This document shows positions 1-64,000 of a stretch of 64,000 nt of DNA, in pieces (the stretch's first letter is position 1; each line of letters opens with the position of its first letter). The notes under the pieces are model-generated. The model searched no databases and had not been told where the DNA came from. It saw nothing but the letters and a program-made list of their open reading frames with translations. Origin of the DNA: Rivularia sp. PCC 7116 (GTDB lineage Bacteria; Cyanobacteriota; Cyanobacteriia; Cyanobacteriales; Nostocaceae). A program made the position numbers and the translations under genes. The stretch covers positions 6,200,001 through 6,264,000 of the forward strand of contig NC_019678.1 in the NCBI RefSeq assembly GCF_000316665.1, given 5' to 3'.

Positions 1-511
1 TCAAAGACAAATACGAGTCATCAATCCACATTTATTGCACGAAAAAGGTTTATATTCCGACACAGAAAAATGGTTATGTACGATAGTAAAAGAATTATCA
101 TCATCAGAAGGTTTACCAAAAAATCCAGTGGTAGGAATTGAATTATGCGACGACAATCCTAATGCTTACGCTGTTGGTGCAACACGCTCCTATGCAATGG
201 TAGTTGCCACTACTGGTTTAATTAAGCAATTAAATCAAAGTCAAGTTGCTGCTGTAATGGCGCACGAATTAGGACATATCGCCAATCTAGACACAATGGC
301 AAAAACATTGCTCTGTGCGGCTCTAGATGGTGTGATGTTAATACTTTTTACGCCTATGATGCTGATTGTATGGTATTTTGGCAGATTCGTGGCTCTATTA
401 ATGCTAGCTGCGGGATTAATTTACGGACTTTTGGGCAACTGGCAACATGCAACAGGTCTTTTTATAGGTGTATTGGTTTGGATTATCCTATTGAGCCACT
501 CTCAAATCTAA
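1..511 (+). pseudogene. M48 family metallopeptidase, N-terminal part (interrupted)
   Basis: The reading frame is already open at base 2, so the gene begins before the window. The visible part holds the zinc-binding motif HELGH (within AHELGHIANLD) of M48/HtpX-type membrane peptidases, followed by two hydrophobic stretches typical of that family. The frame stops at 511, just after the second membrane stretch. The matching C-terminal part of an M48 protein lies at 2381-2698, beyond a transposon. I read this as one gene disrupted by insertion of the element at about 505-2380, so the peptidase is probably inactive: the third zinc ligand and the substrate region are on the other fragment. Confidence 0.85.
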
Positions 512-515
512 AGAC

Positions 516-529
516 GCTGAGATTCAGGC
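516..529. repeat. right-end (tnpB 3') imperfect hairpin of the IS element
   Basis: Short stem GCTGA/TCAG-G-C with one bulged base, overlapping the tnpB stop codon. It resembles the subterminal hairpins recognised by IS200/IS605 TnpA. It marks the end of the element next to the split peptidase gene. Confidence 0.5.
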
Positions 530-2047
530 ATTGCCTTCTAACTTGTAGTCCTTCTGACTTATCTGGTTAGAGGTTAGCGCTTCGTTAGACATCTGCTCCG
601 AGGAACTATAACTATTCCTGCTTTCACGCTCGGCTACTCGATTTGCAGATTGAGATTGCTGCCACCCGTCTAACAAGAACGGCTCCGTCCCTGGATACTC
701 ACATTGAGCATCCCAAAGTGACAACTTATTGTTATACACGCATCGACTCAAAAACGCACTAAATAAGTCCCGATGCATAGGTTGAATACCTGTTACGTCT
801 CTATGCACTCTTTCTGATAGTTTTTTCTTGATACGAGTGCCATCAAGATGAGTTTGGGACAGTGCAGTAGTTTGAGTAGAAAAAGTTAGAAAATAACCGC
901 CAGCGTTTTCAGCTTTGCGTTTAAGTTCTGATTGGAAATATCCGGGCGACTTAGCAGAAATTGCCTTACCGTAAATTTTCTGCCAGCCTTTTATACTTAC
1001 TCTCTCAGTTTTAATTTGATTACCATGACGCAAAATTTCATTAACTAATTTACGGTTTTGAGACTTTGCATAACTTGCTTTACGTCTTTCTAGCTCTGCT
1101 TTTCTAACTTGTATCCGACGATAGTTTTTGGTTTTTATCCATTGCTTTTTACCTTTTTTAACTTTACCTTTCTTACGAACAATTCTATTACCAACTTTCT
1201 TGTCAAAGTCAGGTTCAAAATTATCCGGGTTGTGCATTCTTTGAGAACGCTGCATTTTTCTTTGAAGTGCTTTTATCTCGCGTTCAAAAGTTGGTACCTT
1301 CTCCGCAAATGGTAAAAGCCCAGCTTTCTTATCAGCGACAAACGCAACCGCCGCGATGTTAACATCAAGCCCCACAATCCCTTTTATTACGTAGTTTTGA
1401 GGTTTTTGATATGGTAAACCTTCATTAATTAATTGTATAAACCAGCGCTTTTTACCATTAAGATTACGCCATAAAATACGACAATATTTAATAGGTGAAT
1501 TCAAGCCATGAACTATTACTGGGTTATTCCAGTCAATAATCGGATTTAATATTAATTTCTTCCATAAAACTTGATTATTGATAAACCTTATGCCAGTAGC
1601 GTTTGATTGTCCTTCTACTGATTTAAAGCGAGTCGTGACCTTAAATCTAACTTTCTTGGCTTGACCAAATAAGATTCTATCGACAGCTTTAAAAGCCCTT
1701 GTACCTATTGTTTGTTTTTCATGAGCGCCCAGATTGCTGCTTATCCACTTGCTACGGTTTGCAGTTTGAGTAGCAAATGTTTTAAGCGCATAGTCGCTTA
1801 ATCTATGAGTTTCCCTCGCTTTGTTGAACAAATCTTGGCGTTTTTTCTTGTCCCCTCCTCTTAGTTTTTTAGCTTGCTGGTATAGCTCAGAGTTTTTAAC
1901 CAGATTCATCCGAACTAAAGCTTCGTTTAAGCAAGCGTTGTATAGTTGTCTAGCTGCTTGAAAGCGTGACGATAACTCTTTTTCTTGCTTGCTGTCAACT
2001 TTTAACGAAATCTCTGTTACAAATGATGGCGTTTTACTCCGAGCCAT
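524..2047 (-). CDS. tnpB: TnpB-like RNA-guided nuclease / transposase accessory protein
   Basis: 507 residues, longer than the roughly 400 usual for TnpB. The RuvC-like acidic triad is visible: Asp228 in GLDVN, Glu348 in TERVSIKGW and Asp427 in HRDLFSAF. TnpB proteins normally have a four-Cys zinc ribbon between the second and third acidic motifs. Here that segment (about 398-430) keeps the flanking pattern LSQ...KKLSERVH...HRD but has no Cys at all. The last 72 residues are an extra polar tail that overlaps the transposon end. TnpB enzymes are programmable, omega-RNA-guided DNA nucleases that keep IS605 elements in place. Whether this zinc-less version cuts DNA is unknown; the triad suggests it can. 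Confidence 0.88.
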   Translation of the reverse strand: MARSKTPSFVTEISLKVDSKQEKELSSRFQAARQLYNACLNEALVRMNLVKNSELYQQAKKLRGGDKKKRQDLFNKARETHRLSDYALKTFATQTANRSKWISSNLGAHEKQTIGTRAFKAVDRILFGQAKKVRFKVTTRFKSVEGQSNATGIRFINNQVLWKKLILNPIIDWNNPVIVHGLNSPIKYCRILWRNLNGKKRWFIQLINEGLPYQKPQNYVIKGIVGLDVNIAAVAFVADKKAGLLPFAEKVPTFEREIKALQRKMQRSQRMHNPDNFEPDFDKKVGNRIVRKKGKVKKGKKQWIKTKNYRRIQVRKAELERRKASYAKSQNRKLVNEILRHGNQIKTERVSIKGWQKIYGKAISAKSPGYFQSELKRKAENAGGYFLTFSTQTTALSQTHLDGTRIKKKLSERVHRDVTGIQPMHRDLFSAFLSRCVYNNKLSLWDAQCEYPGTEPFLLDGWQQSQSANRVAERESRNSYSSSEQMSNEALTSNQISQKDYKLEGNA

Positions 2048-2159
2048 TGACCGACCTCTTTAATAGCTGTTATAACTAATATAACCGTTCGGTACCATAT
2101 CGTAAACTGCTATGAGAAATTTTAAAGGGCATTTTATTAAAGGGCATAAAGAAGGTTTC

Positions 2160-2327
2160 GTGACTAACAGGAAACAATCTTTAACTGCTCAGGTTGCTAT
2201 CCGGTTAACTCCACAGGTTAAAGAAAAGCTAAAAAATATTCCCAACTGGCAAAACCAAGTTAGGGATTTTATCGAAGACATGACAAAAGATGACGGCGTT
2301 AGCAAAGCGTGTCCGAAGGACATATAA
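2160..2327 (+). CDS. small RHH-like protein inside the IS element
   Basis: About 55 residues, divergent from tnpB. A GTG at 2160 has a good ribosome site (AAGAAGG at 2149-2155), better than the in-frame ATG at 2112 that would add 16 residues. The sequence (TAQVAIRLTPQVKEKLKNI, then a helix-rich end) fits a ribbon-helix-helix DNA-binding fold: one beta strand with alternating residues followed by two helices. It could repress tnpB or help at the transposon ends. This is inferred from position and pattern only. Confidence 0.5.
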   Translation: MTNRKQSLTAQVAIRLTPQVKEKLKNIPNWQNQVRDFIEDMTKDDGVSKACPKDI

Positions 2328-2346
2328 ATTCGCTTTACATCGAACT

Positions 2347-2371
2347 AACCCAAGTTTAAAAACTCTGGGTT
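2347..2371. repeat. left-end (tnpB 5') imperfect hairpin of the IS element
   Basis: Stem AACCCA/TGGGTT extended by AGTTT/AAACT, with one unpaired C and a short A loop. This is the classic form of an IS200/IS605 end hairpin. It lies just before the point where M48 coding sequence resumes. Confidence 0.6.
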
Positions 2372-2380
2372 TGCGTTCTC

Positions 2381-2698
2381 TTAGAAATTCTTATCATGTT
2401 GCCAACAATAACCAAATCTCTTGTTACATTACTAACCTTTTGGCATAGTCGTTGGCGAGAATATCATGCCGATGCCGTAGCAGCGAGATTAACCAGCGTT
2501 GATGATATGGTATCAGCATTAGCTACTCTTGAGAGTTTACCTTTTCAACCATCTAAGAAAAATAGAGAACAGATGGCTACATTGTGGATTCGGGTAGCAA
2601 TGACAGAAGATACGGGGATTTTTCATTGGTTGAAGCACACGCACCCGCCCATTCATAAAAGAATCGAAGCTTTAAGACGCGGGACTTTTCTTAAATGA
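2381..2698 (+). pseudogene. M48 family metallopeptidase, C-terminal part
   Basis: The frame is open from 2381. The protein has a hydrophobic start, then RWREYHADAVAA, which matches the third zinc ligand region of HtpX-type peptidases (REYxADxxAA), then the family's C-terminal THPPIHKRIEALR. It is the missing half of the gene seen at 1-511. The local ATG at 2396 is unlikely to be a true start. Confidence 0.85.
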
Positions 2699-2905
2699 AG
2701 TAAGAAGTAAGAAGTCAAAAGTAAGAGGTTTTGAGGACTGATTTCTTCATAGCAGGGGGAGAAAACTTTCTGCTCATAATAGGTGTTCGCGCATAAATGT
2801 TTACTGCGGCTAGTGTAAGCGCGGAGGGTACCGTAGATATTGTGTGTACCCGGAAGGTATAAAATTACTTACTTCTTACTTCTTACTTTTTACTTCTTAC
2901 TTAAA
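2699..2905. repeat. inverted heptamer-repeat element, copy 1
   Basis: The left arm (about 2699-2730) is made of TAAGAAG-type units and the right arm (about 2868-2905) is the complementary CTTCTTA-type run; about 140 bases lie between. No coding potential is seen. The same design recurs at 9627-9849 and, with other units, at 19698-19880. Such short tandem repeats are common between genes in filamentous cyanobacteria. Confidence 0.65.
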
Positions 2906-2967
2906 TATGGAATACGCCTATTCCACTTTCATGTCATAGTAAACCAGTAGTTAGATAAATACAAAGT

Positions 2968-3957
2968 ATGCAAAGCTACCAAATTGAATTGAAAGGCGAT
3001 GTATTACACGTTGGCTTTAATCGTAACGTTCCCGCCCAGGGCGATCGCATTGCCAAAGATGCACTAGAAAGAATAACTCAAATGATTGATTCGGGTGAGA
3101 TTTCCGGAGGAAAGCGCATTTTAATCGATGGTCCGCAATCGGTTCCCGTTGCTTATATTCTTTCCCATAAACTGGTTCATTTATACCAAGCGGTTGCCGT
3201 ACTCGACCCCAAATTAGGCAGTAAAATCAGTACAGCAGATGGTGCTATCAGGCACAAAACATATATAGTCACTTCCGTACACGGTTCTACGGAATATAAA
3301 GTAGGAGACTTGATTGAAACCCAAGAATCACAAAAAGAACGCTCCAGAATTAAAGTAGTTTTATGCGGACCACCACAATCTGGTAAATCATGCTTGCGAG
3401 ACGGTTTAAAGAGAGCTATTTTAGCTAATGTTAACGCACCTTATCCATATATAATCACCGCTTGTCCCGATGGAGAAGGTTCTTGGCACCAGGAAGCTTG
3501 CGAAAACAACGAATCTTTAGCATCCGAATGTAAACGTAAAAATAAGGGAGATGTAACCCCAGAATTTGCGGAAGAAGCAGCTAGATGGGTTAAGAGCGCT
3601 AACCAGTTAATCAATATTATCGATGTTGGTGGCAAAATTACCGATGAAAACAAGAAAATTATGCAACCAGCAACCCACGCAGTTATTTTATCGGGAGACA
3701 CGAGTAAATTTGCTGGTTGGGAAGGTTTTTGTCAAATTTTGGGGTTAAAAATAATTGCTAAAATTCACAGTCAATTGAATGCTGTTCAAGATGAAGTTTT
3801 GTTTAGTAAAAATTGGCGAGAGAATACAAACGAATTACTACAAACCAATCCTATAGTTACAGGTAGCGTACATAGTTTGAAGCGAGGGGAGAATTTATCA
3901 ACTCGTCCGATGGTGCAAGCTTTAGCAGATGTATTGATTCATTTGACGAAATGTTGA
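2968..3957 (+). CDS. csx3: Csx3 fused to AAA/P-loop NTPase (type III CRISPR accessory)
   Basis: 329 residues. Residues 1-115 match Csx3: a start rich in beta strands, LIDGPQSVPVAYILSHKLVH, then AVLDPKLG. Csx3 (Crn3) is known to degrade cyclic tetra-adenylate, acting as an off-switch for type III signalling. Residues 128-329 form a P-loop domain with Walker A CGPPQSGKSC. Csx3-AAA fusions are known near cyanobacterial type III loci (for example on the Synechocystis 6803 CRISPR plasmid). The gene precedes the cmr operon on the same strand, about 1.4 kb upstream and not in the same tight operon, so it may be expressed separately. The role of the NTPase half is not established. Confidence 0.88.
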   Translation: MQSYQIELKGDVLHVGFNRNVPAQGDRIAKDALERITQMIDSGEISGGKRILIDGPQSVPVAYILSHKLVHLYQAVAVLDPKLGSKISTADGAIRHKTYIVTSVHGSTEYKVGDLIETQESQKERSRIKVVLCGPPQSGKSCLRDGLKRAILANVNAPYPYIITACPDGEGSWHQEACENNESLASECKRKNKGDVTPEFAEEAARWVKSANQLINIIDVGGKITDENKKIMQPATHAVILSGDTSKFAGWEGFCQILGLKIIAKIHSQLNAVQDEVLFSKNWRENTNELLQTNPIVTGSVHSLKRGENLSTRPMVQALADVLIHLTKC

Positions 3958-4071
3958 GGGCAGAAGGTGTTTGAGGAAATCTTAAATTAATCCAAAACAA
4001 ATCATTATTTATAGTAAATAGAAGTTTTCAGTTAAAAATATTTATTCTTAATTAAGAGTATAGCTAAAAAC

Positions 4072-4125
4072 AGCTAACTGCAAGAGAAATTAGATTTATA
4101 AATCTAATTTCTCTTGCAGTTAGCT
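4072..4125. repeat. perfect 54-bp palindrome
   Basis: Arms 4072-4098 and 4099-4125 are exact reverse complements (27 bp each) with no loop. It starts with AGCTAACTGCAAGAG. It lies 115 bases after the csx3 stop codon. It has no terminal T run, so it is not a standard intrinsic terminator on either strand, though it could act as one for csx3. Alternatives are a mini mobile element or part of a structured RNA. Confidence 0.9.
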
Positions 4126-4166
4126 ATGTTTACGATGAACGTACAACATGTACGTGATTCTATTTT

Positions 4167-4203
4167 GTCTTCAACTAATCAACTTAACCCAGTTGTAGGG
4201 GAA
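4167..4203. repeat. solitary diverged CRISPR-repeat-like sequence
   Basis: It aligns over its full 37 bases with the array repeat at 12788-13336, with one single-base gap and about 27 identities, including CAACTAATC and ACTTAA. The repeat's inner stem is kept: GACT/AGTC of the array becomes AACT/AGTT here, a compensatory pair change. No second repeat or spacer is next to it. It could be a relic of an older array or a regulatory repeat-like RNA near the cmr operon. Confidence 0.65.
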
Positions 4204-4862
4204 ACTATGATTTGTTTCATTGACTCCATTATAACGCAAATATAAATTTAATAAACAAATTATTTTTATTCGATTTTTTTATAACCTTTATTAATTACCA
4301 TAATCTAATGCTTTTAATTCTGTGAATTATTTTACTTCTGTTAATTTACTTTTATAGTCTTAATATTTTTATTAAAAGAAAAACTATAAGAGATAGTTAT
4401 TGTTATTTAAAGGTTATTCAAAATACAATTAATATCTGGTGCTTTTTAGTTTATAGGTAGCAAAAAGCAGTTATATCTATTTAGTAATAAATTACACGAA
4501 TTTTATTTACTCATTTCTACCCAAGTAGCACCGAATATGCTATAAAAGTACTTATTAAACCCAAGATGAGAATATCTTCTAATGGAAAGAAAAGGTTTAG
4601 AGCGTGTCTGCGTTTACAGGGCTTACTTAGCACTAACGATTAATGTTTAACACGTCCACGATTCATAAACGATTAACGTCTGACAAGTACGAGATAAATA
4701 GAGGAAATAAATCATGTTTGAATTCACTAGGTTTCATGAGAAACCTCATGTCGTTTTAAGTTGGCTTCTGCAATTTAACCAGCAGGTTAATTACTCCACA
4801 GCAATTGATAGGAAGCAAGAATTAAGAAGATTTAGCAATTTGTGTGTATGCAAGGGGGCTTT

Positions 4863-5129
4863 ATGCCTCTAAGCGCCTTAGTCTGTTGGGTGGTAATAAT
4901 TATTCTTGTTATTTTCTTTCAACCAGAAAAAATCAGTCAATTAAATTTGGAATATTTTGTGAATATTCTCATTGGTGGGTCTGGAACGCTTTCGGGGATT
5001 AATATCATCTATAAAGTGTCAAATTCACCACATTTGAGAAATTTATTAGGGTATGATGCCTTTACCGTATTTATTGGAGCATCCGTTGTTATTTGGATGT
5101 CTATTCAACAGATGCTAAAGCCTTTTTAA
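4863..5129 (+). CDS. small membrane protein upstream of cmr2
   Basis: 88 residues from the ATG at 4863, chosen because AAGGGGG lies 6 bases before it; an in-frame ATG at 4842 has no such site. There are three hydrophobic stretches: about residues 2-21, 34-50 and 66-82. No known domain is recognised. It is on the same strand as, and 200 bases before, cmr2, so it may be part of the type III module, in which membrane effectors are frequent, but it has no sensor domain of its own. It could equally be a passenger gene. Confidence 0.6.
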   Translation: MPLSALVCWVVIIILVIFFQPEKISQLNLEYFVNILIGGSGTLSGINIIYKVSNSPHLRNLLGYDAFTVFIGASVVIWMSIQQMLKPF

Positions 5130-5147
5130 GTATCAAATTTAAATCAA

Positions 5148-5201
5148 AAGAAACGTAGGTATAAAAGTACAAGCAGGATGTATCCTGCTGCTACGTTTCT
5201 T
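5148..5201. repeat. nested hairpin between the small membrane gene and cmr2
   Basis: The outer arms AAGAAACGTAG / CTACGTTTCTT (5148-5158, 5191-5201) enclose a second perfect hairpin AGCAGGAT/ATCCTGCT (5172-5179, 5182-5189). It may terminate the upstream gene or shape the cmr2 leader transcript. Confidence 0.6.
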
Positions 5202-5328
5202 CCTTCTTGTTGGAATACACGATGGAAATAGCGTTTTCCATGTATTTGTTAATGTATCAATTAATGAATTGAATACACGTTCTTAGATGCAATCAGTAAA
5301 ATAGTTGAGGCATAATTGCTTATTGTCT

Positions 5329-7194
5329 ATGACAAATAAAATTTACACAGTAATTACCTTTGCTCCCGTGCAGGGGTTTATCGAAAAGTCGCGGAAGTTA
5401 CGAGATTTGTATGGGAGTTCTTATTTACTTTCTTACATATCTTGGGTGATTTGTAATGCTGCTGAAAATCATGGTTGTACAGTCATTTCTCCAGCTTCGA
5501 TAAATGTTACTCAGGGAATGCCAAACCAGATTATTATTGAAGGTAACTTCCCAAAAGGTGAAGCTCAATCAGTACTCTTAGAGGCTTGGAAATGCATTAC
5601 AGAGACTTGTCGAGAATGGATTGAAACAAATGTTGAAGTGATTGAAGGAAAGAAAGTTGATTATACTCCTTGGAGAAGAACCTGGGGTTTGTGGACGAAA
5701 TATGCGTGGGAATTTTTCTGGGTTCAGGGTAACGAAAAGCAAAGTATCAGTGATGTCAGGGAAAAGCTGAACGAAAAAAAACGCGCTCGCGATTGGACTG
5801 GGATAAACTGGCAGGGAGAGAGTTCTACCCTTTCCGGTGCAGATGGAATAGCATATCCAAAACTTGGTTTCAATTCCGACCCTCGCGAATATAATTACCA
5901 GCAGGAAAAGAACGATGTCAGAGCTTTTTATCAAGCACTCAGCGAGAAATTAGGGGAATCATTCATCAAGTCAGTTAGATTAAAAGTTCCTGATGAAAAA
6001 ATGAGCGAACGGAGCCAAGAATATGGAAAATCTTTTATCGACCCAGACGAAGAATTAAGCGTACCAGAGTTGATTAAACGATTGATTACCCATAATGTAA
6101 TTTCTGAAAAATTAACCGAACGACTCAAAAATGTTTTTGGCAATAATGGGATAATTCTTAAAAATCTAGCTCAACAAATAAATCAACTATCAGACGACCT
6201 AAATCCCACTACATTTAAAGATCTTAGCCGATTTAAAGACAATTTGTACACTGGTTGGTTTCAGGGTGATGGTGATAAAGCTGGTGAATTCTTGAAAAGT
6301 TTTGCAAACACACCAGAAGAAGCTCAAGAAACTCATAAATTTAGTGAAGAAATGAGGGAATGGGGTAGTTACTTTCAAGAATTACCAAAAAATCACGAGA
6401 TGAAAAATTGGCGTGTTATTTATGCAGGAGGTGATGATTTTTTAGGTGCTTTTTATAATAGAAAAAATGCAAATGATTGTGTAAATTTTTTCTCGAAATT
6501 TAAGAGCGATACTTGGAATCAACCGGAGCCAAAGAAAATAACTGTCAGCGTCGGTTTTGTCTGGGCTTCAGCTAATATTCCACAACGGGATATACTACAA
6601 CATTGCCGAGAAGCTGAGAAGTCAGCAAAAAGTAGCGGACGGGATAGAATTGCTTTTCGCATCTTGTTTAATAACGGTAATAATTTAGAATGGGTGTGTT
6701 CTTGGAGGTTATTAGAAGAAGGTTTGTTATCGAGTTATCGGGATAGGGAAGGGGGACAAAATTGGACGCATATATATAATGATGTCGCTGTTTTAGAATC
6801 CCGCCATGCTTTTGATAATCATGGTTTAAGTGTTGGATTGGGTTTACTTGAGATATATTTTCCTGCTTATTTGGATGTAATCAAAAACAAAAGTAAACAA
6901 TTACAACCCAAATATCTGGATTTAATAGAAACGATTGCGGAGATTTTAGGGAAAGAATCTATATACTACAAAGAAGTTATAGAAGTTATAGAAGAGTTAG
7001 AAGAGTTAGAAGCAGACAAACTCAACAAAGCTTCAACCAACTGGATAATTAACCTTGCAAGGAAAATTTTAGGGGAGAAGGATAATTACTACAAAGAAAA
7101 TACAGAAGAGTTAGACCCAGACAAACTCAACAAAGCATTAACCGATTGGATAATTAACCTTGCAAAAGTAGGATTTCATTTATGTCAGCAGTAG
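5329..7194 (+). CDS. cmr2: Cas10/Cmr2, type III-B large subunit with cyclase motif
   Basis: 621 residues from the ATG at 5329 (a TTG at 5305 is in frame but less likely). The start KLRDLYGSSYLLSY is typical of Cmr2. There is no N-terminal HD nuclease domain, which explains the short length compared with about 900 or more in HD-containing Cas10. The palm domain keeps GGDD (about residues 367-370 in YAGGDDFLGAF), plus an upstream GDGD at about 313-316, so it should make cyclic oligoadenylates when target RNA is bound. The C-terminus contains a tandem duplication: two copies of a segment ending DKLNKA.T.WIINLA. The 3' end overlaps cmr3 by 13 bases. Confidence 0.93.
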   Translation: MTNKIYTVITFAPVQGFIEKSRKLRDLYGSSYLLSYISWVICNAAENHGCTVISPASINVTQGMPNQIIIEGNFPKGEAQSVLLEAWKCITETCREWIETNVEVIEGKKVDYTPWRRTWGLWTKYAWEFFWVQGNEKQSISDVREKLNEKKRARDWTGINWQGESSTLSGADGIAYPKLGFNSDPREYNYQQEKNDVRAFYQALSEKLGESFIKSVRLKVPDEKMSERSQEYGKSFIDPDEELSVPELIKRLITHNVISEKLTERLKNVFGNNGIILKNLAQQINQLSDDLNPTTFKDLSRFKDNLYTGWFQGDGDKAGEFLKSFANTPEEAQETHKFSEEMREWGSYFQELPKNHEMKNWRVIYAGGDDFLGAFYNRKNANDCVNFFSKFKSDTWNQPEPKKITVSVGFVWASANIPQRDILQHCREAEKSAKSSGRDRIAFRILFNNGNNLEWVCSWRLLEEGLLSSYRDREGGQNWTHIYNDVAVLESRHAFDNHGLSVGLGLLEIYFPAYLDVIKNKSKQLQPKYLDLIETIAEILGKESIYYKEVIEVIEELEELEADKLNKASTNWIINLARKILGEKDNYYKENTEELDPDKLNKALTDWIINLAKVGFHLCQQ

Positions 7195-8324
7195 AAACCA
7201 GTTCTAACACATCCGAACAAACAAAATATCTTCCTCCTCGCTCCCCGTTTACCCATTTAATTATCATCGAACCACTGGGTTTACTCTACGGTAGTTCCGG
7301 AAGATTTCTCTCACCAGAAAACTTAGTGGGACGTTCTGGTAGTAATTTTCCTCCCACTGCTGCGACTTTATCGGGTTTATTTGCAGCTTCTCAAAATGAA
7401 AATGCAGATATCCGCGATTTAATGTTAGCTGGACCGTTTTGGGGAGATGTAGATGAGTTAACCTCATCCGAACAAAACTTTTACGTACCAACTCCAAAAA
7501 ACTGTTTAGTTAAAGATGGAAAAATTGTTGATAAATTAAGTTGGAATCGCGAACTTGAAGCTTGGAGAAATAAAGACAATGAAACTCCTGTGGATAAATA
7601 TGATAATAATACTTGGTTAGCAATTAATAATTGGAATAATCCCGAAGAAGTTAAGAAAAATCCTTGGAAATTCTTGGCTCATTTGCATCCACGCTTGGAA
7701 TTAGAAGAACGACACGTAATTAGAAATCACGAAGAACAAGGAAGTTTATTTCTAGAAAATTCGGTTCAGATGGAAACTGGTACTTGTTTGGTTTATCTTT
7801 CCAACACTAAACTTGAACCCGGTTGGTATCGTTTTGGTGGTGAAGGACATATGGTTGATGTCCGATGCGAACCTCTAAGTCAATCACTTTCTGAATTACT
7901 CAATAAACCCGTAGGAAAGAAATTTGCATTAATTACTCCTGCAGTTTGGGGTTCCAATCGGTTATCAAAGCGAGTACCCGTTTGTTTAGAAAAACGCGAC
8001 CAGACTTTTTACCAGCAAGAACAACCAATACCAGAAAACCAAGAAAAAAATGTTTGGGAACTAGAAGCACTTTTTACATCTCGTCCCATACCATTTCGTT
8101 ACCGTTTGGGGAATCGTGAAAATGAAAATCAGCAAGAAAATAAACATCCATTTCAACCACCAAAATTATTATCTCGCGGACGTTACGCGGTTCCTGCTGG
8201 TACAGTTTACATCTTAAAAGAACCAATAAATCAACCTTGGCAAGAATGGAATCCGAACTGGTTCCCTAGAGAAGGTCCTTCACTTAAGCGTTGGGGATGT
8301 GGTTTAGCGTTACCGCTTGAATAG
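7182..8324 (+). CDS. cmr3: Cmr3, type III-B Cas5-like RAMP subunit
   Basis: 380 residues. It has the Cmr3 pattern of an N-terminal RAMP fold (IIIEPLGLLYGSSGRF; the following PPTAATLSGLFA helix), a middle part with FGGEGHMVDV, and a glycine-rich end (LKRWGCGLALPLE). Cmr3 binds the 5' handle of the crRNA next to Cmr2 at the base of the complex. The gene overlaps cmr2 by 13 bases, so translation is probably coupled. Confidence 0.92.
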   Translation: MSAVETSSNTSEQTKYLPPRSPFTHLIIIEPLGLLYGSSGRFLSPENLVGRSGSNFPPTAATLSGLFAASQNENADIRDLMLAGPFWGDVDELTSSEQNFYVPTPKNCLVKDGKIVDKLSWNRELEAWRNKDNETPVDKYDNNTWLAINNWNNPEEVKKNPWKFLAHLHPRLELEERHVIRNHEEQGSLFLENSVQMETGTCLVYLSNTKLEPGWYRFGGEGHMVDVRCEPLSQSLSELLNKPVGKKFALITPAVWGSNRLSKRVPVCLEKRDQTFYQQEQPIPENQEKNVWELEALFTSRPIPFRYRLGNRENENQQENKHPFQPPKLLSRGRYAVPAGTVYILKEPINQPWQEWNPNWFPREGPSLKRWGCGLALPLE

Positions 8325-8383
8325 AGAGGGGGAAGAGTGGGAAGAGGGGGTAGCAAAGAAAATTTACACTCCTAACTTGGAGC

Positions 8384-8417
8384 AAAATCTAAAATCCAAA
8401 ATCTAAAATCTAAAATT
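8384..8417. repeat. AAAATCT heptamer repeat before cmr4
   Basis: About five AAAATCY-type units directly upstream of the cmr4 start. A run of more than 20 bases is the same as one just before the gene at 49400. No Shine-Dalgarno site is visible between repeat and start. Confidence 0.65.
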
Positions 8418-8422
8418 GAAAA

Positions 8423-9232
8423 ATGTATCACAAAGCTTACGGAATTATTGAAACCTTAGCACCGCTACATATTGGAGCAAGTGCTGGAGAAGAAACAGGA
8501 AATTTAAACTTGATTTTTCGCGACCAATTTACTCAAACGGGGATTATTCCCGGTAGTTCGATTCGCGGGAGATTTCGAGCAGATATGCGCCCAAATTCTA
8601 AGGATAATGAAAGAAAATGGTACGGTCATGAAGCGATATCGGGAGAGGAAAACAAAACTACAGAAGCATTAATAAAATTTGAATATGCTTCTTTGGTATG
8701 GCTTCCGGTATTTTGTCCCGGTCAACCGATTGTTTGGATTACCTGTCCGAGATTGCTTAAACGCTACAAGCAAATTGCTAGTATATCAGCAGAAATACCA
8801 AAGCCATATTCGGCTCCAAAAGCTTTACAAAGTCGTCAAGTTGGCACCAATCACAGAGTTCTATTTTTCAACTTGGGTTTTATCGAAATTGAACACGATG
8901 ATAATCTTACTGATTGGATACCAAGCGGTACCGATTTTAATCGCGATAATTTATTGGTAGTTGCTGATAATGATATTGCGATGCTACACGATATGGCGCT
9001 TTACCGTCAAAGTCGCGTGAAATTAGCAGATAGCGAAAAGAAGGTTGAAGGAGGAGCATTTTTTAACGTCGAAGCTCTACCAGAAGGAAGCGTTTTAGTT
9101 TTTCCTATTGCTTTAAAAGAAACAGGTTGGCAGCCTTTTGGTGATAGTACAGAATCTCAAGATTTGTATTTTGGTGGCTTAGAATCGATTGGATTTGGTC
9201 ATTGTCGGGTGAAGTTAGCAGGAGACTATTAA
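8423..9232 (+). CDS. cmr4: Cmr4, type III-B Cas7-like backbone subunit, atypical active site
   Basis: 269 residues. The N-terminal APLHIGASAGEETG and the IPGSSIRGRFR glycine loop identify a Cas7-type RAMP; the position between cmr3 and cmr5 points to Cmr4. The C-terminal GGLESIGFGHCRV is also typical. Cmr4 forms the filament that holds the crRNA and cuts target RNA every six bases using an Asp in the loop after the first strand (Asp26 of P. furiosus Cmr4). In this protein the stretch between His16 and Arg33 has no Asp (Asn27 and Asn29 lie where it is expected). Target RNA cutting by the backbone may therefore be lost or use another residue. Confidence 0.88.
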   Translation: MYHKAYGIIETLAPLHIGASAGEETGNLNLIFRDQFTQTGIIPGSSIRGRFRADMRPNSKDNERKWYGHEAISGEENKTTEALIKFEYASLVWLPVFCPGQPIVWITCPRLLKRYKQIASISAEIPKPYSAPKALQSRQVGTNHRVLFFNLGFIEIEHDDNLTDWIPSGTDFNRDNLLVVADNDIAMLHDMALYRQSRVKLADSEKKVEGGAFFNVEALPEGSVLVFPIALKETGWQPFGDSTESQDLYFGGLESIGFGHCRVKLAGDY

Positions 9233-9234
9233 TC

Positions 9235-9627
9235 ATGGGTTGGAAATCTTACGATTTAGATAGGGAAGCACAAAAATTGGTATTAAGTGCCAAAAACCGA
9301 GATGATAAATCTCTCAACCAATCTTATAAAATGCGGATGGCTGTTGCTTATGGATTAGAGCGTTTTTGGGGAGAACATTTACGTTTGCAAGCCAAAGAAC
9401 CACAAAAATCTCAATATTGGAAGGAAACTTGGGATGCATTAGTCGGGATTATGGAACAAGCGGGAGTTTTGATTCCGAACGAACCAGTTAATGCTAACAA
9501 CGTCGGTCAAATTCAAGCCATGTCAGAACAACTTTGGCAGCTAGAAATACAGGAACAACGGGTTTCTTTAGCAGTTTTAACTCAATTGTGTGACTGCATT
9601 GTTTGGTGGACGCAACGGTATAAGTAA
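9235..9627 (+). CDS. cmr5: Cmr5, type III-B small subunit
   Basis: 130 residues from the ATG at 9235, two bases after the cmr4 stop, with AGGAG upstream. The protein is fully helical by appearance and shows the Cmr5 layout (DREAQKLVLSA near the start, helix-rich Trp-containing C-terminus CDCIVWWTQRYK). Cmr5 stacks along the Cmr4 filament and helps hold the target RNA. The call rests on size, fold character and position between two RAMP genes more than on invariant residues. Confidence 0.8.
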   Translation: MGWKSYDLDREAQKLVLSAKNRDDKSLNQSYKMRMAVAYGLERFWGEHLRLQAKEPQKSQYWKETWDALVGIMEQAGVLIPNEPVNANNVGQIQAMSEQLWQLEIQEQRVSLAVLTQLCDCIVWWTQRYK

Positions 9628-9849
9628 GAAGTAACAAGTAATAAGTAGTAAGTAAGAAATAATGGTTGAGGATTTATTTTTGAATAAACCTCCGCTCTGG
9701 ATGAGTCAGTAGCGTTATTACTGTCACTTTCTGTACAACAACAATAAAGCCTAAAGCCAATTTTACTAAACTTCTTACTTCTTACTTCTTACTTTTTACT
9801 TCTTACTTCTTACTTTTTACTTCTTACTTTTTACTTCTTACTTCTTACC
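9627..9849. repeat. inverted heptamer-repeat element, copy 2, inside the cmr operon
   Basis: The left arm of TAAGAAGTAA-type units starts right after the cmr5 stop; the right arm is a long CTTCTTACTT run (about 9769-9848) that ends at the start codon of the next gene. The design is the same as at 2699-2905. No ribosome site lies before the following ATG; the pyrimidine-rich arm takes its place. Confidence 0.75.
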
Positions 9850-11526
9850 ATGAATATTCCCGAACCTGCGAAAAAAGTCCCGATGCTATTCCGGGCACAA
9901 ATTGATGGACGCTGCCAAATTCAAAGATTAGTTCCTCGTAGAGAAGAACAAGACGCTACACGTTGGGCTTCGGAATGGGTAGAAAAAACTTATCCCCAAC
10001 TTCGCGAGTCTGCTGGTTTTGTTCAAACTCGCACCTATAATTTAACTTGGCGATTTATTACCAATAGCGGACAAGATGACGGTGTAACTCGTCCTGTAAT
10101 TGGTGCTAGGGGTTGGCCATTTTATCCTGGAAGTAGTATGAAAGGTATTTTTCGCCGCGCTTGCAGTCAAGAAGAAGCCGAGCGCTATTGCGGTAAATCT
10201 TTAAATGATGATTTCAAACCTGGAATTTTGCGCTTTCATGGTGGTTATCCCACCGATACTGCTTGGACGGAAGATTTAGTCGATATCGTTCATCCCCAGC
10301 AAGATTTCCAGGTAAAGTCTAATAAAAAGGATTCGGGTGCTTTTATTCAGATTTCTCTTCATCAACCAGAACTCAAATTTGGTATTTCTAGTACTGTTCC
10401 CTTAGATGACCAAGAATGGGAAGTTATTTGGAATATTTGGGAAAAAGCCATATCTACCGGAATTGGTAGCCGGGTTTGTGCTGGATACGGACAACCAGAA
10501 AAACATACTGGCAACGTACTTTATCGGACTAAATTAAAAGGTCAAGGACAAGCAGCCAAGTTAATTGACGGTACGGGAGAGTTTCGAGCCAACGTTTTCC
10601 GTGCAGCAGTAAGAGGTCACGCATTGCGGATTTTTGGGGGATTAACCAACGCAGACACCGCAGATAGAATCGTCAATAATTTATTTGGTGGAATTAAAGG
10701 ACAAGCCGTCATCGGATTATTAGGAATGAGTTTTCGAGTACTCACAGATAATCCAGGAGAATTTGGTAGAAAGGGTTATCTACAACCAACTTACGATATT
10801 GAAGGGGAATTAACTTGGTTGTTAGCAAGAAAATTACCCAACTCAGAACAAGAATTAGCATTGAAAAAATTGATTGGGGCTTTAACTCGATTTGCAATGA
10901 TTTTTGGTGGTTTTGGTAAATCATGGCGCAGAGCAGACCACCGCTTATTTTATGAAGAATACTACGAAAACCAATATAAATCATTAATTGGCTGTCATTG
11001 GCAGTGGTTGGGAGAGCGTTCCCTTGCTAATGATGTCAAAGTTCGTAAATTAGACCATGTAACCAAATTTATTGCCGAAATACAACAAATAGCCAAAGAA
11101 TGGATGCGACTTCAAAATATAACTCCTAATCCCGCTCAAAAAGCTGCTTGGAGAGAAACATGGCATCAAGATAATGTACAAATATGGGGACGAGAAGCAG
11201 AAAATAAAGAAGACTCCCGAGCTATCTTTTGGTTACACAAACCTTATCAAGAAGAAATTCGGGGAATACAATCGGAAGGTTCAATTTATCGTTCGTCAGT
11301 TACCGGACAAATGGGACAAATTGGTAGATTGTGGCATCGAATGTATCCTTTTGTTCGGTTGGTTAAAAATCCTGAAGATCCAAAAGGAAAACCAATTCCC
11401 AAAAAAACATTCAGATACTTGGAATTTTTGACTTTATTTCCAGATAATTCGAGGGAATCTCAGGATTTTATCAAATTCCTTAATTCACAACAAAATCGTT
11501 CTAACAGTTTTCAAAAACTGTGGTGA
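9850..11526 (+). CDS. Cmr6-Cmr1 fusion, type III-B RAMP subunits
   Basis: 558 residues with two RAMP units. The first half (about 1-220) has GWPFYPGSSMKGIFRRAC followed by a DIVHPQQDF motif, as in Cmr6. The second half (about 245-430) has FRAAVRGHALRIFGG and LFGGIKGQAVIG, as in Cmr1 (which binds the 3' part of crRNA and target at the complex head). Separate cmr1 and cmr6 genes are absent, and fused RAMP genes occur in cyanobacterial III-B variants, so this is best read as one protein capping the filament. The domain order (Cmr6 first) is read from the motifs. Confidence 0.78.
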   Translation: MNIPEPAKKVPMLFRAQIDGRCQIQRLVPRREEQDATRWASEWVEKTYPQLRESAGFVQTRTYNLTWRFITNSGQDDGVTRPVIGARGWPFYPGSSMKGIFRRACSQEEAERYCGKSLNDDFKPGILRFHGGYPTDTAWTEDLVDIVHPQQDFQVKSNKKDSGAFIQISLHQPELKFGISSTVPLDDQEWEVIWNIWEKAISTGIGSRVCAGYGQPEKHTGNVLYRTKLKGQGQAAKLIDGTGEFRANVFRAAVRGHALRIFGGLTNADTADRIVNNLFGGIKGQAVIGLLGMSFRVLTDNPGEFGRKGYLQPTYDIEGELTWLLARKLPNSEQELALKKLIGALTRFAMIFGGFGKSWRRADHRLFYEEYYENQYKSLIGCHWQWLGERSLANDVKVRKLDHVTKFIAEIQQIAKEWMRLQNITPNPAQKAAWRETWHQDNVQIWGREAENKEDSRAIFWLHKPYQEEIRGIQSEGSIYRSSVTGQMGQIGRLWHRMYPFVRLVKNPEDPKGKPIPKKTFRYLEFLTLFPDNSRESQDFIKFLNSQQNRSNSFQKLW

Positions 11527-11553
11527 TTAAACTCTAAATCAACTAAAAACATC

Positions 11554-12693
11554 ATGCGTCGCGTAATTTTATCTACCATCGGCACCAGCTTACTAACTAA
11601 CCAAATTAATCGCGCTAATCCAGAAGAAAAAGATTGGTATCCCCAACTGCGCGATACAGCAAATTTAAACGAACAAGACACACCAGAAACTGTAAAAAAT
11701 ATTATTTCAACTTTAGAAGACAGAGCAAATAAGCAGCTTGATAAGGTTCAAATACCCCAAATCCGTCGTGCTAGTGCGGAATTAAATGGTATTTACGGTG
11801 TCTACCAAGAAGATTTAACTCAAGGAAAAGAAGATTATCATTTTCTGATTGCTACCGATACAATTCAAGGTAAAACTACCGCTGAAATCGTCGAAAACTT
11901 TCTTAGAAAACAAGGTTTAACTAATACCAGCATTTATGCTCCCAGCGGACTTTCTACTATAAGTACAGAAGCATTTTCTGTGGGAATTGATGAATTAATT
12001 GTTTGGCTGCAAGAAACTATTCCACCCTTAAGAGAAAGTAAATACAAAATTTGTTTTAACTTAGTGGGTAGTTTCAAGAGCTTGCAAGGTTATCTCAACA
12101 CCATTGGAATGTTTTACGCTGATGAGATTATTTACATATTTGAAGGTCAAAAATCCGATTTAATTACTATTCCTCGCTTACCAATTTCTGTAGATATTTC
12201 CTCACTTAAACCTTACACAATGCAGCTAGCTTTACTAAATGCTGGAGCGGGACTTTCTCCCCAAGAAACTAACGGAATTCCCGAAACAATGTTAGGTGAA
12301 GTTGATGGAAAAATGACCCTTTCAACCTGGGGATATTTAGTTTGGAATCAGTGTAAAGATGATTTACTATCTGGAGATTTAATTAATTTTTCTAGATTGG
12401 AATATCAAGATAGTTTTAGGGCTGATTACAACAGAGTGAAGGAAAAACATAAGCGAGTTAAATTACAAGAAACTTTAGCTAATGTTACCCGTTTATTGAA
12501 TGAGTCAAATGGCGATACTGCGATTCTTAAACAACATGGAGGAATAAAATATGACAAGTATACAAACAAAGGAAATATTGACCATTTTCGAGTAACTCAG
12601 AGCGTTCGAGTTACTTGTGTTTCTTCCCAAGGTAAATTGAATTTATATCATTACGGCGAACAACATGATGATATTAATAATAATCCTTACTAA
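11554..12693 (+). CDS. CARF-domain effector with probable RelE-like toxin domain
   Basis: 379 residues, 27 bases after the cmr6-cmr1 gene. The start RRVILSTIGTSLLTNQI and the middle FNLVGSFKSLQGYLNT are CARF signatures of the APE2256 group, the sensor for cyclic oligoadenylate made by Cas10. The last 95 residues contain HFRVTQSVRVTC and a final LYHYGEQHDDINNNP, which fits a RelE/ParE-fold mRNA interferase. CARF-RelE fusions (Cami1 type) cut ribosome-bound mRNA when activated. The CARF half is clear; the RelE assignment is a pattern match and less sure. Confidence 0.78.
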   Translation: MRRVILSTIGTSLLTNQINRANPEEKDWYPQLRDTANLNEQDTPETVKNIISTLEDRANKQLDKVQIPQIRRASAELNGIYGVYQEDLTQGKEDYHFLIATDTIQGKTTAEIVENFLRKQGLTNTSIYAPSGLSTISTEAFSVGIDELIVWLQETIPPLRESKYKICFNLVGSFKSLQGYLNTIGMFYADEIIYIFEGQKSDLITIPRLPISVDISSLKPYTMQLALLNAGAGLSPQETNGIPETMLGEVDGKMTLSTWGYLVWNQCKDDLLSGDLINFSRLEYQDSFRADYNRVKEKHKRVKLQETLANVTRLLNESNGDTAILKQHGGIKYDKYTNKGNIDHFRVTQSVRVTCVSSQGKLNLYHYGEQHDDINNNPY

Positions 12694-12747
12694 TTTTGTG
12701 ACGACTTTTCGTATTGTTAAATAATCCTACTAATTAATCAAAAAATT

Positions 12748-12777
12748 ACCCTCTAATTAGCTTTTAGAGGGTTTTTT
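12748..12777 (+). terminator. intrinsic terminator after the CARF gene
   Basis: A 9-bp perfect stem ACCCTCTAA/TTAGAGGGT with a 7-base loop is followed by six T. It closes the cmr operon transcript before the CRISPR array, which is read from the opposite strand. Confidence 0.85.
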
Positions 12778-12787
12778 CTAATTATTT

Positions 12788-13336
12788 TTATTCAACTAAT
12801 TCGACTTAATCCAGTCGGCGGAAGATGACCCAATCGAACCAAGCGACATCCCAGAATACAAGTTTCCAACTAATCCGACTTAATCCAGTCGGTGGAAGTT
12901 GCTGTCAATTTCTGACAAATTGCAAAATGTAACTAGTTTCCAACTAATCCGACTTAATCCAGTCGGCGGAAGAACCAATCCTCCAAACCAAGATAGTAAA
13001 GACTCTTGTTTCCAACTAATCCGACTTAATCCAGTCGGCGGAAGTTAAGTCTTCCTGAAAACTCGAATGCAGACTTAGCAGGTTTCCAACTAATCCGACT
13101 TAATCCAGTCGGCGGAAGTCTTTAACTACGCTCACTAAAGAAGTAGACAGCAAGTTTCCAACTAATCCGACTTAATCCAGTCGGCGGAAGAACTCTCAAT
13201 ATAAGATATTGTCATTGAACTAAAAAAGTTTCCAACTAATCCGACTTAATCCAGTCGGCGGAAGCCTTAGCATAATTCTCAAGAGAATCTGCCATTTGAG
13301 TTTCCAACTAATCCGACTTAATCCAGTCGGCGGAAG
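12788..13336 (-). CRISPR. CRISPR array, 8 repeats of 37 bp and 7 spacers
   Basis: Repeats start at 12788, 12862, 12936, 13008, 13082, 13154, 13228 and 13300. Spacers are 37, 37, 35, 37, 35, 37 and 35 bases. Each repeat has an inner stem CCGACT/AGTCGG with a 6-base loop. Read on the minus strand, the repeat begins CTTCCGCC and ends GTTGGAAAC, the usual crRNA orientation in cyanobacteria. The first repeat on the plus strand (12788) is altered in its first bases and in the stem, as expected for the leader-distal end, and the second has one change (GGTGGAAG). The array is thus transcribed leftward from a leader right of 13336. No Cas6 gene is nearby; in the related III-Bv system crRNA is matured by host RNase E. 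Confidence 0.97.
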
Positions 13337-13595
13337 ACCGTCCCTTGAAACCCTTGCATGATAAGGATTCTACAACAGGTTTTGACGGGTCTAAAAAAAA
13401 GGTTCATTTCAGCCTCGCTTATTGATAATTAGTTTCACTTGTTGCAAGATGTAAAACGCTGAAACCATTTATTGATAAAAATTTCGGCGATTTTGACGGA
13501 ACCCCCCTAGTTTTAGCTCTCGCTTCGACCCGTCAAAAAAACAAGCTCACAATCAAAAGATTAAAACGTTTACTTAGTTGTGTCTAGTTTTTATT
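13337..13595 (-). promoter_or_regulatory. CRISPR leader region
   Basis: This gene-free stretch sits on the leader side of the array. It holds a 12-bp inverted repeat, TTTTGACGGGTC at 13380-13391 and its complement at 13527-13538, a third partial copy (TTTTGACGG) at 13491, and a direct repeat TTATTGATAA at 13419 and 13469. These are candidates for leader motifs used in array transcription or spacer insertion. Confidence 0.7.
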
Positions 13596-14321
13596 TTAAT
13601 GAATTTCTTTCAATTTTTTACTTCGCGCCAATCTTTTTTCCGTCAACGCAATTTCAATCGGATTTAAAGAATTTCCAGTAGGTTTACCATCTCGTGATTC
13701 TGCTGGAGTATATTGCAACCTTGATTGTCGCATTAATAAAGATGCGATTGTCATTCCCACACTACCCTGAGCAGTCATTCCCGTGAAATCAGCGATAATA
13801 TCATCTTTTGTCCAACGGCTAGGAAGACAATCGTAAACGTTCATAACCACTTGAGAAAATTCTACCGGGTCATACACATCTTTGATTACTAATGGTTCGG
13901 GAATTATCAATTTAGGAAAATCCTGCTGTAGTTTTTTAGCAACGTTAAGACTCTGGGAAGAACAAATCAACCAGCAATATTTTAGTTCGGGTAGATGATG
14001 TTCTATTGCTTTGCGACAGGGTTCTTCTCTACTCACCAATAATATCAATCCTTTGTGTTTGCCAGGTGAGGATTTACCCAAATCTATCGGTGGTAAATTT
14101 GTGGTTATTGATTTCGTAACAAACCAAACACAAAACATGAAAATTAGCACCGAACCAATAGCAATTTTAACCGTATCTGGCGTGGTATCACCAATAATAG
14201 CTTTTAATATATCAGTAATCGCATTACCAAGTACGGATAAAAAGATTGCTCCAATCAGGAAAGGTATTAAAGTTTCTGGGTTAAAAAATCTCTTAGCTAC
14301 TTGAAAGAAGCTGTTTTGCAT
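13596..14321 (-). CDS. membrane-anchored CARF protein (candidate Cam1-like effector)
   Basis: 241 residues from the ATG at 14321 (an in-frame TTG lies ten codons earlier). There are two membrane helices, about residues 15-40 and 50-75. The rest is a CARF/Rossmann domain: KGLILLVSREEPCRKAIEHH, then DDIIADFTGMTAQGSVGMTIA, the CARF D-x-T-G motif. CARF proteins with membrane anchors, such as Cam1, disturb the membrane when bound to cyclic oligoadenylate. It lies just upstream of the leader and on the array's strand. It is a second likely output of the Cmr complex. Cam1 has one helix; two helices here mean a different topology. Confidence 0.82.
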   Translation of the reverse strand: MQNSFFQVAKRFFNPETLIPFLIGAIFLSVLGNAITDILKAIIGDTTPDTVKIAIGSVLIFMFCVWFVTKSITTNLPPIDLGKSSPGKHKGLILLVSREEPCRKAIEHHLPELKYCWLICSSQSLNVAKKLQQDFPKLIIPEPLVIKDVYDPVEFSQVVMNVYDCLPSRWTKDDIIADFTGMTAQGSVGMTIASLLMRQSRLQYTPAESRDGKPTGNSLNPIEIALTEKRLARSKKLKEIH

Positions 14322-14512
14322 ATTGAATTTGAATTTAAGTATATTAAACAACGTTCATTATGTACTGTCGTTAAGAATACCTACATCTTGTTCTACAGGT
14401 TTTCAGCAAAAATGTCTTAAATTCATATTTAATTATTGAAGCTAAGAAATATTGCGCGAAACATGAACTATGGCTGCATAGTTATGAATGCGAGCAAAAT
14501 ACTTAGACCAAC

Positions 14513-16240
14513 TCAATTTTCCACTTTAGATAATTCAGCTAACGGCACCATATACATATAAAAATCTAATTTTGCCTCAGCACCTTGTATATCCGTAATC
14601 ATAAATGGCTGCCAGCTAGTTAAATTCCCTGGGCAATTGTTCCAAATCACCTTATCTCCAACTTGGGGTATTTTTTCAAGTTTTTCAAAATATTGATTTT
14701 TTAAATTACTAATATGTTGTTGTGCTTCTTCACCCAATACTTTCCAAGTCGCAGATTTTAATTCCTCAGTCCAATTATCTGTTGTTGAAACAACTTCTTC
14801 CCAACAAGTTGCTTGCAACAGCATTTCAACTTTCTTTGAAATATCTTCGGATGCCGCATCATCCTCGTTTTGATTACAAACTAATTTTAAATCGGTATAG
14901 TAAAAATATTTTCTCATTCCTGGAAATCTGACACCAATAGGAATTTTATTGGTCATTGATAAATCTACAATATGACCTCTGCGTCCCTTGCAGTTATGAT
15001 GATTTGTTATTACCTCTACCTTACTACCGACTTCAAAACCCATAGCAGCTAAAGCTCTGGTACGGGTGACTCCATCAACCCACATCAACTCTTCTGGATT
15101 AGTTACAGCATAATCAGCCAAAAGCTTAGGCAAATTCTCAAACCAAGCTTTTTGCTCATCTTCCAAAAACCCAACCACAAATGCTAAAGACATCGAATCA
15201 CGCTGAGTAACCGTAGCAATCGATTCCCAAGTATCACAAGTCGAAGCAATCGAACTTACTATTTCACAAGCGAACTTTCTATCCTTCTTACTAAAAGGCA
15301 TTGGCAACGAACGAAGGAATTGTAATTTGCTTGCTAGTTCTAGGGGTGTAGGTGTTGTTTCTGCTTCTTGAGGTACCTCCTGTTGGACAGTAGCTTGACT
15401 ATCAATATCAATCTGAGTATTATTTGGTACTTCGTTTACATCTTTATCAGAGTCAATCTCTGATTCATTGGTGTATTCAGACTCAGTACCTCCTGTATCT
15501 TTTTGCAATAATGATTCAAATTCTTGTTGTTTGGATTCCCAATTTATTGGACTCTCAACATCTTCCGAGTTTATAGTATTGCTTTCTTTTTCATCAGTAA
15601 TCAAATCGGTTAGAGAGCTAATTTTATCCGTCGGAATCTCAACTATCTGATTGTCGTAGAAGTCCGCTATCGCCATTCTGACAATCCGCTGCGGAGAAAA
15701 CCCAAACTGCTCTATCAACTTCTCTGTAAGCACTCCTGTCTGATGGTCATCCTCCACAATCTTGCCGAAAGTATAGTATCGATTACCATCTGGTGTTGCT
15801 CGCCAATTACCAACTTTTTTCTCTTTTCTTTGAGACTTGAGAAACTTTGCTCTTTCCTTAATCAATTCTAATACAAGTTTACAAGTCAATCCACCAATAG
15901 GAATATCTTGCAATTTTTCAATCAAAACGTTGTAATTCTTCGAGCATAACCGCAGCAATATCGGCACAGGTAATACAGCCAAGTGTTCCGGACAACCAAC
16001 AAACGCTTGAAAATTCTCTGCAATTTTTAGCGATCGCCTTTCTTCCGTACTCCCTTTATCCCATCGATATTCTTCCAAAAGTGCGCGATACTGTTTCCTT
16101 GTACGAGTCTGCTTATATTCGTAAAGCGAGAATGCTGCGTACAGATACTCCAATGTACTTTGCTCCATGTGTAACGTAGGATTGGAGTCAATATAGTTCT
16201 GCTCGATGTACCTTTCGGTTGCAAGAATTAGTCCAGTCAT
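14513..16240 (-). CDS. uncharacterised plasmid-type protein with C-terminal SH3/KOW-like part
   Basis: 575 residues; not recognised. Three parts are visible: a helical N-terminal half (about 1-200), a very acidic low-complexity linker (about 210-300), and a C-terminal part in which SKVEVITNHHNCKGRRGHIVDL looks like an SH3 or KOW-type small barrel. It precedes no other gene on its transcript; a smaller gene of the same strand lies 76 bases upstream, so the two may form an operon. No function can be given. Large proteins of this kind tend to sit on cyanobacterial plasmids, but that is a context argument. Confidence 0.6.
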   Translation of the reverse strand: MTGLILATERYIEQNYIDSNPTLHMEQSTLEYLYAAFSLYEYKQTRTRKQYRALLEEYRWDKGSTEERRSLKIAENFQAFVGCPEHLAVLPVPILLRLCSKNYNVLIEKLQDIPIGGLTCKLVLELIKERAKFLKSQRKEKKVGNWRATPDGNRYYTFGKIVEDDHQTGVLTEKLIEQFGFSPQRIVRMAIADFYDNQIVEIPTDKISSLTDLITDEKESNTINSEDVESPINWESKQQEFESLLQKDTGGTESEYTNESEIDSDKDVNEVPNNTQIDIDSQATVQQEVPQEAETTPTPLELASKLQFLRSLPMPFSKKDRKFACEIVSSIASTCDTWESIATVTQRDSMSLAFVVGFLEDEQKAWFENLPKLLADYAVTNPEELMWVDGVTRTRALAAMGFEVGSKVEVITNHHNCKGRRGHIVDLSMTNKIPIGVRFPGMRKYFYYTDLKLVCNQNEDDAASEDISKKVEMLLQATCWEEVVSTTDNWTEELKSATWKVLGEEAQQHISNLKNQYFEKLEKIPQVGDKVIWNNCPGNLTSWQPFMITDIQGAEAKLDFYMYMVPLAELSKVEN

Positions 16241-16316
16241 GATAAATTCGGTTTGCTTTTATAGTGTTTGGTCTGTCACAAAGACCAATTTTTCTAATCC
16301 AACCAATCTGAATAAC

Positions 16317-16949
16317 TTAAGCAGCTGTTGAGAGCGCTTTAGACACTGCTGCTGCTGGCTTGCTTGCCTTGAGAAAAACGTCAGTTAATGAAACTTGGGA
16401 GATAGCAGCCAACGCATAGCCCAAAGTATGCTTGTGAATTCGGGGCATTTTACGAAATGACATATCTTGTCCCCAGTCTTGAACCGATTTTGTTCCTATT
16501 TGCAAAACATCGGTAAGGGTTTTAACACAAGTGCCACGGAAATTAGCATGAGAGACAGTTTGTAATATTTCCTGCTCGGTTAACTCATCTAAAAGAACTT
16601 TCTCTAAAAACGTTTGAGCATCAACCGATGGTGGAACAAAATCCCCTTTCAGGATGCTTCCTAGCTGAGGAGGTGCAATTTGAGCAGCATAGATATAAGC
16701 AAGAGAAATCCTACAATATTTAGGCATCCCTTCAAAATTGAGGTCGCTTCCCCATTTACGAACCGTGGCTCGCTGAATATTAAAAATCGTACAGAATACC
16801 GTAATGCATTTTTTGCGATACTGACTGTCTGTTTCTTCTTCAAGTAATTCCGAGGCAGTCAGTTCGGCAATACCGAAGCAGTGGCGTAGGAACTGCCTGG
16901 GTTCTAAACCTTGTTGTGGTAAACTTTTCAGGATTTCGCAGTTTTTCAT
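16317..16949 (-). CDS. uncharacterised protein with two internal repeats
   Basis: 210 residues made of two similar units. The first contains VRKWGSDLNFEGMPKYCRIS and the second VQDWGQDMSFRKMPRIHKHT, each ending in a LAYIYAA/LGYALAA helix. The pattern suggests duplicated DNA-binding (HTH-like) domains. It is upstream of, and on the same strand as, the 575-residue gene, and divergent from the RHH gene at 17143. It may be a regulator or a replication or partition factor; the sequence does not decide. Confidence 0.6.
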   Translation of the reverse strand: MKNCEILKSLPQQGLEPRQFLRHCFGIAELTASELLEEETDSQYRKKCITVFCTIFNIQRATVRKWGSDLNFEGMPKYCRISLAYIYAAQIAPPQLGSILKGDFVPPSVDAQTFLEKVLLDELTEQEILQTVSHANFRGTCVKTLTDVLQIGTKSVQDWGQDMSFRKMPRIHKHTLGYALAAISQVSLTDVFLKASKPAAAVSKALSTAA

Positions 16950-17037
16950 CTTAAAGATTCCTGTTTGTAAGGAAAGGGATTCATGGAAGCATTGAACTTT
17001 TGGAATCGAAACTGAAATTTATTCTATTGGAATAATA

Positions 17038-17049
17038 ACCTATATAGGT
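17038..17049. promoter_or_regulatory. ACCTATATAGGT palindrome in a divergent promoter region
   Basis: A 12-bp perfect palindrome between the minus-strand gene at 16949 and the RHH gene at 17143. Its half-site ACCTAT recurs in front of the paralogous RHH gene at 18820, which suggests an operator for this small repressor family. Confidence 0.55.
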
Positions 17050-17142
17050 ATATTAATACAAAATACTTAACTTACTACATTGCTTATATGCTGATATTTG
17101 TCTCAATGACATAATTAAGGTAAGTGTCGTAATGGGTGAAAT

Positions 17143-17316
17143 GTGTCTAACTTGAAAAACACGGAAGATAAAACCGTAAAGCTTGTGGTTTTTTTGTCAG
17201 ATGACGAGCGCACACAATTTAAAATCGCTTGCGCTCGTAGCAAAACCTCCATGAGCCAAAAAGCCAAAGAATTAATCCTTGCTTGGGTTGAATCAGAAGA
17301 AGAACAATCTTCATAA
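17143..17316 (+). CDS. small RHH (Arc-type) DNA-binding protein
   Basis: 57 residues starting at GTG 17143. It reads EDKTVKLVVFLSDDERTQFK and ends with KAKELILAWVESEEEQSS: a beta strand and two helices, the ribbon-helix-helix form. It is clearly related to the gene at 18820 (EDKTVSFRVFLPESLRTEFK). Such proteins are autorepressors or plasmid copy and partition regulators. The palindrome at 17038 lies about 95 bases upstream. Confidence 0.75.
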   Translation: MSNLKNTEDKTVKLVVFLSDDERTQFKIACARSKTSMSQKAKELILAWVESEEEQSS

Positions 17317-17342
17317 AATGGTCAATTGTACGGCTCGGGACT

Positions 17343-17381
17343 GAATTGAGTGGTGTTTTCATGCAAGAAAACTCTCAATTC
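17343..17381. repeat. hairpin between RHH genes
   Basis: Outer arms GAATTGAG/CTCAATTC and inner arms GTTTTC/GAAAAC form one extended stem with a short loop. No T run follows, so it is a structured RNA or attenuator rather than a clear terminator. Confidence 0.5.
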
Positions 17382-17461
17382 GTCTCGGGGCAATTTCTGT
17401 GGGTTGGCTTGGTAATACATATGCAAATTAATTCAGACACAATCAAAAAAAGTTATTAGAC

Positions 17462-17695
17462 ATGGCAGAAGATAATGTTCGTTTTTCAATTACCCTATCT
17501 CCTTATGATTTTCGGAAGCTAAAGCTTTGGGCAAAACTCCGAGGTCGTCCTCCCGCTGCATTTGCGGCTCAAATCATTGCTGCAAGGCGCTTAGACTAAC
17601 TTTGAAAGTATTAATCAGCAACTCGCAGAATATGCGCGGCGATACAAAAATATTTCTATTGAAGAATTAGAAGCTAGCCTTGATTCTGATTGATT
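17462..17695 (+). pseudogene. RHH protein gene, frameshifted copy
   Basis: The frame from the ATG at 17462 gives VRFSITLSPYDFRKLKLWAK and stops at 17599 after 45 residues. In the next frame the match to the intact paralogue at 17945 continues (NFESINQQLAEYARRYKNIS) to a stop at 17695. So one base has been gained or lost near 17590. It could be a dead copy, or the short form may still fold as an RHH unit. Confidence 0.7.
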
Positions 17696-17944
17696 GCTAT
17701 TTTTCATCTCCTGCAACTCCTTTTCCCCAAATTTGATAATAAGCCATCGAAATATTTAAGCCAATAAATATTTCACTAACTAAGCACAAGAATAATATAC
17801 ACTACGAAGATAGCACAAAGATAGCTAAAAGATGCTATAAAGTGTTTATAACTCAACTATGCGATTAAGAGCGGTTGTAACTATTGTGTTAACCGACAAG
17901 CGTAATGGCGTATGAATGGGTATATTTTTAAAGGAGATGTAGAT

Positions 17945-18208
17945 GTGTCAAAGCTCCAAGTAGAAACAATGCCGCTTGAAGAAAATGTCAGATTAAATAT
18001 TACAGTTTCCCGTTATAACCTCCAAAGGTTGAAGTATTGGGCTGCTATTAGTGGTAAAACTCCTAGTGCTTATGCAAGCCAAATAATATCAGCACGACTC
18101 GAAGCAAACTTCGACTTAATTAACCGACAACTTGAAGATTTGGCTCAAAGCAAAGGAATTGAGATGTCAGATTTAAAAGAACTTCTTGATGACCAAGATT
18201 CTAAATAA
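17945..18208 (+). CDS. RHH DNA-binding protein
   Basis: About 87 residues from GTG 17945, which has AAGGAG 10 bases upstream; an ATG at 17912 would add 11 residues. The core LEENVRLNITVSRYNLQRLKYW and the helix SAYASQIISARLE fit a ribbon-helix-helix domain, followed by a charged helical tail. It is the intact paralogue of the broken gene at 17462. A DNA-binding regulator role is inferred from the fold. Confidence 0.72.
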   Translation: MSKLQVETMPLEENVRLNITVSRYNLQRLKYWAAISGKTPSAYASQIISARLEANFDLINRQLEDLAQSKGIEMSDLKELLDDQDSK

Positions 18209-18423
18209 CCATTTAACCTCCGCTGTTTTTGATTTACTGGGCTATCTTCTTGAAAATAGAAGACGATATCAAAAGAAGCATTGCGTTTTGCAAAGATATT
18301 TTTGTGTCATATATCAGCATCATCTCATAAGCAGCTATTTCACAACTAAACAGCATCGTTATCGAAACAAAATTTAAATTCAATAAAAGATACGATGAGA
18401 CATGAAAATTTATTAGACTTACC

Positions 18424-18606
18424 GTGACTAAGAGAATAAGCGTTTCTATTCCCGACTTAACCCATGAAAAATTACAAACTTGGGCTGACATTGAAGGTAC
18501 TAGCCTTGCTGATTTAGCAGCTTATTTGTTGCGTAGAGACATTGAAATAGCTGAAAAAGAGGGAAAGCTCAGATATCCAGATGAACAAAATAGCAACTCT
18601 GAATAA
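18424..18606 (+). CDS. small RHH DNA-binding protein
   Basis: 60 residues from GTG 18424. TKRISVSIPDLTHEKLQTWA followed by a helix with LADLAAYLLRRDIEIAEKEG is a standard ribbon-helix-helix domain, similar to those in plasmid regulators and antitoxins. No toxin gene is next to it. Confidence 0.72.
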   Translation: MTKRISVSIPDLTHEKLQTWADIEGTSLADLAAYLLRRDIEIAEKEGKLRYPDEQNSNSE

Positions 18607-18730
18607 AAGCCAGCCATGAGCTATTCCTAATTTCTCTCCTAAAAAACTTGGAAGGTTTCGCTATTTTTTATGGTTATTCATATTTGAAATTTGTAGAAGT
18701 TTATCAACAATACAGTTATCATAGTCTACA

Positions 18731-18817
18731 TAGGTCATGTATATCAATAAGGCTATGTGGATTATTCCCAAACTGAGTTAACTAGCGGAAAATGAGCGTG
18801 TGGTATATGTGACCTAT
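18731..18817. promoter_or_regulatory. inverted ATAGGTCA/TGACCTAT pair before an RHH gene
   Basis: ATAGGTCA at 18731-18738 and TGACCTAT at 18810-18817, the second ending two bases before the start codon of the RHH gene at 18820. Half-sites contain the same ATAGGT/ACCTAT as the palindrome at 17038. Probable autoregulation operator. Confidence 0.5.
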
Positions 18818-18819
18818 CT

Positions 18820-18984
18820 ATGTCAAAAGAAGACAAAACTGTAAGCTTTAGAGTTTTCCTACCTGAGTCCCTCCGAACAGAATTTAAAGTCTGGTGTGCT
18901 AGAGAGGGGACAAATATGAGCGAAAAATCTAGGGAGCTTATAGAGCAATGGATTGAAAGTAGAGTTAATCAAAGTAGTAAATGA
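18820..18984 (+). CDS. small RHH DNA-binding protein coupled to a GIY-YIG gene
   Basis: 54 residues: SKEDKTVSFRVFLPESLRTE, then NMSEKSRELIEQWIES. It is a paralogue of the protein at 17143. The stop codon overlaps the next start (ATGA at 18981-18984), so the two are translated together. A repressor or a partner of the GIY-YIG protein is likely. Confidence 0.75.
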   Translation: MSKEDKTVSFRVFLPESLRTEFKVWCAREGTNMSEKSRELIEQWIESRVNQSSK

Positions 18985-19463
18985 ATACGCAACTAATTGA
19001 CCCGTTCAAATTACCCACAATCTCGCTCTCACAACGGAAGCATCTACCCTTAGTTTGTGCAGTCTACTTTGTGCTGCATGACAACAAAGTTGTTTACGTT
19101 GGTAAAGCAACAGTACTAAGACAGCGTTGGGATTCTCATCATAGAATTAAGGAATTTAAAAATTTACCTGGTGAAGTTCGCATCGCTTGGCACAAAAGTG
19201 ATAGTCCAGAGTTAATAGATGAGTTAGAAAAATCCATGATTGCTTGTTTCAAGCCTTCGATGAATGGCTCCAAAGTTGAATATGCAACCCCACGGAAGAC
19301 AATTTATCTTGAACCGAAAACAATGGAAGCTCTCAAACAACGAGCTAATAAGGAGAAACGAACAGTAAGCAACCTATGCAATTTATTAATTGAGCAAGAA
19401 ATGAGCGAATGGTTAAAGCTGGAGAAAACTTCAGATGCTAAAACAGAAAAATACAGTCAATAA
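18981..19463 (+). CDS. GIY-YIG nuclease-like protein with C-terminal RHH domain
   Basis: 160 residues. Residues 20-95 are a GIY-YIG domain: VYFVLHDNKVVYVGKA (the GIY and YIG strands appear as VYF and YVG), a conserved Arg in LRQRWDSHH, and the Glu in IDELEKSMIACFKP. Residues 105-150 (PRKTIYLEPKTMEALKQRAN, then SNLCNLLIEQ) resemble an RHH DNA-binding unit. The fusion suggests a site-directed DNA nuclease or nickase. It shares a 4-base overlap with the RHH gene before it. Confidence 0.78.
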   Translation: MNTQLIDPFKLPTISLSQRKHLPLVCAVYFVLHDNKVVYVGKATVLRQRWDSHHRIKEFKNLPGEVRIAWHKSDSPELIDELEKSMIACFKPSMNGSKVEYATPRKTIYLEPKTMEALKQRANKEKRTVSNLCNLLIEQEMSEWLKLEKTSDAKTEKYSQ

Positions 19464-20065
19464 TTCGTAATCAAAGTACGCTCTTGTTAATTTTTATGAA
19501 CTATTTGCACAACAATATCTTTGTACTTTAAAGGAAGTCAGTTTCTACATAAGCAAAAATAAGGGGTGAAATTTCTGGCAATATTCTTATATTGTTGGAC
19601 ACCTCACAATTAATTAGAAAAATTGACAATAGAGTCATAAACAATCCCGTTTTATTTGGATATTACAGGGATTCTTCGCAATGATTGCGATTGCATTGAA
19701 GAAGGCAGAGGGCAGATGGCAGAAGGCAGAAGGAACAATTAGTGGGGGATTCAGACCCGCCACTAATTGTAAGCCGCCAAACTTCGTTGTGGCGGGGGTC
19801 TTAAACCCTTGCTCCCTACGGTCGCGAGAAGTACGAGACAGATTCCCTTCTGCCCTCTGCCTCCGTACTTCTGCCTTCTTGATCAATTTTGTACTTGATG
19901 AATCAAGAATATCAAAACACAGATTTATGTATGTGTTTTATTTACATTTTGTAATTATTTATCAGTGCTAAATTATTTTCACACAAATTAAAAGTAACGT
20001 TTTTTAAAATAATTGATTTAAAATGCTTCAAATATGCTTTGTGGTTTCGATAAACTGGGATAACG
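19464..20065. other. 600-base gene-free stretch holding an inverted repeat element
   Basis: No real gene is seen. The centre (19698-19880) is an inverted element described separately; the flanks are AT-rich. Promoter sequences for the gene at 20066 probably lie in 19960-20060. Confidence 0.6.
19698..19880. repeat. inverted heptamer-repeat element, copy 3 (GGCAGAA type)
   Basis: The left arm (19698-19736) is built of GAAGGCAGA/GGGCAGA units and the right arm (19843-19880) of the complementary TCTGCCTTC units. Between them is a second inverted repeat, GACCCGCCAC at 19754 against GTGGCGGGGGTC ending at 19801. It is much richer in GC than its surroundings. Reading frames on both strands cross it but look like shadows. 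Confidence 0.65.
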
Positions 20066-20923
20066 ATGAGTAAACAACAGTTTGAGCAAAACCCAAAGCT
20101 ACCTCCAAAACGCGGTCGTCCAGTTGATATGCAAAAAGACCGCGTAACTTTTCATATTAATGTTGATACACGTACTCAAATTGAGAAGCTGATACCTGAA
20201 TGGGGTAAGAGCTTGTCAATGGTAGTAAGAAAGTTAGTCAATTTAGGTTTGGAGGTTGTTAGTTTATCGAACAAGGGAATTACTCCTCGTTCGGGTAATT
20301 TAGAGGATTGGCTTGCAAGCTATACTTCTTTGGGAACCGAATTAACTATTGCTTGTGAAACTCTAAATTTATCGGTTCCTAAATCTGGGCAAGTAGCTAT
20401 TTGGCTTCTAGATAAAATGGCTTTTGGGTCAAATGACCCTCACGTTATTAGTGAAGAATTAAATACTACCCCAAACCTACTAGAAAGAATTCGTTTGGGT
20501 AAACAAGTACAAACTTTTAGCTTCAAACAAGGACTAGAGTTACCTCAAAATGAAGAATTTTTAACTTGGTTGGAGCAATTGTATGATAATGCTTTAATTG
20601 GACAAGAATTCGTTACGACTTGTCAAACGCTTGGCTTGCAACCACCACAGAAAGGAGAAATAGAGGAATGGTTACTTTTAAAGATGGGACAACACCCGCA
20701 GCTTGAGCAAAGTAACGTCGCAGAAGCCGACTCTACAGCACAATCGCAATCAACAGAAGATGATTTGCTTGGAGTGAATTCCCAACCGTTTTTGGAGTAT
20801 TTATTGACGCTCGATAAAATGCCGACTGAAGAAGAGCAGTTTTTGATTGCTAGTCGGTTTGGTGTAGAGTCAACACATCTTACAAAACTAATATCTCGGA
20901 TGATGTTTGAGGAGAAGGGGTGA
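20066..20923 (+). CDS. putative DNA-binding protein, N-terminal RHH-like, role unknown
   Basis: 285 residues. The start has a basic PKRGRPVDMQKDR stretch (AT-hook-like) followed by a possible ribbon-helix-helix unit (VTFHINVDTRTQIEKLI). The rest contains two similar segments, ITIACETLNLSVPKSGQVAIWLL-like and EFVTTCQTLGLQPPQKGEIEEWLL-like, each about 70 residues apart, i.e. an internal repeat. The function is unknown. Plasmid-type context suggests a regulator or partition protein. Confidence 0.65.
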   Translation: MSKQQFEQNPKLPPKRGRPVDMQKDRVTFHINVDTRTQIEKLIPEWGKSLSMVVRKLVNLGLEVVSLSNKGITPRSGNLEDWLASYTSLGTELTIACETLNLSVPKSGQVAIWLLDKMAFGSNDPHVISEELNTTPNLLERIRLGKQVQTFSFKQGLELPQNEEFLTWLEQLYDNALIGQEFVTTCQTLGLQPPQKGEIEEWLLLKMGQHPQLEQSNVAEADSTAQSQSTEDDLLGVNSQPFLEYLLTLDKMPTEEEQFLIASRFGVESTHLTKLISRMMFEEKG

Positions 20924-21067
20924 AACAAATAACTGAAACATAAATTTTTCGGTATTGATATGTATCTATATTACAGCCGTAGTCTTTACGATTAGTCGCT
21001 GATAGATGACAACGGCAGAAAATTTTAAGATAGAATTATTCATAAGTTATTAGGCAAGAAGTAGATA

Positions 21068-21463
21068 ATGTCAATCCTCAAAGTTGAAGTACAATTATCT
21101 TCCGAAGAATTGCTCAAGGCAGTTGAGCAATTAAACTTGTCTGAATTAGAACAATTTGTATCACAAGTTATTGTTTTAAAAGCACAACGTAAAGCCACCC
21201 GACTGCCGCAAACAGAAGCAGAATTATTACTTAAAATTAATCAAGGTATTCCTGATAATATTCACAAAGATTACGAAGAATTAAAGGTTAAACGAGAAGA
21301 AGAAACTCTCACAGGTGATGAGTATCAAAGGTTATTACAACTGACTGAGGAAATAGAAAAAATCCAAGCACAACGTATAGAAAATTTAGCAGAGTTAGCA
21401 CGTTTGCGTGGTGTGTCACTAACTGCATTGATGGAAAATTTAGGGATTCACGCAACAAAATAA
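21068..21463 (+). CDS. helical protein paired with an HNH nuclease
   Basis: 131 residues, helical and highly charged (long runs of Glu, Lys and Gln), with no domain recognised. Its stop overlaps the start of the HNH gene by one base (TAATG). In filamentous cyanobacteria such small helical proteins are found before HNH genes, so it may be a partner or control protein. Toxin-antitoxin behaviour is possible but not shown by the sequence. Confidence 0.65.
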   Translation: MSILKVEVQLSSEELLKAVEQLNLSELEQFVSQVIVLKAQRKATRLPQTEAELLLKINQGIPDNIHKDYEELKVKREEETLTGDEYQRLLQLTEEIEKIQAQRIENLAELARLRGVSLTALMENLGIHATK

Positions 21464-21888
21464 TGTCCGATTCAAGAGTGAAGGCGCAGTTAAAAAAGTC
21501 TGTAGTAAAAAGAGCTAACGGATGTTGTGAATATTGTAGAAGCCAAGAAAGTTTTGCAATTCAAGCTTTTTCTGCCGAGCATATTATCCCCAAAAGTAAA
21601 GGTGGAGAAACAAATTTAAGTAATTTGGCTCTTTCTTGTCAGGGTTGTAATAATCACAAATATAATAAAATCCAAGGTTATGATCCTGTAAGTGGTGAAA
21701 CTGTACCTTTGTATCATCCACGTCAACAACTATGGAATGATAATTTTGCGTGGAATAATGACTTTACTCTAGTTATTGGTTTGAATCCAATAGGAAGAGC
21801 TACAGTAGAAACTTTAAAGTTAAATCGAGAAGGAGTTGTGAATTTACGACGAGTATTGTTCGCAATGGGTGAACATCCTCCTTCTTGA
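21463..21888 (+). CDS. HNH endonuclease
   Basis: 141 residues. A Cys pair CCEYC, then AEHIIPKSKGGETNLSNLAL and CQGCNNHK give the complete HNH signature: the catalytic His in the EHIIP strand, Asn in the middle and two CxxC zinc pairs. It probably cuts DNA. The gene overlaps the one before it by one base. Confidence 0.88.
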   Translation: MSDSRVKAQLKKSVVKRANGCCEYCRSQESFAIQAFSAEHIIPKSKGGETNLSNLALSCQGCNNHKYNKIQGYDPVSGETVPLYHPRQQLWNDNFAWNNDFTLVIGLNPIGRATVETLKLNREGVVNLRRVLFAMGEHPPS

Positions 21889-21983
21889 TGTTAATGATTG
21901 ATTAATATATCGCTTCAAAATATGCTTCAATGACTGAAGAATCATCTTGCTAAAATATTAAGTAAACGGTGAAATCAAACGCC

Positions 21984-22245
21984 ATGAGCATGATGCTTAC
22001 CCCCCAACAAGAACAATTTATTCAAAGCAAACTGCCTTCCAGGTAAATATCGCGATGCACAAGAAGTATTAGCACTTGCTTTCAAGCTTCTTGATGAATA
22101 CGAGCAAGCAGATATTGATTGGATAAATTCCGTGAGAGAAAAAATAGACGCAGCAATTGTAATTAGCGAACAAACTCCACCTATTGATGGAAAAGCTTTT
22201 GTAGGTCAAATTTTGAAAGATTTGCAGCAAGTGCGCGAAAGGTAA
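21984..22245 (+). pseudogene. ParD-type antitoxin gene, frameshifted
   Basis: It begins MSMMLTPQQEQFIQSKL, then the frame breaks near 22040; in another frame GKYRDAQEVLALAFKLLDEY and the rest of a ParD-family antitoxin continue to a stop at 22245. The family is common in cyanobacteria, and a damaged toxin follows directly. Confidence 0.75.
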
Positions 22246-22392
22246 AAATCAATCCCAGATATTTTATTACCATTCTTGCAACGGAAGACTTAAAAGAAAT
22301 TGCGAGCTTATGAAGACAACTCGGGTATTGAAATTCTCCGAGTAGTTAATGCTCGTCGAGATTTACCATCTATTTTTGAAGAGCAAGAATAA
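22246..22392 (+). pseudogene. ParE/RelE-type toxin gene, internally deleted
   Basis: The first residues INPRYFITILATEDLKEIAS match the start of a ParE-like toxin and, after a jump to another frame, DNSGIEILRVVNARRDLPSI matches the C-terminal end. About 55 central residues are missing. It cannot make a working toxin. Confidence 0.7.
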
Positions 22393-22410
22393 TTAGTTGT
22401 ACTCAGGAGC

Positions 22411-23028
22411 TTAAACAATCGCATCAAAAACTTGCTGTGCTGTAAGGTTTAGTTTGGGGAAAGTAGGAGAGATAATTCGCTCGTCACCTCTAAAAGCAGT
22501 CATCTGATATTCATCATCAATCAATTCGCATACAAAAAACGTAGGTTGCTTGGGATTAGCAATAAATTTTCTTCCACCCAATGCTGCGTAGTCAGCTATC
22601 CAATATTCGGGTATTTTCATAGCTTGGTAATTACCAAACTTGGTGTAATAGTCATCTTCCCAATTCGTACTAACAACCTCGACTATTAGAGGAATCGAAA
22701 CGCTATGAATAACCGTAGATTCTTTTTCCCACAATGGTTCATTATCTAAATTCGCATCATTTATTAAAACAATATCTGGTAAATAACCTGACGATTTGTT
22801 TGGTGGCTTTACTAGTGCTGTTTTTGGAATAAAATATGGCAGTTTTAAGCGTTTATACTCAATGCAAACTTCTCCTGCTAAAAGACCCGTTACTTTTTCA
22901 TGTTTACCAGTTGGTTGAGCCATTTCTACAATTATGCCATCGTGTAATTCGTATCGTTTTGCAGAATTTTGGGGCAACCAGTCTATAAATTCTTCAAAAG
23001 TTAATAGTTTCGATGGAGTAATAGTCAT
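22411..23028 (-). CDS. Uma2 family (DUF820) nuclease-like protein
   Basis: 205 residues with the Uma2 pattern: LTFEEFIDWLPQN, RYELHDGIIVEM, then YLPDIVLI (the PD of the PD-(D/E)xK fold) and LIVEVVSTNWEDDYYTK (E-x-V followed by Lys). These proteins are very numerous in cyanobacteria and travel with mobile DNA; the exact substrate is unknown. It is divergent from the membrane-protein operon at 23467. Confidence 0.85.
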   Translation of the reverse strand: MTITPSKLLTFEEFIDWLPQNSAKRYELHDGIIVEMAQPTGKHEKVTGLLAGEVCIEYKRLKLPYFIPKTALVKPPNKSSGYLPDIVLINDANLDNEPLWEKESTVIHSVSIPLIVEVVSTNWEDDYYTKFGNYQAMKIPEYWIADYAALGGRKFIANPKQPTFFVCELIDDEYQMTAFRGDERIISPTFPKLNLTAQQVFDAIV

Positions 23029-23377
23029 AAATCAAAAGAATTATATTTGACTCTTAGTTCGTGTAATCAATAGATACAGAACACCTGTATTAATTGTAAT
23101 TTAAATTTAGCGATCGCAGTCGCAGTGCTTGATTGTATAATCCAAAACTTGTATCTGATTTTAATCTGGCTTATTCGCAAATAAAATCATCCTTAAGTAA
23201 ATATTTCTATCTCAGTAATTATTTTTTCAAACGTTACTTTTATATTTATTTTCTCATGATATATCTAAACCTACTTGCATTGCTGATATCCAATATGTAA
23301 CCTAACAATTGTTAATTGAATTGGGTCTAAATTTAAATCAGCTTAAGTCGAGTTAAACCCAAACGAAAGTAACTGGA

Positions 23378-23404
23378 TTTGTTAAATAAAAAATATTTAA
23401 CAAA
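23378..23404. promoter_or_regulatory. 11-bp inverted repeat before the membrane/FtsK operon
   Basis: TTTGTTAAATA and TATTTAACAAA with a 5-base spacer, 60 bases before the first gene of the long plus-strand run. The 438-base gap 23029-23466 otherwise holds only a HIP1 site and AT-rich sequence. It is probably an operator or promoter element. Confidence 0.5.
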
Positions 23405-23466
23405 CATCACTGTGGTACTTAAGTTAACCCTTTTTCACATGGACAATCATATTTAGTTGGAATTGA

Positions 23467-23871
23467 GTGGGTATGGTATATGAAAACGTTATCTACACGC
23501 AGAAGACACTTTCTCAAAGATATGGAATTTCAATTGCAGCCTTACAGCAGTGGTTCCCATACGCGGGAATCGTGAAACCTAAGAAGCGCGGAGGATATTT
23601 TGATGCAGCAGCAGTTGAAGTAGCTGATATTTTTTATGTAGCTATCAGAATTAGAAGGTTGACTTTCGAGGAATATTTAGAGCAGGTAATTCCTGCTGGT
23701 GGATTAGATGCTTATTTACGTCTTGTTAACAAGATGACTCTGTATGATTTTTTGACCAAGCACATATCCGAAGCAGAAAAAAATAATCCAATCGTACAAA
23801 CAGTAATTAGGAGAATAGAGCGTAATGAAGCATATCAATCAGCTAGCACAACAGCTACAAGTTTCACCTGA
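23467..23871 (+). CDS. HTH-type protein starting a transfer-like gene run
   Basis: 134 residues from GTG 23467 (ATG at 23473 is also possible). Residues 10-60 (TLSQRYGISIAALQQWFPYA, then KPKKRGGYFDAAAVEVADIF) look like a MerR/excisionase-type helix-turn-helix with a wing. The C-terminal half is helical. It overlaps the next gene by 47 bases, an unusually long overlap implying linked expression. It may regulate the operon. Confidence 0.65.
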   Translation: MGMVYENVIYTQKTLSQRYGISIAALQQWFPYAGIVKPKKRGGYFDAAAVEVADIFYVAIRIRRLTFEEYLEQVIPAGGLDAYLRLVNKMTLYDFLTKHISEAEKNNPIVQTVIRRIERNEAYQSASTTATSFT

Positions 23872-24421
23872 AGTTGTGCGAAATATTTGCCAATTATTGG
23901 ATTTAGAGATTAATGAGAATACAATTCCAGAACAAGTTGAATCCCAGTTGGTAAATCTGAAGGCTGCTGCAAATAAAGAAAATATGTCTTTAGAAGAAGC
24001 TGCTCGGCATTTACTTGAGATGCGTAATAGTTCCGAAGAATTAGGCGATCGCAAATTCAACAAGCGTGAATACATCAAGCAAAGATTTGGAGTAGATCCA
24101 GAACAAGCTTCTGGAGATAGTTTTGTAGGAATGCTTTACGGGGATACTGATAGAGGGATTCAACTGGGACAATTACGCCATCGAGTAGTTCTTGAAACTT
24201 CTACTCTTGCTTTAGAGGAATTTATATTTAGTGGAACTGGAGATAATTTAAATGAATTTGACCAAGCCCAGGAGCGGATTAACTCGCGCATTGATAATGA
24301 TTTTTTCGGGAAAGTCAACTGGGGGGAGGAAGCACATCCCCTACTGCTGAGTACATCAACACCGCAGCAGAAACAGTTGAAGTCCTCGCAGCAGAAAATA
24401 AAGCAATCTCAGAAGAAATAG
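23825..24421 (+). CDS. uncharacterised protein with HTH-like start
   Basis: 198 residues. The start INQLAQQLQVSPEVVRNICQ looks like a helix-turn-helix; the middle has LEEAARHLLEMRNS; the end is a Gln/Lys/Ser tail. No known domain is recognised. It is within the same co-directional run as the FtsK gene. Confidence 0.6.
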   Translation: MKHINQLAQQLQVSPEVVRNICQLLDLEINENTIPEQVESQLVNLKAAANKENMSLEEAARHLLEMRNSSEELGDRKFNKREYIKQRFGVDPEQASGDSFVGMLYGDTDRGIQLGQLRHRVVLETSTLALEEFIFSGTGDNLNEFDQAQERINSRIDNDFFGKVNWGEEAHPLLLSTSTPQQKQLKSSQQKIKQSQKK

Positions 24422-24429
24422 TCAATCAA

Positions 24430-24693
24430 ATGCTACCTATTTGTTACCAGTTTCGGGATGAAAGTTTATTGCAAATGCGGAATAATTCAACAATCGCAGT
24501 TGGTATACACTTTCTGAGTGTTTTAACTGGAACAGTTGTTGGAACATGGGTAGCAATTCCCCCAACTCAAGAAAGACGAGAAATTTCTAGCATTCAACCT
24601 ATTTTAGTTGGAGTGGGGATTGGCGAAATTATTGGGTTAATTTTGGCACTAATTGTAATTTGGAAAAGTAATAAAAATGAAAGCAGCGTTTGA
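24430..24693 (+). CDS. small two-helix membrane protein
   Basis: 87 residues with hydrophobic stretches at about 25-44 and 57-77. There is no recognised family. It overlaps the next gene by 17 bases, which supports it being real and part of the operon. Confidence 0.6.
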   Translation: MLPICYQFRDESLLQMRNNSTIAVGIHFLSVLTGTVVGTWVAIPPTQERREISSIQPILVGVGIGEIIGLILALIVIWKSNKNESSV

Positions 24694-24895
24694 TTTTTTG
24701 GTTAATACCGCAGGTGGATTATTAATGAATTTGGGTGTTTCTGGAATGGTCGGTCAATTGATGGGAATAGGTGCAACCCTTGCCCTAAATCCATTATTGC
24801 TCTTAACCGGAATAGTAGTTGGTGGCGCAGGAATTGCTGTTGCTCGCGAGCTAAATAAACGCCCGCAATTAAGTTTGATTGTTGACAATACTTAA
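24677..24895 (+). CDS. small Gly-rich membrane protein
   Basis: 72 residues, hydrophobic and glycine-rich between residues 10 and 55 (GGLLMNLGVSGMVGQLMGIG), with two probable membrane helices and a polar end. It is similar in size and character to pilin-like or channel-forming subunits (VirB2/TrbC-like) of DNA transfer systems, but no specific motif proves it. Confidence 0.55.
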   Translation: MKAAFDFLVNTAGGLLMNLGVSGMVGQLMGIGATLALNPLLLLTGIVVGGAGIAVARELNKRPQLSLIVDNT

Positions 24896-24908
24896 ATGAT
24901 TAGTTCTA

Positions 24909-25745
24909 ATGTTTACCCCCGTACCCGTTCGAGATAAAAAACCAACTAGAAAGAAAAGAAAGATAAATATAGGGTTATGGACGGCTTTCTCCACTGTTGG
25001 AGCAATTTCCGTAATTGGTGCAGTAGCTCTGATGGTTGGCTGGAAGCAACAGATACCACCAAGGAATCAAATTTCAGCCGTACAGCAAGCTAAGACACAA
25101 GTATCTCAAATACGTGAAGTCTACCTAGAAAAACTTACTCGTACTGACTATAACATTGACCATCTTTCCAGTTACTCTTCTGTTGAAGGTACGTCTAATT
25201 TGAGCGGTTGGCGACAAATGGCAGCAGCATTATGGGGTCAACAACTTAAAAGTCAAATATCTGCGATGCAGAGCGATGAAGATTCTGGTTTTTACCGTCT
25301 TCATTATATGCCTGCATTAGAGATAGTTAAATTCAACTCCCTGGATGTTTTGCTAGAAGCGGCTTCGGGTAATGATACCTTTTACTGGGGTTATCGCAAA
25401 ACTGATGGAACGAAAGTAGAAGAAAAGATTCCTATAGGTGCGGCTGCTGTAATGATATTAGGGAAACTCGAAGCAATTGATTACGCGCAAAATCTGGAGT
25501 CTCAACCCGTAGTGGATTTGAATCAGATGCTAGTGCAAATCCGTAATGTTCAAGAACCATATTCCCTTGCTCAAGCGCAGTTATTGCGTGCCCGTGGATA
25601 TTCAGATCCAGTTGAACAATTAGCTCAAGTAGGAGAAATTCGTGAAAAAATCAAAAAACAACAGGAGGAACGAAAACTTTATTTGCAAGAGATGAAAGAG
25701 ACAGTCAGACCAGCTACTCCGAATCCAGAAGATACTCAACCTTAA
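24909..25745 (+). CDS. membrane-anchored protein of unknown function
   Basis: 278 residues. A basic N-terminus (KKPTRKKRK) is followed by one membrane helix at about 22-43, then a soluble domain on the far side ending in a charged coiled-coil (about 235-265). No family is recognised. It lies in the same operon as the peptidoglycan hydrolase and the FtsK-like protein, so an envelope-spanning role is plausible. Confidence 0.6.
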   Translation: MFTPVPVRDKKPTRKKRKINIGLWTAFSTVGAISVIGAVALMVGWKQQIPPRNQISAVQQAKTQVSQIREVYLEKLTRTDYNIDHLSSYSSVEGTSNLSGWRQMAAALWGQQLKSQISAMQSDEDSGFYRLHYMPALEIVKFNSLDVLLEAASGNDTFYWGYRKTDGTKVEEKIPIGAAAVMILGKLEAIDYAQNLESQPVVDLNQMLVQIRNVQEPYSLAQAQLLRARGYSDPVEQLAQVGEIREKIKKQQEERKLYLQEMKETVRPATPNPEDTQP

Positions 25746-25809
25746 ATAACCCTTACGTTGCTCTAATTAATGTTTGTAATCTCAAATCCCAAACCAAGGA
25801 GACTGTAGC

Positions 25810-26310
25810 ATGTACGCCAAATTTGCCGCTGCAATAATTTGTATAGCTTTATGTTCGCTAAACGTGGTAGCGGCAGTTAAACGTACTCCTATCCGTACTA
25901 CTCTTTCTGGTTCAACCCGCACAACAATTGAGATGATGCCGTCCCCCAATTCATCCGTACACTGGATGAGTGCAATCATCTTTATCGCTGGTTTTGCTAG
26001 TTTTCTGGGATGGGGAATTTCTGATTACAACAACATAATTGAAGATAATGAGATTATTGATGATTCGGTAAATACAATTGCCCCCACAACCTCGAATAAT
26101 GTTCAATTACCCCCACCTGTTAATCCTGATGTGAATAGTATTTCTAGCAATAACTTAATTCACTTTCCCTCACGCTCTTTATCTAATCATTCTGATTTAG
26201 ATATAGCGAACCAATCTGAAACATTGTCTCCACAAGAATTTTATTCTCAACTTCAGCAAGAAGATTTGTGGAAAGACGATAATTCCAATCCCAATAATAC
26301 TGCTAATTAG
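25810..26310 (+). CDS. membrane protein with N-terminal signal-like helix
   Basis: 166 residues. The N-terminal hydrophobic helix (about 4-22) looks like a signal peptide or anchor, and a second helix lies at about 52-70. The remainder is rich in Asn, Ser and Asp (an extracytoplasmic linker). No domain is recognised. Same operon. Confidence 0.6.
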   Translation: MYAKFAAAIICIALCSLNVVAAVKRTPIRTTLSGSTRTTIEMMPSPNSSVHWMSAIIFIAGFASFLGWGISDYNNIIEDNEIIDDSVNTIAPTTSNNVQLPPPVNPDVNSISSNNLIHFPSRSLSNHSDLDIANQSETLSPQEFYSQLQQEDLWKDDNSNPNNTAN

Positions 26311-26319
26311 GAGTTAAAT

Positions 26320-26805
26320 ATGTCCAGAAATCGTCGCAATCATGTTGATATTGACTATTCCGATGGTGGTGCAATTGTTCCCACTACACGCTTACAGGGA
26401 ATGTTGAACCAAGTTCAACAGCAAGGAGGTATGGTAAATCAGCAGCCAGGAGTGCCAATGTCAGTTGATTCCCAACCTGTAGAAGTAAGGTACGTCAATT
26501 CACAAACGAGCTATAAACCAAAAGTCCCTCAAATTGAAATTCCCTATGTAGAAACGTGGAAAGCTCATAGATTGCATCCCCAGAACCAAGCGCGTTTCCT
26601 TTGGTATCCTGCCTACTTCCTCAGCGATTGTATAAAGTCTCCAATTGGTGTTGCTGCGGTTGGATTGTGGTTGTTCGTAATGTTGGTTAATTTTCTACTC
26701 AATGGCAGCTATACCGGACCAGGTTATGCTTCCGGGAAAAAGATTGAAGTTGTACCAGAGGAAGTACCCTCGTTTGCAATGCCTGTATTTCGGCAGTTGG
26801 AATAA
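26320..26805 (+). CDS. single-helix membrane protein
   Basis: 161 residues. A polar Gln-rich N-terminal half (about 1-80) is followed by one membrane helix at about 108-128 (VAAVGLWLFVMLVNFLL) and a short tail. AGGAG lies just before the ATG. The last base of its stop is shared with the next start (TAATG). No family is recognised. Confidence 0.62.
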   Translation: MSRNRRNHVDIDYSDGGAIVPTTRLQGMLNQVQQQGGMVNQQPGVPMSVDSQPVEVRYVNSQTSYKPKVPQIEIPYVETWKAHRLHPQNQARFLWYPAYFLSDCIKSPIGVAAVGLWLFVMLVNFLLNGSYTGPGYASGKKIEVVPEEVPSFAMPVFRQLE

Positions 26806-27062
26806 TGCTGGTCAAAATTTGCTTTGGAGTAACTTTGTTAGTGTGGGTACTCGATATTCTCCAACCAGGGTACCTTAAATTTTACAACTTAGGTAATGTC
26901 ACTCAAAAAATTAAATTCCCAATTTCGGGTATGGTTATTTCTCAACCCAAACCGAAACCCACACCAACTGATTCTGTTTGCAACAATCCTCTCAACAATT
27001 TTGAGAAGTTACTGAGTTCCACCAATTCTAGTTGTCAGAATGCGAATAAAACTGGAAATTGA
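26805..27062 (+). CDS. short membrane-anchored protein
   Basis: 85 residues with one N-terminal membrane helix (about 3-18) and a Pro/Ser/Asn-rich tail with two Cys. It overlaps the following hydrolase gene by 23 bases and shares one base with the gene before it. No known domain; possibly a lipoprotein-like or assembly factor (no clear lipobox). Confidence 0.55.
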   Translation: MLVKICFGVTLLVWVLDILQPGYLKFYNLGNVTQKIKFPISGMVISQPKPKPTPTDSVCNNPLNNFEKLLSSTNSSCQNANKTGN

Positions 27063-28125
27063 AAGTAACAATACCAAAACAGTAGATTTGGAAGAGTCCG
27101 GAAGCAATCTCTCTATCGATAGAAACTGGGGATATGCTTTTGCTACTTTGGCTTTGAGCATTGCGATCGCACTTCCCCAAGTTTCAAAATGGGTTGAATC
27201 CCAACAACCAATTAGATTACTCCAAAGATTAGCGAAAAACACCAACAAGCTTACCGATTCAAAAAGTACAGCTTTTCCCACAATAAAAGGTTCACCTATC
27301 ACCAGTGGTTTTGGTTGGAGAATTCACCCTATTACTCGGGAACGTAAGTTTCATTCGGGTATTGATTTTGGTGCTTCTAAAGGTACTCCAATTTATGCAT
27401 TTGAAGCAGGTTTAGTTGAGTTTGCTGGTTGGAGAGGTGGTTATGGAAAAGCTGTGATTATTAATCATGGTGCTGGTAAATCAACCCTTTATGGTCATGC
27501 TAGCAAGCTTTTTGTAAGACAAGGAGAAAGAGTTGTAGCAGGAAAAAAAATCGGCAAGATAGGAAGCACGGGAATGTCTACAGGACCGCATTTACATTTC
27601 GAGGTGAGGTTAAATAATAAGCCAGTTAACCCACGTCCCTATTTAGAAAAGCATAAAGTAAACTCTAACTATTCACCTCGAATGCAGGCTTTTTTAGCAA
27701 CTATTCGCTGGGCTGAAACCGGGACAAGTGGAACCCAAAGTTATCGACAATTAGTTTTTAATGGCACTTTTGATAATTTTTCAACTCATCCGTTAATTAA
27801 ACAATGTGCCCCAATTAATGGTAAGAAAACCTGTTCTACTGCTGCTGGTGCTTATCAAATGCTCGACAAATCTTGGTGGGATTTGCAGCCAAAGTTAAAC
27901 CTGCCAGATTTTTCTCCTGAATCACAAGATAGGATGGCTATTGAATATATTCGTCGTAACAGGGCTATTTCTGATGTTGAGTCGGGCAATTTTACTCAAG
28001 CTGCTTGTAAAGTTGGTAAAATTTGGGCTTCATTTCCGTGTAATTCTTACAACCAAAATCCAAAAACTATAAACGAATTAAGTCGCTATTACCGAAAGCA
28101 ATTGTCTCGGAGGGTTGTTCGTTAA
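27040..28125 (+). CDS. two-domain peptidoglycan hydrolase: M23 peptidase plus lambda-type lysozyme
   Basis: 361 residues. One membrane helix (about 31-48) anchors it. Residues 85-205 are an M23 (LytM/NlpD) peptidase with an intact zinc site: HSGIDFG (about 104) and HLHFE (about 184). Residues 215-355 match phage lambda R-type muramidase (GH104): FLATIRWAETGTSG with the catalytic Glu, AAGAYQMLDKSWWDL, and DFSPESQDRMAIEYI...IWASFPC. One protein can thus cut both peptide and glycan of the wall. Next to an FtsK-type ATPase it fits a wall-opening enzyme of a DNA transfer apparatus (a VirB1-like role), but no lysis or conjugation test is implied. Confidence 0.88.
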   Translation: MRIKLEIESNNTKTVDLEESGSNLSIDRNWGYAFATLALSIAIALPQVSKWVESQQPIRLLQRLAKNTNKLTDSKSTAFPTIKGSPITSGFGWRIHPITRERKFHSGIDFGASKGTPIYAFEAGLVEFAGWRGGYGKAVIINHGAGKSTLYGHASKLFVRQGERVVAGKKIGKIGSTGMSTGPHLHFEVRLNNKPVNPRPYLEKHKVNSNYSPRMQAFLATIRWAETGTSGTQSYRQLVFNGTFDNFSTHPLIKQCAPINGKKTCSTAAGAYQMLDKSWWDLQPKLNLPDFSPESQDRMAIEYIRRNRAISDVESGNFTQAACKVGKIWASFPCNSYNQNPKTINELSRYYRKQLSRRVVR

Positions 28126-28126
28126 T

Positions 28127-30139
28127 ATGTCAAATTATACTAACACCGAAATTCATCAAGCTGTTACCGTTCTTAAATCACAGGGATTATCTAACCGAGA
28201 TATTCTTGCAGAAGCAGAACAATTATTTGATTTGGATCAACAGTTTTATGTTGCAAATATCCTTCAAGAATCGGATTTTGGTAGTAAGATTATTCGTCCA
28301 GTTAAAAACTACGACCATGATTACTTATTTGAAATTATTTACCAAGCCGTAATAAGTGGTACCGATTATGACCAAATAATTAATGTTTGCTCGGAAGAAT
28401 TAAACTTGGAAGATTTAGCTTTCTCCAAGCTAGCATTAGAGTATGTTTTAATTAATCGATATATCAGTACATATGAAAGAGATGCTTTCATTCTTGAACT
28501 ATATAAGCAATATCAAGAAAGTAAATCCTATCAAGATTTAGTTAAGCTTGCTGATTCTACCAAGAACATTTATCTAAAACAGCTAGTTTATAAAACAGCC
28601 GAATTAGTCGCTAAGAAAAGCGGAGAAATTCCATCTTTATCTTTACCGAACAGTAAAACAAATCCCTACAACGGTAATTTAATCAGTAGCACCGAACAAG
28701 AAATTGCTGAAGTCGAAGAAAAATTTAATCATAAGGTGGGTGACACCTTAGTCGAAACTCTTAATGATTTCGGTGTTAGCTGTAGCTATGTCGATACTAA
28801 AGTTGGCCCCACCTTCAAACGTGTCAAAATCAAATTGAAAAAAGGAGTTAGTTTTAAGAAGGTTCAAGGACTTGGTAGCGATTTGGTTCAGCAATTGGGA
28901 GAAGAATTGAGCTTTGAAAACCCACCGATGATATCTGTTGTACCGGGTGCTGTTGTGTTTGATATTCCCAGACTTGAACGACAGATAGCCCATTTCAACG
29001 ATTACGTTGACTTAACAAGTGAGATTAATATTAATAGAATAGTTATCCCCGGTGGTGTGGATGTTGATGGTAACTATATTGAAATATCACTTTGCGACTC
29101 AAATGTTTACCATACTTTGGGAGGGGGTATGACTGGTGGAGGAAAGAGCCAGTTTGAAAAAGCAATGGTTCTTTATTTAGCATTGCGCTATCCTCCCGGT
29201 TTGATCAAACTTGCTTTAAGTGACGTTAAATTAGTATCTCTGACTTGCTTCAATGGACTTCCCCATCTCATAGCACCCGTTGCAGAAGATGCAGCCAACA
29301 CCCTGCAAATTTTCAACTATTTGGTAGCAGAGCAAGAACTTCGCTACGAGGAATTTAAACAGGTGGGAGTTGAAAATATTAAAGAGTACAATCAGATGTT
29401 TCCCGATTGTCCCATGCCTCGTATAGTTTCTGTAACAGACGAATGTTTTGATTTACTTTCAGACAGTAGCTACAAAGACTCAATTGAAATGGATTTGATG
29501 AAGCTGCTAGCTAAAGCCGGTGCTGCGGGAATCAATATTTTTCTGTTTACCCAACGTCCTGATAAAGACGTAATTAAACCTCTGATTAGATCAAATTGTT
29601 CGGGTAAAGTTGCTTTTATGGTATCCCGTCCAGAAGATAGCGGGATTATTCTAGGTAATCCCGATGATAACCGTGCTGCTAGTTTATTGGGTAGTGGTGA
29701 TATGCTTTATAAGTCTCCTAAAGGTGTTATGCGTCTTCAGGGTTTATTTTTGGGTACAAAAGTAGATTTTGGGGATTATCTTAAGCAAGCAATGAGTACC
29801 CCTAGTGAAAATTCTTGTTGGGATTCCGGGTTAGAATTTTCTAGCTTTTCAATTGAAAATACTTCTAATCATCAAACGAGAGCTAAAAATTCAAATAAAT
29901 CCACAACTGATTCGCTTATTACAAATAATCAGAAAGAAGAATTTTCTTTTGATATTAAGCTTGATGATTTAATTAAGTCTCAAATTCATTCTCTCCACAG
30001 CCGAGGTTACGAACTGCATCAAATATTACAAGAGGTATTTAATTTATCGCGTTCTGATGGTAGAAAGTATAGGCGAATCAGGGATATTGTTGCTGAATTT
30101 ATTGCTGGTTTGGAAGAGCGAAATAAAGATGATATTTGA
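28127..30139 (+). CDS. FtsK/SpoIIIE-type DNA translocase
   Basis: About 670 residues from ATG 28127, two bases after the hydrolase stop. The middle (about 290-560) is an FtsK domain: Walker A GGGMTGGGKSQ (about 340), Walker B-like RIVSVTDECFDLL, and RPDKDVIKPLIRSNCSGKVA-type motif III. No long N-terminal membrane region is present, unlike chromosomal FtsK. The C-terminal 60 residues (HSLHSRGYELHQILQEVFNL) may bind DNA. Such proteins pump double-stranded DNA; TraB of streptomycete plasmids is the closest known use for transfer. Confidence 0.9.
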   Translation: MSNYTNTEIHQAVTVLKSQGLSNRDILAEAEQLFDLDQQFYVANILQESDFGSKIIRPVKNYDHDYLFEIIYQAVISGTDYDQIINVCSEELNLEDLAFSKLALEYVLINRYISTYERDAFILELYKQYQESKSYQDLVKLADSTKNIYLKQLVYKTAELVAKKSGEIPSLSLPNSKTNPYNGNLISSTEQEIAEVEEKFNHKVGDTLVETLNDFGVSCSYVDTKVGPTFKRVKIKLKKGVSFKKVQGLGSDLVQQLGEELSFENPPMISVVPGAVVFDIPRLERQIAHFNDYVDLTSEININRIVIPGGVDVDGNYIEISLCDSNVYHTLGGGMTGGGKSQFEKAMVLYLALRYPPGLIKLALSDVKLVSLTCFNGLPHLIAPVAEDAANTLQIFNYLVAEQELRYEEFKQVGVENIKEYNQMFPDCPMPRIVSVTDECFDLLSDSSYKDSIEMDLMKLLAKAGAAGINIFLFTQRPDKDVIKPLIRSNCSGKVAFMVSRPEDSGIILGNPDDNRAASLLGSGDMLYKSPKGVMRLQGLFLGTKVDFGDYLKQAMSTPSENSCWDSGLEFSSFSIENTSNHQTRAKNSNKSTTDSLITNNQKEEFSFDIKLDDLIKSQIHSLHSRGYELHQILQEVFNLSRSDGRKYRRIRDIVAEFIAGLEERNKDDI

Positions 30140-30382
30140 AAGTTTTCTAATGGGTGATATTCCTGGTGGAATTATTGCAGTGTCAATAAAGTAAGTTCAA
30201 TTCTTGCTATTACCATTGGGGATAAATGATTGCCGATACTGAAAATATTAGTACAGAATTATTTTAATTCTGAAAATAAAGAGTAAGGCGTAGGCTAATT
30301 GTTTTCCTCAAATCCCAATTTTAAATATGCCGGGGCAAGAGTAATTTTTGCTTTTGTTACCTATATTAGAGAGGGATAAACT

Positions 30383-31681
30383 ATGTTTAAGAAATTTTGT
30401 ATCAAAGCATTTCAAGCAATTAATCTGACAGTGGGAGCAACTTCATTAGCTGCAATTGCTGTTGGTGCAATAGCAGTTTTTGGCGGTGCTGGCTTATTTA
30501 GTCTTGAAAAAGCTGGAGTAAAGACAATACCAGATAAACGAATTCAACAAACATTATATCTAGGAATGGGTTCTACTCTTCTAGGAAGTGTTGGGTTTGT
30601 ATCTGCTTCTTTCGCTGCTGCTTGTGTTGCTTCGATTGTAAGTGATGCTGAGTTGGATGATGAGGAGGAATTTTTAGCTTCTAATGATACTAATCCCTTA
30701 GTATTTAAGTCGAGTGGGAGTATCCCAACGACTGAAAATAATGATTTGCTATATCTTTATCAGATAATGCGAATTGAAGGTTGTTCTCATCTCGACACGA
30801 AGTTGATTGTTGGAAGGATAGAAGATGAAGCATTACGAAAAGTTGTTGTTTACGATTTTTTGGATTCACGTCGTAAAGATAGCTTAATGGAATTATTTGA
30901 CCTCGATTTTGATGAGGAGAAGCTAATTGGAAAAGCATTTTCATCCTTAAAAGCAAACCCTTGGAATGCTGTTTGTGAATTCGTTGATTTCTACCGCCCT
31001 CAGTTGGAATTTAAATCGTCTTACGAGGAATTTTCTAGTTTTAATCTAGAAATATGTGCTGGATGTCGCAATTTTCATGGAGCAAATAAAATCGTTTGCG
31101 GAATGCATCCATATGGGTGGGATGATAATTGTACTTGCCCCGATTGGCAGTCCGATAAACATCAAAAACGGGTTTATTTTCCATTCGAGCGTGAAGAGAC
31201 AATTGAGCAGTTGAATCAAAGCATTGATGTAAATCAAGCAACTTTAATGAAAAATGACGACGGCACTTTAACTCTTTGGGATGACTACACCAATCGTAGA
31301 TTTCATTTTTCGTGGGCAGGAATTCTTCTTGATAATTCAGACAAACTAGTAGAATTGGGCGAACACGCTCGATTGCTTTCTTACATTCAATATTTTTCAG
31401 TACGAACTGTAATTGAATTTGACTATTCATCTAAAATTGATGAATTTGCTCAACAGTTGAAGGGTATTGCTACTGTTGAAATTAGCGATACGGGTATTAA
31501 TCTTAGGCTTAACCATTGCCCAAAGTTCAATATAAATATTGAACGACAATACCGTTTCTTATTGAATGGTATTCCGTTGTACCCTTACGAATCGATTGTG
31601 CCGCAAGAACTCAAATATAATTACAATCTTGTGACTTTTATTGGATGGTTGAAAGCTAATAAAACTAGGGTAAGACAATGA
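30383..31681 (+). CDS. membrane protein with Cys-rich zinc-like motif
   Basis: 432 residues. There are two membrane helices near the N-terminus (about 12-38 and 54-78), then an acidic segment, and a Cys-rich patch CAGCRNFHG...CGMHPYGWDDNCTCPDW (about 216-252) that could bind zinc. The C-terminal part is a soluble domain of unknown type. The family is not recognised. Same strand as the FtsK gene, 243 bases later, with a good ribosome site (GAGAGGG). Confidence 0.65.
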   Translation: MFKKFCIKAFQAINLTVGATSLAAIAVGAIAVFGGAGLFSLEKAGVKTIPDKRIQQTLYLGMGSTLLGSVGFVSASFAAACVASIVSDAELDDEEEFLASNDTNPLVFKSSGSIPTTENNDLLYLYQIMRIEGCSHLDTKLIVGRIEDEALRKVVVYDFLDSRRKDSLMELFDLDFDEEKLIGKAFSSLKANPWNAVCEFVDFYRPQLEFKSSYEEFSSFNLEICAGCRNFHGANKIVCGMHPYGWDDNCTCPDWQSDKHQKRVYFPFEREETIEQLNQSIDVNQATLMKNDDGTLTLWDDYTNRRFHFSWAGILLDNSDKLVELGEHARLLSYIQYFSVRTVIEFDYSSKIDEFAQQLKGIATVEISDTGINLRLNHCPKFNINIERQYRFLLNGIPLYPYESIVPQELKYNYNLVTFIGWLKANKTRVRQ

Positions 31682-31936
31682 ATCAAACTTCCAACTTCAA
31701 TCTAGAAATTCAAGAATAACCTATCATACATAACTTAGGGTGTCTATCTACTCATCTCTTGGAAAACACTGCAAATTTCGGGAAACTTAGTTTATCTGCT
31801 ACAAAAAAGTAGTAAAACTCTCTTTCCTTCAGGATTATGGGCATGATTTGTTAGATGCATTCAGTACGGGGAGTTCAATCTCCCCACTACTGGGTGATAT
31901 TTACAAATCATCCAATAATTATTTGGAGGAGCTACA

Positions 31937-32287
31937 ATGTTTAAATTTTTGTTTGATTGTTCGGCATTTGAAATTTCTACTACCATTCAAACTGTCAACA
32001 ATATCTTATTTCCGGTTGTTTTGTTTGCGATTATCTTTATTGTAATGTGCGAGATTTTCTTAGTTGATATTGCAGTTGATGACAAATTACCAATGATAGA
32101 TACACAATTCATCCCTGGTGTTGTCAGAACTCAAATTGATGAGAACATTCCTTATCAAAAAGATGAACCAAACGTCGAAAACTTGCTTTCTAATATGGAA
32201 GTAAAAATCGGCGATTACAAAACTGAAATGGAATTGTTTGATATTGATAAAGAACATCAAAATCTTACAGCCAGATTACGTTCATGA
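31937..32287 (+). CDS. single-helix membrane protein, last gene of the run
   Basis: 116 residues with one membrane helix at about 18-42 and an acidic soluble tail. GGAGG stands 6 bases before the ATG. No family is recognised. It ends the co-directional gene run that starts at 23467. Confidence 0.6.
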   Translation: MFKFLFDCSAFEISTTIQTVNNILFPVVLFAIIFIVMCEIFLVDIAVDDKLPMIDTQFIPGVVRTQIDENIPYQKDEPNVENLLSNMEVKIGDYKTEMELFDIDKEHQNLTARLRS

Positions 32288-32714
32288 ACTGCGACGATTT
32301 TGTCAAATCAAATTTCGTTAAAGTGAAATAGATAGCTATTATAGAACTTTCAACCCGAAAGCTAATCAACGCTTGTAATATTGAACAACAAGTTAAAACT
32401 TGTAGAAATATCGGCGATGGGCAATTGAAAAGCCTCGGTATATAGATTGGGCTTTATTTCATCTTAGAAAATTTAATAATTTATATAATGAAGTAGTTTA
32501 TAGCCAATAGATGATAAGTCAACAAGCACATTTCCTAATTCCTTCGGCTCCAATTTGTGTAAACTACCTCCATATCAGAGTATTAATAATTAATCTTCAA
32601 TAAAATTAATCTTATCTTTTACTTAAATAAAGTTTACAAACTATTGCTCAAAGACAAGGAAAAAGAAATTCACCTGTGGATATAGGAGATAATTTCAACG
32701 ATATTATTGACCTC
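32288..32714. other. 427-base gap, no gene seen
   Basis: AT-rich with no coding or strong repeat signal; a short CAAGTTAAAACTTG palindrome lies near 32389. It separates the plus-strand membrane run from the minus-strand CBASS operon, so transcription ends of both probably fall here. Confidence 0.5.
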
Positions 32715-34178
32715 TTAAAGATTATATTTTGCAGATAGAAGACAAGTCTGGGTATAGTTTTGAGGCGAAGTCCATTCATAACATTGAATTGGTGCGATCG
32801 CGTTTAACCGATGACCTAAGAAAAGTGTAAGATGTGCTGGAGTCGCAAGAAAGAGATGCACTTGTTTGCTTTTAGCAACCGCTAAAGTATCTGAAATTAA
32901 ATTCTTGATTTTTCTAACAGCAAGGTTTGCTTGTTCTGATGAGATAATAGCTTCCTGCCCGTGTATATGAAGTACGGGCATTCCATCAAGCCCATAATGT
33001 TCTAAACTTGCTTCTACTTCGGCGGCTATATCTCGAATTATTGCAACAGTTATAATTAAATGCTCTCCACCATTTTCAACTGTTTTAGTCGATAGTGAAT
33101 ATTCAGGAGTACTACTATTAGGATGAGCATCAGTTGCCCATATTTCACTTCTGTATTTCATTTCTACTGTAAAGCCAGCAACAGATGAAAATACACTACC
33201 AATTGCTAAAGATGCTGTTAACCTTCTGTTTCCTGTAAGCCGGATTCGTGTGACACCGCGATGTTCCATAATCCAATTTCGTGTTTGTTCAAGCTCCCAT
33301 AGTAATTGTTGATTCCATTGTTTTGTAGGCGGATATGTACGTGTTGTACCACCAAAAAAATTAGCCCAATTAAAATGTAAGCCAGAAGTCGTAGAAATTT
33401 TCGCTTCTTTTTGGTGTGAAGTAAAAATTAAGATAGGATTTACTTCGGGAAGATGTTTTGAATCTATTTTTTCACGTAGCTTGATTTCTACTTTTTTTCG
33501 GCTAATAGGTTGATTTTTATGCTGACGTATAAGCTTCAAAAAATTAGCATATATATCTGTAAGTATTCTATTAGACAAATCCTCATATTCTCGGAGATGG
33601 TCAATTAAAGATTGTCGAAATAATGCTTCTCCATGAGCTTGTGCCATGCTGTATTCATGTTGTATAAAAACTTTCTCAAATAAAAATTTAGCTACTTGTT
33701 CATCTTTTCCAAGTTTTTTTACAATCTGCACATAATCTTGGAAGGAATTATCTTTAATACTAGAATCATTCTCGTAAAAATTATATGGATCGCGAAGACG
33801 ACGCAACCCGTTAACTAAAGGTTTAAGGTCAGTAGATAATCCGGTTGATACAAGGGTAAACCAACGATAAGTACCTGGACTACCATCATCTACTTCTTGG
33901 AACCGTTTTATTTCTTTCCAAAATTCGGTAGGTTTTAGAGAATGATTTTTAACTTCTAGAAATTCTTTTACAAAGCCAACTCCTGGTACAAAGAAATTAG
34001 CTTCAATATCTCCTATTGACTCGCGAATCATACCTGTAAAACCTTCTTGAGCGAGCCATCTAGGAATGTAAGCTATCATGATGTTATCTTGAAAAAAGAA
34101 GCCACCCTCAGCTATATCGCCTCCCTTTGACTCTGGTTCTAGAAGTGAAGGTTTTAATTGCTTGTGATTTTGTTGCAT
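32715..34178 (-). CDS. cap4: Cap4: DUF4297 DNA endonuclease with SAVED sensor (CBASS effector)
   Basis: 487 residues. The N-terminal half carries the DUF4297 pattern: GGDIAEGGFFFQDN, GDIEANFFVPG and the nuclease motif EFLEVKNH (E-x-K). The C-terminal half is a SAVED domain (RDIAAEVEASLEHYG...LHIHGQEAII, then HLFLATPAHLTLFLGHRLNA). SAVED binds cyclic oligonucleotides made by the CD-NTase and switches on the nuclease, which destroys DNA and stops phage growth at the cost of the cell. It is the last gene of the operon. Confidence 0.95.
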   Translation of the reverse strand: MQQNHKQLKPSLLEPESKGGDIAEGGFFFQDNIMIAYIPRWLAQEGFTGMIRESIGDIEANFFVPGVGFVKEFLEVKNHSLKPTEFWKEIKRFQEVDDGSPGTYRWFTLVSTGLSTDLKPLVNGLRRLRDPYNFYENDSSIKDNSFQDYVQIVKKLGKDEQVAKFLFEKVFIQHEYSMAQAHGEALFRQSLIDHLREYEDLSNRILTDIYANFLKLIRQHKNQPISRKKVEIKLREKIDSKHLPEVNPILIFTSHQKEAKISTTSGLHFNWANFFGGTTRTYPPTKQWNQQLLWELEQTRNWIMEHRGVTRIRLTGNRRLTASLAIGSVFSSVAGFTVEMKYRSEIWATDAHPNSSTPEYSLSTKTVENGGEHLIITVAIIRDIAAEVEASLEHYGLDGMPVLHIHGQEAIISSEQANLAVRKIKNLISDTLAVAKSKQVHLFLATPAHLTLFLGHRLNAIAPIQCYEWTSPQNYTQTCLLSAKYNL

Positions 34179-34186
34179 ACTGAAGA

Positions 34187-34648
34187 TTATTCTTTAATCA
34201 ATTCACATTTAAAGCTCTGTTGACCTGGTAGATAAACAGTAGTTGTTCCTTCAAGTTCACCAATAGTGTTTAATCGGACAATCAATAATATGACAAAATT
34301 AGCACCAACTTGCTGGTCTTCTACAACTTCCCACATAGTTTTGTTGTCCGTATAACTCGGCTCCGTTGCAAAGTCGGGATGTGAATGCCATTCCCCAAGA
34401 TAGTTAAAGCGTGTAAAATCATAGCCCGTTTTGCGGAAAAAATGCTTTAGAGGGTTGATGATTCCTTGTATCGTCCGCACAAAGGATGCAGAAGTGCCGC
34501 CATGATTTTGGATAGTTAGGTCTTTTACCCGATAAACATCATCTGCAATATGTTCTCCCATTAAAATACCGCCAATTTCTCTACTGCCAGCTTTCTTCAA
34601 AGCTAACATCAGTTTTTGTGCAATTTTATTAGGCAGTAAAACTTGCAT
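34187..34648 (-). CDS. cap3: Cap3: JAB/JAMM deconjugating peptidase of CBASS
   Basis: 153 residues with the JAMM zinc motif: Glu32 in GILMGEH, then EWHSHPDFATEPSYTD (His88, His90, Asp101). Cap3 removes the CD-NTase from conjugates made by Cap2 and so limits the response. Its start directly abuts the cap2 stop, and it precedes cap4 by 8 bases. Confidence 0.95.
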   Translation of the reverse strand: MQVLLPNKIAQKLMLALKKAGSREIGGILMGEHIADDVYRVKDLTIQNHGGTSASFVRTIQGIINPLKHFFRKTGYDFTRFNYLGEWHSHPDFATEPSYTDNKTMWEVVEDQQVGANFVILLIVRLNTIGELEGTTTVYLPGQQSFKCELIKE

Positions 34649-36400
34649 TTATTCTTTTTTCTCTAGTATTTCTTTCAGAAAAGTTAAATTATCAGTCACA
34701 GTTTCACTGGATGCCGAAGCAGTAGTTTGTTGTTGATACAAATAGTCCGTGGCAATTGGAATTGTGTGAAAAGGAGCTTTAAAAATCCATGATTGCGCTA
34801 AACCAATTAGATACATTGAATATGGAAAATTAGATGACTCTCTTTCCTGTAAAATATCGGTTGCAAAATGTGTCGCATAACTAGCAATAATACTTACTTG
34901 GGCATCTGTTGCTGCTATCACTTCTCCATCTTGATTTTCTAACGTGTAGTTATCCATATCAAAATCATTATACTGTGTATCTATTGAAGCTAGATAATGA
35001 TAATATCCCTTTCGCATTAATTGCGGTTCTGGATCTTTTTGTGGACAACTGCGAGCAATCATTCCTCCAATTCCACCTGCAAATACTTCCATCCATACAA
35101 GTGGTTTAGTATAATTTTTGGCTATACCTGCTAAAAGATTGAAGACTTGATGATTGGCTGTAGCATCAATCAACAAATCGCATTTACTTAATTTTTTTAA
35201 TACAGTGTCTAGGCTAACATTTGCTTCCTGACCTGTGAGGTTTATTCTAGAAACATCAACTTTGATATTAGAGTTAATGCAAGATAGTATCTCGGCAACA
35301 GCATCTACCTTATGTTCGCCTACATTTCGCCAATCAAGGACATTACGACAAATATTCTCTGGTAACAAAATATCTTCGTCTACAAGAAAAAAACTAGAAA
35401 TACCTGTACGTGCCAGTGAGGATGCTATTTTGCTTCCTACAGAACCCAAACCAACAATTCCCACTGTTCTTTGTGGAAGTTTATGTAGGTTTGCAGGAAT
35501 TCTAGGATTGACTAAGCATTTTCTTGAGTGGACAGGCAATAAAGATGATAGTCGATTTTCATTGTTAAAATTAGACGTTAGAAAAAAATGCAAACAATCA
35601 GTATCATCTTGGAGAAGAACGCCGAATATCGATTCATCTAATATATCTTCCCAGTCTCCGTCTAAATAACCAACTTCATTTAAAAGTTGTTCTAACTCTT
35701 CAAGGTTTGCGATCGCCTCAATTGTCTCATAGTCAAGTTGAGTTTTGTAGAATACACCTGATGCTAATGTTTGTTCGGCTTCCGAGCCGCGCAAACCTTC
35801 TGGAAGCGAGTTATCTTCCCAAATCGCTGTACCAATTGTCCTTATCTTTTGAATTAGAGCAATTACCGATTTGCTTTGCCATTGCAGAGTAAATTCAAAC
35901 GAGCCTTTAGTATCACCAGGTAAATCTGAAAGATAATTTACTAATCTTTCAGTTACCAAGAATCGACCGTATTCATAGCGTAATATTTGACCAGCAGATA
36001 AATAATGTCGAGATGGAGCTAATTGATGTTCGATTCCAAGAGGATTTTCTATTTGTAATAATTTATGAGCGCTTTCTAATACCTGCGCTCCGGTAACATC
36101 ATGATGCCAAGTATCCGGTCCCCATTCCAAACATAATGCACCGTCATAATATTGATGGCTAGACCAATGCTCATTTGCATTGCTGGGGTACACCGTAGGA
36201 GGAACAAAAGGAAAGAAGTCTGGATATACAAGCTTAACCGGATATTCGTTTCCATCAACGCTGATTACTGTGTCTAAACAAAGTTGTTTTTCAATTCTCC
36301 AGTTAATTCCCCCCAGCCATGATCCGTTCTCTTGTAGATTTTGTATGGCTTCGCGTTCTCTCGAAAGCCTTTGCATATCGCTAAAAAACCATATGTCCAT
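34649..36400 (-). CDS. cap2: Cap2: E2-E1 fusion ubiquitin-like conjugation enzyme of CBASS
   Basis: 583 residues. The N-terminal E2-like part has the active Cys in YYDGALCLEWGP (Cys90). The C-terminal E1/ThiF part has the nucleotide loop RTVGIVGLGSVGSKIA (about 305) and a Cys at about 440 in GGMIARSCPQ. Cap2 links the C-terminus of the CD-NTase to other proteins and primes it. The start overlaps the CD-NTase stop by one base. Confidence 0.95.
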   Translation of the reverse strand: MDIWFFSDMQRLSREREAIQNLQENGSWLGGINWRIEKQLCLDTVISVDGNEYPVKLVYPDFFPFVPPTVYPSNANEHWSSHQYYDGALCLEWGPDTWHHDVTGAQVLESAHKLLQIENPLGIEHQLAPSRHYLSAGQILRYEYGRFLVTERLVNYLSDLPGDTKGSFEFTLQWQSKSVIALIQKIRTIGTAIWEDNSLPEGLRGSEAEQTLASGVFYKTQLDYETIEAIANLEELEQLLNEVGYLDGDWEDILDESIFGVLLQDDTDCLHFFLTSNFNNENRLSSLLPVHSRKCLVNPRIPANLHKLPQRTVGIVGLGSVGSKIASSLARTGISSFFLVDEDILLPENICRNVLDWRNVGEHKVDAVAEILSCINSNIKVDVSRINLTGQEANVSLDTVLKKLSKCDLLIDATANHQVFNLLAGIAKNYTKPLVWMEVFAGGIGGMIARSCPQKDPEPQLMRKGYYHYLASIDTQYNDFDMDNYTLENQDGEVIAATDAQVSIIASYATHFATDILQERESSNFPYSMYLIGLAQSWIFKAPFHTIPIATDYLYQQQTTASASSETVTDNLTFLKEILEKKE

Positions 36401-37404
36401 TAAGCAAATCCTCTTGGTTTGTTAGTAGGAACAATTGGTCTATCGGGGAAAGTCATACCACCTTCAGGTCTAGCGGGAGTTTCTAAGAGTCCGCTGAAAT
36501 TAGCCGTTTCCGATGATGGGAAACGGATATCAAATATTTCTCTCCACATAGTCAATGATTTAACAGGGTCTTTTTCTGCCTGTGCGAGACGACCTAATTC
36601 TGCATGGTCTTTAACCTTATTGTAAAAGCCTTTGAAGGCATCAAAAGTTATCTGTGTAGTGACATAGTTGCCGGGAACAGCAGGATCTTGAATCAAAGGG
36701 ACTCGTCCGCACGCAATATCTATAGCGTAACGACTAACAATTGCTTCTAAAGTACCTAAGAATAAATCAGCATATTGATTTTCTTGATAGTTCATGCACT
36801 CAGCAACAATGGATTCAATTACAAATCCTTTAGGATGTTTCGATATAGTTCGGTTGTTTCGCCGCCACCATTTCATTAGTTTGACCAGGGGCTTAAAATT
36901 ACCATTACTTGCTTTATTGACCTGTGTTGTCCAAACGGTATGTCCCGGAGGATTAGTGACTAACCATTTTTCTAGCTTTCTGTCAGGGATATAGAGCGTA
37001 TTCTCTAACCCATAAGGAGCAATAATTGGCACGACATCCATATCAGCAAGAGGTGCTTGGATTCCTATCGAGCGAGCTTGTCTGCGGATATTTTCATATT
37101 CTGTCTTCAGAATAATATACAAAAGTTCTACAACAGCAGCAGGAGAATCGTTAATGGTATGAATTGTGACTACGATAATATCTATATCCGGACGCTCTGT
37201 ATTACCTTTTTTGGTTTGCGGTCTAATTGCTGTATCGCGCTTGTAAGAACCGGAAAGGAAAGTTGTCAATATATATTGTCCAAATTCTGGATGTTTATTC
37301 AAAAATTCTCTGAGTCTACTATGAGAAGAACTAGCGTTATTTTTAGTAGTGTAACTAGGCTCTATATCTTGTAAGAATTTCAGAAATTGTGCTTGAGTAA
37401 TCAT
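36400..37404 (-). CDS. cdnD: CD-NTase of type II CBASS (CdnD-like)
   Basis: 334 residues. It has the nucleotidyltransferase motif [11 protein letters not shown] (Gly52-Ser53), PDIDIIVV (Asp73, Asp75) and a third Asp in ADMDVVP. The tail [14 protein letters not shown]-like end is a short flexible run finishing in Gly-Phe-Ala, the kind of C-terminus that Cap2 attaches to targets. It makes a cyclic di- or trinucleotide; the pairing with Cap4 suggests a trinucleotide. Clade D is assigned from overall similarity and the Cap2-Cap3-Cap4 order, which is known for Enterobacter CdnD systems. Confidence 0.9.
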
Positions 37405-37408
37405 ATAC

Positions 37409-37523
37409 CTTTGTTTGATTTTCAGACATATGCTAGCATAACTTTATACAATCTAACAAATTAAAAAATAGATTTTGCTAAATCGGGCTAAGATAAACTT
37501 GAGTGTTAGATTATCAAACAAAG
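37409..37523. promoter_or_regulatory. divergent promoter with two inverted repeats (CBASS / HTH-ImmA)
   Basis: In the 136 bases between the two starts, CTTTGTTTGAT (37409-37419) is the reverse complement of ATCAAACAAAG (37513-37523), and AATCTAACA (37450-37458) is the reverse complement of TGTTAGATT (37504-37512). On the HTH side the two half-sites are adjacent; on the CBASS side they are 30 bases apart. This is a probable operator set for the HTH-ImmA protein. Confidence 0.6.
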
Positions 37524-37540
37524 CTTAGGTAACAAGGAGA

Positions 37541-38752
37541 ATGGATTACGCAGAACTAGGTCGCCGGATTCGCGTTGCTAGGGAAGAGGCTTCGCTGTCT
37601 CAGGATGTTGTGGCAAAGCATCTTGATATGCCGCGTTCTGCTGTGTCTTTGATTGAGAGTGGTAAACGCAAGGTAGATAGTCTGGAACTCGAACGCTTCT
37701 CCCGTTTAGTCGGCAAGAGTATCTTATTTTTTTTTGATGAAGTCTCTGTAGCAGTAGAAGCAATTAATTTTGAAGATGATGACCCAATTCAAATTCTTTT
37801 TAGTGCAAACCAAGTAGTTGATATTTCCCCAGATAGAAAGCAAATTGAGCGTTTTCGTCAGTTTCACCGCAATTTTGGGTACTTAGCTCGAAAGTTAAAT
37901 CGTATTTGCGAACCATTATCATCTGAGCCTTTATATAACGTATTTAAGCCTACTCCAGCAGCAGCAAAATGGATGGCAGCAAAAGAACGTGCCCGATTGG
38001 GAATTCCAATTTCCAGCCCAATTAGAAGTATGTGGAATATTCTGGAAAGTGAAGGTGTAAGGGTAATGGGATGGAATCTTGTAACACCTAAATTAGGAGG
38101 ATGTTTTATTTTTTCACCTTTACTAGGCTCCTTCGTTTTAGTGAAAAAAAATTTGGGAGAATATTCAAGCAATAAGCTTAATTTTGTGATGGCACATGAA
38201 TATTGTCATCATTTGATTCATCGCCAGCAAAAAGGTATTACCTGCGACCCTAGTGGACATTACCGCAAACCAGAAGAATACTTTGCTCAATGGTTTGCTG
38301 CCAATTTTTTGATGCCAGAAGAAGCAATCGTTCCACAATTAGCTACTTATTTAGAGAAGTCAAATATTGATATTACTGCTGAAATTGTAATGCATTTGGC
38401 ATTAGATTTCGGAGTTAGCTATAAAGCAATGTTGTATCGTATGGCTGATAAAAAAATTGGATTGATTGAGAAAGGTTTATGCCAAAAATTATTGAAAGAA
38501 AGACCAAAAGAAATACTAGCTAAAATTGGTCGTTCTATTCCTCGCGTAGTAAAAGTAAATCAATTTCCTGATGAGTATACAGAAATGGCATTTGAGGCAT
38601 ACCGTTTGGGTCAAATTAGCTTAGCCAAGTTAGCAGAAATGTTAGAAATTACTCGGGAAGAAGCAGAAGATGAATTGAATGCGAGAAAGATTCCTATTGA
38701 TTTAGGTTTCAATTCTGAGTTAGAGCTTTTAAGCGATATTAAGAACGCTTAA
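37541..38752 (+). CDS. XRE-type HTH fused to ImmA/IrrE-like metallopeptidase
   Basis: 403 residues. The N-terminal 60 are an XRE helix-turn-helix (ELGRRIRVAREEASLSQDVV, SRSAVSLIESGKRK-type turn). The middle has the zinc peptidase motif NFVMAHEYCHHL (HExxH, about residue 216) with a downstream EYFAQWFAANFLMP, typical of COG2856 (ImmA/IrrE). The C-terminal 100 residues are a further helical part. Such proteins relieve repression by cutting a regulator after DNA damage; in CBASS the separate pair CapH (HTH) and CapP (protease) does this. Here both are in one protein, divergent from the CD-NTase gene. It may instead be the antitoxin of the PIN gene that follows. Confidence 0.85.
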   Translation: MDYAELGRRIRVAREEASLSQDVVAKHLDMPRSAVSLIESGKRKVDSLELERFSRLVGKSILFFFDEVSVAVEAINFEDDDPIQILFSANQVVDISPDRKQIERFRQFHRNFGYLARKLNRICEPLSSEPLYNVFKPTPAAAKWMAAKERARLGIPISSPIRSMWNILESEGVRVMGWNLVTPKLGGCFIFSPLLGSFVLVKKNLGEYSSNKLNFVMAHEYCHHLIHRQQKGITCDPSGHYRKPEEYFAQWFAANFLMPEEAIVPQLATYLEKSNIDITAEIVMHLALDFGVSYKAMLYRMADKKIGLIEKGLCQKLLKERPKEILAKIGRSIPRVVKVNQFPDEYTEMAFEAYRLGQISLAKLAEMLEITREEAEDELNARKIPIDLGFNSELELLSDIKNA

Positions 38753-38782
38753 ATCCACAGGTGTGAGAAGAGAACAGAAAAC

Positions 38783-39379
38783 GTGAAATCAAAAAGTCAA
38801 GAACCAGAAGCATCGTCAATAATTTTTGGTAGTTCTGTACTGAGTAATCTTGCCCCTGCACAGGTTTTGGAAATCCTTCCACGACTCTACACAGATAGAG
38901 CATTTGTTGCTAAAGCTGTCCAACACGAAATTCAAGCAGGAATTAGCAACACTTCCACATCTGTTCGTTTGCAAAATCGTAAACTACGGGCAATTAATCA
39001 AGCTTTAGATGACGGCTGGCTGCAAACACCTCCAGATGAAATTAACCCTAATGATGATGCTGTAGAATTGCGACTTACTTTGGAGTATGGGAAAAAATTT
39101 AGCGCAGGAGAATCAGAAACAATGGCGATCGCCCGTAACCGTAATTGGGTATTTGCTTCTGATGATGGAATAGTTAGACAATTTGCGAAAGAACGAGGGA
39201 TTAGACTGACAGGTACTTTGGGTATTCTAGTTAAGGCAGTTCAATACAAAATTATCTGTTCGTCTTTGGCTGATTTTATTCATTCACGAATGATTGATAA
39301 AGGTTATCGTTCTCCTTTGTCCTATAAAAACGGAATTTCCAATTATCAATCAAGAATACAGCATCTAGCAGCTAAATGA
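38783..39379 (+). CDS. PIN-like (DUF3368) nuclease, probable toxin partner
   Basis: 198 residues from GTG 38783, 30 bases after the HTH-ImmA gene. The middle DDAVELRLTLEYGKKFSAGE and the end IARNRNWVFASDDGIVRQFA, GIRLTGTLGILVKA match DUF3368/PIN-type proteins: conserved acidic residues at E (GESET) and DD. PIN nucleases cut RNA. HTH-COG2856 proteins with a PIN partner are a known toxin-antitoxin arrangement, so the two genes may be a separate cassette. Confidence 0.72.
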   Translation: MKSKSQEPEASSIIFGSSVLSNLAPAQVLEILPRLYTDRAFVAKAVQHEIQAGISNTSTSVRLQNRKLRAINQALDDGWLQTPPDEINPNDDAVELRLTLEYGKKFSAGESETMAIARNRNWVFASDDGIVRQFAKERGIRLTGTLGILVKAVQYKIICSSLADFIHSRMIDKGYRSPLSYKNGISNYQSRIQHLAAK

Positions 39380-39782
39380 AGCATATATTTATGTCGCACT
39401 TAGGCGTAATAATTATCCCTTCTGTTTTCTGATAGATTGTAAAATTTAGTAATAATTGCCATTCTTATTTCATCATATTGAGTAATCTGTAAGGTTTAGT
39501 TAGAGATTAAAACCAAACCGAATCATTGCAATCCCTCATCAAATCTTTAATTTCACAATAATGCTGATAATCAATTTCAAGTTTTCGCAAGTCGGTATAT
39601 AATATTAAATTTTTCAATTCTTATACTATTTCTTGAACGTGATTTTCATCGCTGACACCCGAGTAATATGTTTGCAAAATATTAATTACTCAATCAAAAT
39701 TTACGATTACCCGCAAAAAAACTTATTGACCATTGCTGCACAATTGTTTAGTGTTACATAACAGGCAACAAAGGTTGGAGAA
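39380..39782. other. 403-base gap before the MADS operon
   Basis: No gene is seen; AT-rich. The MADS regulator gene starts at 39783 after GGTTGGAG, and its promoter must lie in this stretch. Confidence 0.5.
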
Positions 39783-40163
39783 ATGAGCAAGTTTGGGGAA
39801 ACAATTAGACAACTCCGGGAAGCTCAAAGGCTGGGTCTGCGGGAAACTGCAACTTTGGTCGGTATTTCACCTGCTTATTTAAGTCGCATTGAACGGGGTA
39901 AGGAACATCCACCTTCACCGGAAGTTATTAAAATGTTGGCGAAGGTTTTAGCTGCTGACCCGGATGTGTTGTTTCGGCTTTGTCCTTCCACTGACCCGGA
40001 TGTGGTTGCTTTACTCAAGGAAAGACCAAAGGTGTTGGAGTTAGTTCGTTTGATGATGAGGAAGGATTTATCAGACGAACAACTTGTTAAAGTTGAGCGT
40101 TTTATTAAGCGAGATGTTTTAGGGGAACCATCGTCGGATAAAATACTAGCTGTTTCTGAGTAG
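39783..40163 (+). CDS. mad1: XRE-family regulator, MADS MAD1-like
   Basis: 126 residues. A helix-turn-helix (FGETIRQLREAQRLGLRETA, ISPAYLSRIERGKEHPPSPE) is followed by a helical tail. It stands first in the defence operon and probably represses it, balancing the methylase against the other subunits. Naming follows the gene order of methylation-associated defence systems, recalled from the family. Confidence 0.8.
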   Translation: MSKFGETIRQLREAQRLGLRETATLVGISPAYLSRIERGKEHPPSPEVIKMLAKVLAADPDVLFRLCPSTDPDVVALLKERPKVLELVRLMMRKDLSDEQLVKVERFIKRDVLGEPSSDKILAVSE

Positions 40164-40289
40164 TATTATTTTTAATTTATTGTCCGAGTTGATTGTCCGA
40201 ATTATTTATAAATCCAATCCTGTTAAGTTATCCCTTTCCGAAGTTCGGGAAGGGTTTTGCAGGAATGATATATTTTTTACATTTGTCCT

Positions 40290-42320
40290 ATGAAAGCGAA
40301 ACAGCTGTCTATCCCCGATATGGAAGATAACAAGAAAAGTGCGACTATTGCTGATGGCTATATCCTTGATTTTATTAGTGGGGAGAAGAGTCTTAAGGAG
40401 ACAGCTAAGGAACAAGTTCGTCAGCGAATAGCACGAGCGCTGTTTCACGAGTATGGGATTTCGGTGGAAGATATGGCTGCGGATTTTCCAGTTTCTATAA
40501 GTGGGAAGCGGAAAAAGCTGGATATTGCGATTTTTCACCACGATGAGGAGCATTCTGTTGAAAATTTGAGTCGTGTGGTGGTTTGTCGTCAGGAACCGAA
40601 GGTAGGGAGAAATGCAGTAAGAATCCGCGACTACAACCAAGCCGAGAAGGATTTAGATGAACTGGAAACCATTATGGAGCATATTGACTCCTGTAAGTAT
40701 GGTTTGTGGACGAACGGTTTAGAGTTCTTTTATTTAGAGAAACAGGTAAAGCGGTTTGAGGTCAGATTTGAACCGATTGGAGATTGGCCACCCGCTGATG
40801 AATCTTTGGAGACACCCCAGGTAGTTTCGACTGCTCGGACTCGTAAAGCTGACCCAGAAATGCTGCGGGTGGCTTTCCGTCGCTGTCATAATTTTATCCA
40901 CGGTAATGAAGGGATGCCCAAGGATGCGGCTTTCTGGCAGTTTTTATACCTGATTTTCTGTAAAATGCACGACGAGCAGAAATCACCTCGGGGTCAAAGA
41001 CGATTTTGGGCTGGTCCCAAGGAACAGTTTGATACTGAGGGACGCAAGGAAATTCGCAAGCGGATTTTACCTTTGTTTGAGGATGTTAAGGAGAATTACA
41101 GCAATCTGTTTGGGGGTAATGAGGAGATTAGCCTTTCCGACCGGGCTTTGGCTTTTATGGTGTCGGAATTAGCTAAGTATGAATTTAGCCGTACCGATGT
41201 GGATGCTAAGGGGGGAGCTTACCAAGAAATTGTCGGTACGAATTTACGCGGTGATAGAGGGCAGTATTTTACACCACGGGGTTTGATTAAGTTGGCGGTA
41301 GAAATGTTAGACCCCAAGGAAAATGAGCGTATTTTAGACCCTGCTTGTGGAACTGGGGGATTTTTGGTTGCGGTGCTGGCGCATTTATTGAAGAAATTTC
41401 GGGAAGAAGCAGATGTGCCGGTAGGGTTTGAGACGACGGAAGAATTTGTGTCGGTAAATGAAAGATTGCGGGATTTTGCGGAAAAACAGGTATTTGGTGC
41501 GGATTTTGACCCGTTTTTGATTAAAGCCTGTCAGATGAATATGGTGATGGCTGGGGATGGTCGGGGTCATCTTTATCACGTTAATTCTCTGGAATTTCCC
41601 TTGGGTCATTTGAAAGATTTGGAACCTGCGACACGGGATATTCCTTTGGAATCAATTGATGTTTTGTTGACAAATCCGCCGTTTGGGTCGGATATTCCGA
41701 TTAATGATGAAAATATTCTCAAACAATATGAATTAGCTTCGGTTTGGGAAAGGACAGAGGATAATGGTTTTCGTCGCACCCCTAAAAGACAAAGTAAAGT
41801 TGCACCGGAAGTATTATTTGTGGAGCGCTGTATAAATTGGTTGAAACCTGGGGGAAGAATGGCGATTGTGTTACCGGATGGGATTTTGGGTAATCCGGGA
41901 ACGGAATATATTCGCTGGTGGATTTTGCGTTACTGTTGGGTTTTGGCGAGTGTGGATATTCCGGTTGAAGCATTTATTGTCGAAGCTAATGTTAATATTT
42001 TAACCAGTTTGCTGTTTTTGAAGAAGAAAACCAAGGAGGAAGTTAGAGCGGAAGATTTGGGAGAAAAGAAGGAATATCCGGTATTTATGGCTGTTGCAGA
42101 GAAGGTCGGATTTGACCGGAGGGGAAACAGGCTGTATAAACGGACTCCCGACGGGGAAGAGATTGTAGTTTTGCAAGAGAAAATTGAGCGAATTAGGATT
42201 GGGGAAAAGGTTATCGAAAGACCTTTGAAAAGACAAGAGAAAATAGTTGATGATGACTTACCGATAATTGCCGAAAAATATCGCGAGTTTCGTCAAGAAT
42301 ACCAAACTCCAGGAATATGA
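40290..42320 (+). CDS. mad2: N6-adenine DNA methylase with HsdR-N-like start, MAD2-like
   Basis: 676 residues. The first 170 residues resemble a type I R-subunit N-terminal domain (KRKKLDIAIFHH; LWTNGLEFFYL). The methylase part has the SAM motif DPACGTGGFLVAVLA (about 349) and the catalytic LLTNPPFGSD (about 460), as in HsdM. It should mark host DNA at the site chosen by the HsdS-like subunit at 43582. The stop overlaps the next start by 4 bases (ATGA). Confidence 0.88.
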   Translation: MKAKQLSIPDMEDNKKSATIADGYILDFISGEKSLKETAKEQVRQRIARALFHEYGISVEDMAADFPVSISGKRKKLDIAIFHHDEEHSVENLSRVVVCRQEPKVGRNAVRIRDYNQAEKDLDELETIMEHIDSCKYGLWTNGLEFFYLEKQVKRFEVRFEPIGDWPPADESLETPQVVSTARTRKADPEMLRVAFRRCHNFIHGNEGMPKDAAFWQFLYLIFCKMHDEQKSPRGQRRFWAGPKEQFDTEGRKEIRKRILPLFEDVKENYSNLFGGNEEISLSDRALAFMVSELAKYEFSRTDVDAKGGAYQEIVGTNLRGDRGQYFTPRGLIKLAVEMLDPKENERILDPACGTGGFLVAVLAHLLKKFREEADVPVGFETTEEFVSVNERLRDFAEKQVFGADFDPFLIKACQMNMVMAGDGRGHLYHVNSLEFPLGHLKDLEPATRDIPLESIDVLLTNPPFGSDIPINDENILKQYELASVWERTEDNGFRRTPKRQSKVAPEVLFVERCINWLKPGGRMAIVLPDGILGNPGTEYIRWWILRYCWVLASVDIPVEAFIVEANVNILTSLLFLKKKTKEEVRAEDLGEKKEYPVFMAVAEKVGFDRRGNRLYKRTPDGEEIVVLQEKIERIRIGEKVIERPLKRQEKIVDDDLPIIAEKYREFRQEYQTPGI

Positions 42321-43585
42321 TTTCTCGAATACAAGCTTTTAAATATCGCTGTTTTGACCAACTTGATATTAAAGTTGGTGATTATCATGTTTTAGCTGGT
42401 GCAAATGGCACGGGGAAAAGTACACTGCTTGATATTCCTTTATTGCTGGGGGAAATTTTATCACGGGGTTTAATACCTGCTTTTTTAGAATCTCCTGCTA
42501 TTGGTGGAAGTCCGAGAGCGCAAAGTTTACAGGAGTTGGTTCATTATAGTAAAGGAGATTATTTTGGTTTTGCAATAGAAGCTAATTTACCTCAAGAAAT
42601 TATTAGTAATTTACTTCAAAATGGTTCAACAGAAATACAGCAAGATAGCAAGCTACATCCCCATAGTTTGCGTTATGAAATCCGGTTTCAAATATTTAAT
42701 AAAATTGAGCTTCATGTAACCGATGAATTTCTTTATATTCTGCCCGAACAAGTTTCTGAACCGGAACAAAATTCGTTAATAGGAGAAAAATATTCTTCTG
42801 ACTGGCAAAAAATTATTGATAGAACAAATGGAACTCCAGTTATTTTAAAACCAGAATTTCGTAGCACTATAAATAAAACAAGATTAAACTTAGAACCCCA
42901 AGAATTAGCTTTAGCAAACGTGGTCAGGGATTTAATTAATTTTCCTGCAACTAATTGGTTTGTAGATTTATTAAAAAAAGGGGTAATGCGCTATGAACCT
43001 AGTTGGGAAATGTTGCGAAAAGCTTGTCCTCCAGGTCAGCCAAAAAATTTACGCGCCGATGCTGCTAATTTACCTTGGTTGGTAATGAATTTGCAACAGC
43101 AAGAACCCAATTTATTTGAGGCTTGGGTAGAACATATCAAAATGGCTTTACCTAATATTGTCAAGATAGAAGCGATTCAAAGAGAAGAAGATTATCACGC
43201 TTATCTGAAGTTAACTTATTTGGGAAACCATGTAGTTACATCTTCGGGATTGTCTTATGGGACTCTACATATTTTAGCTTTGACTATTCTGCCTTATTTA
43301 CCTAGAGTTGCTGACTTAATTTTTTTAGAAGAACCGGAAAACGGTATTCATCCTAGAGCAATAGAAGTGGTTTTGCAATCTTTAAGTTCCGTGTATAATT
43401 CTCAAGTTTTTGTATCTACTCATTCTCCGGTAGTTTTAGCCCATACAGCGCTAGAATCAATTATTGTGATGCAAGGAAGCAAGGAGAATGGTGCAAAAGC
43501 TATACAAGGAAAACAGCATCCACGTTTGCAAAATTGGCAAGGAGGTATCGATTTGGGTTCCCTGTTTGCTGCGGGGGTACGATGA
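42317..43585 (+). CDS. mad3: AAA (OLD/ABC-type) ATPase, MAD3-like
   Basis: 422 residues. Walker A GANGTGKSTLL (about 27-37), Walker B with FLEEPENGIHP (about 335-345) and the switch STHSPVVLA match the AAA-21/DUF3696-type ATPases. These usually work with a TOPRIM or DUF4276 partner; none follows here, because the stop codon overlaps the HsdS-like start by 4 bases. Confidence 0.83.
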   Translation: MISRIQAFKYRCFDQLDIKVGDYHVLAGANGTGKSTLLDIPLLLGEILSRGLIPAFLESPAIGGSPRAQSLQELVHYSKGDYFGFAIEANLPQEIISNLLQNGSTEIQQDSKLHPHSLRYEIRFQIFNKIELHVTDEFLYILPEQVSEPEQNSLIGEKYSSDWQKIIDRTNGTPVILKPEFRSTINKTRLNLEPQELALANVVRDLINFPATNWFVDLLKKGVMRYEPSWEMLRKACPPGQPKNLRADAANLPWLVMNLQQQEPNLFEAWVEHIKMALPNIVKIEAIQREEDYHAYLKLTYLGNHVVTSSGLSYGTLHILALTILPYLPRVADLIFLEEPENGIHPRAIEVVLQSLSSVYNSQVFVSTHSPVVLAHTALESIIVMQGSKENGAKAIQGKQHPRLQNWQGGIDLGSLFAAGVR

Positions 43586-45000
43586 AAATTTCTAAATTAG
43601 ATATTCCTGTAACTTCCCATTGGATTGAAAATAACGAGCGACGTTTGGATTGTAATCCTTATCTTTCTGGTGCTTTTGAAGCTAAGGTTATTTTAAATAA
43701 GTTACCTGTTAAAAAAGAACCTTTGCAGGAATTAACTAAGGAAGGAATGAAAGGGATTTTTAATGGTCCGAGGTTTTCACGTAATTATGTTAATAACCCA
43801 GACTACGGTGTTCCTTTTCTTGGAAGTACAGATATATTAGCAGCAGATTTATCAAATTTACCTCTTTTATCGAAAAAGAAAGTAACATCATGTCCAGAAT
43901 TATTAATTGATGAAGGATGGACATTAATAACTTGTTCTGGAACTATAGGTAGAATGGTTTATTCCCGTTCTGATATGAAAGGAATGGCAGGTTCACAACA
44001 TTTTATGCGTGTTGTTCCTGACCCCGATAAAATTTTACCTGGTTATTTATACGCTTACCTCAGCAGTCGCTTTGGTCTTCCTATCGTTGTTTCGGGGACT
44101 TATGGTGCGATTATTCAGCATATTGAACCTCGTCATATAGCCGATTTACCCGTACCAAGGTTAGGGGAAGATGTTGAGAGGAAAGTGCATGAGTTGATTG
44201 ATGAAGCTGCGAGAATTAGAACTGAGGCAAATATTCAATTAACTTCAACTATTGAGCAACTTGAAGATATATTAGATTTACCACACCTACCACGAAATTT
44301 TGAAAAAACTGAGCCAGATGTTTCAACCGCTTCATCTAAGTTATTAACGGCTCGTTTCGATGGTTTATTTCATAGTAACTATCATAAATCTGCACTAGAA
44401 CCACTTTTAAATCTTCCAGAGTCAATGAGGACAACTGTAGGATTAATGGCTGATGATGTTTTTGAACCAACAAGATTCAAACGCATCCCACTTGATAATA
44501 CAGAATATGGTATCCCATTTTTTGGAACTTCCGCTCTTATGTGGCTTGAACCCGCACCTACATACTATATACCAAAGAAAATGACTGGGATTGAGCAGTA
44601 TATAGTAGACGAAAAAACTCTTTTAATTCCTCGTTCTGGTCAACTTGCTGGTATTATTGGTCATGCTGTGTTTCCTCATGGTTCTGTTTTGGGAGGAACT
44701 GTAACAGAAGATGCTATAAGGATAAAGGTTAAATCTCAAACTATTGCAGGGTATCTCTTCATTGCTTTGTCATCTGAATATGGAAGACGACAACTTAAAG
44801 CAAGAGCCTTTGGTTCTTCAATACCACATCTTGATGTACGTATGATTAAAGAAACTGTTATTCCTCTGCTTTCAGATGAACAAATTAGCAAAATAGGTGT
44901 TATCGGTCATAGAATTGCACAAGCAAGAAGTGAAGCGATTGAAAAGGAACAGCAAGCAAGAAAATTAGTAGAAAACGCTATTAGTAAAGGAGGAGTCTAA
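43582..45000 (+). CDS. mad5: HsdS-like DNA specificity subunit, MAD5-like
   Basis: About 472 residues from ATG 43582 (start chosen because of the ATGA overlap with mad3; an upstream in-frame ATG at 43534 lies inside mad3). Two target-recognition domains are visible, each followed by a helical spacer: GAIIQHIEPRHIADLPVPRL with DEAARIRTEANIQL, and SIPHLDVRMIKETVIPLL with the final helix. It should direct the methylase to a split DNA site. Confidence 0.86.
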   Translation: MKISKLDIPVTSHWIENNERRLDCNPYLSGAFEAKVILNKLPVKKEPLQELTKEGMKGIFNGPRFSRNYVNNPDYGVPFLGSTDILAADLSNLPLLSKKKVTSCPELLIDEGWTLITCSGTIGRMVYSRSDMKGMAGSQHFMRVVPDPDKILPGYLYAYLSSRFGLPIVVSGTYGAIIQHIEPRHIADLPVPRLGEDVERKVHELIDEAARIRTEANIQLTSTIEQLEDILDLPHLPRNFEKTEPDVSTASSKLLTARFDGLFHSNYHKSALEPLLNLPESMRTTVGLMADDVFEPTRFKRIPLDNTEYGIPFFGTSALMWLEPAPTYYIPKKMTGIEQYIVDEKTLLIPRSGQLAGIIGHAVFPHGSVLGGTVTEDAIRIKVKSQTIAGYLFIALSSEYGRRQLKARAFGSSIPHLDVRMIKETVIPLLSDEQISKIGVIGHRIAQARSEAIEKEQQARKLVENAISKGGV

Positions 45001-48000
45001 TGGCTAAAATAATCCCCGTCGGTCAACCCGTCAACGACTCCGAACGCTCAGCAATAAAATACCTACGAGATAATTTACCCGATAGCTACACAATTATCCA
45101 CAATTTTGAAATCCCTCAAAATAGGGAAAGATTTGAAATTGACTTGGCAATTATCGCACCCCACAGCGTTTTTGTTGTCGATGTTAAAGGTATTCGCGGA
45201 TTAATTGATATCCACGGTTCCCACTGGTATCCTGAAGGACGCGCATCTATTTTCTCTCCCCTTGCAAAACTTCGTCAACACGCTAAGGTACTCGTAAGCT
45301 TAATTAGCGACAATAACCGTACTACGAAAAACCTTAACAAAGTTCATATTCATCCCGTGGTTCTGATGACAGCACCCAATGCTCGTGTAGAAGCTCACGG
45401 TAATCCTGATGGGGATGATATCACTTATTTAAATCAAGAATGTCTCACCTACTTTAAAAATAAAAGTCATATTCCCGGACACCGTTTACAAGATATTCGT
45501 TCGTTTCATACTTTAATTGAACAAACAATTACGGGTAAAACTCGCGCTATTTCTACTCCTCTTCGCTACCGTGACTGGGAAATTGAAGAAGAATTAGGAG
45601 AAGTACCTAATAAATATAAAGAATACCGCGCTAAACATATTTCTCTGGGTAAACGCGGAGGAATAGCTAGATTGCGAATTTATGAAGCTGATCCACTACA
45701 AGACGAAACTAATCGAAAAAAACAGCATAATCTTATCGGTAATGCTTATCGTTCCGTCGCACATATGCCGGGACATTCTAATATTCTCAGAGTTAAGGAA
45801 TTTTTCTCTACTGAAGCTGCCGATAAATTTATTCTGGTAACTGAAGATATCACGGGACAACCTTTAACTCAACATATCAAAAAATCTGACCAAGCCCTGA
45901 CTTTTGACCAAAAAATCGCGATTATCCGGGATACTTTATCCGCTCTCGACCATGCTCATAAATACGAGGTCATTCACCGTAGTTTAACTCCGGATGCGAT
46001 TTTGGTGGATGCTCAAGGTCAAGCTCGGTTAACTTCTTTTGACTATGCAAGGGTGACGAAAAACCGCGAAAGCACTATCGCTCAAGATATTGTAGAGGTA
46101 TTGGATTACAATTATCAAGCTCCCGAATGTTATCGCGAACCTACGGAAGCTAGTATTGCTTCAGATTTGTTTTCGGCTGGGTTGGTATTCTACGAATTAC
46201 TTACCGGGAAAACTGCTTTTAAAGATATTTCCGAGGTTTTTGATTGCGATGCTATTTTCCCGGAAAAACCATCTATTTATAAACCGGAATTACCTCCGGG
46301 GATAGATGAATGGTTGCAAGAGCTATGCAAGTGCGACCCGGAAGACCGTTTTATTAGTGCAGCTGTAGCGCTGACGGAACTGGATAATATTATTAATCCC
46401 AAACCGGAACAGTTAACTGAAGTTGAGGAAACACCCCAAGCTTTAACTGAAATAGATTGGAAGAATTTACCAGCAGATTATAATCTTGCAAATCAATATA
46501 TTATTCAAAAAAAGCTCGGTCAAGGTGGGTTTGGGGTAGCTTATAAAGTCTTTGATTCGATGTCTGACCGGGACTTGGTAATGAAAATCATCGTACATGA
46601 CCGTCAATCAATTTACCAACGTCTCAAGCAGGAATACAAAACTCTGCTGGATATTCCGGAGCATCCCCATATTGTAAAAGTTGTATTTGCGAGTCAATTC
46701 GCAGATGAAACACCTTTTATTTTATTTGACTATATAAATGGTGAAGATGTAGAAAAACTATTGGAAACACCATCACAAACAACAGCGCTTTCTTTGGAAG
46801 ATGCTGTAAAAATTGCTCGTCAAACCGTTGCAGGTTTAGCTCATTTACACGCAAACGGTGTTTATCACCAAGATATCAAACCTTCTAATCTGCTACTGAC
46901 AGATAAAGGTGTCCGCATTATCGACTTTAACGTTGCAGTTTCCGAACGCGATGAAGCAGCGATGGCTGGGGGAACTCGCAGATATATCCCTCCCGATTTT
47001 GATTTTACCAGAGATTTATACGAGATTGACGAAAACGAAAAAATTGACCGCGACCTTTACGCTTTGGGGATTACTTTCTACGAATGCATTACTGGAGGTA
47101 AATATCCCTTTGAAGAACAAGACCCCAGATTGCGGAAAAATAAACAACCACAAGACCCGCGAAACTTGAGTCATTGTAAGGATTTGAATCCTGAATTGGT
47201 CAATTTTTTAAATAAGGCGATCGCACCTTGTAGAAGTGATAGATTTAATTCTGCACAAGAGTTTGGTGAGTCTTTGGACAAAATTCAGCATCTGAGAGAA
47301 TCTCAACCAATCCCGGTGACAACTGAAACTTTACCAGCTTCCTTAATCTCCACTGAAAAACCAAATTTCAATCCCTTCGTATCTCACCTACTTACACTTT
47401 ACAGCCAAAGCCAGCAAACCAACGCAGGAACCAGGGGTTTGGATGCAATTGGTGAATTAACCTACGTTGATACTTTACTCGATACCGAATTAAAACCCGC
47501 AGTATTGCAAGGTGAATTTCGCTTAGTTATCATCTCCGGTAATGCTGGTGACGGGAAAACCGCTTTTATTCAAAAGTTAGAAAAACAAGCAGAAGCAGAA
47601 AAAGCTCAAATAAATCGGGGTATCAACGGTTCCCAGTTTCAATTAAAGGGACGAACATTCATTACCAATTATGACGGTAGCCAAGACGAAGCAGATAAAG
47701 TTAATCATGATGTACTTTTAAAATTTTTCGCTTTCTTTCAAGGTAATGATGCTCAAAAATGGGAAGAAAACAAAGAAATACGCATCATTGCTATAAACGA
47801 AGGTCGTTTAGTTGACTTTTTATCCGACCCCAAAAACCAGTTTTCCGAACTAACCGAAATAGTTAAACGAGGTTTAAAAGGTTCAAAACCCGAAGATGGA
47901 GTTGTTTTAATTAACCTGAATCTCCGTTCGGTAGTAGCGGATTTGAGTAAAGAAAATTTAAGTAAAGACAATAACTCTATTTTTGATAGATTAATTCGTC

Positions 48001-49157
48001 GCATGACAAAACCCAAATTTTGGCAAGCTTGCGACAATTGCGACCTCAAAGACCGCTGTTATATTTATCATAATGCCCGCACCTTCATGGATAAAACAGC
48101 GGGTTCCAAAGTTATACAAAGACTTAAATTTCTTTATACTCTTACCCACCTGCGGGGACGCTTGCATATAACATTACGGGACTTGCGTTCCGCTTTAGCG
48201 TTTATGTTAGCGGGTACAAAAGATTGTGATGAAGTTCATAATTTGTATCGCAACAGTAATCTCGAAGCCAGACAGCAAATTATCGACGGATTTTATTTTA
48301 ATTCCTGGATGGGAGGAGTACAAGGTTCAAAAGACAGATTAATTTCTCTGCTGCGAGAAATTGATATTGGAGAAACCAGTAACCCCAGTCTCGACCGTAG
48401 CTTTGCCTTTTTGCAACCCAACAGCCGCGAAATGGGAAGATTTAACATTGGCGATCGCGGTGGCTATGATGACGATTTATTACAAAAAGAATACAGTGAT
48501 ATAACCTCCACAAACCCCGCAAGATTGGATATCAGCAGTCAAAAAGCTTACAAAAAATATGTTTCCATGCTGCGGAGAAAGCAATATTTTGAACGTCGGG
48601 ATGAAGGATGGCGACAAATGTTACCCTACCATCATGCCGAAGGTTTCTTAGAGTTAGTCAAAGAAGAGAAAGACCTAAAGCCGGAAGTAAAAACCTTGCT
48701 GAGTGCGATTAACAGAGGTGAAGGTTTGAGAAATCCCTCGCTGCTTGACGATAGCCTTGCTTTACTTGTGCGTCGAGTTAACGGTGGTACTATCCGCAGT
48801 TATCGTATATTTGATCGCAATAATTTTGACTTGTCACTTCCACAACCACAGGAAATTACGCGCTTTATCGAATTTCTTTCCCAAACTTTGATTCTCCAGT
48901 ATAATTCTTCAATTGGTCATCATGCAGAACTAAGTATTAACCTGGATGTGTATGAGATGTTGAAAAGACTTGATTGCGGCTATCGTCCCAGCATTGAAGA
49001 ACAACAAGGACTCTACCGAAATTTAACCGTGTTTAAAAATATCTTGGCTTCAGCTTCTTATCAAGAAGTTTTACTCACCGAAAGCGGACGAGAATTCCAT
49101 CGGATTAAACGAGATGAAGAAGGAATTTTGTCATTAACGAGTATTGCTAATGGGTAA
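45000..49157 (+). CDS. mad6: NERD - pseudokinase - Ser/Thr kinase - NTPase protein, MAD6-like
   Basis: 1385 residues. Residues 1-165: NERD nuclease-like domain (FEIDLAII, Asp48; VVDVKG, Asp61-x-Lys63). Residues 190-460: first kinase fold, where the catalytic loop reads HRSLTPDAILV and the metal motif SFD, so it is a pseudokinase. Residues 500-770: second kinase with GQGGFGVAYK, HQDIKPSNLLL (about 620) and DFN, probably active. Residues 835-1385: P-loop NTPase (Walker A SGNAGDGKT, about 846) with a CDNCDLKDRC Cys patch. The layout is like PglW of BREX type 2. The start overlaps the mad5 stop by one base (TAATG). Confidence 0.85.
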   Translation: MAKIIPVGQPVNDSERSAIKYLRDNLPDSYTIIHNFEIPQNRERFEIDLAIIAPHSVFVVDVKGIRGLIDIHGSHWYPEGRASIFSPLAKLRQHAKVLVSLISDNNRTTKNLNKVHIHPVVLMTAPNARVEAHGNPDGDDITYLNQECLTYFKNKSHIPGHRLQDIRSFHTLIEQTITGKTRAISTPLRYRDWEIEEELGEVPNKYKEYRAKHISLGKRGGIARLRIYEADPLQDETNRKKQHNLIGNAYRSVAHMPGHSNILRVKEFFSTEAADKFILVTEDITGQPLTQHIKKSDQALTFDQKIAIIRDTLSALDHAHKYEVIHRSLTPDAILVDAQGQARLTSFDYARVTKNRESTIAQDIVEVLDYNYQAPECYREPTEASIASDLFSAGLVFYELLTGKTAFKDISEVFDCDAIFPEKPSIYKPELPPGIDEWLQELCKCDPEDRFISAAVALTELDNIINPKPEQLTEVEETPQALTEIDWKNLPADYNLANQYIIQKKLGQGGFGVAYKVFDSMSDRDLVMKIIVHDRQSIYQRLKQEYKTLLDIPEHPHIVKVVFASQFADETPFILFDYINGEDVEKLLETPSQTTALSLEDAVKIARQTVAGLAHLHANGVYHQDIKPSNLLLTDKGVRIIDFNVAVSERDEAAMAGGTRRYIPPDFDFTRDLYEIDENEKIDRDLYALGITFYECITGGKYPFEEQDPRLRKNKQPQDPRNLSHCKDLNPELVNFLNKAIAPCRSDRFNSAQEFGESLDKIQHLRESQPIPVTTETLPASLISTEKPNFNPFVSHLLTLYSQSQQTNAGTRGLDAIGELTYVDTLLDTELKPAVLQGEFRLVIISGNAGDGKTAFIQKLEKQAEAEKAQINRGINGSQFQLKGRTFITNYDGSQDEADKVNHDVLLKFFAFFQGNDAQKWEENKEIRIIAINEGRLVDFLSDPKNQFSELTEIVKRGLKGSKPEDGVVLINLNLRSVVADLSKENLSKDNNSIFDRLIRRMTKPKFWQACDNCDLKDRCYIYHNARTFMDKTAGSKVIQRLKFLYTLTHLRGRLHITLRDLRSALAFMLAGTKDCDEVHNLYRNSNLEARQQIIDGFYFNSWMGGVQGSKDRLISLLREIDIGETSNPSLDRSFAFLQPNSREMGRFNIGDRGGYDDDLLQKEYSDITSTNPARLDISSQKAYKKYVSMLRRKQYFERRDEGWRQMLPYHHAEGFLELVKEEKDLKPEVKTLLSAINRGEGLRNPSLLDDSLALLVRRVNGGTIRSYRIFDRNNFDLSLPQPQEITRFIEFLSQTLILQYNSSIGHHAELSINLDVYEMLKRLDCGYRPSIEEQQGLYRNLTVFKNILASASYQEVLLTESGREFHRIKRDEEGILSLTSIANG

Positions 49158-49200
49158 TGGGTAATGGGTAATGGGTAATTGGTAGTTGGTAATTGGTAAT
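49148..49200. repeat. TAATGGG tandem heptamers overlapping the mad6 stop codon
   Basis: About four perfect TAATGGG units followed by variants (TAATTGG, TAGTTGG). The stop codon of the gene before (TAA at 49155-49157) is part of the second unit. Confidence 0.8.
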
Positions 49201-49252
49201 AAAAAATGATGTAAATCTCAGTTATATAAGTAAGTGAACAAAAATATTTACC

Positions 49253-49325
49253 GTCATTGCGAGCGAAGCGAAGCAATCCCAGTCCTTGCGATTGCTTCTT
49301 TTCACTTCGTTCCACTCGCAATGAC
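49253..49325. repeat. extragenic palindromic repeat (GTCATTGCGAG type)
   Basis: GTCATTGCGAG at 49253 and CTCGCAATGAC ending at 49325 form the outer stem; CGAAGCAATC/GATTGCTTC lies inside. This palindrome type occurs as a repeat in many bacterial genomes. It sits between mad6 and mad7. Confidence 0.8.
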
Positions 49326-49365
49326 AATGTGTAATTAATTATGTTTAACTACTTAGTAAGTAATT

Positions 49366-49392
49366 AATCTAAAATCCAAAATCTAAAATTTA
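49366..49392. repeat. AAAATCT heptamer repeat before mad7
   Basis: The same string of more than 20 bases as at 8386-8409 (before cmr4), again just upstream of a start codon and with no Shine-Dalgarno site. Confidence 0.75.
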
Positions 49393-49399
49393 AAATCAA

Positions 49400-51040
49400 A
49401 TGGGACTTGATAAAAAAGACAAAGCCTTTGTATTAGCAAAAATCAGCTATCTCGATTACAAACATATTGAGAGCGACCGTACTTTACTCAATTTATTTCC
49501 TCGACTGAAATTTGATGGCTATGAAGGAAGAATACAAAGATCGCCAGGATTATTAAAAATAAAAACTTTTGTAGACGAATTTATTAGTGAAGAAAATAAA
49601 GATAAATTTATTGGCTTTTCCGAAAATGAAAACATTGTTTCTAAATGGTTAGAAACTGATTTGCTAGACTTAATAAATCGGGGAAAATCGAACCAAACAG
49701 TTGTTTCACCTCGACCTTTACACGGAAATACTTATAAATACCGCAATACAAAGTATGCCAGAGATTATAACTCTTCACAACAAATCTATTGGATGCTTTA
49801 TTATGCTCGTAAAGGCTTAGGTCAAGCAGCAAGAGATGCACTTAAAGAATTTATTTTTACTGGATTTGACCCGCAAACCGACCGCTTTCAAACATCAGAA
49901 AAAATTGATGTAGAAACTCAGGCAATTTTACACTTTGATAATAAGGTTCAAGTTAAAGATAAGCAACAAAATAAGGAACCTCAAAGATATTCTCCGCTTT
50001 GTATCGGTCAAGCAGACTTGCTCGCAGACGATATCTTACGTTTATTAACCTACGAGGTTTATATGCCAAGGTCAGTTCTTGTAGACTATATTAAAACCTT
50101 ATTTTCCTTTCATTTAGCGCTTTACCATCTGCGGTTAATGAAACTATTACCAAGATTGGTCAAGAAACGTGGAAGTGACCCAGTTTGTCAAAAATGTCCG
50201 GTCAAACCAAGGGAAATCTTAGCACATGGGAATTGTCCCCATCGTATCGGACTATTAATTGATATGGGAGATCCAAACAATTCTCACATGACAGAATTAG
50301 CCCGTCAAAGTGCCGATACCCATTACCGTCGCATACCCAGTTATATTGAAGCTCATTTTATCACTAAAAAATTAGATGAATTTGCGAGTTATTTGAAAGA
50401 CACAGGTAAACTATCTCCTGCTAATGATGAATTTAGTATTGGTGAAGTTTTACAACTATTACGTTCTAAGGATAAAGATACTTTTGCTAAAACAAGGCTA
50501 ATACCTCTGACAGAAAGATATAAGCAAGCAAAAGAAAGCTCCACACCTCCGGAAGTAGAACGTATTTTGAAAATGGGGCTGGGAGATTTTGATACTTACA
50601 TCGAAATTTTAGTGACTCTGAATGGGAAGCAACATAAAGAAATGATTGTAAAATGTTTAGATTCTTTGTTAATCAAAAACACTGATTCCGGTTTACTGCG
50701 TCAACCTCGCGCTAAAGGTAGTTCTCGATGGTTCGCTTTTGGTAGCAGGTTGCTGGAAGTGTTATTGCAAATTGCGGTGTTAGAACCCAAAGGAAATAGC
50801 TTTGCAACTCGCGAAATTCGAGTTGATGAACTTTTGAGATTTCTGCGAGAACGCTACGGTATATACATTGACCGTTTACCTGCTGACGGGTTTGGGGAAG
50901 CCAGTATTCTAGACCAGCAAGCATTGCGAAAAAATGTTACAGCATTTAAAACTCGGTTGCGAGAAATCGGTTTTTTCCAAGATTTATCGGATGCTTATAT
51001 CACCCAAACCGTAACACCTCGCTACACTATTACTGCATAA
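49400..51040 (+). CDS. mad7: uncharacterised MADS protein, MAD7-like
   Basis: 546 residues. No enzyme motif is recognised. A Cys patch CQKCPVKPREILAHGNCPHR (about 266-285) may bind a metal. The position between the NERD-kinase and the giant ATPase matches the seventh component of methylation-associated defence systems. Regulation may differ from the genes before it, since 242 bases of repeats intervene. Confidence 0.7.
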   Translation: MGLDKKDKAFVLAKISYLDYKHIESDRTLLNLFPRLKFDGYEGRIQRSPGLLKIKTFVDEFISEENKDKFIGFSENENIVSKWLETDLLDLINRGKSNQTVVSPRPLHGNTYKYRNTKYARDYNSSQQIYWMLYYARKGLGQAARDALKEFIFTGFDPQTDRFQTSEKIDVETQAILHFDNKVQVKDKQQNKEPQRYSPLCIGQADLLADDILRLLTYEVYMPRSVLVDYIKTLFSFHLALYHLRLMKLLPRLVKKRGSDPVCQKCPVKPREILAHGNCPHRIGLLIDMGDPNNSHMTELARQSADTHYRRIPSYIEAHFITKKLDEFASYLKDTGKLSPANDEFSIGEVLQLLRSKDKDTFAKTRLIPLTERYKQAKESSTPPEVERILKMGLGDFDTYIEILVTLNGKQHKEMIVKCLDSLLIKNTDSGLLRQPRAKGSSRWFAFGSRLLEVLLQIAVLEPKGNSFATREIRVDELLRFLRERYGIYIDRLPADGFGEASILDQQALRKNVTAFKTRLREIGFFQDLSDAYITQTVTPRYTITA

Positions 51041-51056
51041 CCTTAGAAGGTAACAA

Positions 51057-54000
51057 ATGAGTCAGGGTATTCAAGAACTGCAACAAAAGCAATTAACTCA
51101 AGCTTTAGAAGAGATTTTATTACCGCAACTTCAAGAAATTATTTGTTCGCGGAATGATGGTCATTGTATGCGCGTTGCAGACCTCGACTTAGAATTAATG
51201 ATAGTGCTAACTCGTAGTTTGCGTAGGGAATTACCAGAAGCACAGATTTTTATTTTGGAATCTAACGATCAAGTTAACGAAGAACCGGATTTATATATAT
51301 CATCCACCAAATTAGTCGAACTGCGTAACCCTTTACAAGATGGTTCGTTGCGATCGCCATTATTAGTATTTCTCCCTTCCAACCTCCAAACTAATGCGGA
51401 AGATTCGTTTAATGTCGCTTCATTTGAAGAAATTTCGGTTACTAATGTTTACCAAGAACTAATTCAAAGTTTAATTCAAAGAGTTCCTATATCCCTTCAA
51501 GGTTACGTTAAAGATATTTTTAGTGATTTGACTCAAGAAAAATGGCGCTGGGCAAATACTTTAGCACAAGCCAGGTTTTTATTAACCGCAATAGAAAATG
51601 AAATTTCTGGTGATACCCTTGGAGGAGCTTTATACGAACTAGGTTTAGTTCCAGATTTTAAATTATTTGCAGAACCAGAAAATAGTAAATTAAGAATTCG
51701 CAAAAATTTAGAATCAATGCAAAAACTTACCTTGAATTTAGATAAATCAATTCTAGGCAGAGTTTTTGATTTAGAATTAGACGATAAATCAGTTCAAAAT
51801 CAATTAATTAAGTTTTTATTAGAAAGAGGAGTTGAAGAACCCCGTAGATGGACTAAGGAGATAGTATTAGAAAATAATAATTGGCATATATCTTTTGATA
51901 AATGGAAGTTTAAAGAAGATTACAATAAAGATAAAATATTTATAGAAGTTATAAATACAGAGCTTCCAGTTATTCAAGAAGACGAAAAAGACGAACGTCG
52001 TCAAAGTTTAGTTGGTCAGCAAATATTAGATCCCAAAAACCTACGAAAATTCAAGATAGAATTTGAAGTAAACCCCCTTCCCAAACAAGTACAGGGATTA
52101 GAATATTTTACTGTCCAGATTTACACTCAGGATGGGGGAGCGGTCGGAGTTGCGAAAAAAGTTAAAGCTCGGAAAACCAAAAATCCTGTTAAAAGCGTCA
52201 ACCTAGATAAATTAGATAAATTCGATTTTGAAGAAGGTTGGCATTATGTAAGGGTTTTACCGTGGACGGCTAATAATGACCCAATACCGCTAGAAGCAGA
52301 TAATAAATCTACAACGACTACCCAAACAAACACCCACGACAGCGAACTGTTTTACGTTCTTCCCGATAGCGGCGAAATTAATGATGAAGAACCACCGCAA
52401 AGAGCAATTCCGCAAGAAAATAGTCTACAACACGCCAAACTTAAACTACAGTTTACAGCGATTTCTCAAGAACGCGACCCAAAAGACATAACACTCAAAG
52501 ATGTAGTTTGGGCTGACAGAAGCACTAAAACCCGCACTACATCTCAAGAATCCCTAGAAGTCAAATTTAAACGAGATGGTAAATTCCGCATTCTGGTATC
52601 GCAATGCTTAAAGGATTTAGAACAGCAAATCTTAGCTTCTCCTAAAAAACCTGCGATTTGGAAATTACAGATAAATATGGGACAAGTTGAATCTCCCATC
52701 GAAGACATTATTGATTTTCCCAACTCACAAATAGCATCAACTTTTTTATCAGCCCGTGCAAGCTACTTTAACGCTATCCGTTCGGGAAATAAAAACCTCA
52801 TATCTCAAGCGGTTGATTTTACCAGCTTAAAAGAAATTTGCTACCAATACGCCGCCGCATACCGAGAACTGTTAATTGAACTACGGGGAAAAACTGATAA
52901 AAATGAAGATCCTCAAGCATTAAAGGACTTAAAAAATTTATTATCGTTAGATACAGTCCGTCTATCAGTTAAAGATTTTCGCGGACAAACCGTAGAAGCA
53001 ATATTAGTCGGACCAACCCATCCCCTACGTGCATTATGGCTATCTACCTGGAGTCAAATTGGTCAACATTGGGTTAATACTACCCAAGAAGGATTCTTAG
53101 AATATATAAGTCCCGTTCGGGATAGTATTTTGCAAGGGCTAGTACCGTTAAATATACCTGCAACTTTACCCCTAATTGACGGAAAAGTCTTCATCACAGT
53201 TGATAATATTAATCCCTTCTGGTCTCTTTATGCACCATCAACAGCAGAAAATACCAGAGGATTGCTAGGGGAAGTCTGCACCGCACTAGGATTACCAGAA
53301 CCAACAATTGGTGCTAACGTCAACGCGCAACTATTAGCTTCCCGCATTGAAAGATATTTAGCGCAAAACTCTTATATTCGTACCCTTAGTATCAATGCCT
53401 TTAATCCAGGTCGCGCTACCGTACTGGCAGAAGCTCTAATTTTATTGCAAAAACGGGAAGCATTTAAAGACCTACGCTACAATATTCGGCTATTTGTTCC
53501 CGACCCAGAAGCACCGGGGGTTGGTGAAGCCATAGAACAACTTCTCGTACCCGTTTCCAGCATTACTTCAGAAGTTGTTGATGCTTTTTCTACATCTAGT
53601 GGAAATTACTTATTCCCTAAATTAAATGTAGCAGTTCACTCAATTGATGATTTCCGCACCTCAGAAAACTCATACCAAGCCCACATCAGCATATTAATAG
53701 ATTTATTCCCAGCTAGAGAAATCGCTGTTGGAGTTCCCTTTCACCAAAAAGATATCGCTCCCCTACACGGTTTAATCCAAGACTTTAGCATCGAATTTCA
53801 AGATGATGAAAATGGAACGTTTTGGAGAAGACAACCCCGTCACGGAAAAGCACTTCCTGTTGATGAGATTGAAGACTCAATAAACTTATTAGCAGAATTA
53901 CCTCAGTTAATTTCTGGTGCCACAGCTACCATCGCTACAGGCTTACCAGCTTTTGAAAAGCGCCCTATAGTAACGTTAGGGCTAAATGCCCAACAACGGG

Positions 54001-56486
54001 AATTATTGCACCGCATTCATAATATTTGTGATTGGGTATTTACCATTGACCGCAATATCGGGATTGAATTTTTTGACCGGGGTAGTCAAAGCAAACGTCC
54101 TCCATACTTAGTTGACTACATTCCCAATGCGACTTCCAGTTTCGGGCATCGTTTAATGATAACTTCCCGTTCCCTATCCGAACTGGAATCATTTTTATTG
54201 CAAATCTTAGAACGCTACCAATTAAAAGCCGAACCCAAGCGAGCGGAAGTTATTCTCGAACAATTGCGATCGCTATCTGGAAGACTGGCTTTAAAACTGA
54301 TTTCATCAACCAACGAACAAGCAGAAGCATTAGGACTGGCTTTAGCTCGTTTGTTTCTTAAATACCAAGGAGCGCTATCAAATCAAATTATACTTCCCCT
54401 CGACGCTCACTTGGAATTATTTAAATCTGCAAAACAGCAAGCAGATGCTCTGGGAAATTCAATCAGCCTTCAGCGAACTGACTTAGCACTTTTTGACTTA
54501 AATACCGCAACTCGAACAATTGTTTGTAATTTAGTTGAAGTAAAATGCTATTCCAAAGTAGGAAATACTAGTGCTTTTAATAGTTTAAAAGAAAAGATTA
54601 CCGAACAAATAGATGAATCTCAAAAAGTTTTAAGTTTACATTTTGAACCAAAAGAAAGACCGGACAAACTATTAAAAATTAGAGAATTGGCAACACTACT
54701 AGAATTTTACTTAGATCGCGCTCTGCGATATGGAGCAATAGAAAAAGAAGCAGCAGAAGAAGCACGAATTTGCATTACAACTTTAGAAGAAGGCTATACA
54801 CTCGAATTTACTCGTAGCGGGCTAATTTTTGATTTTGAAAAGCCAGGAACAGAAGCACCAGACAATGAACAAGGAATAGAATTTCACCGTATTGGTATAG
54901 ATTTAATTAAAACCTTAGTAGAATACGCTAAACCCATAACAAATATTAGCACCATAGAACCAGAAGAAATAACAGAGGAAGAAATTAAAGAAATCAAAGA
55001 AGTTGAAAATTCAATTCCTCGACTTACCTCAGCAGCATTTATTGTTGAACCAAGAGAACGTTCTATAACTGATAATTTTAATTCGGATAAGAAAATAGAG
55101 GAAACAGAAAATAATACTACTATAATTCCAGAACAAACAGATAACAATAAAGCCTTAGAAGAAGAAATACAGCAAGAAAAAGAAGAATTGAGCGATACTC
55201 AATGCAACGAAATTATTGCCAATGAGATAGAAGAAAATGTTTTAACTTCAGCATCGAAAATAGAAATTGAAAATCAACCCGAAATACCATTAACTTATGA
55301 CACAATATTAGGCGTTAAATTTCCAACTCCTCAATACGGTATTCTGGGCGAAATGTCCGGTAGAAAAATAGCGCTAGACCTAAATCAAACCCATACAATT
55401 AGTCTTTTCGGCGTTCAAGGAGCGGGTAAAAGTTATACATTAGGAACAGTGGTAGAAATGGCTTGTATGCAAATTCCTAATATCAATACTTTACCAAGTC
55501 CTTTGGCAACAGTAATATTTCATTACAGTCCAACCCAAGACTACAAACCCGAATTTACTTCAATGGTTGCTCCTAACTCGGAATCTAACCAAATTGATAT
55601 ATTACAAAAGAATTTTGGAGCAAAACCAACACAATTAAAAGATATTGTTATCTTAGTTCCTGCATCTAAAGTTGAAGAAAGAAAGCTAGAATATCAAAAT
55701 ATCGAAGTATTACCTCTTACCTTTGCAGCATCAGAATTAAACGCAACTCATTGGAAATTTTTAATGGGTGCTGTAGGTAGTCAAAGTATGTATTTGCGTC
55801 AAATAAATCAAATTATTAAAAAATTACGCAATCAATTAACCCTAGAAAAACTTATTCAAGGATTAGAAAAATCTTCCTTGTCAGAACAATTAAAGGATTT
55901 AGCTAGAACAAGATTAGAATTTGCCGCAGAATATATAGATGATAGCCGTAGGCTAAGTGATATTGTTCGTCCAGGTAGATTAGTAATCATTGATTTACGA
56001 GACGAATTTATCGAAAAAGATGAAGCTTTGGGGTTATTTGTGGTACTTTTACAAATTTTTTCAGAAGCAACTTATAACGGAGAAAAATTCAATAAACTTG
56101 TTGTTTTTGACGAAGCTCACAAATACATGGAAAGCTCAGACCTAGTAGTAGGACTAACAGAAGTAGTTAGAGAAATGCGACATAAAGGTACTAGTATAAT
56201 GCTCGCATCGCAAGACCCTCCATCAGTTCCTACTTCTCTAATTGAGCTTTCCTCACAAATCATCATGCATCGATTCAATTCACCAGCTTGGTTAAAGCAT
56301 ATTCAAAAAGCGAACACAGCACTTAACTCTTTAACCCCAGAAAAAATGAGCAACCTTGACTCCGGAGAAGCTTATATTTGGTCAAATAAAGCCAACGATG
56401 AAAGCTTTACAAAAGGAGCAGTAAAAATTCGCTGTCGTCCTAGAGTTACTCAGCATGGTGGAAGTACGAAAACTGCGGTTACTTGA
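51057..56486 (+). CDS. mad8: giant HerA/FtsK-type ATPase, MAD8-like
   Basis: 1809 residues. The C-terminal 400 residues are a HerA-type ATPase: Walker A FGVQGAGKSYTLG (about 1451), a motif LVVFDEAHKYMES (about 1684), and IMLASQDPPSVP with an arginine-finger-like region. The N-terminal 1300 residues have no recognised domain; a Glu-rich acidic linker (about 1300-1410) separates the two. It starts 16 bases after mad7. By analogy with HerA/NurA and other defence ATPases it may pump or clear DNA, but the nuclease partner is not identified. Confidence 0.82.
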   Translation: MSQGIQELQQKQLTQALEEILLPQLQEIICSRNDGHCMRVADLDLELMIVLTRSLRRELPEAQIFILESNDQVNEEPDLYISSTKLVELRNPLQDGSLRSPLLVFLPSNLQTNAEDSFNVASFEEISVTNVYQELIQSLIQRVPISLQGYVKDIFSDLTQEKWRWANTLAQARFLLTAIENEISGDTLGGALYELGLVPDFKLFAEPENSKLRIRKNLESMQKLTLNLDKSILGRVFDLELDDKSVQNQLIKFLLERGVEEPRRWTKEIVLENNNWHISFDKWKFKEDYNKDKIFIEVINTELPVIQEDEKDERRQSLVGQQILDPKNLRKFKIEFEVNPLPKQVQGLEYFTVQIYTQDGGAVGVAKKVKARKTKNPVKSVNLDKLDKFDFEEGWHYVRVLPWTANNDPIPLEADNKSTTTTQTNTHDSELFYVLPDSGEINDEEPPQRAIPQENSLQHAKLKLQFTAISQERDPKDITLKDVVWADRSTKTRTTSQESLEVKFKRDGKFRILVSQCLKDLEQQILASPKKPAIWKLQINMGQVESPIEDIIDFPNSQIASTFLSARASYFNAIRSGNKNLISQAVDFTSLKEICYQYAAAYRELLIELRGKTDKNEDPQALKDLKNLLSLDTVRLSVKDFRGQTVEAILVGPTHPLRALWLSTWSQIGQHWVNTTQEGFLEYISPVRDSILQGLVPLNIPATLPLIDGKVFITVDNINPFWSLYAPSTAENTRGLLGEVCTALGLPEPTIGANVNAQLLASRIERYLAQNSYIRTLSINAFNPGRATVLAEALILLQKREAFKDLRYNIRLFVPDPEAPGVGEAIEQLLVPVSSITSEVVDAFSTSSGNYLFPKLNVAVHSIDDFRTSENSYQAHISILIDLFPAREIAVGVPFHQKDIAPLHGLIQDFSIEFQDDENGTFWRRQPRHGKALPVDEIEDSINLLAELPQLISGATATIATGLPAFEKRPIVTLGLNAQQRELLHRIHNICDWVFTIDRNIGIEFFDRGSQSKRPPYLVDYIPNATSSFGHRLMITSRSLSELESFLLQILERYQLKAEPKRAEVILEQLRSLSGRLALKLISSTNEQAEALGLALARLFLKYQGALSNQIILPLDAHLELFKSAKQQADALGNSISLQRTDLALFDLNTATRTIVCNLVEVKCYSKVGNTSAFNSLKEKITEQIDESQKVLSLHFEPKERPDKLLKIRELATLLEFYLDRALRYGAIEKEAAEEARICITTLEEGYTLEFTRSGLIFDFEKPGTEAPDNEQGIEFHRIGIDLIKTLVEYAKPITNISTIEPEEITEEEIKEIKEVENSIPRLTSAAFIVEPRERSITDNFNSDKKIEETENNTTIIPEQTDNNKALEEEIQQEKEELSDTQCNEIIANEIEENVLTSASKIEIENQPEIPLTYDTILGVKFPTPQYGILGEMSGRKIALDLNQTHTISLFGVQGAGKSYTLGTVVEMACMQIPNINTLPSPLATVIFHYSPTQDYKPEFTSMVAPNSESNQIDILQKNFGAKPTQLKDIVILVPASKVEERKLEYQNIEVLPLTFAASELNATHWKFLMGAVGSQSMYLRQINQIIKKLRNQLTLEKLIQGLEKSSLSEQLKDLARTRLEFAAEYIDDSRRLSDIVRPGRLVIIDLRDEFIEKDEALGLFVVLLQIFSEATYNGEKFNKLVVFDEAHKYMESSDLVVGLTEVVREMRHKGTSIMLASQDPPSVPTSLIELSSQIIMHRFNSPAWLKHIQKANTALNSLTPEKMSNLDSGEAYIWSNKANDESFTKGAVKIRCRPRVTQHGGSTKTAVT

Positions 56487-56611
56487 AGTTAATCTTAAAG
56501 TTTTTCTATGACAATTTTTTTTGCCTTGCTGTTAGCGGAGCGTGACGTTAGCCATATTAAACTACGAATTGTATTTATATAGATTTTGTTTAAAATATGA
56601 AGCCTGTGTAG

Positions 56612-56634
56612 AGACGTAACAATGTTACGTCTCC
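56612..56634. repeat. GAGACGTAAC hairpin repeat
   Basis: Ten-base arms GAGACGTAAC and GTTACGTCTC separated by AAT. A form of this palindrome is frequent between genes of filamentous cyanobacteria. It lies between the convergent ends of mad8 and the HlyD gene and may help stop transcription. Confidence 0.75.
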
Positions 56635-56687
56635 CACAATGTGAAATAATCATTTCATGTTACGATTCCGCAACGCCATTTTTTCAA

Positions 56688-58196
56688 TCACAAATCTGTA
56701 ATTAATCTTGCTTTTCTGAGAATAAATTTTAGTACGCTTTCTCTATGAGTAATAATATCGACTCTGCCTTTCATCCCTGACTTAACTTGACACTTTTTAG
56801 TATTACCTAAAGTAAGTTTTTCTGGCTTGATTACTATCTCATAACCGTTTTCAAAATTAGCATTCATTTGAGTACTACCAATTTCATTTGGAGATGTTTG
56901 ATTATCATTATTTTGGGAAGGATTAACATCTGAAGAAATATCTTGAACTTTACTCTTAAGAACTCCATAGTCTGTGTACTTACAACCATCCACCCGCATT
57001 TGTACTTCTTGATCAATTTTAACTTTATTTATATCTTCAGATCGAATCATTACTTTGACAATCTTAGGAGCGGATTTCGGAACAATTTGTGCAACTTCTT
57101 CGCCACCCCTCAGAGTTTGAGCGGGGTTTCTCAAATTAAGCTTTAAAATTTCACCGTCAGCAGTTGCAGTAATGATAGTTTTGTCTAGTTCATTTTCTAT
57201 TTGTTCGAGTTCACTGTTCTTACTGGCTAATTTTTCTTCAATTTCACTTTTTTCTTTGAGAAGTACTTGACGTTCTTTATTTAAAGCGGCTTTATTTGCT
57301 TCTCCCTCAGCTTTCTCCTGAGAAATGCGCTCCTTTGCAATTGTTAGCTCTGCATTACTTGGGTTAAGGGCTATTTGGGCACTATTTTGTCTAGCTTTCG
57401 CAATCTCAATTGATTGTTTTAGCTGCTCAACTTTTTGTTTTTGTGCCTCAACTGTTTCTTCTTGGGCTATTACTGCTTGTTCTTGCTGTTTAGCAGTTAA
57501 CCGTGCTTCTTCAATTTGATCTTTAGAAAGCGCTCCTTCTTTTGCAACACTTTTGTATCGGTTCCACGTTGATTTTGCTGTACCCCTAGAAGCAATTGTG
57601 GCATTTAAAGTTGCTCTTGCCGATTTTAACTGTGCTTTACCTGTAAGCAATTCTTTTTCAGCTATTTTAATGTTACTATCTGCTTCTTTTAGTTCCGATG
57701 CAGCAGTCTTTTTCTTATCTTCGTAAGCACGACTGCTACCGCGAAAATTAGCTTCGGCTGAGTCAATTTGAGATTTAAGACGTTTACTTTCTGCTTTAAT
57801 ACTTGCCTTGTGTCTATCAATTTTGTTTTTGATAGAAGCAAGTTGTAATTTAGTTTGCTTAATATTACTTTCCAGTTGACTTTTTTTAATTCTCAGATGG
57901 GAATCATCAATAGTGGCAATTTCATCTCCTTTCTTAACGACTTGATTTTCTTTGACGTAAATCTCATTTAATTTTCCTTCCGTAAGGGCTTGTACAATTG
58001 CTAGCCCACCATCAGGACGGATAACACCTTGTCCTTTAATAATAACTGGATACTGAATCACAGCAGATATAGGAACAGTTGCACCTAAAACAAAGAGTAT
58101 AAATAGTCCACCATAAGTAGTCCAAGGACTTATTGATGGCAAAGATTCATCTGTTTGTAGAGTTGGAATAAATTTGTGTTGAGAATTGCTAACCAT
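56688..58196 (-). CDS. HlyD-family membrane fusion (adaptor) protein
   Basis: 502 residues. One membrane helix (about 30-50), a biotinyl-lipoyl-like start (ALTEGKLNEIYVKENQVVKK), a long coiled-coil (about 95-330) and a closing part with DGEILKLNLRNPAQTLRGGE. It bridges an inner-membrane exporter to an outer-membrane channel. It follows the C39 ABC exporter gene by about 86 bases on the same strand. No TolC-like gene is in the window. Confidence 0.9.
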   Translation of the reverse strand: MVSNSQHKFIPTLQTDESLPSISPWTTYGGLFILFVLGATVPISAVIQYPVIIKGQGVIRPDGGLAIVQALTEGKLNEIYVKENQVVKKGDEIATIDDSHLRIKKSQLESNIKQTKLQLASIKNKIDRHKASIKAESKRLKSQIDSAEANFRGSSRAYEDKKKTAASELKEADSNIKIAEKELLTGKAQLKSARATLNATIASRGTAKSTWNRYKSVAKEGALSKDQIEEARLTAKQQEQAVIAQEETVEAQKQKVEQLKQSIEIAKARQNSAQIALNPSNAELTIAKERISQEKAEGEANKAALNKERQVLLKEKSEIEEKLASKNSELEQIENELDKTIITATADGEILKLNLRNPAQTLRGGEEVAQIVPKSAPKIVKVMIRSEDINKVKIDQEVQMRVDGCKYTDYGVLKSKVQDISSDVNPSQNNDNQTSPNEIGSTQMNANFENGYEIVIKPEKLTLGNTKKCQVKSGMKGRVDIITHRESVLKFILRKARLITDL

Positions 58197-58282
58197 AGGT
58201 AAATTATGAAGAGATAACGAGAGTAAGTAAATTGGAATTAGCAGGAATATTTGATAAGATGAGCTTTTTTATTGAATATTAA

Positions 58283-60424
58283 TTAAAAGAGAAAATCTGA
58301 ATGTTCTCCCTTAATTTTACGTAGTTCCTCTACTTTTCCTTTAATTCTTAAATTTCCTTGTTCGAGCATGACAATCCAATCAGCACGTTCAATAACTTTG
58401 GGACGATGACTAATTATAATTGTGGTTTTACCTTGACGATAATCTAAAATTCTATCTAGAACTTGCGCTTCGCTTACTGGGTCAAGAGCGCCCGTAGATT
58501 CATCTAAAATAAGTATAGGTGGGTCGGTAACTATTGCTCTAGCGATTGCTAATCTTTGTCTTTGACCACCAGAAAGATTTGCACCGAATTCACCTAAAAC
58601 AGTTTGATATTTGTCTGGTAGTCTGTTAATAAATTCATCAGCACCAGCAATTTGACAAGCTTGAACAATATTTTCAAAACTAATATCGGGATAGCTAAAA
58701 CAGAAATTTTCAATAATGGAACGACTCCAAAAATGGGTTTCTTGAGGAACTAATATTACCTGTTGTCGCAAGCATTCTAAAGATAAATCTTGCTGATTGT
58801 ACAAGCCATAACTGATATTGCCAGATTTAACCTTATCTAAACTAGTAATTAGTTTAGCAACGGTGCTTTTACCGCAGCCGGATTTACCAATTAATGCAGT
58901 TACTTTACCACCGGGAATAGTTACAGAAAAATCTTTCAATAGATTAAGTCTTCCAGGGTGATAAAAATTTAGATGACTACAAACTATATCTGTATCGCAT
59001 GGAATTTTTACATTTGGTTTCTTGAAATCACTTTCATCTTCAGGGGTTGCTTCAATCACTTCTGTTAATCGCTGGATAACTATCTGAGCATTAACAAACT
59101 TATCAATCAAACTAACTCCCGAATTTAAAAAACCTAGAAAATTGCTACTCATACCCTGAAATGCGAGTAATTGACCAATCGTTAAAGTACCGTTAATAAC
59201 CAAGTAACTTCCAAACCAAAGTAAACTAATACTATTTACAGTTGAAAAAATATCTGTAATCGTATTACTGTACAAACTTAATGTCATAGTCTTCCAACCT
59301 AAATTAGCCAGACGATTATAATTTCTTTGATACTCTTGCCAAGCTTGGGGAGTAGCTTGTGTAGTTTTCAATACTTGTACGCCGCGAAATGTTTCTACAA
59401 GAAAACCTTGATTTTCGGTACTAGAAACAATCTTATTGCGAGTTCTTTGACGTATTGCAGGTAAAAAAAGGAAATTAATAGCTGTTATAAGAAGAAATCC
59501 TATAACAGAAGCTAAAGTCAGCGTCCAACTATAAAACAGCATAAAGCTCAGAGACACTATCGCAATAAAAAATTGACTGGGCAATCCTAAAACAATCTCT
59601 GAAACTAAGCTATTAATTGAATTAACATCCTTTATCCGGCTGACAACTTCCCCGCTGCGCCTTGCTTCAAAGTACGATAGAGGTAGACTTAACAGCTTTC
59701 GACCGTAGTCAAAAATTAAGTCTAATTGCAATCTCTGACCGAAATGACCTATGAGGTGAGATTGTACTAAGCTAATAGTACTTTGAACCAATTTCATGAT
59801 TATCACCGCAATGGCTACAGTGCTTAGCCATTGAGTATCTCCCCCCACTAATACATCGTCGGTAAGTACTTGCATCATCAACGGAGATGTCAGAGAAAGC
59901 AATCCAATGGCAATATTCATTGCAATTGCTTGAGTCAGAATACCACGGTAGGGTAAAACCCGTTGCAGATATTGTCCAAAACCCTTTTTCTTATCTGATT
60001 GCTGCTGATAAAATCTGCTTTTATCTGGAGTTAACTGTAGCAATAAGCCATTAGCCCAACCCTTAAGTAATTCTTTGCGAGTCAGATAGCGAATACCAAC
60101 ACCGGGGTCTGCAATTACGTATTTTTTGAATTTTTTTCCATATAAAGCCACCCAGTGATTACCTTTCCAATGGATGATAATTGGAAGAGAAACTTTATCT
60201 AGTCTATCCAGTAGTTTCAAATCAGCTTTAGCTTGACGAGTATTGAATCCTAGTACTTCTGCACCCCTACGTAATCCCAACAGAGTAGTTCCTCTCGAAC
60301 CCGTACCTACTATTTCCCGAACGCGATTTAAGCTTACTCCAAAACCATAGTATAGAAGTATAGTAGCTAAACAGGCTGCACCACAATCTTCCTGGCTATG
60401 TTGACGAACACATGGATATTTCAT
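58283..60424 (-). CDS. C39-peptidase ABC exporter (bacteriocin-type, PCAT)
   Basis: 713 residues from ATG 60424 (AGGGTG before it; an in-frame TTG at 60451 is less likely). Residues 1-135 are a C39 cysteine protease with Cys14 in HSQEDCGAAC, His in HWKGNHWVAL and Asp in VIADPGVG: the catalytic set is intact. Then an ABC membrane domain (about 165-450) and an ATPase (GKSGCGKST; LSGGQRQRLAIARA; LILDESTGALD). It cleaves double-glycine leaders and exports the product. A matching precursor gene is directly upstream. Confidence 0.95.
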   Translation of the reverse strand: MKYPCVRQHSQEDCGAACLATILLYYGFGVSLNRVREIVGTGSRGTTLLGLRRGAEVLGFNTRQAKADLKLLDRLDKVSLPIIIHWKGNHWVALYGKKFKKYVIADPGVGIRYLTRKELLKGWANGLLLQLTPDKSRFYQQQSDKKKGFGQYLQRVLPYRGILTQAIAMNIAIGLLSLTSPLMMQVLTDDVLVGGDTQWLSTVAIAVIIMKLVQSTISLVQSHLIGHFGQRLQLDLIFDYGRKLLSLPLSYFEARRSGEVVSRIKDVNSINSLVSEIVLGLPSQFFIAIVSLSFMLFYSWTLTLASVIGFLLITAINFLFLPAIRQRTRNKIVSSTENQGFLVETFRGVQVLKTTQATPQAWQEYQRNYNRLANLGWKTMTLSLYSNTITDIFSTVNSISLLWFGSYLVINGTLTIGQLLAFQGMSSNFLGFLNSGVSLIDKFVNAQIVIQRLTEVIEATPEDESDFKKPNVKIPCDTDIVCSHLNFYHPGRLNLLKDFSVTIPGGKVTALIGKSGCGKSTVAKLITSLDKVKSGNISYGLYNQQDLSLECLRQQVILVPQETHFWSRSIIENFCFSYPDISFENIVQACQIAGADEFINRLPDKYQTVLGEFGANLSGGQRQRLAIARAIVTDPPILILDESTGALDPVSEAQVLDRILDYRQGKTTIIISHRPKVIERADWIVMLEQGNLRIKGKVEELRKIKGEHSDFLF

Positions 60425-60582
60425 AATCACCCTATCTTGTTTGAAAAACAAAAGAGTATCTGCAGCGCTGTTTCAGATACTCTCCATCACTTAATAGACT
60501 TCATTAAAACGTCTAGCTGTAAATGATTCTGGGAATTACGAGCTACTTAATTATTCCGTAATCCAGCATCAGAAAAACAGCT

Positions 60583-60885
60583 TTAGACATTTACTCCTTG
60601 GTCTTTTAGCCAACTTTTCAAGTATCCTGGTGTTTTTCCATATCCTTTAGCCCATGTATCTTCCCCAAGTCGAATCTCCCATTTTACTCCCGGAAACTGT
60701 GTTGGTTTGTCGTTGAAATTTCCAATGTAATAATTTGAGTCAGTATCGGGATTACCATCCGGATCTATATAGACAGAAACATCTGGTAGCAAACTCAAAG
60801 GATTCAAATTAAAACCACCAGATACCATCGCTCCTTCTTCATCTGTAATTTCGGTTAAGAAAGAGTCTTGCTTTTCACTAATCAT
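60583..60885 (-). CDS. double-glycine leader peptide (bacteriocin-like precursor)
   Basis: 100 residues from ATG 60885 (AAGGAA 8 bases before). The leader of 24 residues ends EITDEEGAMVSGG, the usual Gly-Gly cleavage pattern, followed by a 76-residue core starting FNLNPLSLLPDVSVY. The core has no Cys and is rich in Asp, Gly, Pro and aromatic residues. It is 159 bases before the C39 exporter on the same strand, so it is the likely cargo. No modifying enzyme is in the window, so it may be exported unmodified as a class II-like peptide or a signal. Activity is unknown. Confidence 0.8.
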   Translation of the reverse strand: MISEKQDSFLTEITDEEGAMVSGGFNLNPLSLLPDVSVYIDPDGNPDTDSNYYIGNFNDKPTQFPGVKWEIRLGEDTWAKGYGKTPGYLKSWLKDQGVNV

Positions 60886-61167
60886 AGTCAAATTCCTTTT
60901 TCAAAGTTAGACAAATTTAGCAACTGCAAAGTTATGTGAGATAATTACTTTGTTGAAACTACTCTTTAATAACTTATGCTGCTCACATAAGTTAGAATCC
61001 CAAAATTTGAAATAGCTGTCAAGTAACTTACTATATTCGTTACAAATCTTTACATTAGTTCTCTTTAATATAGTGATGAAAGATATTACCTTGAATATCA
61101 AGCTTGAATAACTTAAATGAGCCAAAAAAATAGTTAGGATATAAGTGAGATAAAATGAGACACTAAT

Positions 61168-62481
61168 GTGATTGACCCTGAGTTTTTAAAAGCGGAAGCC
61201 AAAAAGCATGACATTTCTGAAATTGAGATGGAAGCTTTGACCTTAGCGATTGATGGTGACTCTACTAGCGAGATTGCTAAGAAGCTTGAGGTAAAACCTG
61301 ATGCTGTACGTCAGCGTTTAAGTAAGGTTTATCAGAAATTTCAGGTAAAAGGTTCTGGTCCAGTCAAGTTGAGAAGCTTGCTACAAATGCTGATATCCCG
61401 GTATCAAGAACAAAACCATCAAGAATCTACCGTTGATGATTCCCCATCGAATATTTCCGAGACAAAAAATAATTCCCCATCCGAAGATTTATGGGAAAAA
61501 CCGGATGTGTCAGTTTTTTACGGTCGTGACGAAGAGTTGAAGCAGTTAGAAGAGTTGGTAGCAAAAGAAAAAGCTCCACTTATATGTTTGTACGGATTAC
61601 CTGGGATAGGTAAGAGTTATTTAGTGGGAAAATTAGTCGAGCAGATTAAACGTGATTTTGATTATGTGATTTGGCGATCGCTAAGTAATCGGAACCAGTT
61701 TTCAGAGGTTTTAGAAGATTTACTCAGATTTATAGGTTCAGAAATAACACAAGCTCAGAAACAAACAGACGAAGGTATATCCGAGCTAATTGAGCATTTA
61801 CGCAAACACCGGTGTCTTATAGTACTCGATAACACAGAAGAAATTATACGCGAGCAGGATATTTATAGACGTATAAAACAAGGATATGAAACATACGAAA
61901 TACTAATACAAAGAATTGGCAGAGAGCAACATAAAAGTTGTTTGCTAATAAGTAGTCGTGAAAAACCTGGAGATATTGATATACTCGAAAGCTCAACACG
62001 AGCCGTACATTCATTAAAAATAAATGGTTTAGAAACAAAGGATGCAAAAAAAATATTAAACGAAAAAGGTTTGGCAGGAGAAAATAATTTTAACAATTTA
62101 ATAGAATATTATAGAGGTAATCCATTATTGCTAAATTTAGTATCTGGAATAATTAAAGATATTTTTAATAAAGATGTTTGCAAATTTATGAATGAAGGTA
62201 CATTAACTATTCAGAGAAATTGGAAAACAATATTAACTGAGCTATTTCAACGTTTATCAAAATTAGAAACTGAGGTGATAAAAATAATAGAAAATACAGA
62301 AAAACCTGTTTCATTTATGGATTTACGTCAAAATATCGACAATAAATATACCACCTCAGAATTACAAGAAGCAATACAGTCTTTACAAGCACGTTCGCTA
62401 ATTGAAAAAAAAGATAAAAATGAAGTGCTTTATACATTACAACCGATGGTAAAAAAGTATGCTATGGAATATTATTCGTAG
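61168..62481 (+). CDS. HTH / NB-ARC (STAND) NTPase
   Basis: 437 residues from GTG 61168. Residues 15-70 are an HTH of response-regulator type (SEIEMEALTLAIDGDSTSEI, LEVKPDAVRQRLSKVYQKF). Residues 105-400 are a compact NB-ARC: Walker A LYGLPGIGKSYLVGK (about 145), Walker B CLIVLDNTEEI, and LISSREKP. There are no C-terminal WD40 or TPR repeats, so it is short for the family. It is divergent from the exporter operon and could control it. Confidence 0.8.
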   Translation: MIDPEFLKAEAKKHDISEIEMEALTLAIDGDSTSEIAKKLEVKPDAVRQRLSKVYQKFQVKGSGPVKLRSLLQMLISRYQEQNHQESTVDDSPSNISETKNNSPSEDLWEKPDVSVFYGRDEELKQLEELVAKEKAPLICLYGLPGIGKSYLVGKLVEQIKRDFDYVIWRSLSNRNQFSEVLEDLLRFIGSEITQAQKQTDEGISELIEHLRKHRCLIVLDNTEEIIREQDIYRRIKQGYETYEILIQRIGREQHKSCLLISSREKPGDIDILESSTRAVHSLKINGLETKDAKKILNEKGLAGENNFNNLIEYYRGNPLLLNLVSGIIKDIFNKDVCKFMNEGTLTIQRNWKTILTELFQRLSKLETEVIKIIENTEKPVSFMDLRQNIDNKYTTSELQEAIQSLQARSLIEKKDKNEVLYTLQPMVKKYAMEYYS

Positions 62482-62597
62482 GTGAATCTTTAGAATCATA
62501 TATTTGTCATTTTTAATTATAAATTCATTGATTATTTTGATTGATAAACCTTATTTAATAAGCCTAAAAAATATTATTTAGATATAAAAAACATGAA

Positions 62598-64000
62598 GTG
62601 AATTACTGTATTAATTTTAAATGTGAAAAACGTGAAAATGTTCAAAATAGTCAATTTTGTCAATGTTGCGGTACCCCACTACTTATTAACGAGCGTTATA
62701 GATTACTAAAACCTTTACGCTCCTTAGATGCTAGAACTTCTACAGAAATTTTTGAAGTAGATGATAGCGGAACCCGAAAAGTGATGAAAATACTAAAAGA
62801 AAACAACCCGCAATTAATTGATATGTTTGAGCGGGAAGCGTTTACTCTGCGATTACTAAATCATCCGGGGATTCCGAAAGTCGAGTGGGACGGATACTTT
62901 ACTGTTTCAGTAAACAGTTTGGGTAATCAAAAACTGCATTGCTTAGTGATGGAGAAAGTTGAAGGAGAAAATTTAGAACATTGGTTAACTAAGAATGGAA
63001 AAATTTCCGAAAAAGTAGCTTTAAAATGGTTAAGAGAAATAATTGAAATTTTAGATTTTCTGCATAATCAAAAGTTTTTTCATAGAGATATTAAACCATC
63101 AAATATAATGCTTAAACCTGATGGTAAATTAGCATTGATTGATTTTGGTTCTGTGAGAGGTATTACAAATACTTACTTACCAAAAATTTTAATCGATAAC
63201 GTCACCTCTGTTTTTTCTGGAGGGTACACTCCACCAGAACAAATAAACGGACAAGCAGTACCTCAGTCGGATTTTTATGCTTTAGGTCGAACTTTTTTAC
63301 ATTTAATGACTGGTCAACCTCCCAGTGAATTTTCCAGCAGCTTCAAAGATAGTAGAATATATTGGAAAGATAAAGCACCACAAATATCTAAATCATTAGC
63401 AGATTTCATTGATAGACTAATGGCTTTGTATCCGGCAGATAGAATGCAAGATACAAGAGCAATGCTACAGTATTTAAATGCAAAAAATCTATTTATCCAA
63501 AACTTAATATTATTAGCAAATTCCCGTCAATTTAGACGTAGGCTTTTAGCTACACTTACAATAATATTACTTGGAATTTTTTCTTATAGAATTGCATATC
63601 CCTTAATCAGTCAGCGATATTTAGATAAGGGAATAAAAGCGTTAAAAGCAGGAGAAGATGAAGCATGGGGCTATTATCAAAAAGCTTTATATTACAATCC
63701 CAAAGATTCAAGGATTTACAATAATTTAGGATTTATTTGTCAACGACAAAAGAAATATAGTTGTGCAATCAATAACTTTGAAAAATCTCTAAATCTCGAC
63801 CCGAATAATTATATAACCCGTTACAATCTAGGAGAACTTTATGAAGATACTGGGGATTTAAAGAATGCAGAGAAACAATACCAAATCGTAATGGAATCTG
63901 ATAGCCCTATAGCGACTAATGCGGCAAGCAATTTAGGCAGACTGCTAATTTTGGATATGAGAATATCTGAAGCTATTAAACGTATTTCCGAAGGATTAAA
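62598..64000 (+). CDS. Ser/Thr protein kinase with zinc-ribbon start and TPR repeats (runs off the window)
   Basis: Start GTG 62598; the first residues NYCINFKCEKREN...FCQCCGTPL form a two-CxxC zinc ribbon, as in many cyanobacterial kinases. The kinase domain has HRDIKPSNIML, then LIDFGSVRGI, with an intact catalytic loop; the activation segment has GGYTPPEQ. A membrane helix follows (about residues 320-340), then TPR repeats (ALYYNPKDSRIYNNLGFI, LNLDPNNYITRYNLGELY). The gene is open at the window end, so it is partial. Confidence 0.9.
   Translation, partial: MNYCINFKCEKRENVQNSQFCQCCGTPLLINERYRLLKPLRSLDARTSTEIFEVDDSGTRKVMKILKENNPQLIDMFEREAFTLRLLNHPGIPKVEWDGYFTVSVNSLGNQKLHCLVMEKVEGENLEHWLTKNGKISEKVALKWLREIIEILDFLHNQKFFHRDIKPSNIMLKPDGKLALIDFGSVRGITNTYLPKILIDNVTSVFSGGYTPPEQINGQAVPQSDFYALGRTFLHLMTGQPPSEFSSSFKDSRIYWKDKAPQISKSLADFIDRLMALYPADRMQDTRAMLQYLNAKNLFIQNLILLANSRQFRRRLLATLTIILLGIFSYRIAYPLISQRYLDKGIKALKAGEDEAWGYYQKALYYNPKDSRIYNNLGFICQRQKKYSCAINNFEKSLNLDPNNYITRYNLGELYEDTGDLKNAEKQYQIVMESDSPIATNAASNLGRLLILDMRISEAIKRISEGL

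Follow-up and report, generated by a model that had tools for sequence, protein, structure and literature searches.

The window analysed here, a stretch of 64,000 nucleotides from Rivularia sp. PCC 7116, contains a CRISPR locus in which csx3-AAA is followed by a gap of 1.4 kb, the genes cmr2-cmr3-cmr4-cmr5-cmr6, a CARF-RelE gene and then an array of eight repeats (Table 1). The linked effector, cmr2-6, is of type III-B. The gap between csx3-AAA and cmr2 holds a lone CRISPR repeat, as well as a reading frame for a small hydrophobic protein, here called p95. Outside the window, the same genome (G000 in the comparisons below) has four more repeat copies about 9.5 kb upstream of the lone repeat and, about 16-23 kb upstream of it, a long array built from a related repeat, with about 100 matches in all.

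The 8-repeat array and the long upstream array have different repeats. The leader-side motif GACGAACT, which is present at other arrays of its family, was absent by eye from the 8-repeat array, and this array near CARF-RelE may be leaderless. Other peculiarities of the window include a 71-nt imperfect duplication (86%) at the 3' end of cmr2 (6990-7060 and 7095-7165), short tandem repeats of the TTACTTC type in intergenic DNA (2862-2902 and 9754-9857), and an apparent single M48-type peptidase gene (35-511 plus 2396-2698) that seems to be split by an IS605/TnpB-like element (524-2047), both names being taken from reading of the sequence alone.

Table 1 Positions of the features discussed, in window coordinates
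Feature	Position	Strand	Remark
csx3-AAA	2968..3957	+	upstream neighbour of the lone repeat
Long perfect hairpin (4072-4125), then T5 on the minus strand	4066..4125	-	possible intrinsic terminator of the putative guide transcript
Pseudo-spacer	4132..4166	-	the 35 nt that adjoin the 3' end of the repeat on the guide strand; match to the target copy at positions 9-35, none at 1-7
Lone (ectopic) CRISPR repeat	4167..4200	-	guide-strand form CCCTACAACTGGGTTAAGTTGATTAGTTGAAGAC; limits 4167-4203 in the sequence-only reading
TATAAT hexamer	4228..4233	-	27 nt ahead of the repeat in the guide direction; might be a -10 box, but no good -35 accompanies it
Short ORF, 38 aa	4643..4759	+	spans the target site
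Target-like site	4669..4695	+	21/27 bases match the pseudo-spacer in direct orientation (sequence match)
p95, small hydrophobic protein	4863..5129	+	88 aa from this ATG, 95 aa from GTG at 4842
cmr2 (cas10)	5341..7194	+	opens the cmr operon; the lone repeat lies upstream
8-repeat array	12787..13337	-	repeat CTTCCGCCGACTGGATTAAGTCGGATTAGTTGGAAAC on the inferred guide strand

A lone repeat with a compensated stem

Related arrays read ...GTTGGAAAC on one strand and carry GACGAACT at their apparent leader end, and the crRNA tag of Synechocystis CRISPR3 is given as AUUGAUUGGAAAC (PMC3575380); on these grounds the minus strand is taken to be the guide strand at the lone repeat. An earlier, sequence-only reading of this DNA had noticed a resemblance to the array repeat (about 27 of 37 bases) and a stem kept by compensatory change, and both observations hold. 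Aligned globally, the element agrees with the repeat of the 8-repeat array in 29 of 39 gapped columns and with the commonest array repeat of relatives in 28 of 36. The stem is CAACT/AGTTG, as compared to CCGACT/AGTCGG in the array, so that a change from G-C to A-U is compensated, one outer pair is gone on both sides, and GACT/AGTC-like stem bases are shared with the window's array. The tag is GTTGAAGAC where arrays have GTTGGAAAC, its end being changed from GGAAAC to GAAGAC (two of the last six bases). When the 64 kb were scanned with three queries, namely the repeats of the window's array, of the genome's long upstream array and of the relatives' arrays, the lone repeat was the top match outside the array, with a score of 37 against 32 for the next one and 60-74 for the array copies.

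The exact stem-plus-tag core, sought as a pattern with no mismatches allowed, occurs in none of the 387 other genomes of a sample of the order (n=388), arrays included; the compensated change is thus unseen in any sampled array. Inheritance of the repeat from another array type was considered and is unsupported, the exact CAACT/AGTTG stem core being found in no other genome of the same sample. Over nine repeats (six lone and three from arrays), 92% of the stem pairs are standard and two pairs show changes on both sides. With these nine related rows, which are few, shuffling equalled the covariation score in 6 of 500 cases, the number of doubly changed pairs in 61 of 500 and that of pair types in 462 of 500. 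Against Rfam, all scores of the element were below the gathering scores of the families, mostly microRNA models on the hairpin.

The sequence-only reading had also seen no second repeat, spacer or array around the element. No second repeat was indeed found near 4167-4203, but a spacer-like stretch adjoins the repeat on the minus strand. A CRISPR array comprises at least two repeats with spacers; a single repeat is present at 4167-4200.

Lone repeats upstream of cmr2 in other cyanobacteria

Searches with p95 led to related loci. Among 217 genomes of the family, at least four (G000, G066, G492 and G516) gave matches at E<1e-20, and in each of them a single repeat, on the same strand, precedes p95; none of 13 weaker matches has cmr2 within 1.5 kb. 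At least 17 of the 388 genomes of the order sample have a p95 match, with one further case adjoining cmr2, G195, which belongs to another family and also has a lone repeat. In a class sample of 388 genomes, at least 13 of which match p95, no further p95-cmr2 locus appeared among the matches listed. Since these searches covered the best candidates per genome, up to 22 for the family and up to 13 for the order and the class, homologues may be missed. All five p95-cmr2 loci found have the lone repeat upstream in the same orientation, but it is present in none of nine csx3-cmr2 intergenic regions without p95, so that conservation in related loci, which the sequence-only reading had named as a check, extends to the former set and not to the latter. 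In those nine regions, cmr2 starts about 160-475 bp after csx3; the gap is longer in the window and in G066, both with p95. A lone repeat 1.2 kb upstream of cmr2 was also found in Nostoc sp. LEGE 06077 (L161), which lacks p95, and p95 is present in the other five of the six loci in which a lone repeat is combined with a self-match. The best 80 of 172 named cmr2 loci did not yield p95.

For p95 itself, as well as for a 104-aa ORF of related loci, no informative family match was obtained. The idea of p95 as a CRISPR-specific family was abandoned, the other homologues checked, beyond the five, being without cmr2 within 1.5 kb. Homologues of p95 outside CRISPR loci stand beside other small ORFs (L220, L222, L225); in L225 this neighbour has glycine-zipper matches below the Pfam cut-off, and a psaA/psaB gene is near both in L220 and in L225.

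Identity between G000 and G066, G492 and G516 amounts to 30, 28 and 28 of 37 positions in the lone repeat (76-81%), 26, 25 and 26 of 41 in the pseudo-spacer (61-63%) and 28, 26 and 25 of 59 in the hairpin, with 17-24 of 50 and 31-33 of 63 in the outer flanks (34-52%), figures that partly reflect alignment fitting; the p95 proteins are 37-43% identical. Re-seeding from arrays could be a partial source of the conservation of the repeat, and in G516 the lone repeat has the same CTATTCC variant as the array of that genome; the stem bases that the window's lone repeat shares with its own array point the same way. The element might also be a relic of an old array, now decaying, whose last spacer was derived by chance from the operon's own leader and whose stem compensation is due to luck or precedes the decay. 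The altered tag in the window and a degenerate solo repeat in L047, at the place of the window's array, are in line with such a history, but against it the repeat has been retained in every p95-cmr2 locus found, including the one from another family, its stem pairs are kept despite sequence change, and it appears better conserved than its flanks, which would not be expected of a decaying relic.

Hairpins follow the spacer in G000, G066, G492 and G516. The terminator scan reports that of the window on the plus strand too, and among G000, G195, G492 and L161 it gives a guide-strand terminator after the spacer in the window only; for G492 and L161 no terminator is reported there on the guide strand, and for G195, where a stem with T5 was seen by eye about 80 nt beyond the spacer, one is reported on the coding strand only. 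A conserved promoter for the lone-repeat gene was not found, nor any promoter above chance, in the window, G195, G492 and L161. The scan of the window leaves the TATAAT hexamer unreported and finds nine promoters where 7.4 are expected. The strong hairpins at the same place in four loci could suggest a structured RNA or a terminator after csx3 that merely looks like a repeat and is never loaded into Cmr. However, the lone repeat of G492 is not degenerate at all and is identical to the commonest 36-nt array repeat of the relatives, the 14-kb locus of G492 has no csx3, and a terminator does not predict the antisense matches described below, which makes this explanation highly improbable.

Matches between pseudo-spacers and linked genes

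In the five p95 loci and in L161, the spacer-like stretch next to the lone repeat has a matching site located between this repeat and cmr2. The orientation is direct in every case, so that a guide made from the stretch would run antisense to the sense transcript (Table 2). In the p95 loci the sites end 633-874 nt upstream of cmr2, and the L161 site stops some 15 nt short of the ATG that opens a ParE-type toxin gene. This gene has a ParE_toxin match above the Pfam cut-off and is preceded by a Phd/YefM-like gene, the Phd match of which is below the cut-off.

Table 2 Matches of the six spacer-like stretches to their linked sites. Array spacers were 1,188 in number; p (downstream) is from 1,000 shuffles against the downstream region, and p (both sides) from 300 shuffles against 5 kb on both sides in both orientations
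Locus	Best match	Score	Array spacers scoring as high	p (downstream)	p (both sides)	Paired at positions 1-7 (of 7)	Paired at positions 8-35 (of 28)
G000 (window)	21/27	24	47	0.033	0.163	0	21
G066	25/29	36	0	0	0	2	23
G492	28/28	56	0	0	0	3	28
G516	20/25	23	67	0.007	0.04	4	19
G195	19/21	32	0	0	0	2	22
L161	27/33	33	0		0	1	23

As a control, 1,188 array spacers from 63 loci were scored, giving a maximum of 28 for same-strand and 31 for inverted matches, so four of the six lone guides lie above all of them; the control regions were smaller (mean 5.9 kb versus up to 9.9 kb for the lone guides), but trimming the latter to 2.9 kb per side left all six scores the same. The window's own match (21/28) is weak alone, its shuffle p being 0.05 within the 4-kb csx3 locus. 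The case of the window therefore rests on homology to the other loci: place and orientation are shared, and the target falls within a small ORF with a KRLT peptide; this peptide of the 38-aa ORF resembles the N-terminus of the 104-aa ORF found at the same place in G492 and G516. Searches of phage and plasmid collections with the window's pseudo-spacer gave no match at E values up to 1, and its best local match is the leader of its own operon. Since G066, G492 and G516 are close relatives, the independent guide-target cases number three or four. The target match of G195 is unrelated in sequence to those of the other loci, and among the six loci the spacers of G195 and L161 match their own locus only; that of G516 fits the sites of G492 and G066 better than its own.

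The paired sites could alternatively be operators for a DNA-binding regulator, with a repeat beside one of them by chance. The sites of G492 are palindromic (GTTAAACGTTTAAC) and the window's pseudo-spacer contains ACGTACA-TGT-TGTACGT, as operators might; yet no palindrome was seen by eye in the G195 site, the L161 site or the window's target copy, and the matches are always direct and always adjoin a repeat. Moreover, the G492-type 24-mer, with up to three mismatches, is found five times in these loci and elsewhere gives four single 3-mismatch matches in 217 genomes, which counts both against operators and against a dispersed repeat. The dispersed repeat was rejected, and operators are regarded as very unlikely.

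Lone repeats were also sought within 6 kb upstream of cmr2 for the best 80 of the 172 named loci, in 151 loci and in 40 loci, sets which overlap; one repeat library held only repeats with a GGAAAC end and therefore says nothing on the constancy of that tag. Local targets were absent for the lone repeats 300 nt upstream of cmr2 in L271 (p 0.94; the same element is at 5699 in L258) and 4.4 kb upstream of it in L177 (p 0.46), and no fitting target was found for a lone repeat in L254 (p 0.62), for those at locus ends in L167, L175, L052 and L088, or for repeat-like sequences upstream of cmr2 in L180 (7619-7653) and L251 (3139-3173), which are directly followed by a terminator-like hairpin. In these last two cyanobacteria the stem is CCAA/TTGG instead of CCGA/TCGG, and in L271/L258 the outer stem pair is compensated and a hairpin comes right after a spacer of about 30 nt. 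L168 (p 0.01) was set aside as a guide-target case because its match is gapped and 4.4 kb distant. A weak repeat-like solo in L200 (near 7543 and 8739) has an inverted spacer match some 260 nt ahead of cmr2 (p 0 of 300), the direction of which is opposite to that in the other loci and does not fit, and a further weak solo lies in L192.

The lone repeats without a local target (L271, L177) and the match of G516, reduced to 19/28, would be natural for relics of arrays, but G195 and L161 provide two more guide-target pairs of different sequence, which a relic does not lead one to expect. On balance, decay of an old array is an unlikely, though not a far-fetched, account of the element, and the lone repeat is probably not a mere relic. 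The sequence-only reading had left a choice between a functional RNA element and the last trace of an older array; it is the first option that is favoured, by conservation in the p95-cmr2 loci. The key to interpreting the element, a neighbouring spacer-like sequence antisense to the operon, had escaped that reading.

A candidate type III guide and its relation to known systems

The pairing is distributed unevenly along the guides, positions 1-7 of the spacer being paired in 12 of 42 cells over the six loci and positions 8-35 in 136 of 168 (Table 2). In the Cmr complex of Thermus, as described in PMC8376896, target binding begins at the 3' end, the first seven spacer nucleotides form the Cas10-activating region, and mismatches at positions 1-7 spare RNA cleavage and reduce the output of cyclic oligoadenylate. 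Of 23 long chance matches, 12 also begin at position 8 or later, and a match start at this point is only mild evidence. The Synechocystis CRISPR3 crRNAs are reported to be 48 and 42 nt long with a 13-nt tag (PMC3575380), which leaves a spacer of 35 or 29 nt and fits with an end near position 35.

With modest confidence, we favour the explanation that the lone repeat and the next 35 nt on the minus strand constitute a small gene encoding a regulatory RNA that resembles a crRNA and would be a type III-B analogue of CreA and CreR. Weighing against this explanation are the weak match of the window itself, its altered tag, and lone repeats such as those of L271 and L177 that have no local target. 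The guide RNA would start upstream of the repeat on the minus strand and be processed near GATTAGTTG. The crRNAs of III-Bv systems are processed by RNase E. The repeat would supply the crRNA tag recognised by the type III-B (Cmr) complex, and the pseudo-spacer would pair with sense RNA from the leader of the p95-cmr operon, at 4669-4695. Cmr loaded with this guide may then bind, and perhaps cut, the leader RNA, so that expression of p95 and cmr would be limited. Because spacer positions 1-7 are unpaired, there would be little or no activation of Cas10, and autoimmunity would be avoided. Transcription, loading, repression and the lack of Cas10 activation are all steps that we infer from sequence comparison.

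Several known systems resemble the one proposed here. CreA of CreTA, of type I, has an ectopic degenerate repeat or repeats linked to cas genes (PMC8501985, PMC9458426). The present elements likewise are ectopic repeats linked to cas genes, degenerate except for the intact repeat of G492, and both kinds are partly complementary to the 5' region of a linked gene, which for CreA is toxic and for L161 encodes the ParE-type toxin; this partial complementarity exists in all six loci, in four of them beyond every control and weakly in the two others, including the window. However, in the accounts of CreA cited, the guide acts with type I Cascade on promoter DNA and mostly has two repeats, whereas here the effector is type III-B, the repeat is single and the guide would be antisense to a transcript. 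CreR, known from types I and V-A, relies on Cascade or Cas12a to act at the cas promoter (PMC12737573). It shares with our proposal a crRNA-like RNA aimed at the host's own cas operon, but its site is the cas promoter, whereas the sites of the five p95 loci are 633-874 nt away from cmr2, on its upstream side, and would be recognised as RNA. Those guides are defined by an effector that works on promoter DNA, either Cascade of type I or Cas12a of type V-A; as the effector here is of type III-B, the element is not filed as a member of CreA or CreR.

Likewise, the scaRNA of Francisella, which works with Cas9, is described as a degenerate repeat joined to a short segment that is complementary to part of a 5' untranslated region (PMC9458426), much like the element of the window, but its target is a lipoprotein operon rather than a cas operon. 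Racr RNAs are phage-encoded solitary repeats that act as inhibitory repeat mimics, as outlined in PMC10651486; the solitary repeat is common to both, but Racr is viral and inhibitory, whereas here the repeat is located inside a cas locus with a self-matching spacer. No type III guide of the CreR or CreA kind was found in the open-access literature among the matches listed, and the review PMC12737573 assigns CreR to types I and V-A.

In CRISPR types that target DNA, repeat-derived guides are known to serve self-regulation and addiction. More tentatively than for the guide gene of the window itself, it may be proposed that type III systems have CreR/CreA-like guides of their own, in which single ectopic repeats would encode an RNA that steers Cmr towards the leader of its own operon or the mRNA of a linked toxin, with pairing confined to positions 8-35 and silencing without Cas10 signalling. 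An RNA-targeting counterpart of the known guides would show how type III systems act on host transcripts without cyclic-oligoadenylate signalling, and the loci found in this analysis are concrete places for testing such control at the RNA level. If the proposal is true, the separation of target cleavage from Cas10 activation that is seen in vitro would have a natural use, and the guides would amount to a post-transcriptional form of CRISPR self-control, and possibly of addiction, that operates on RNA.
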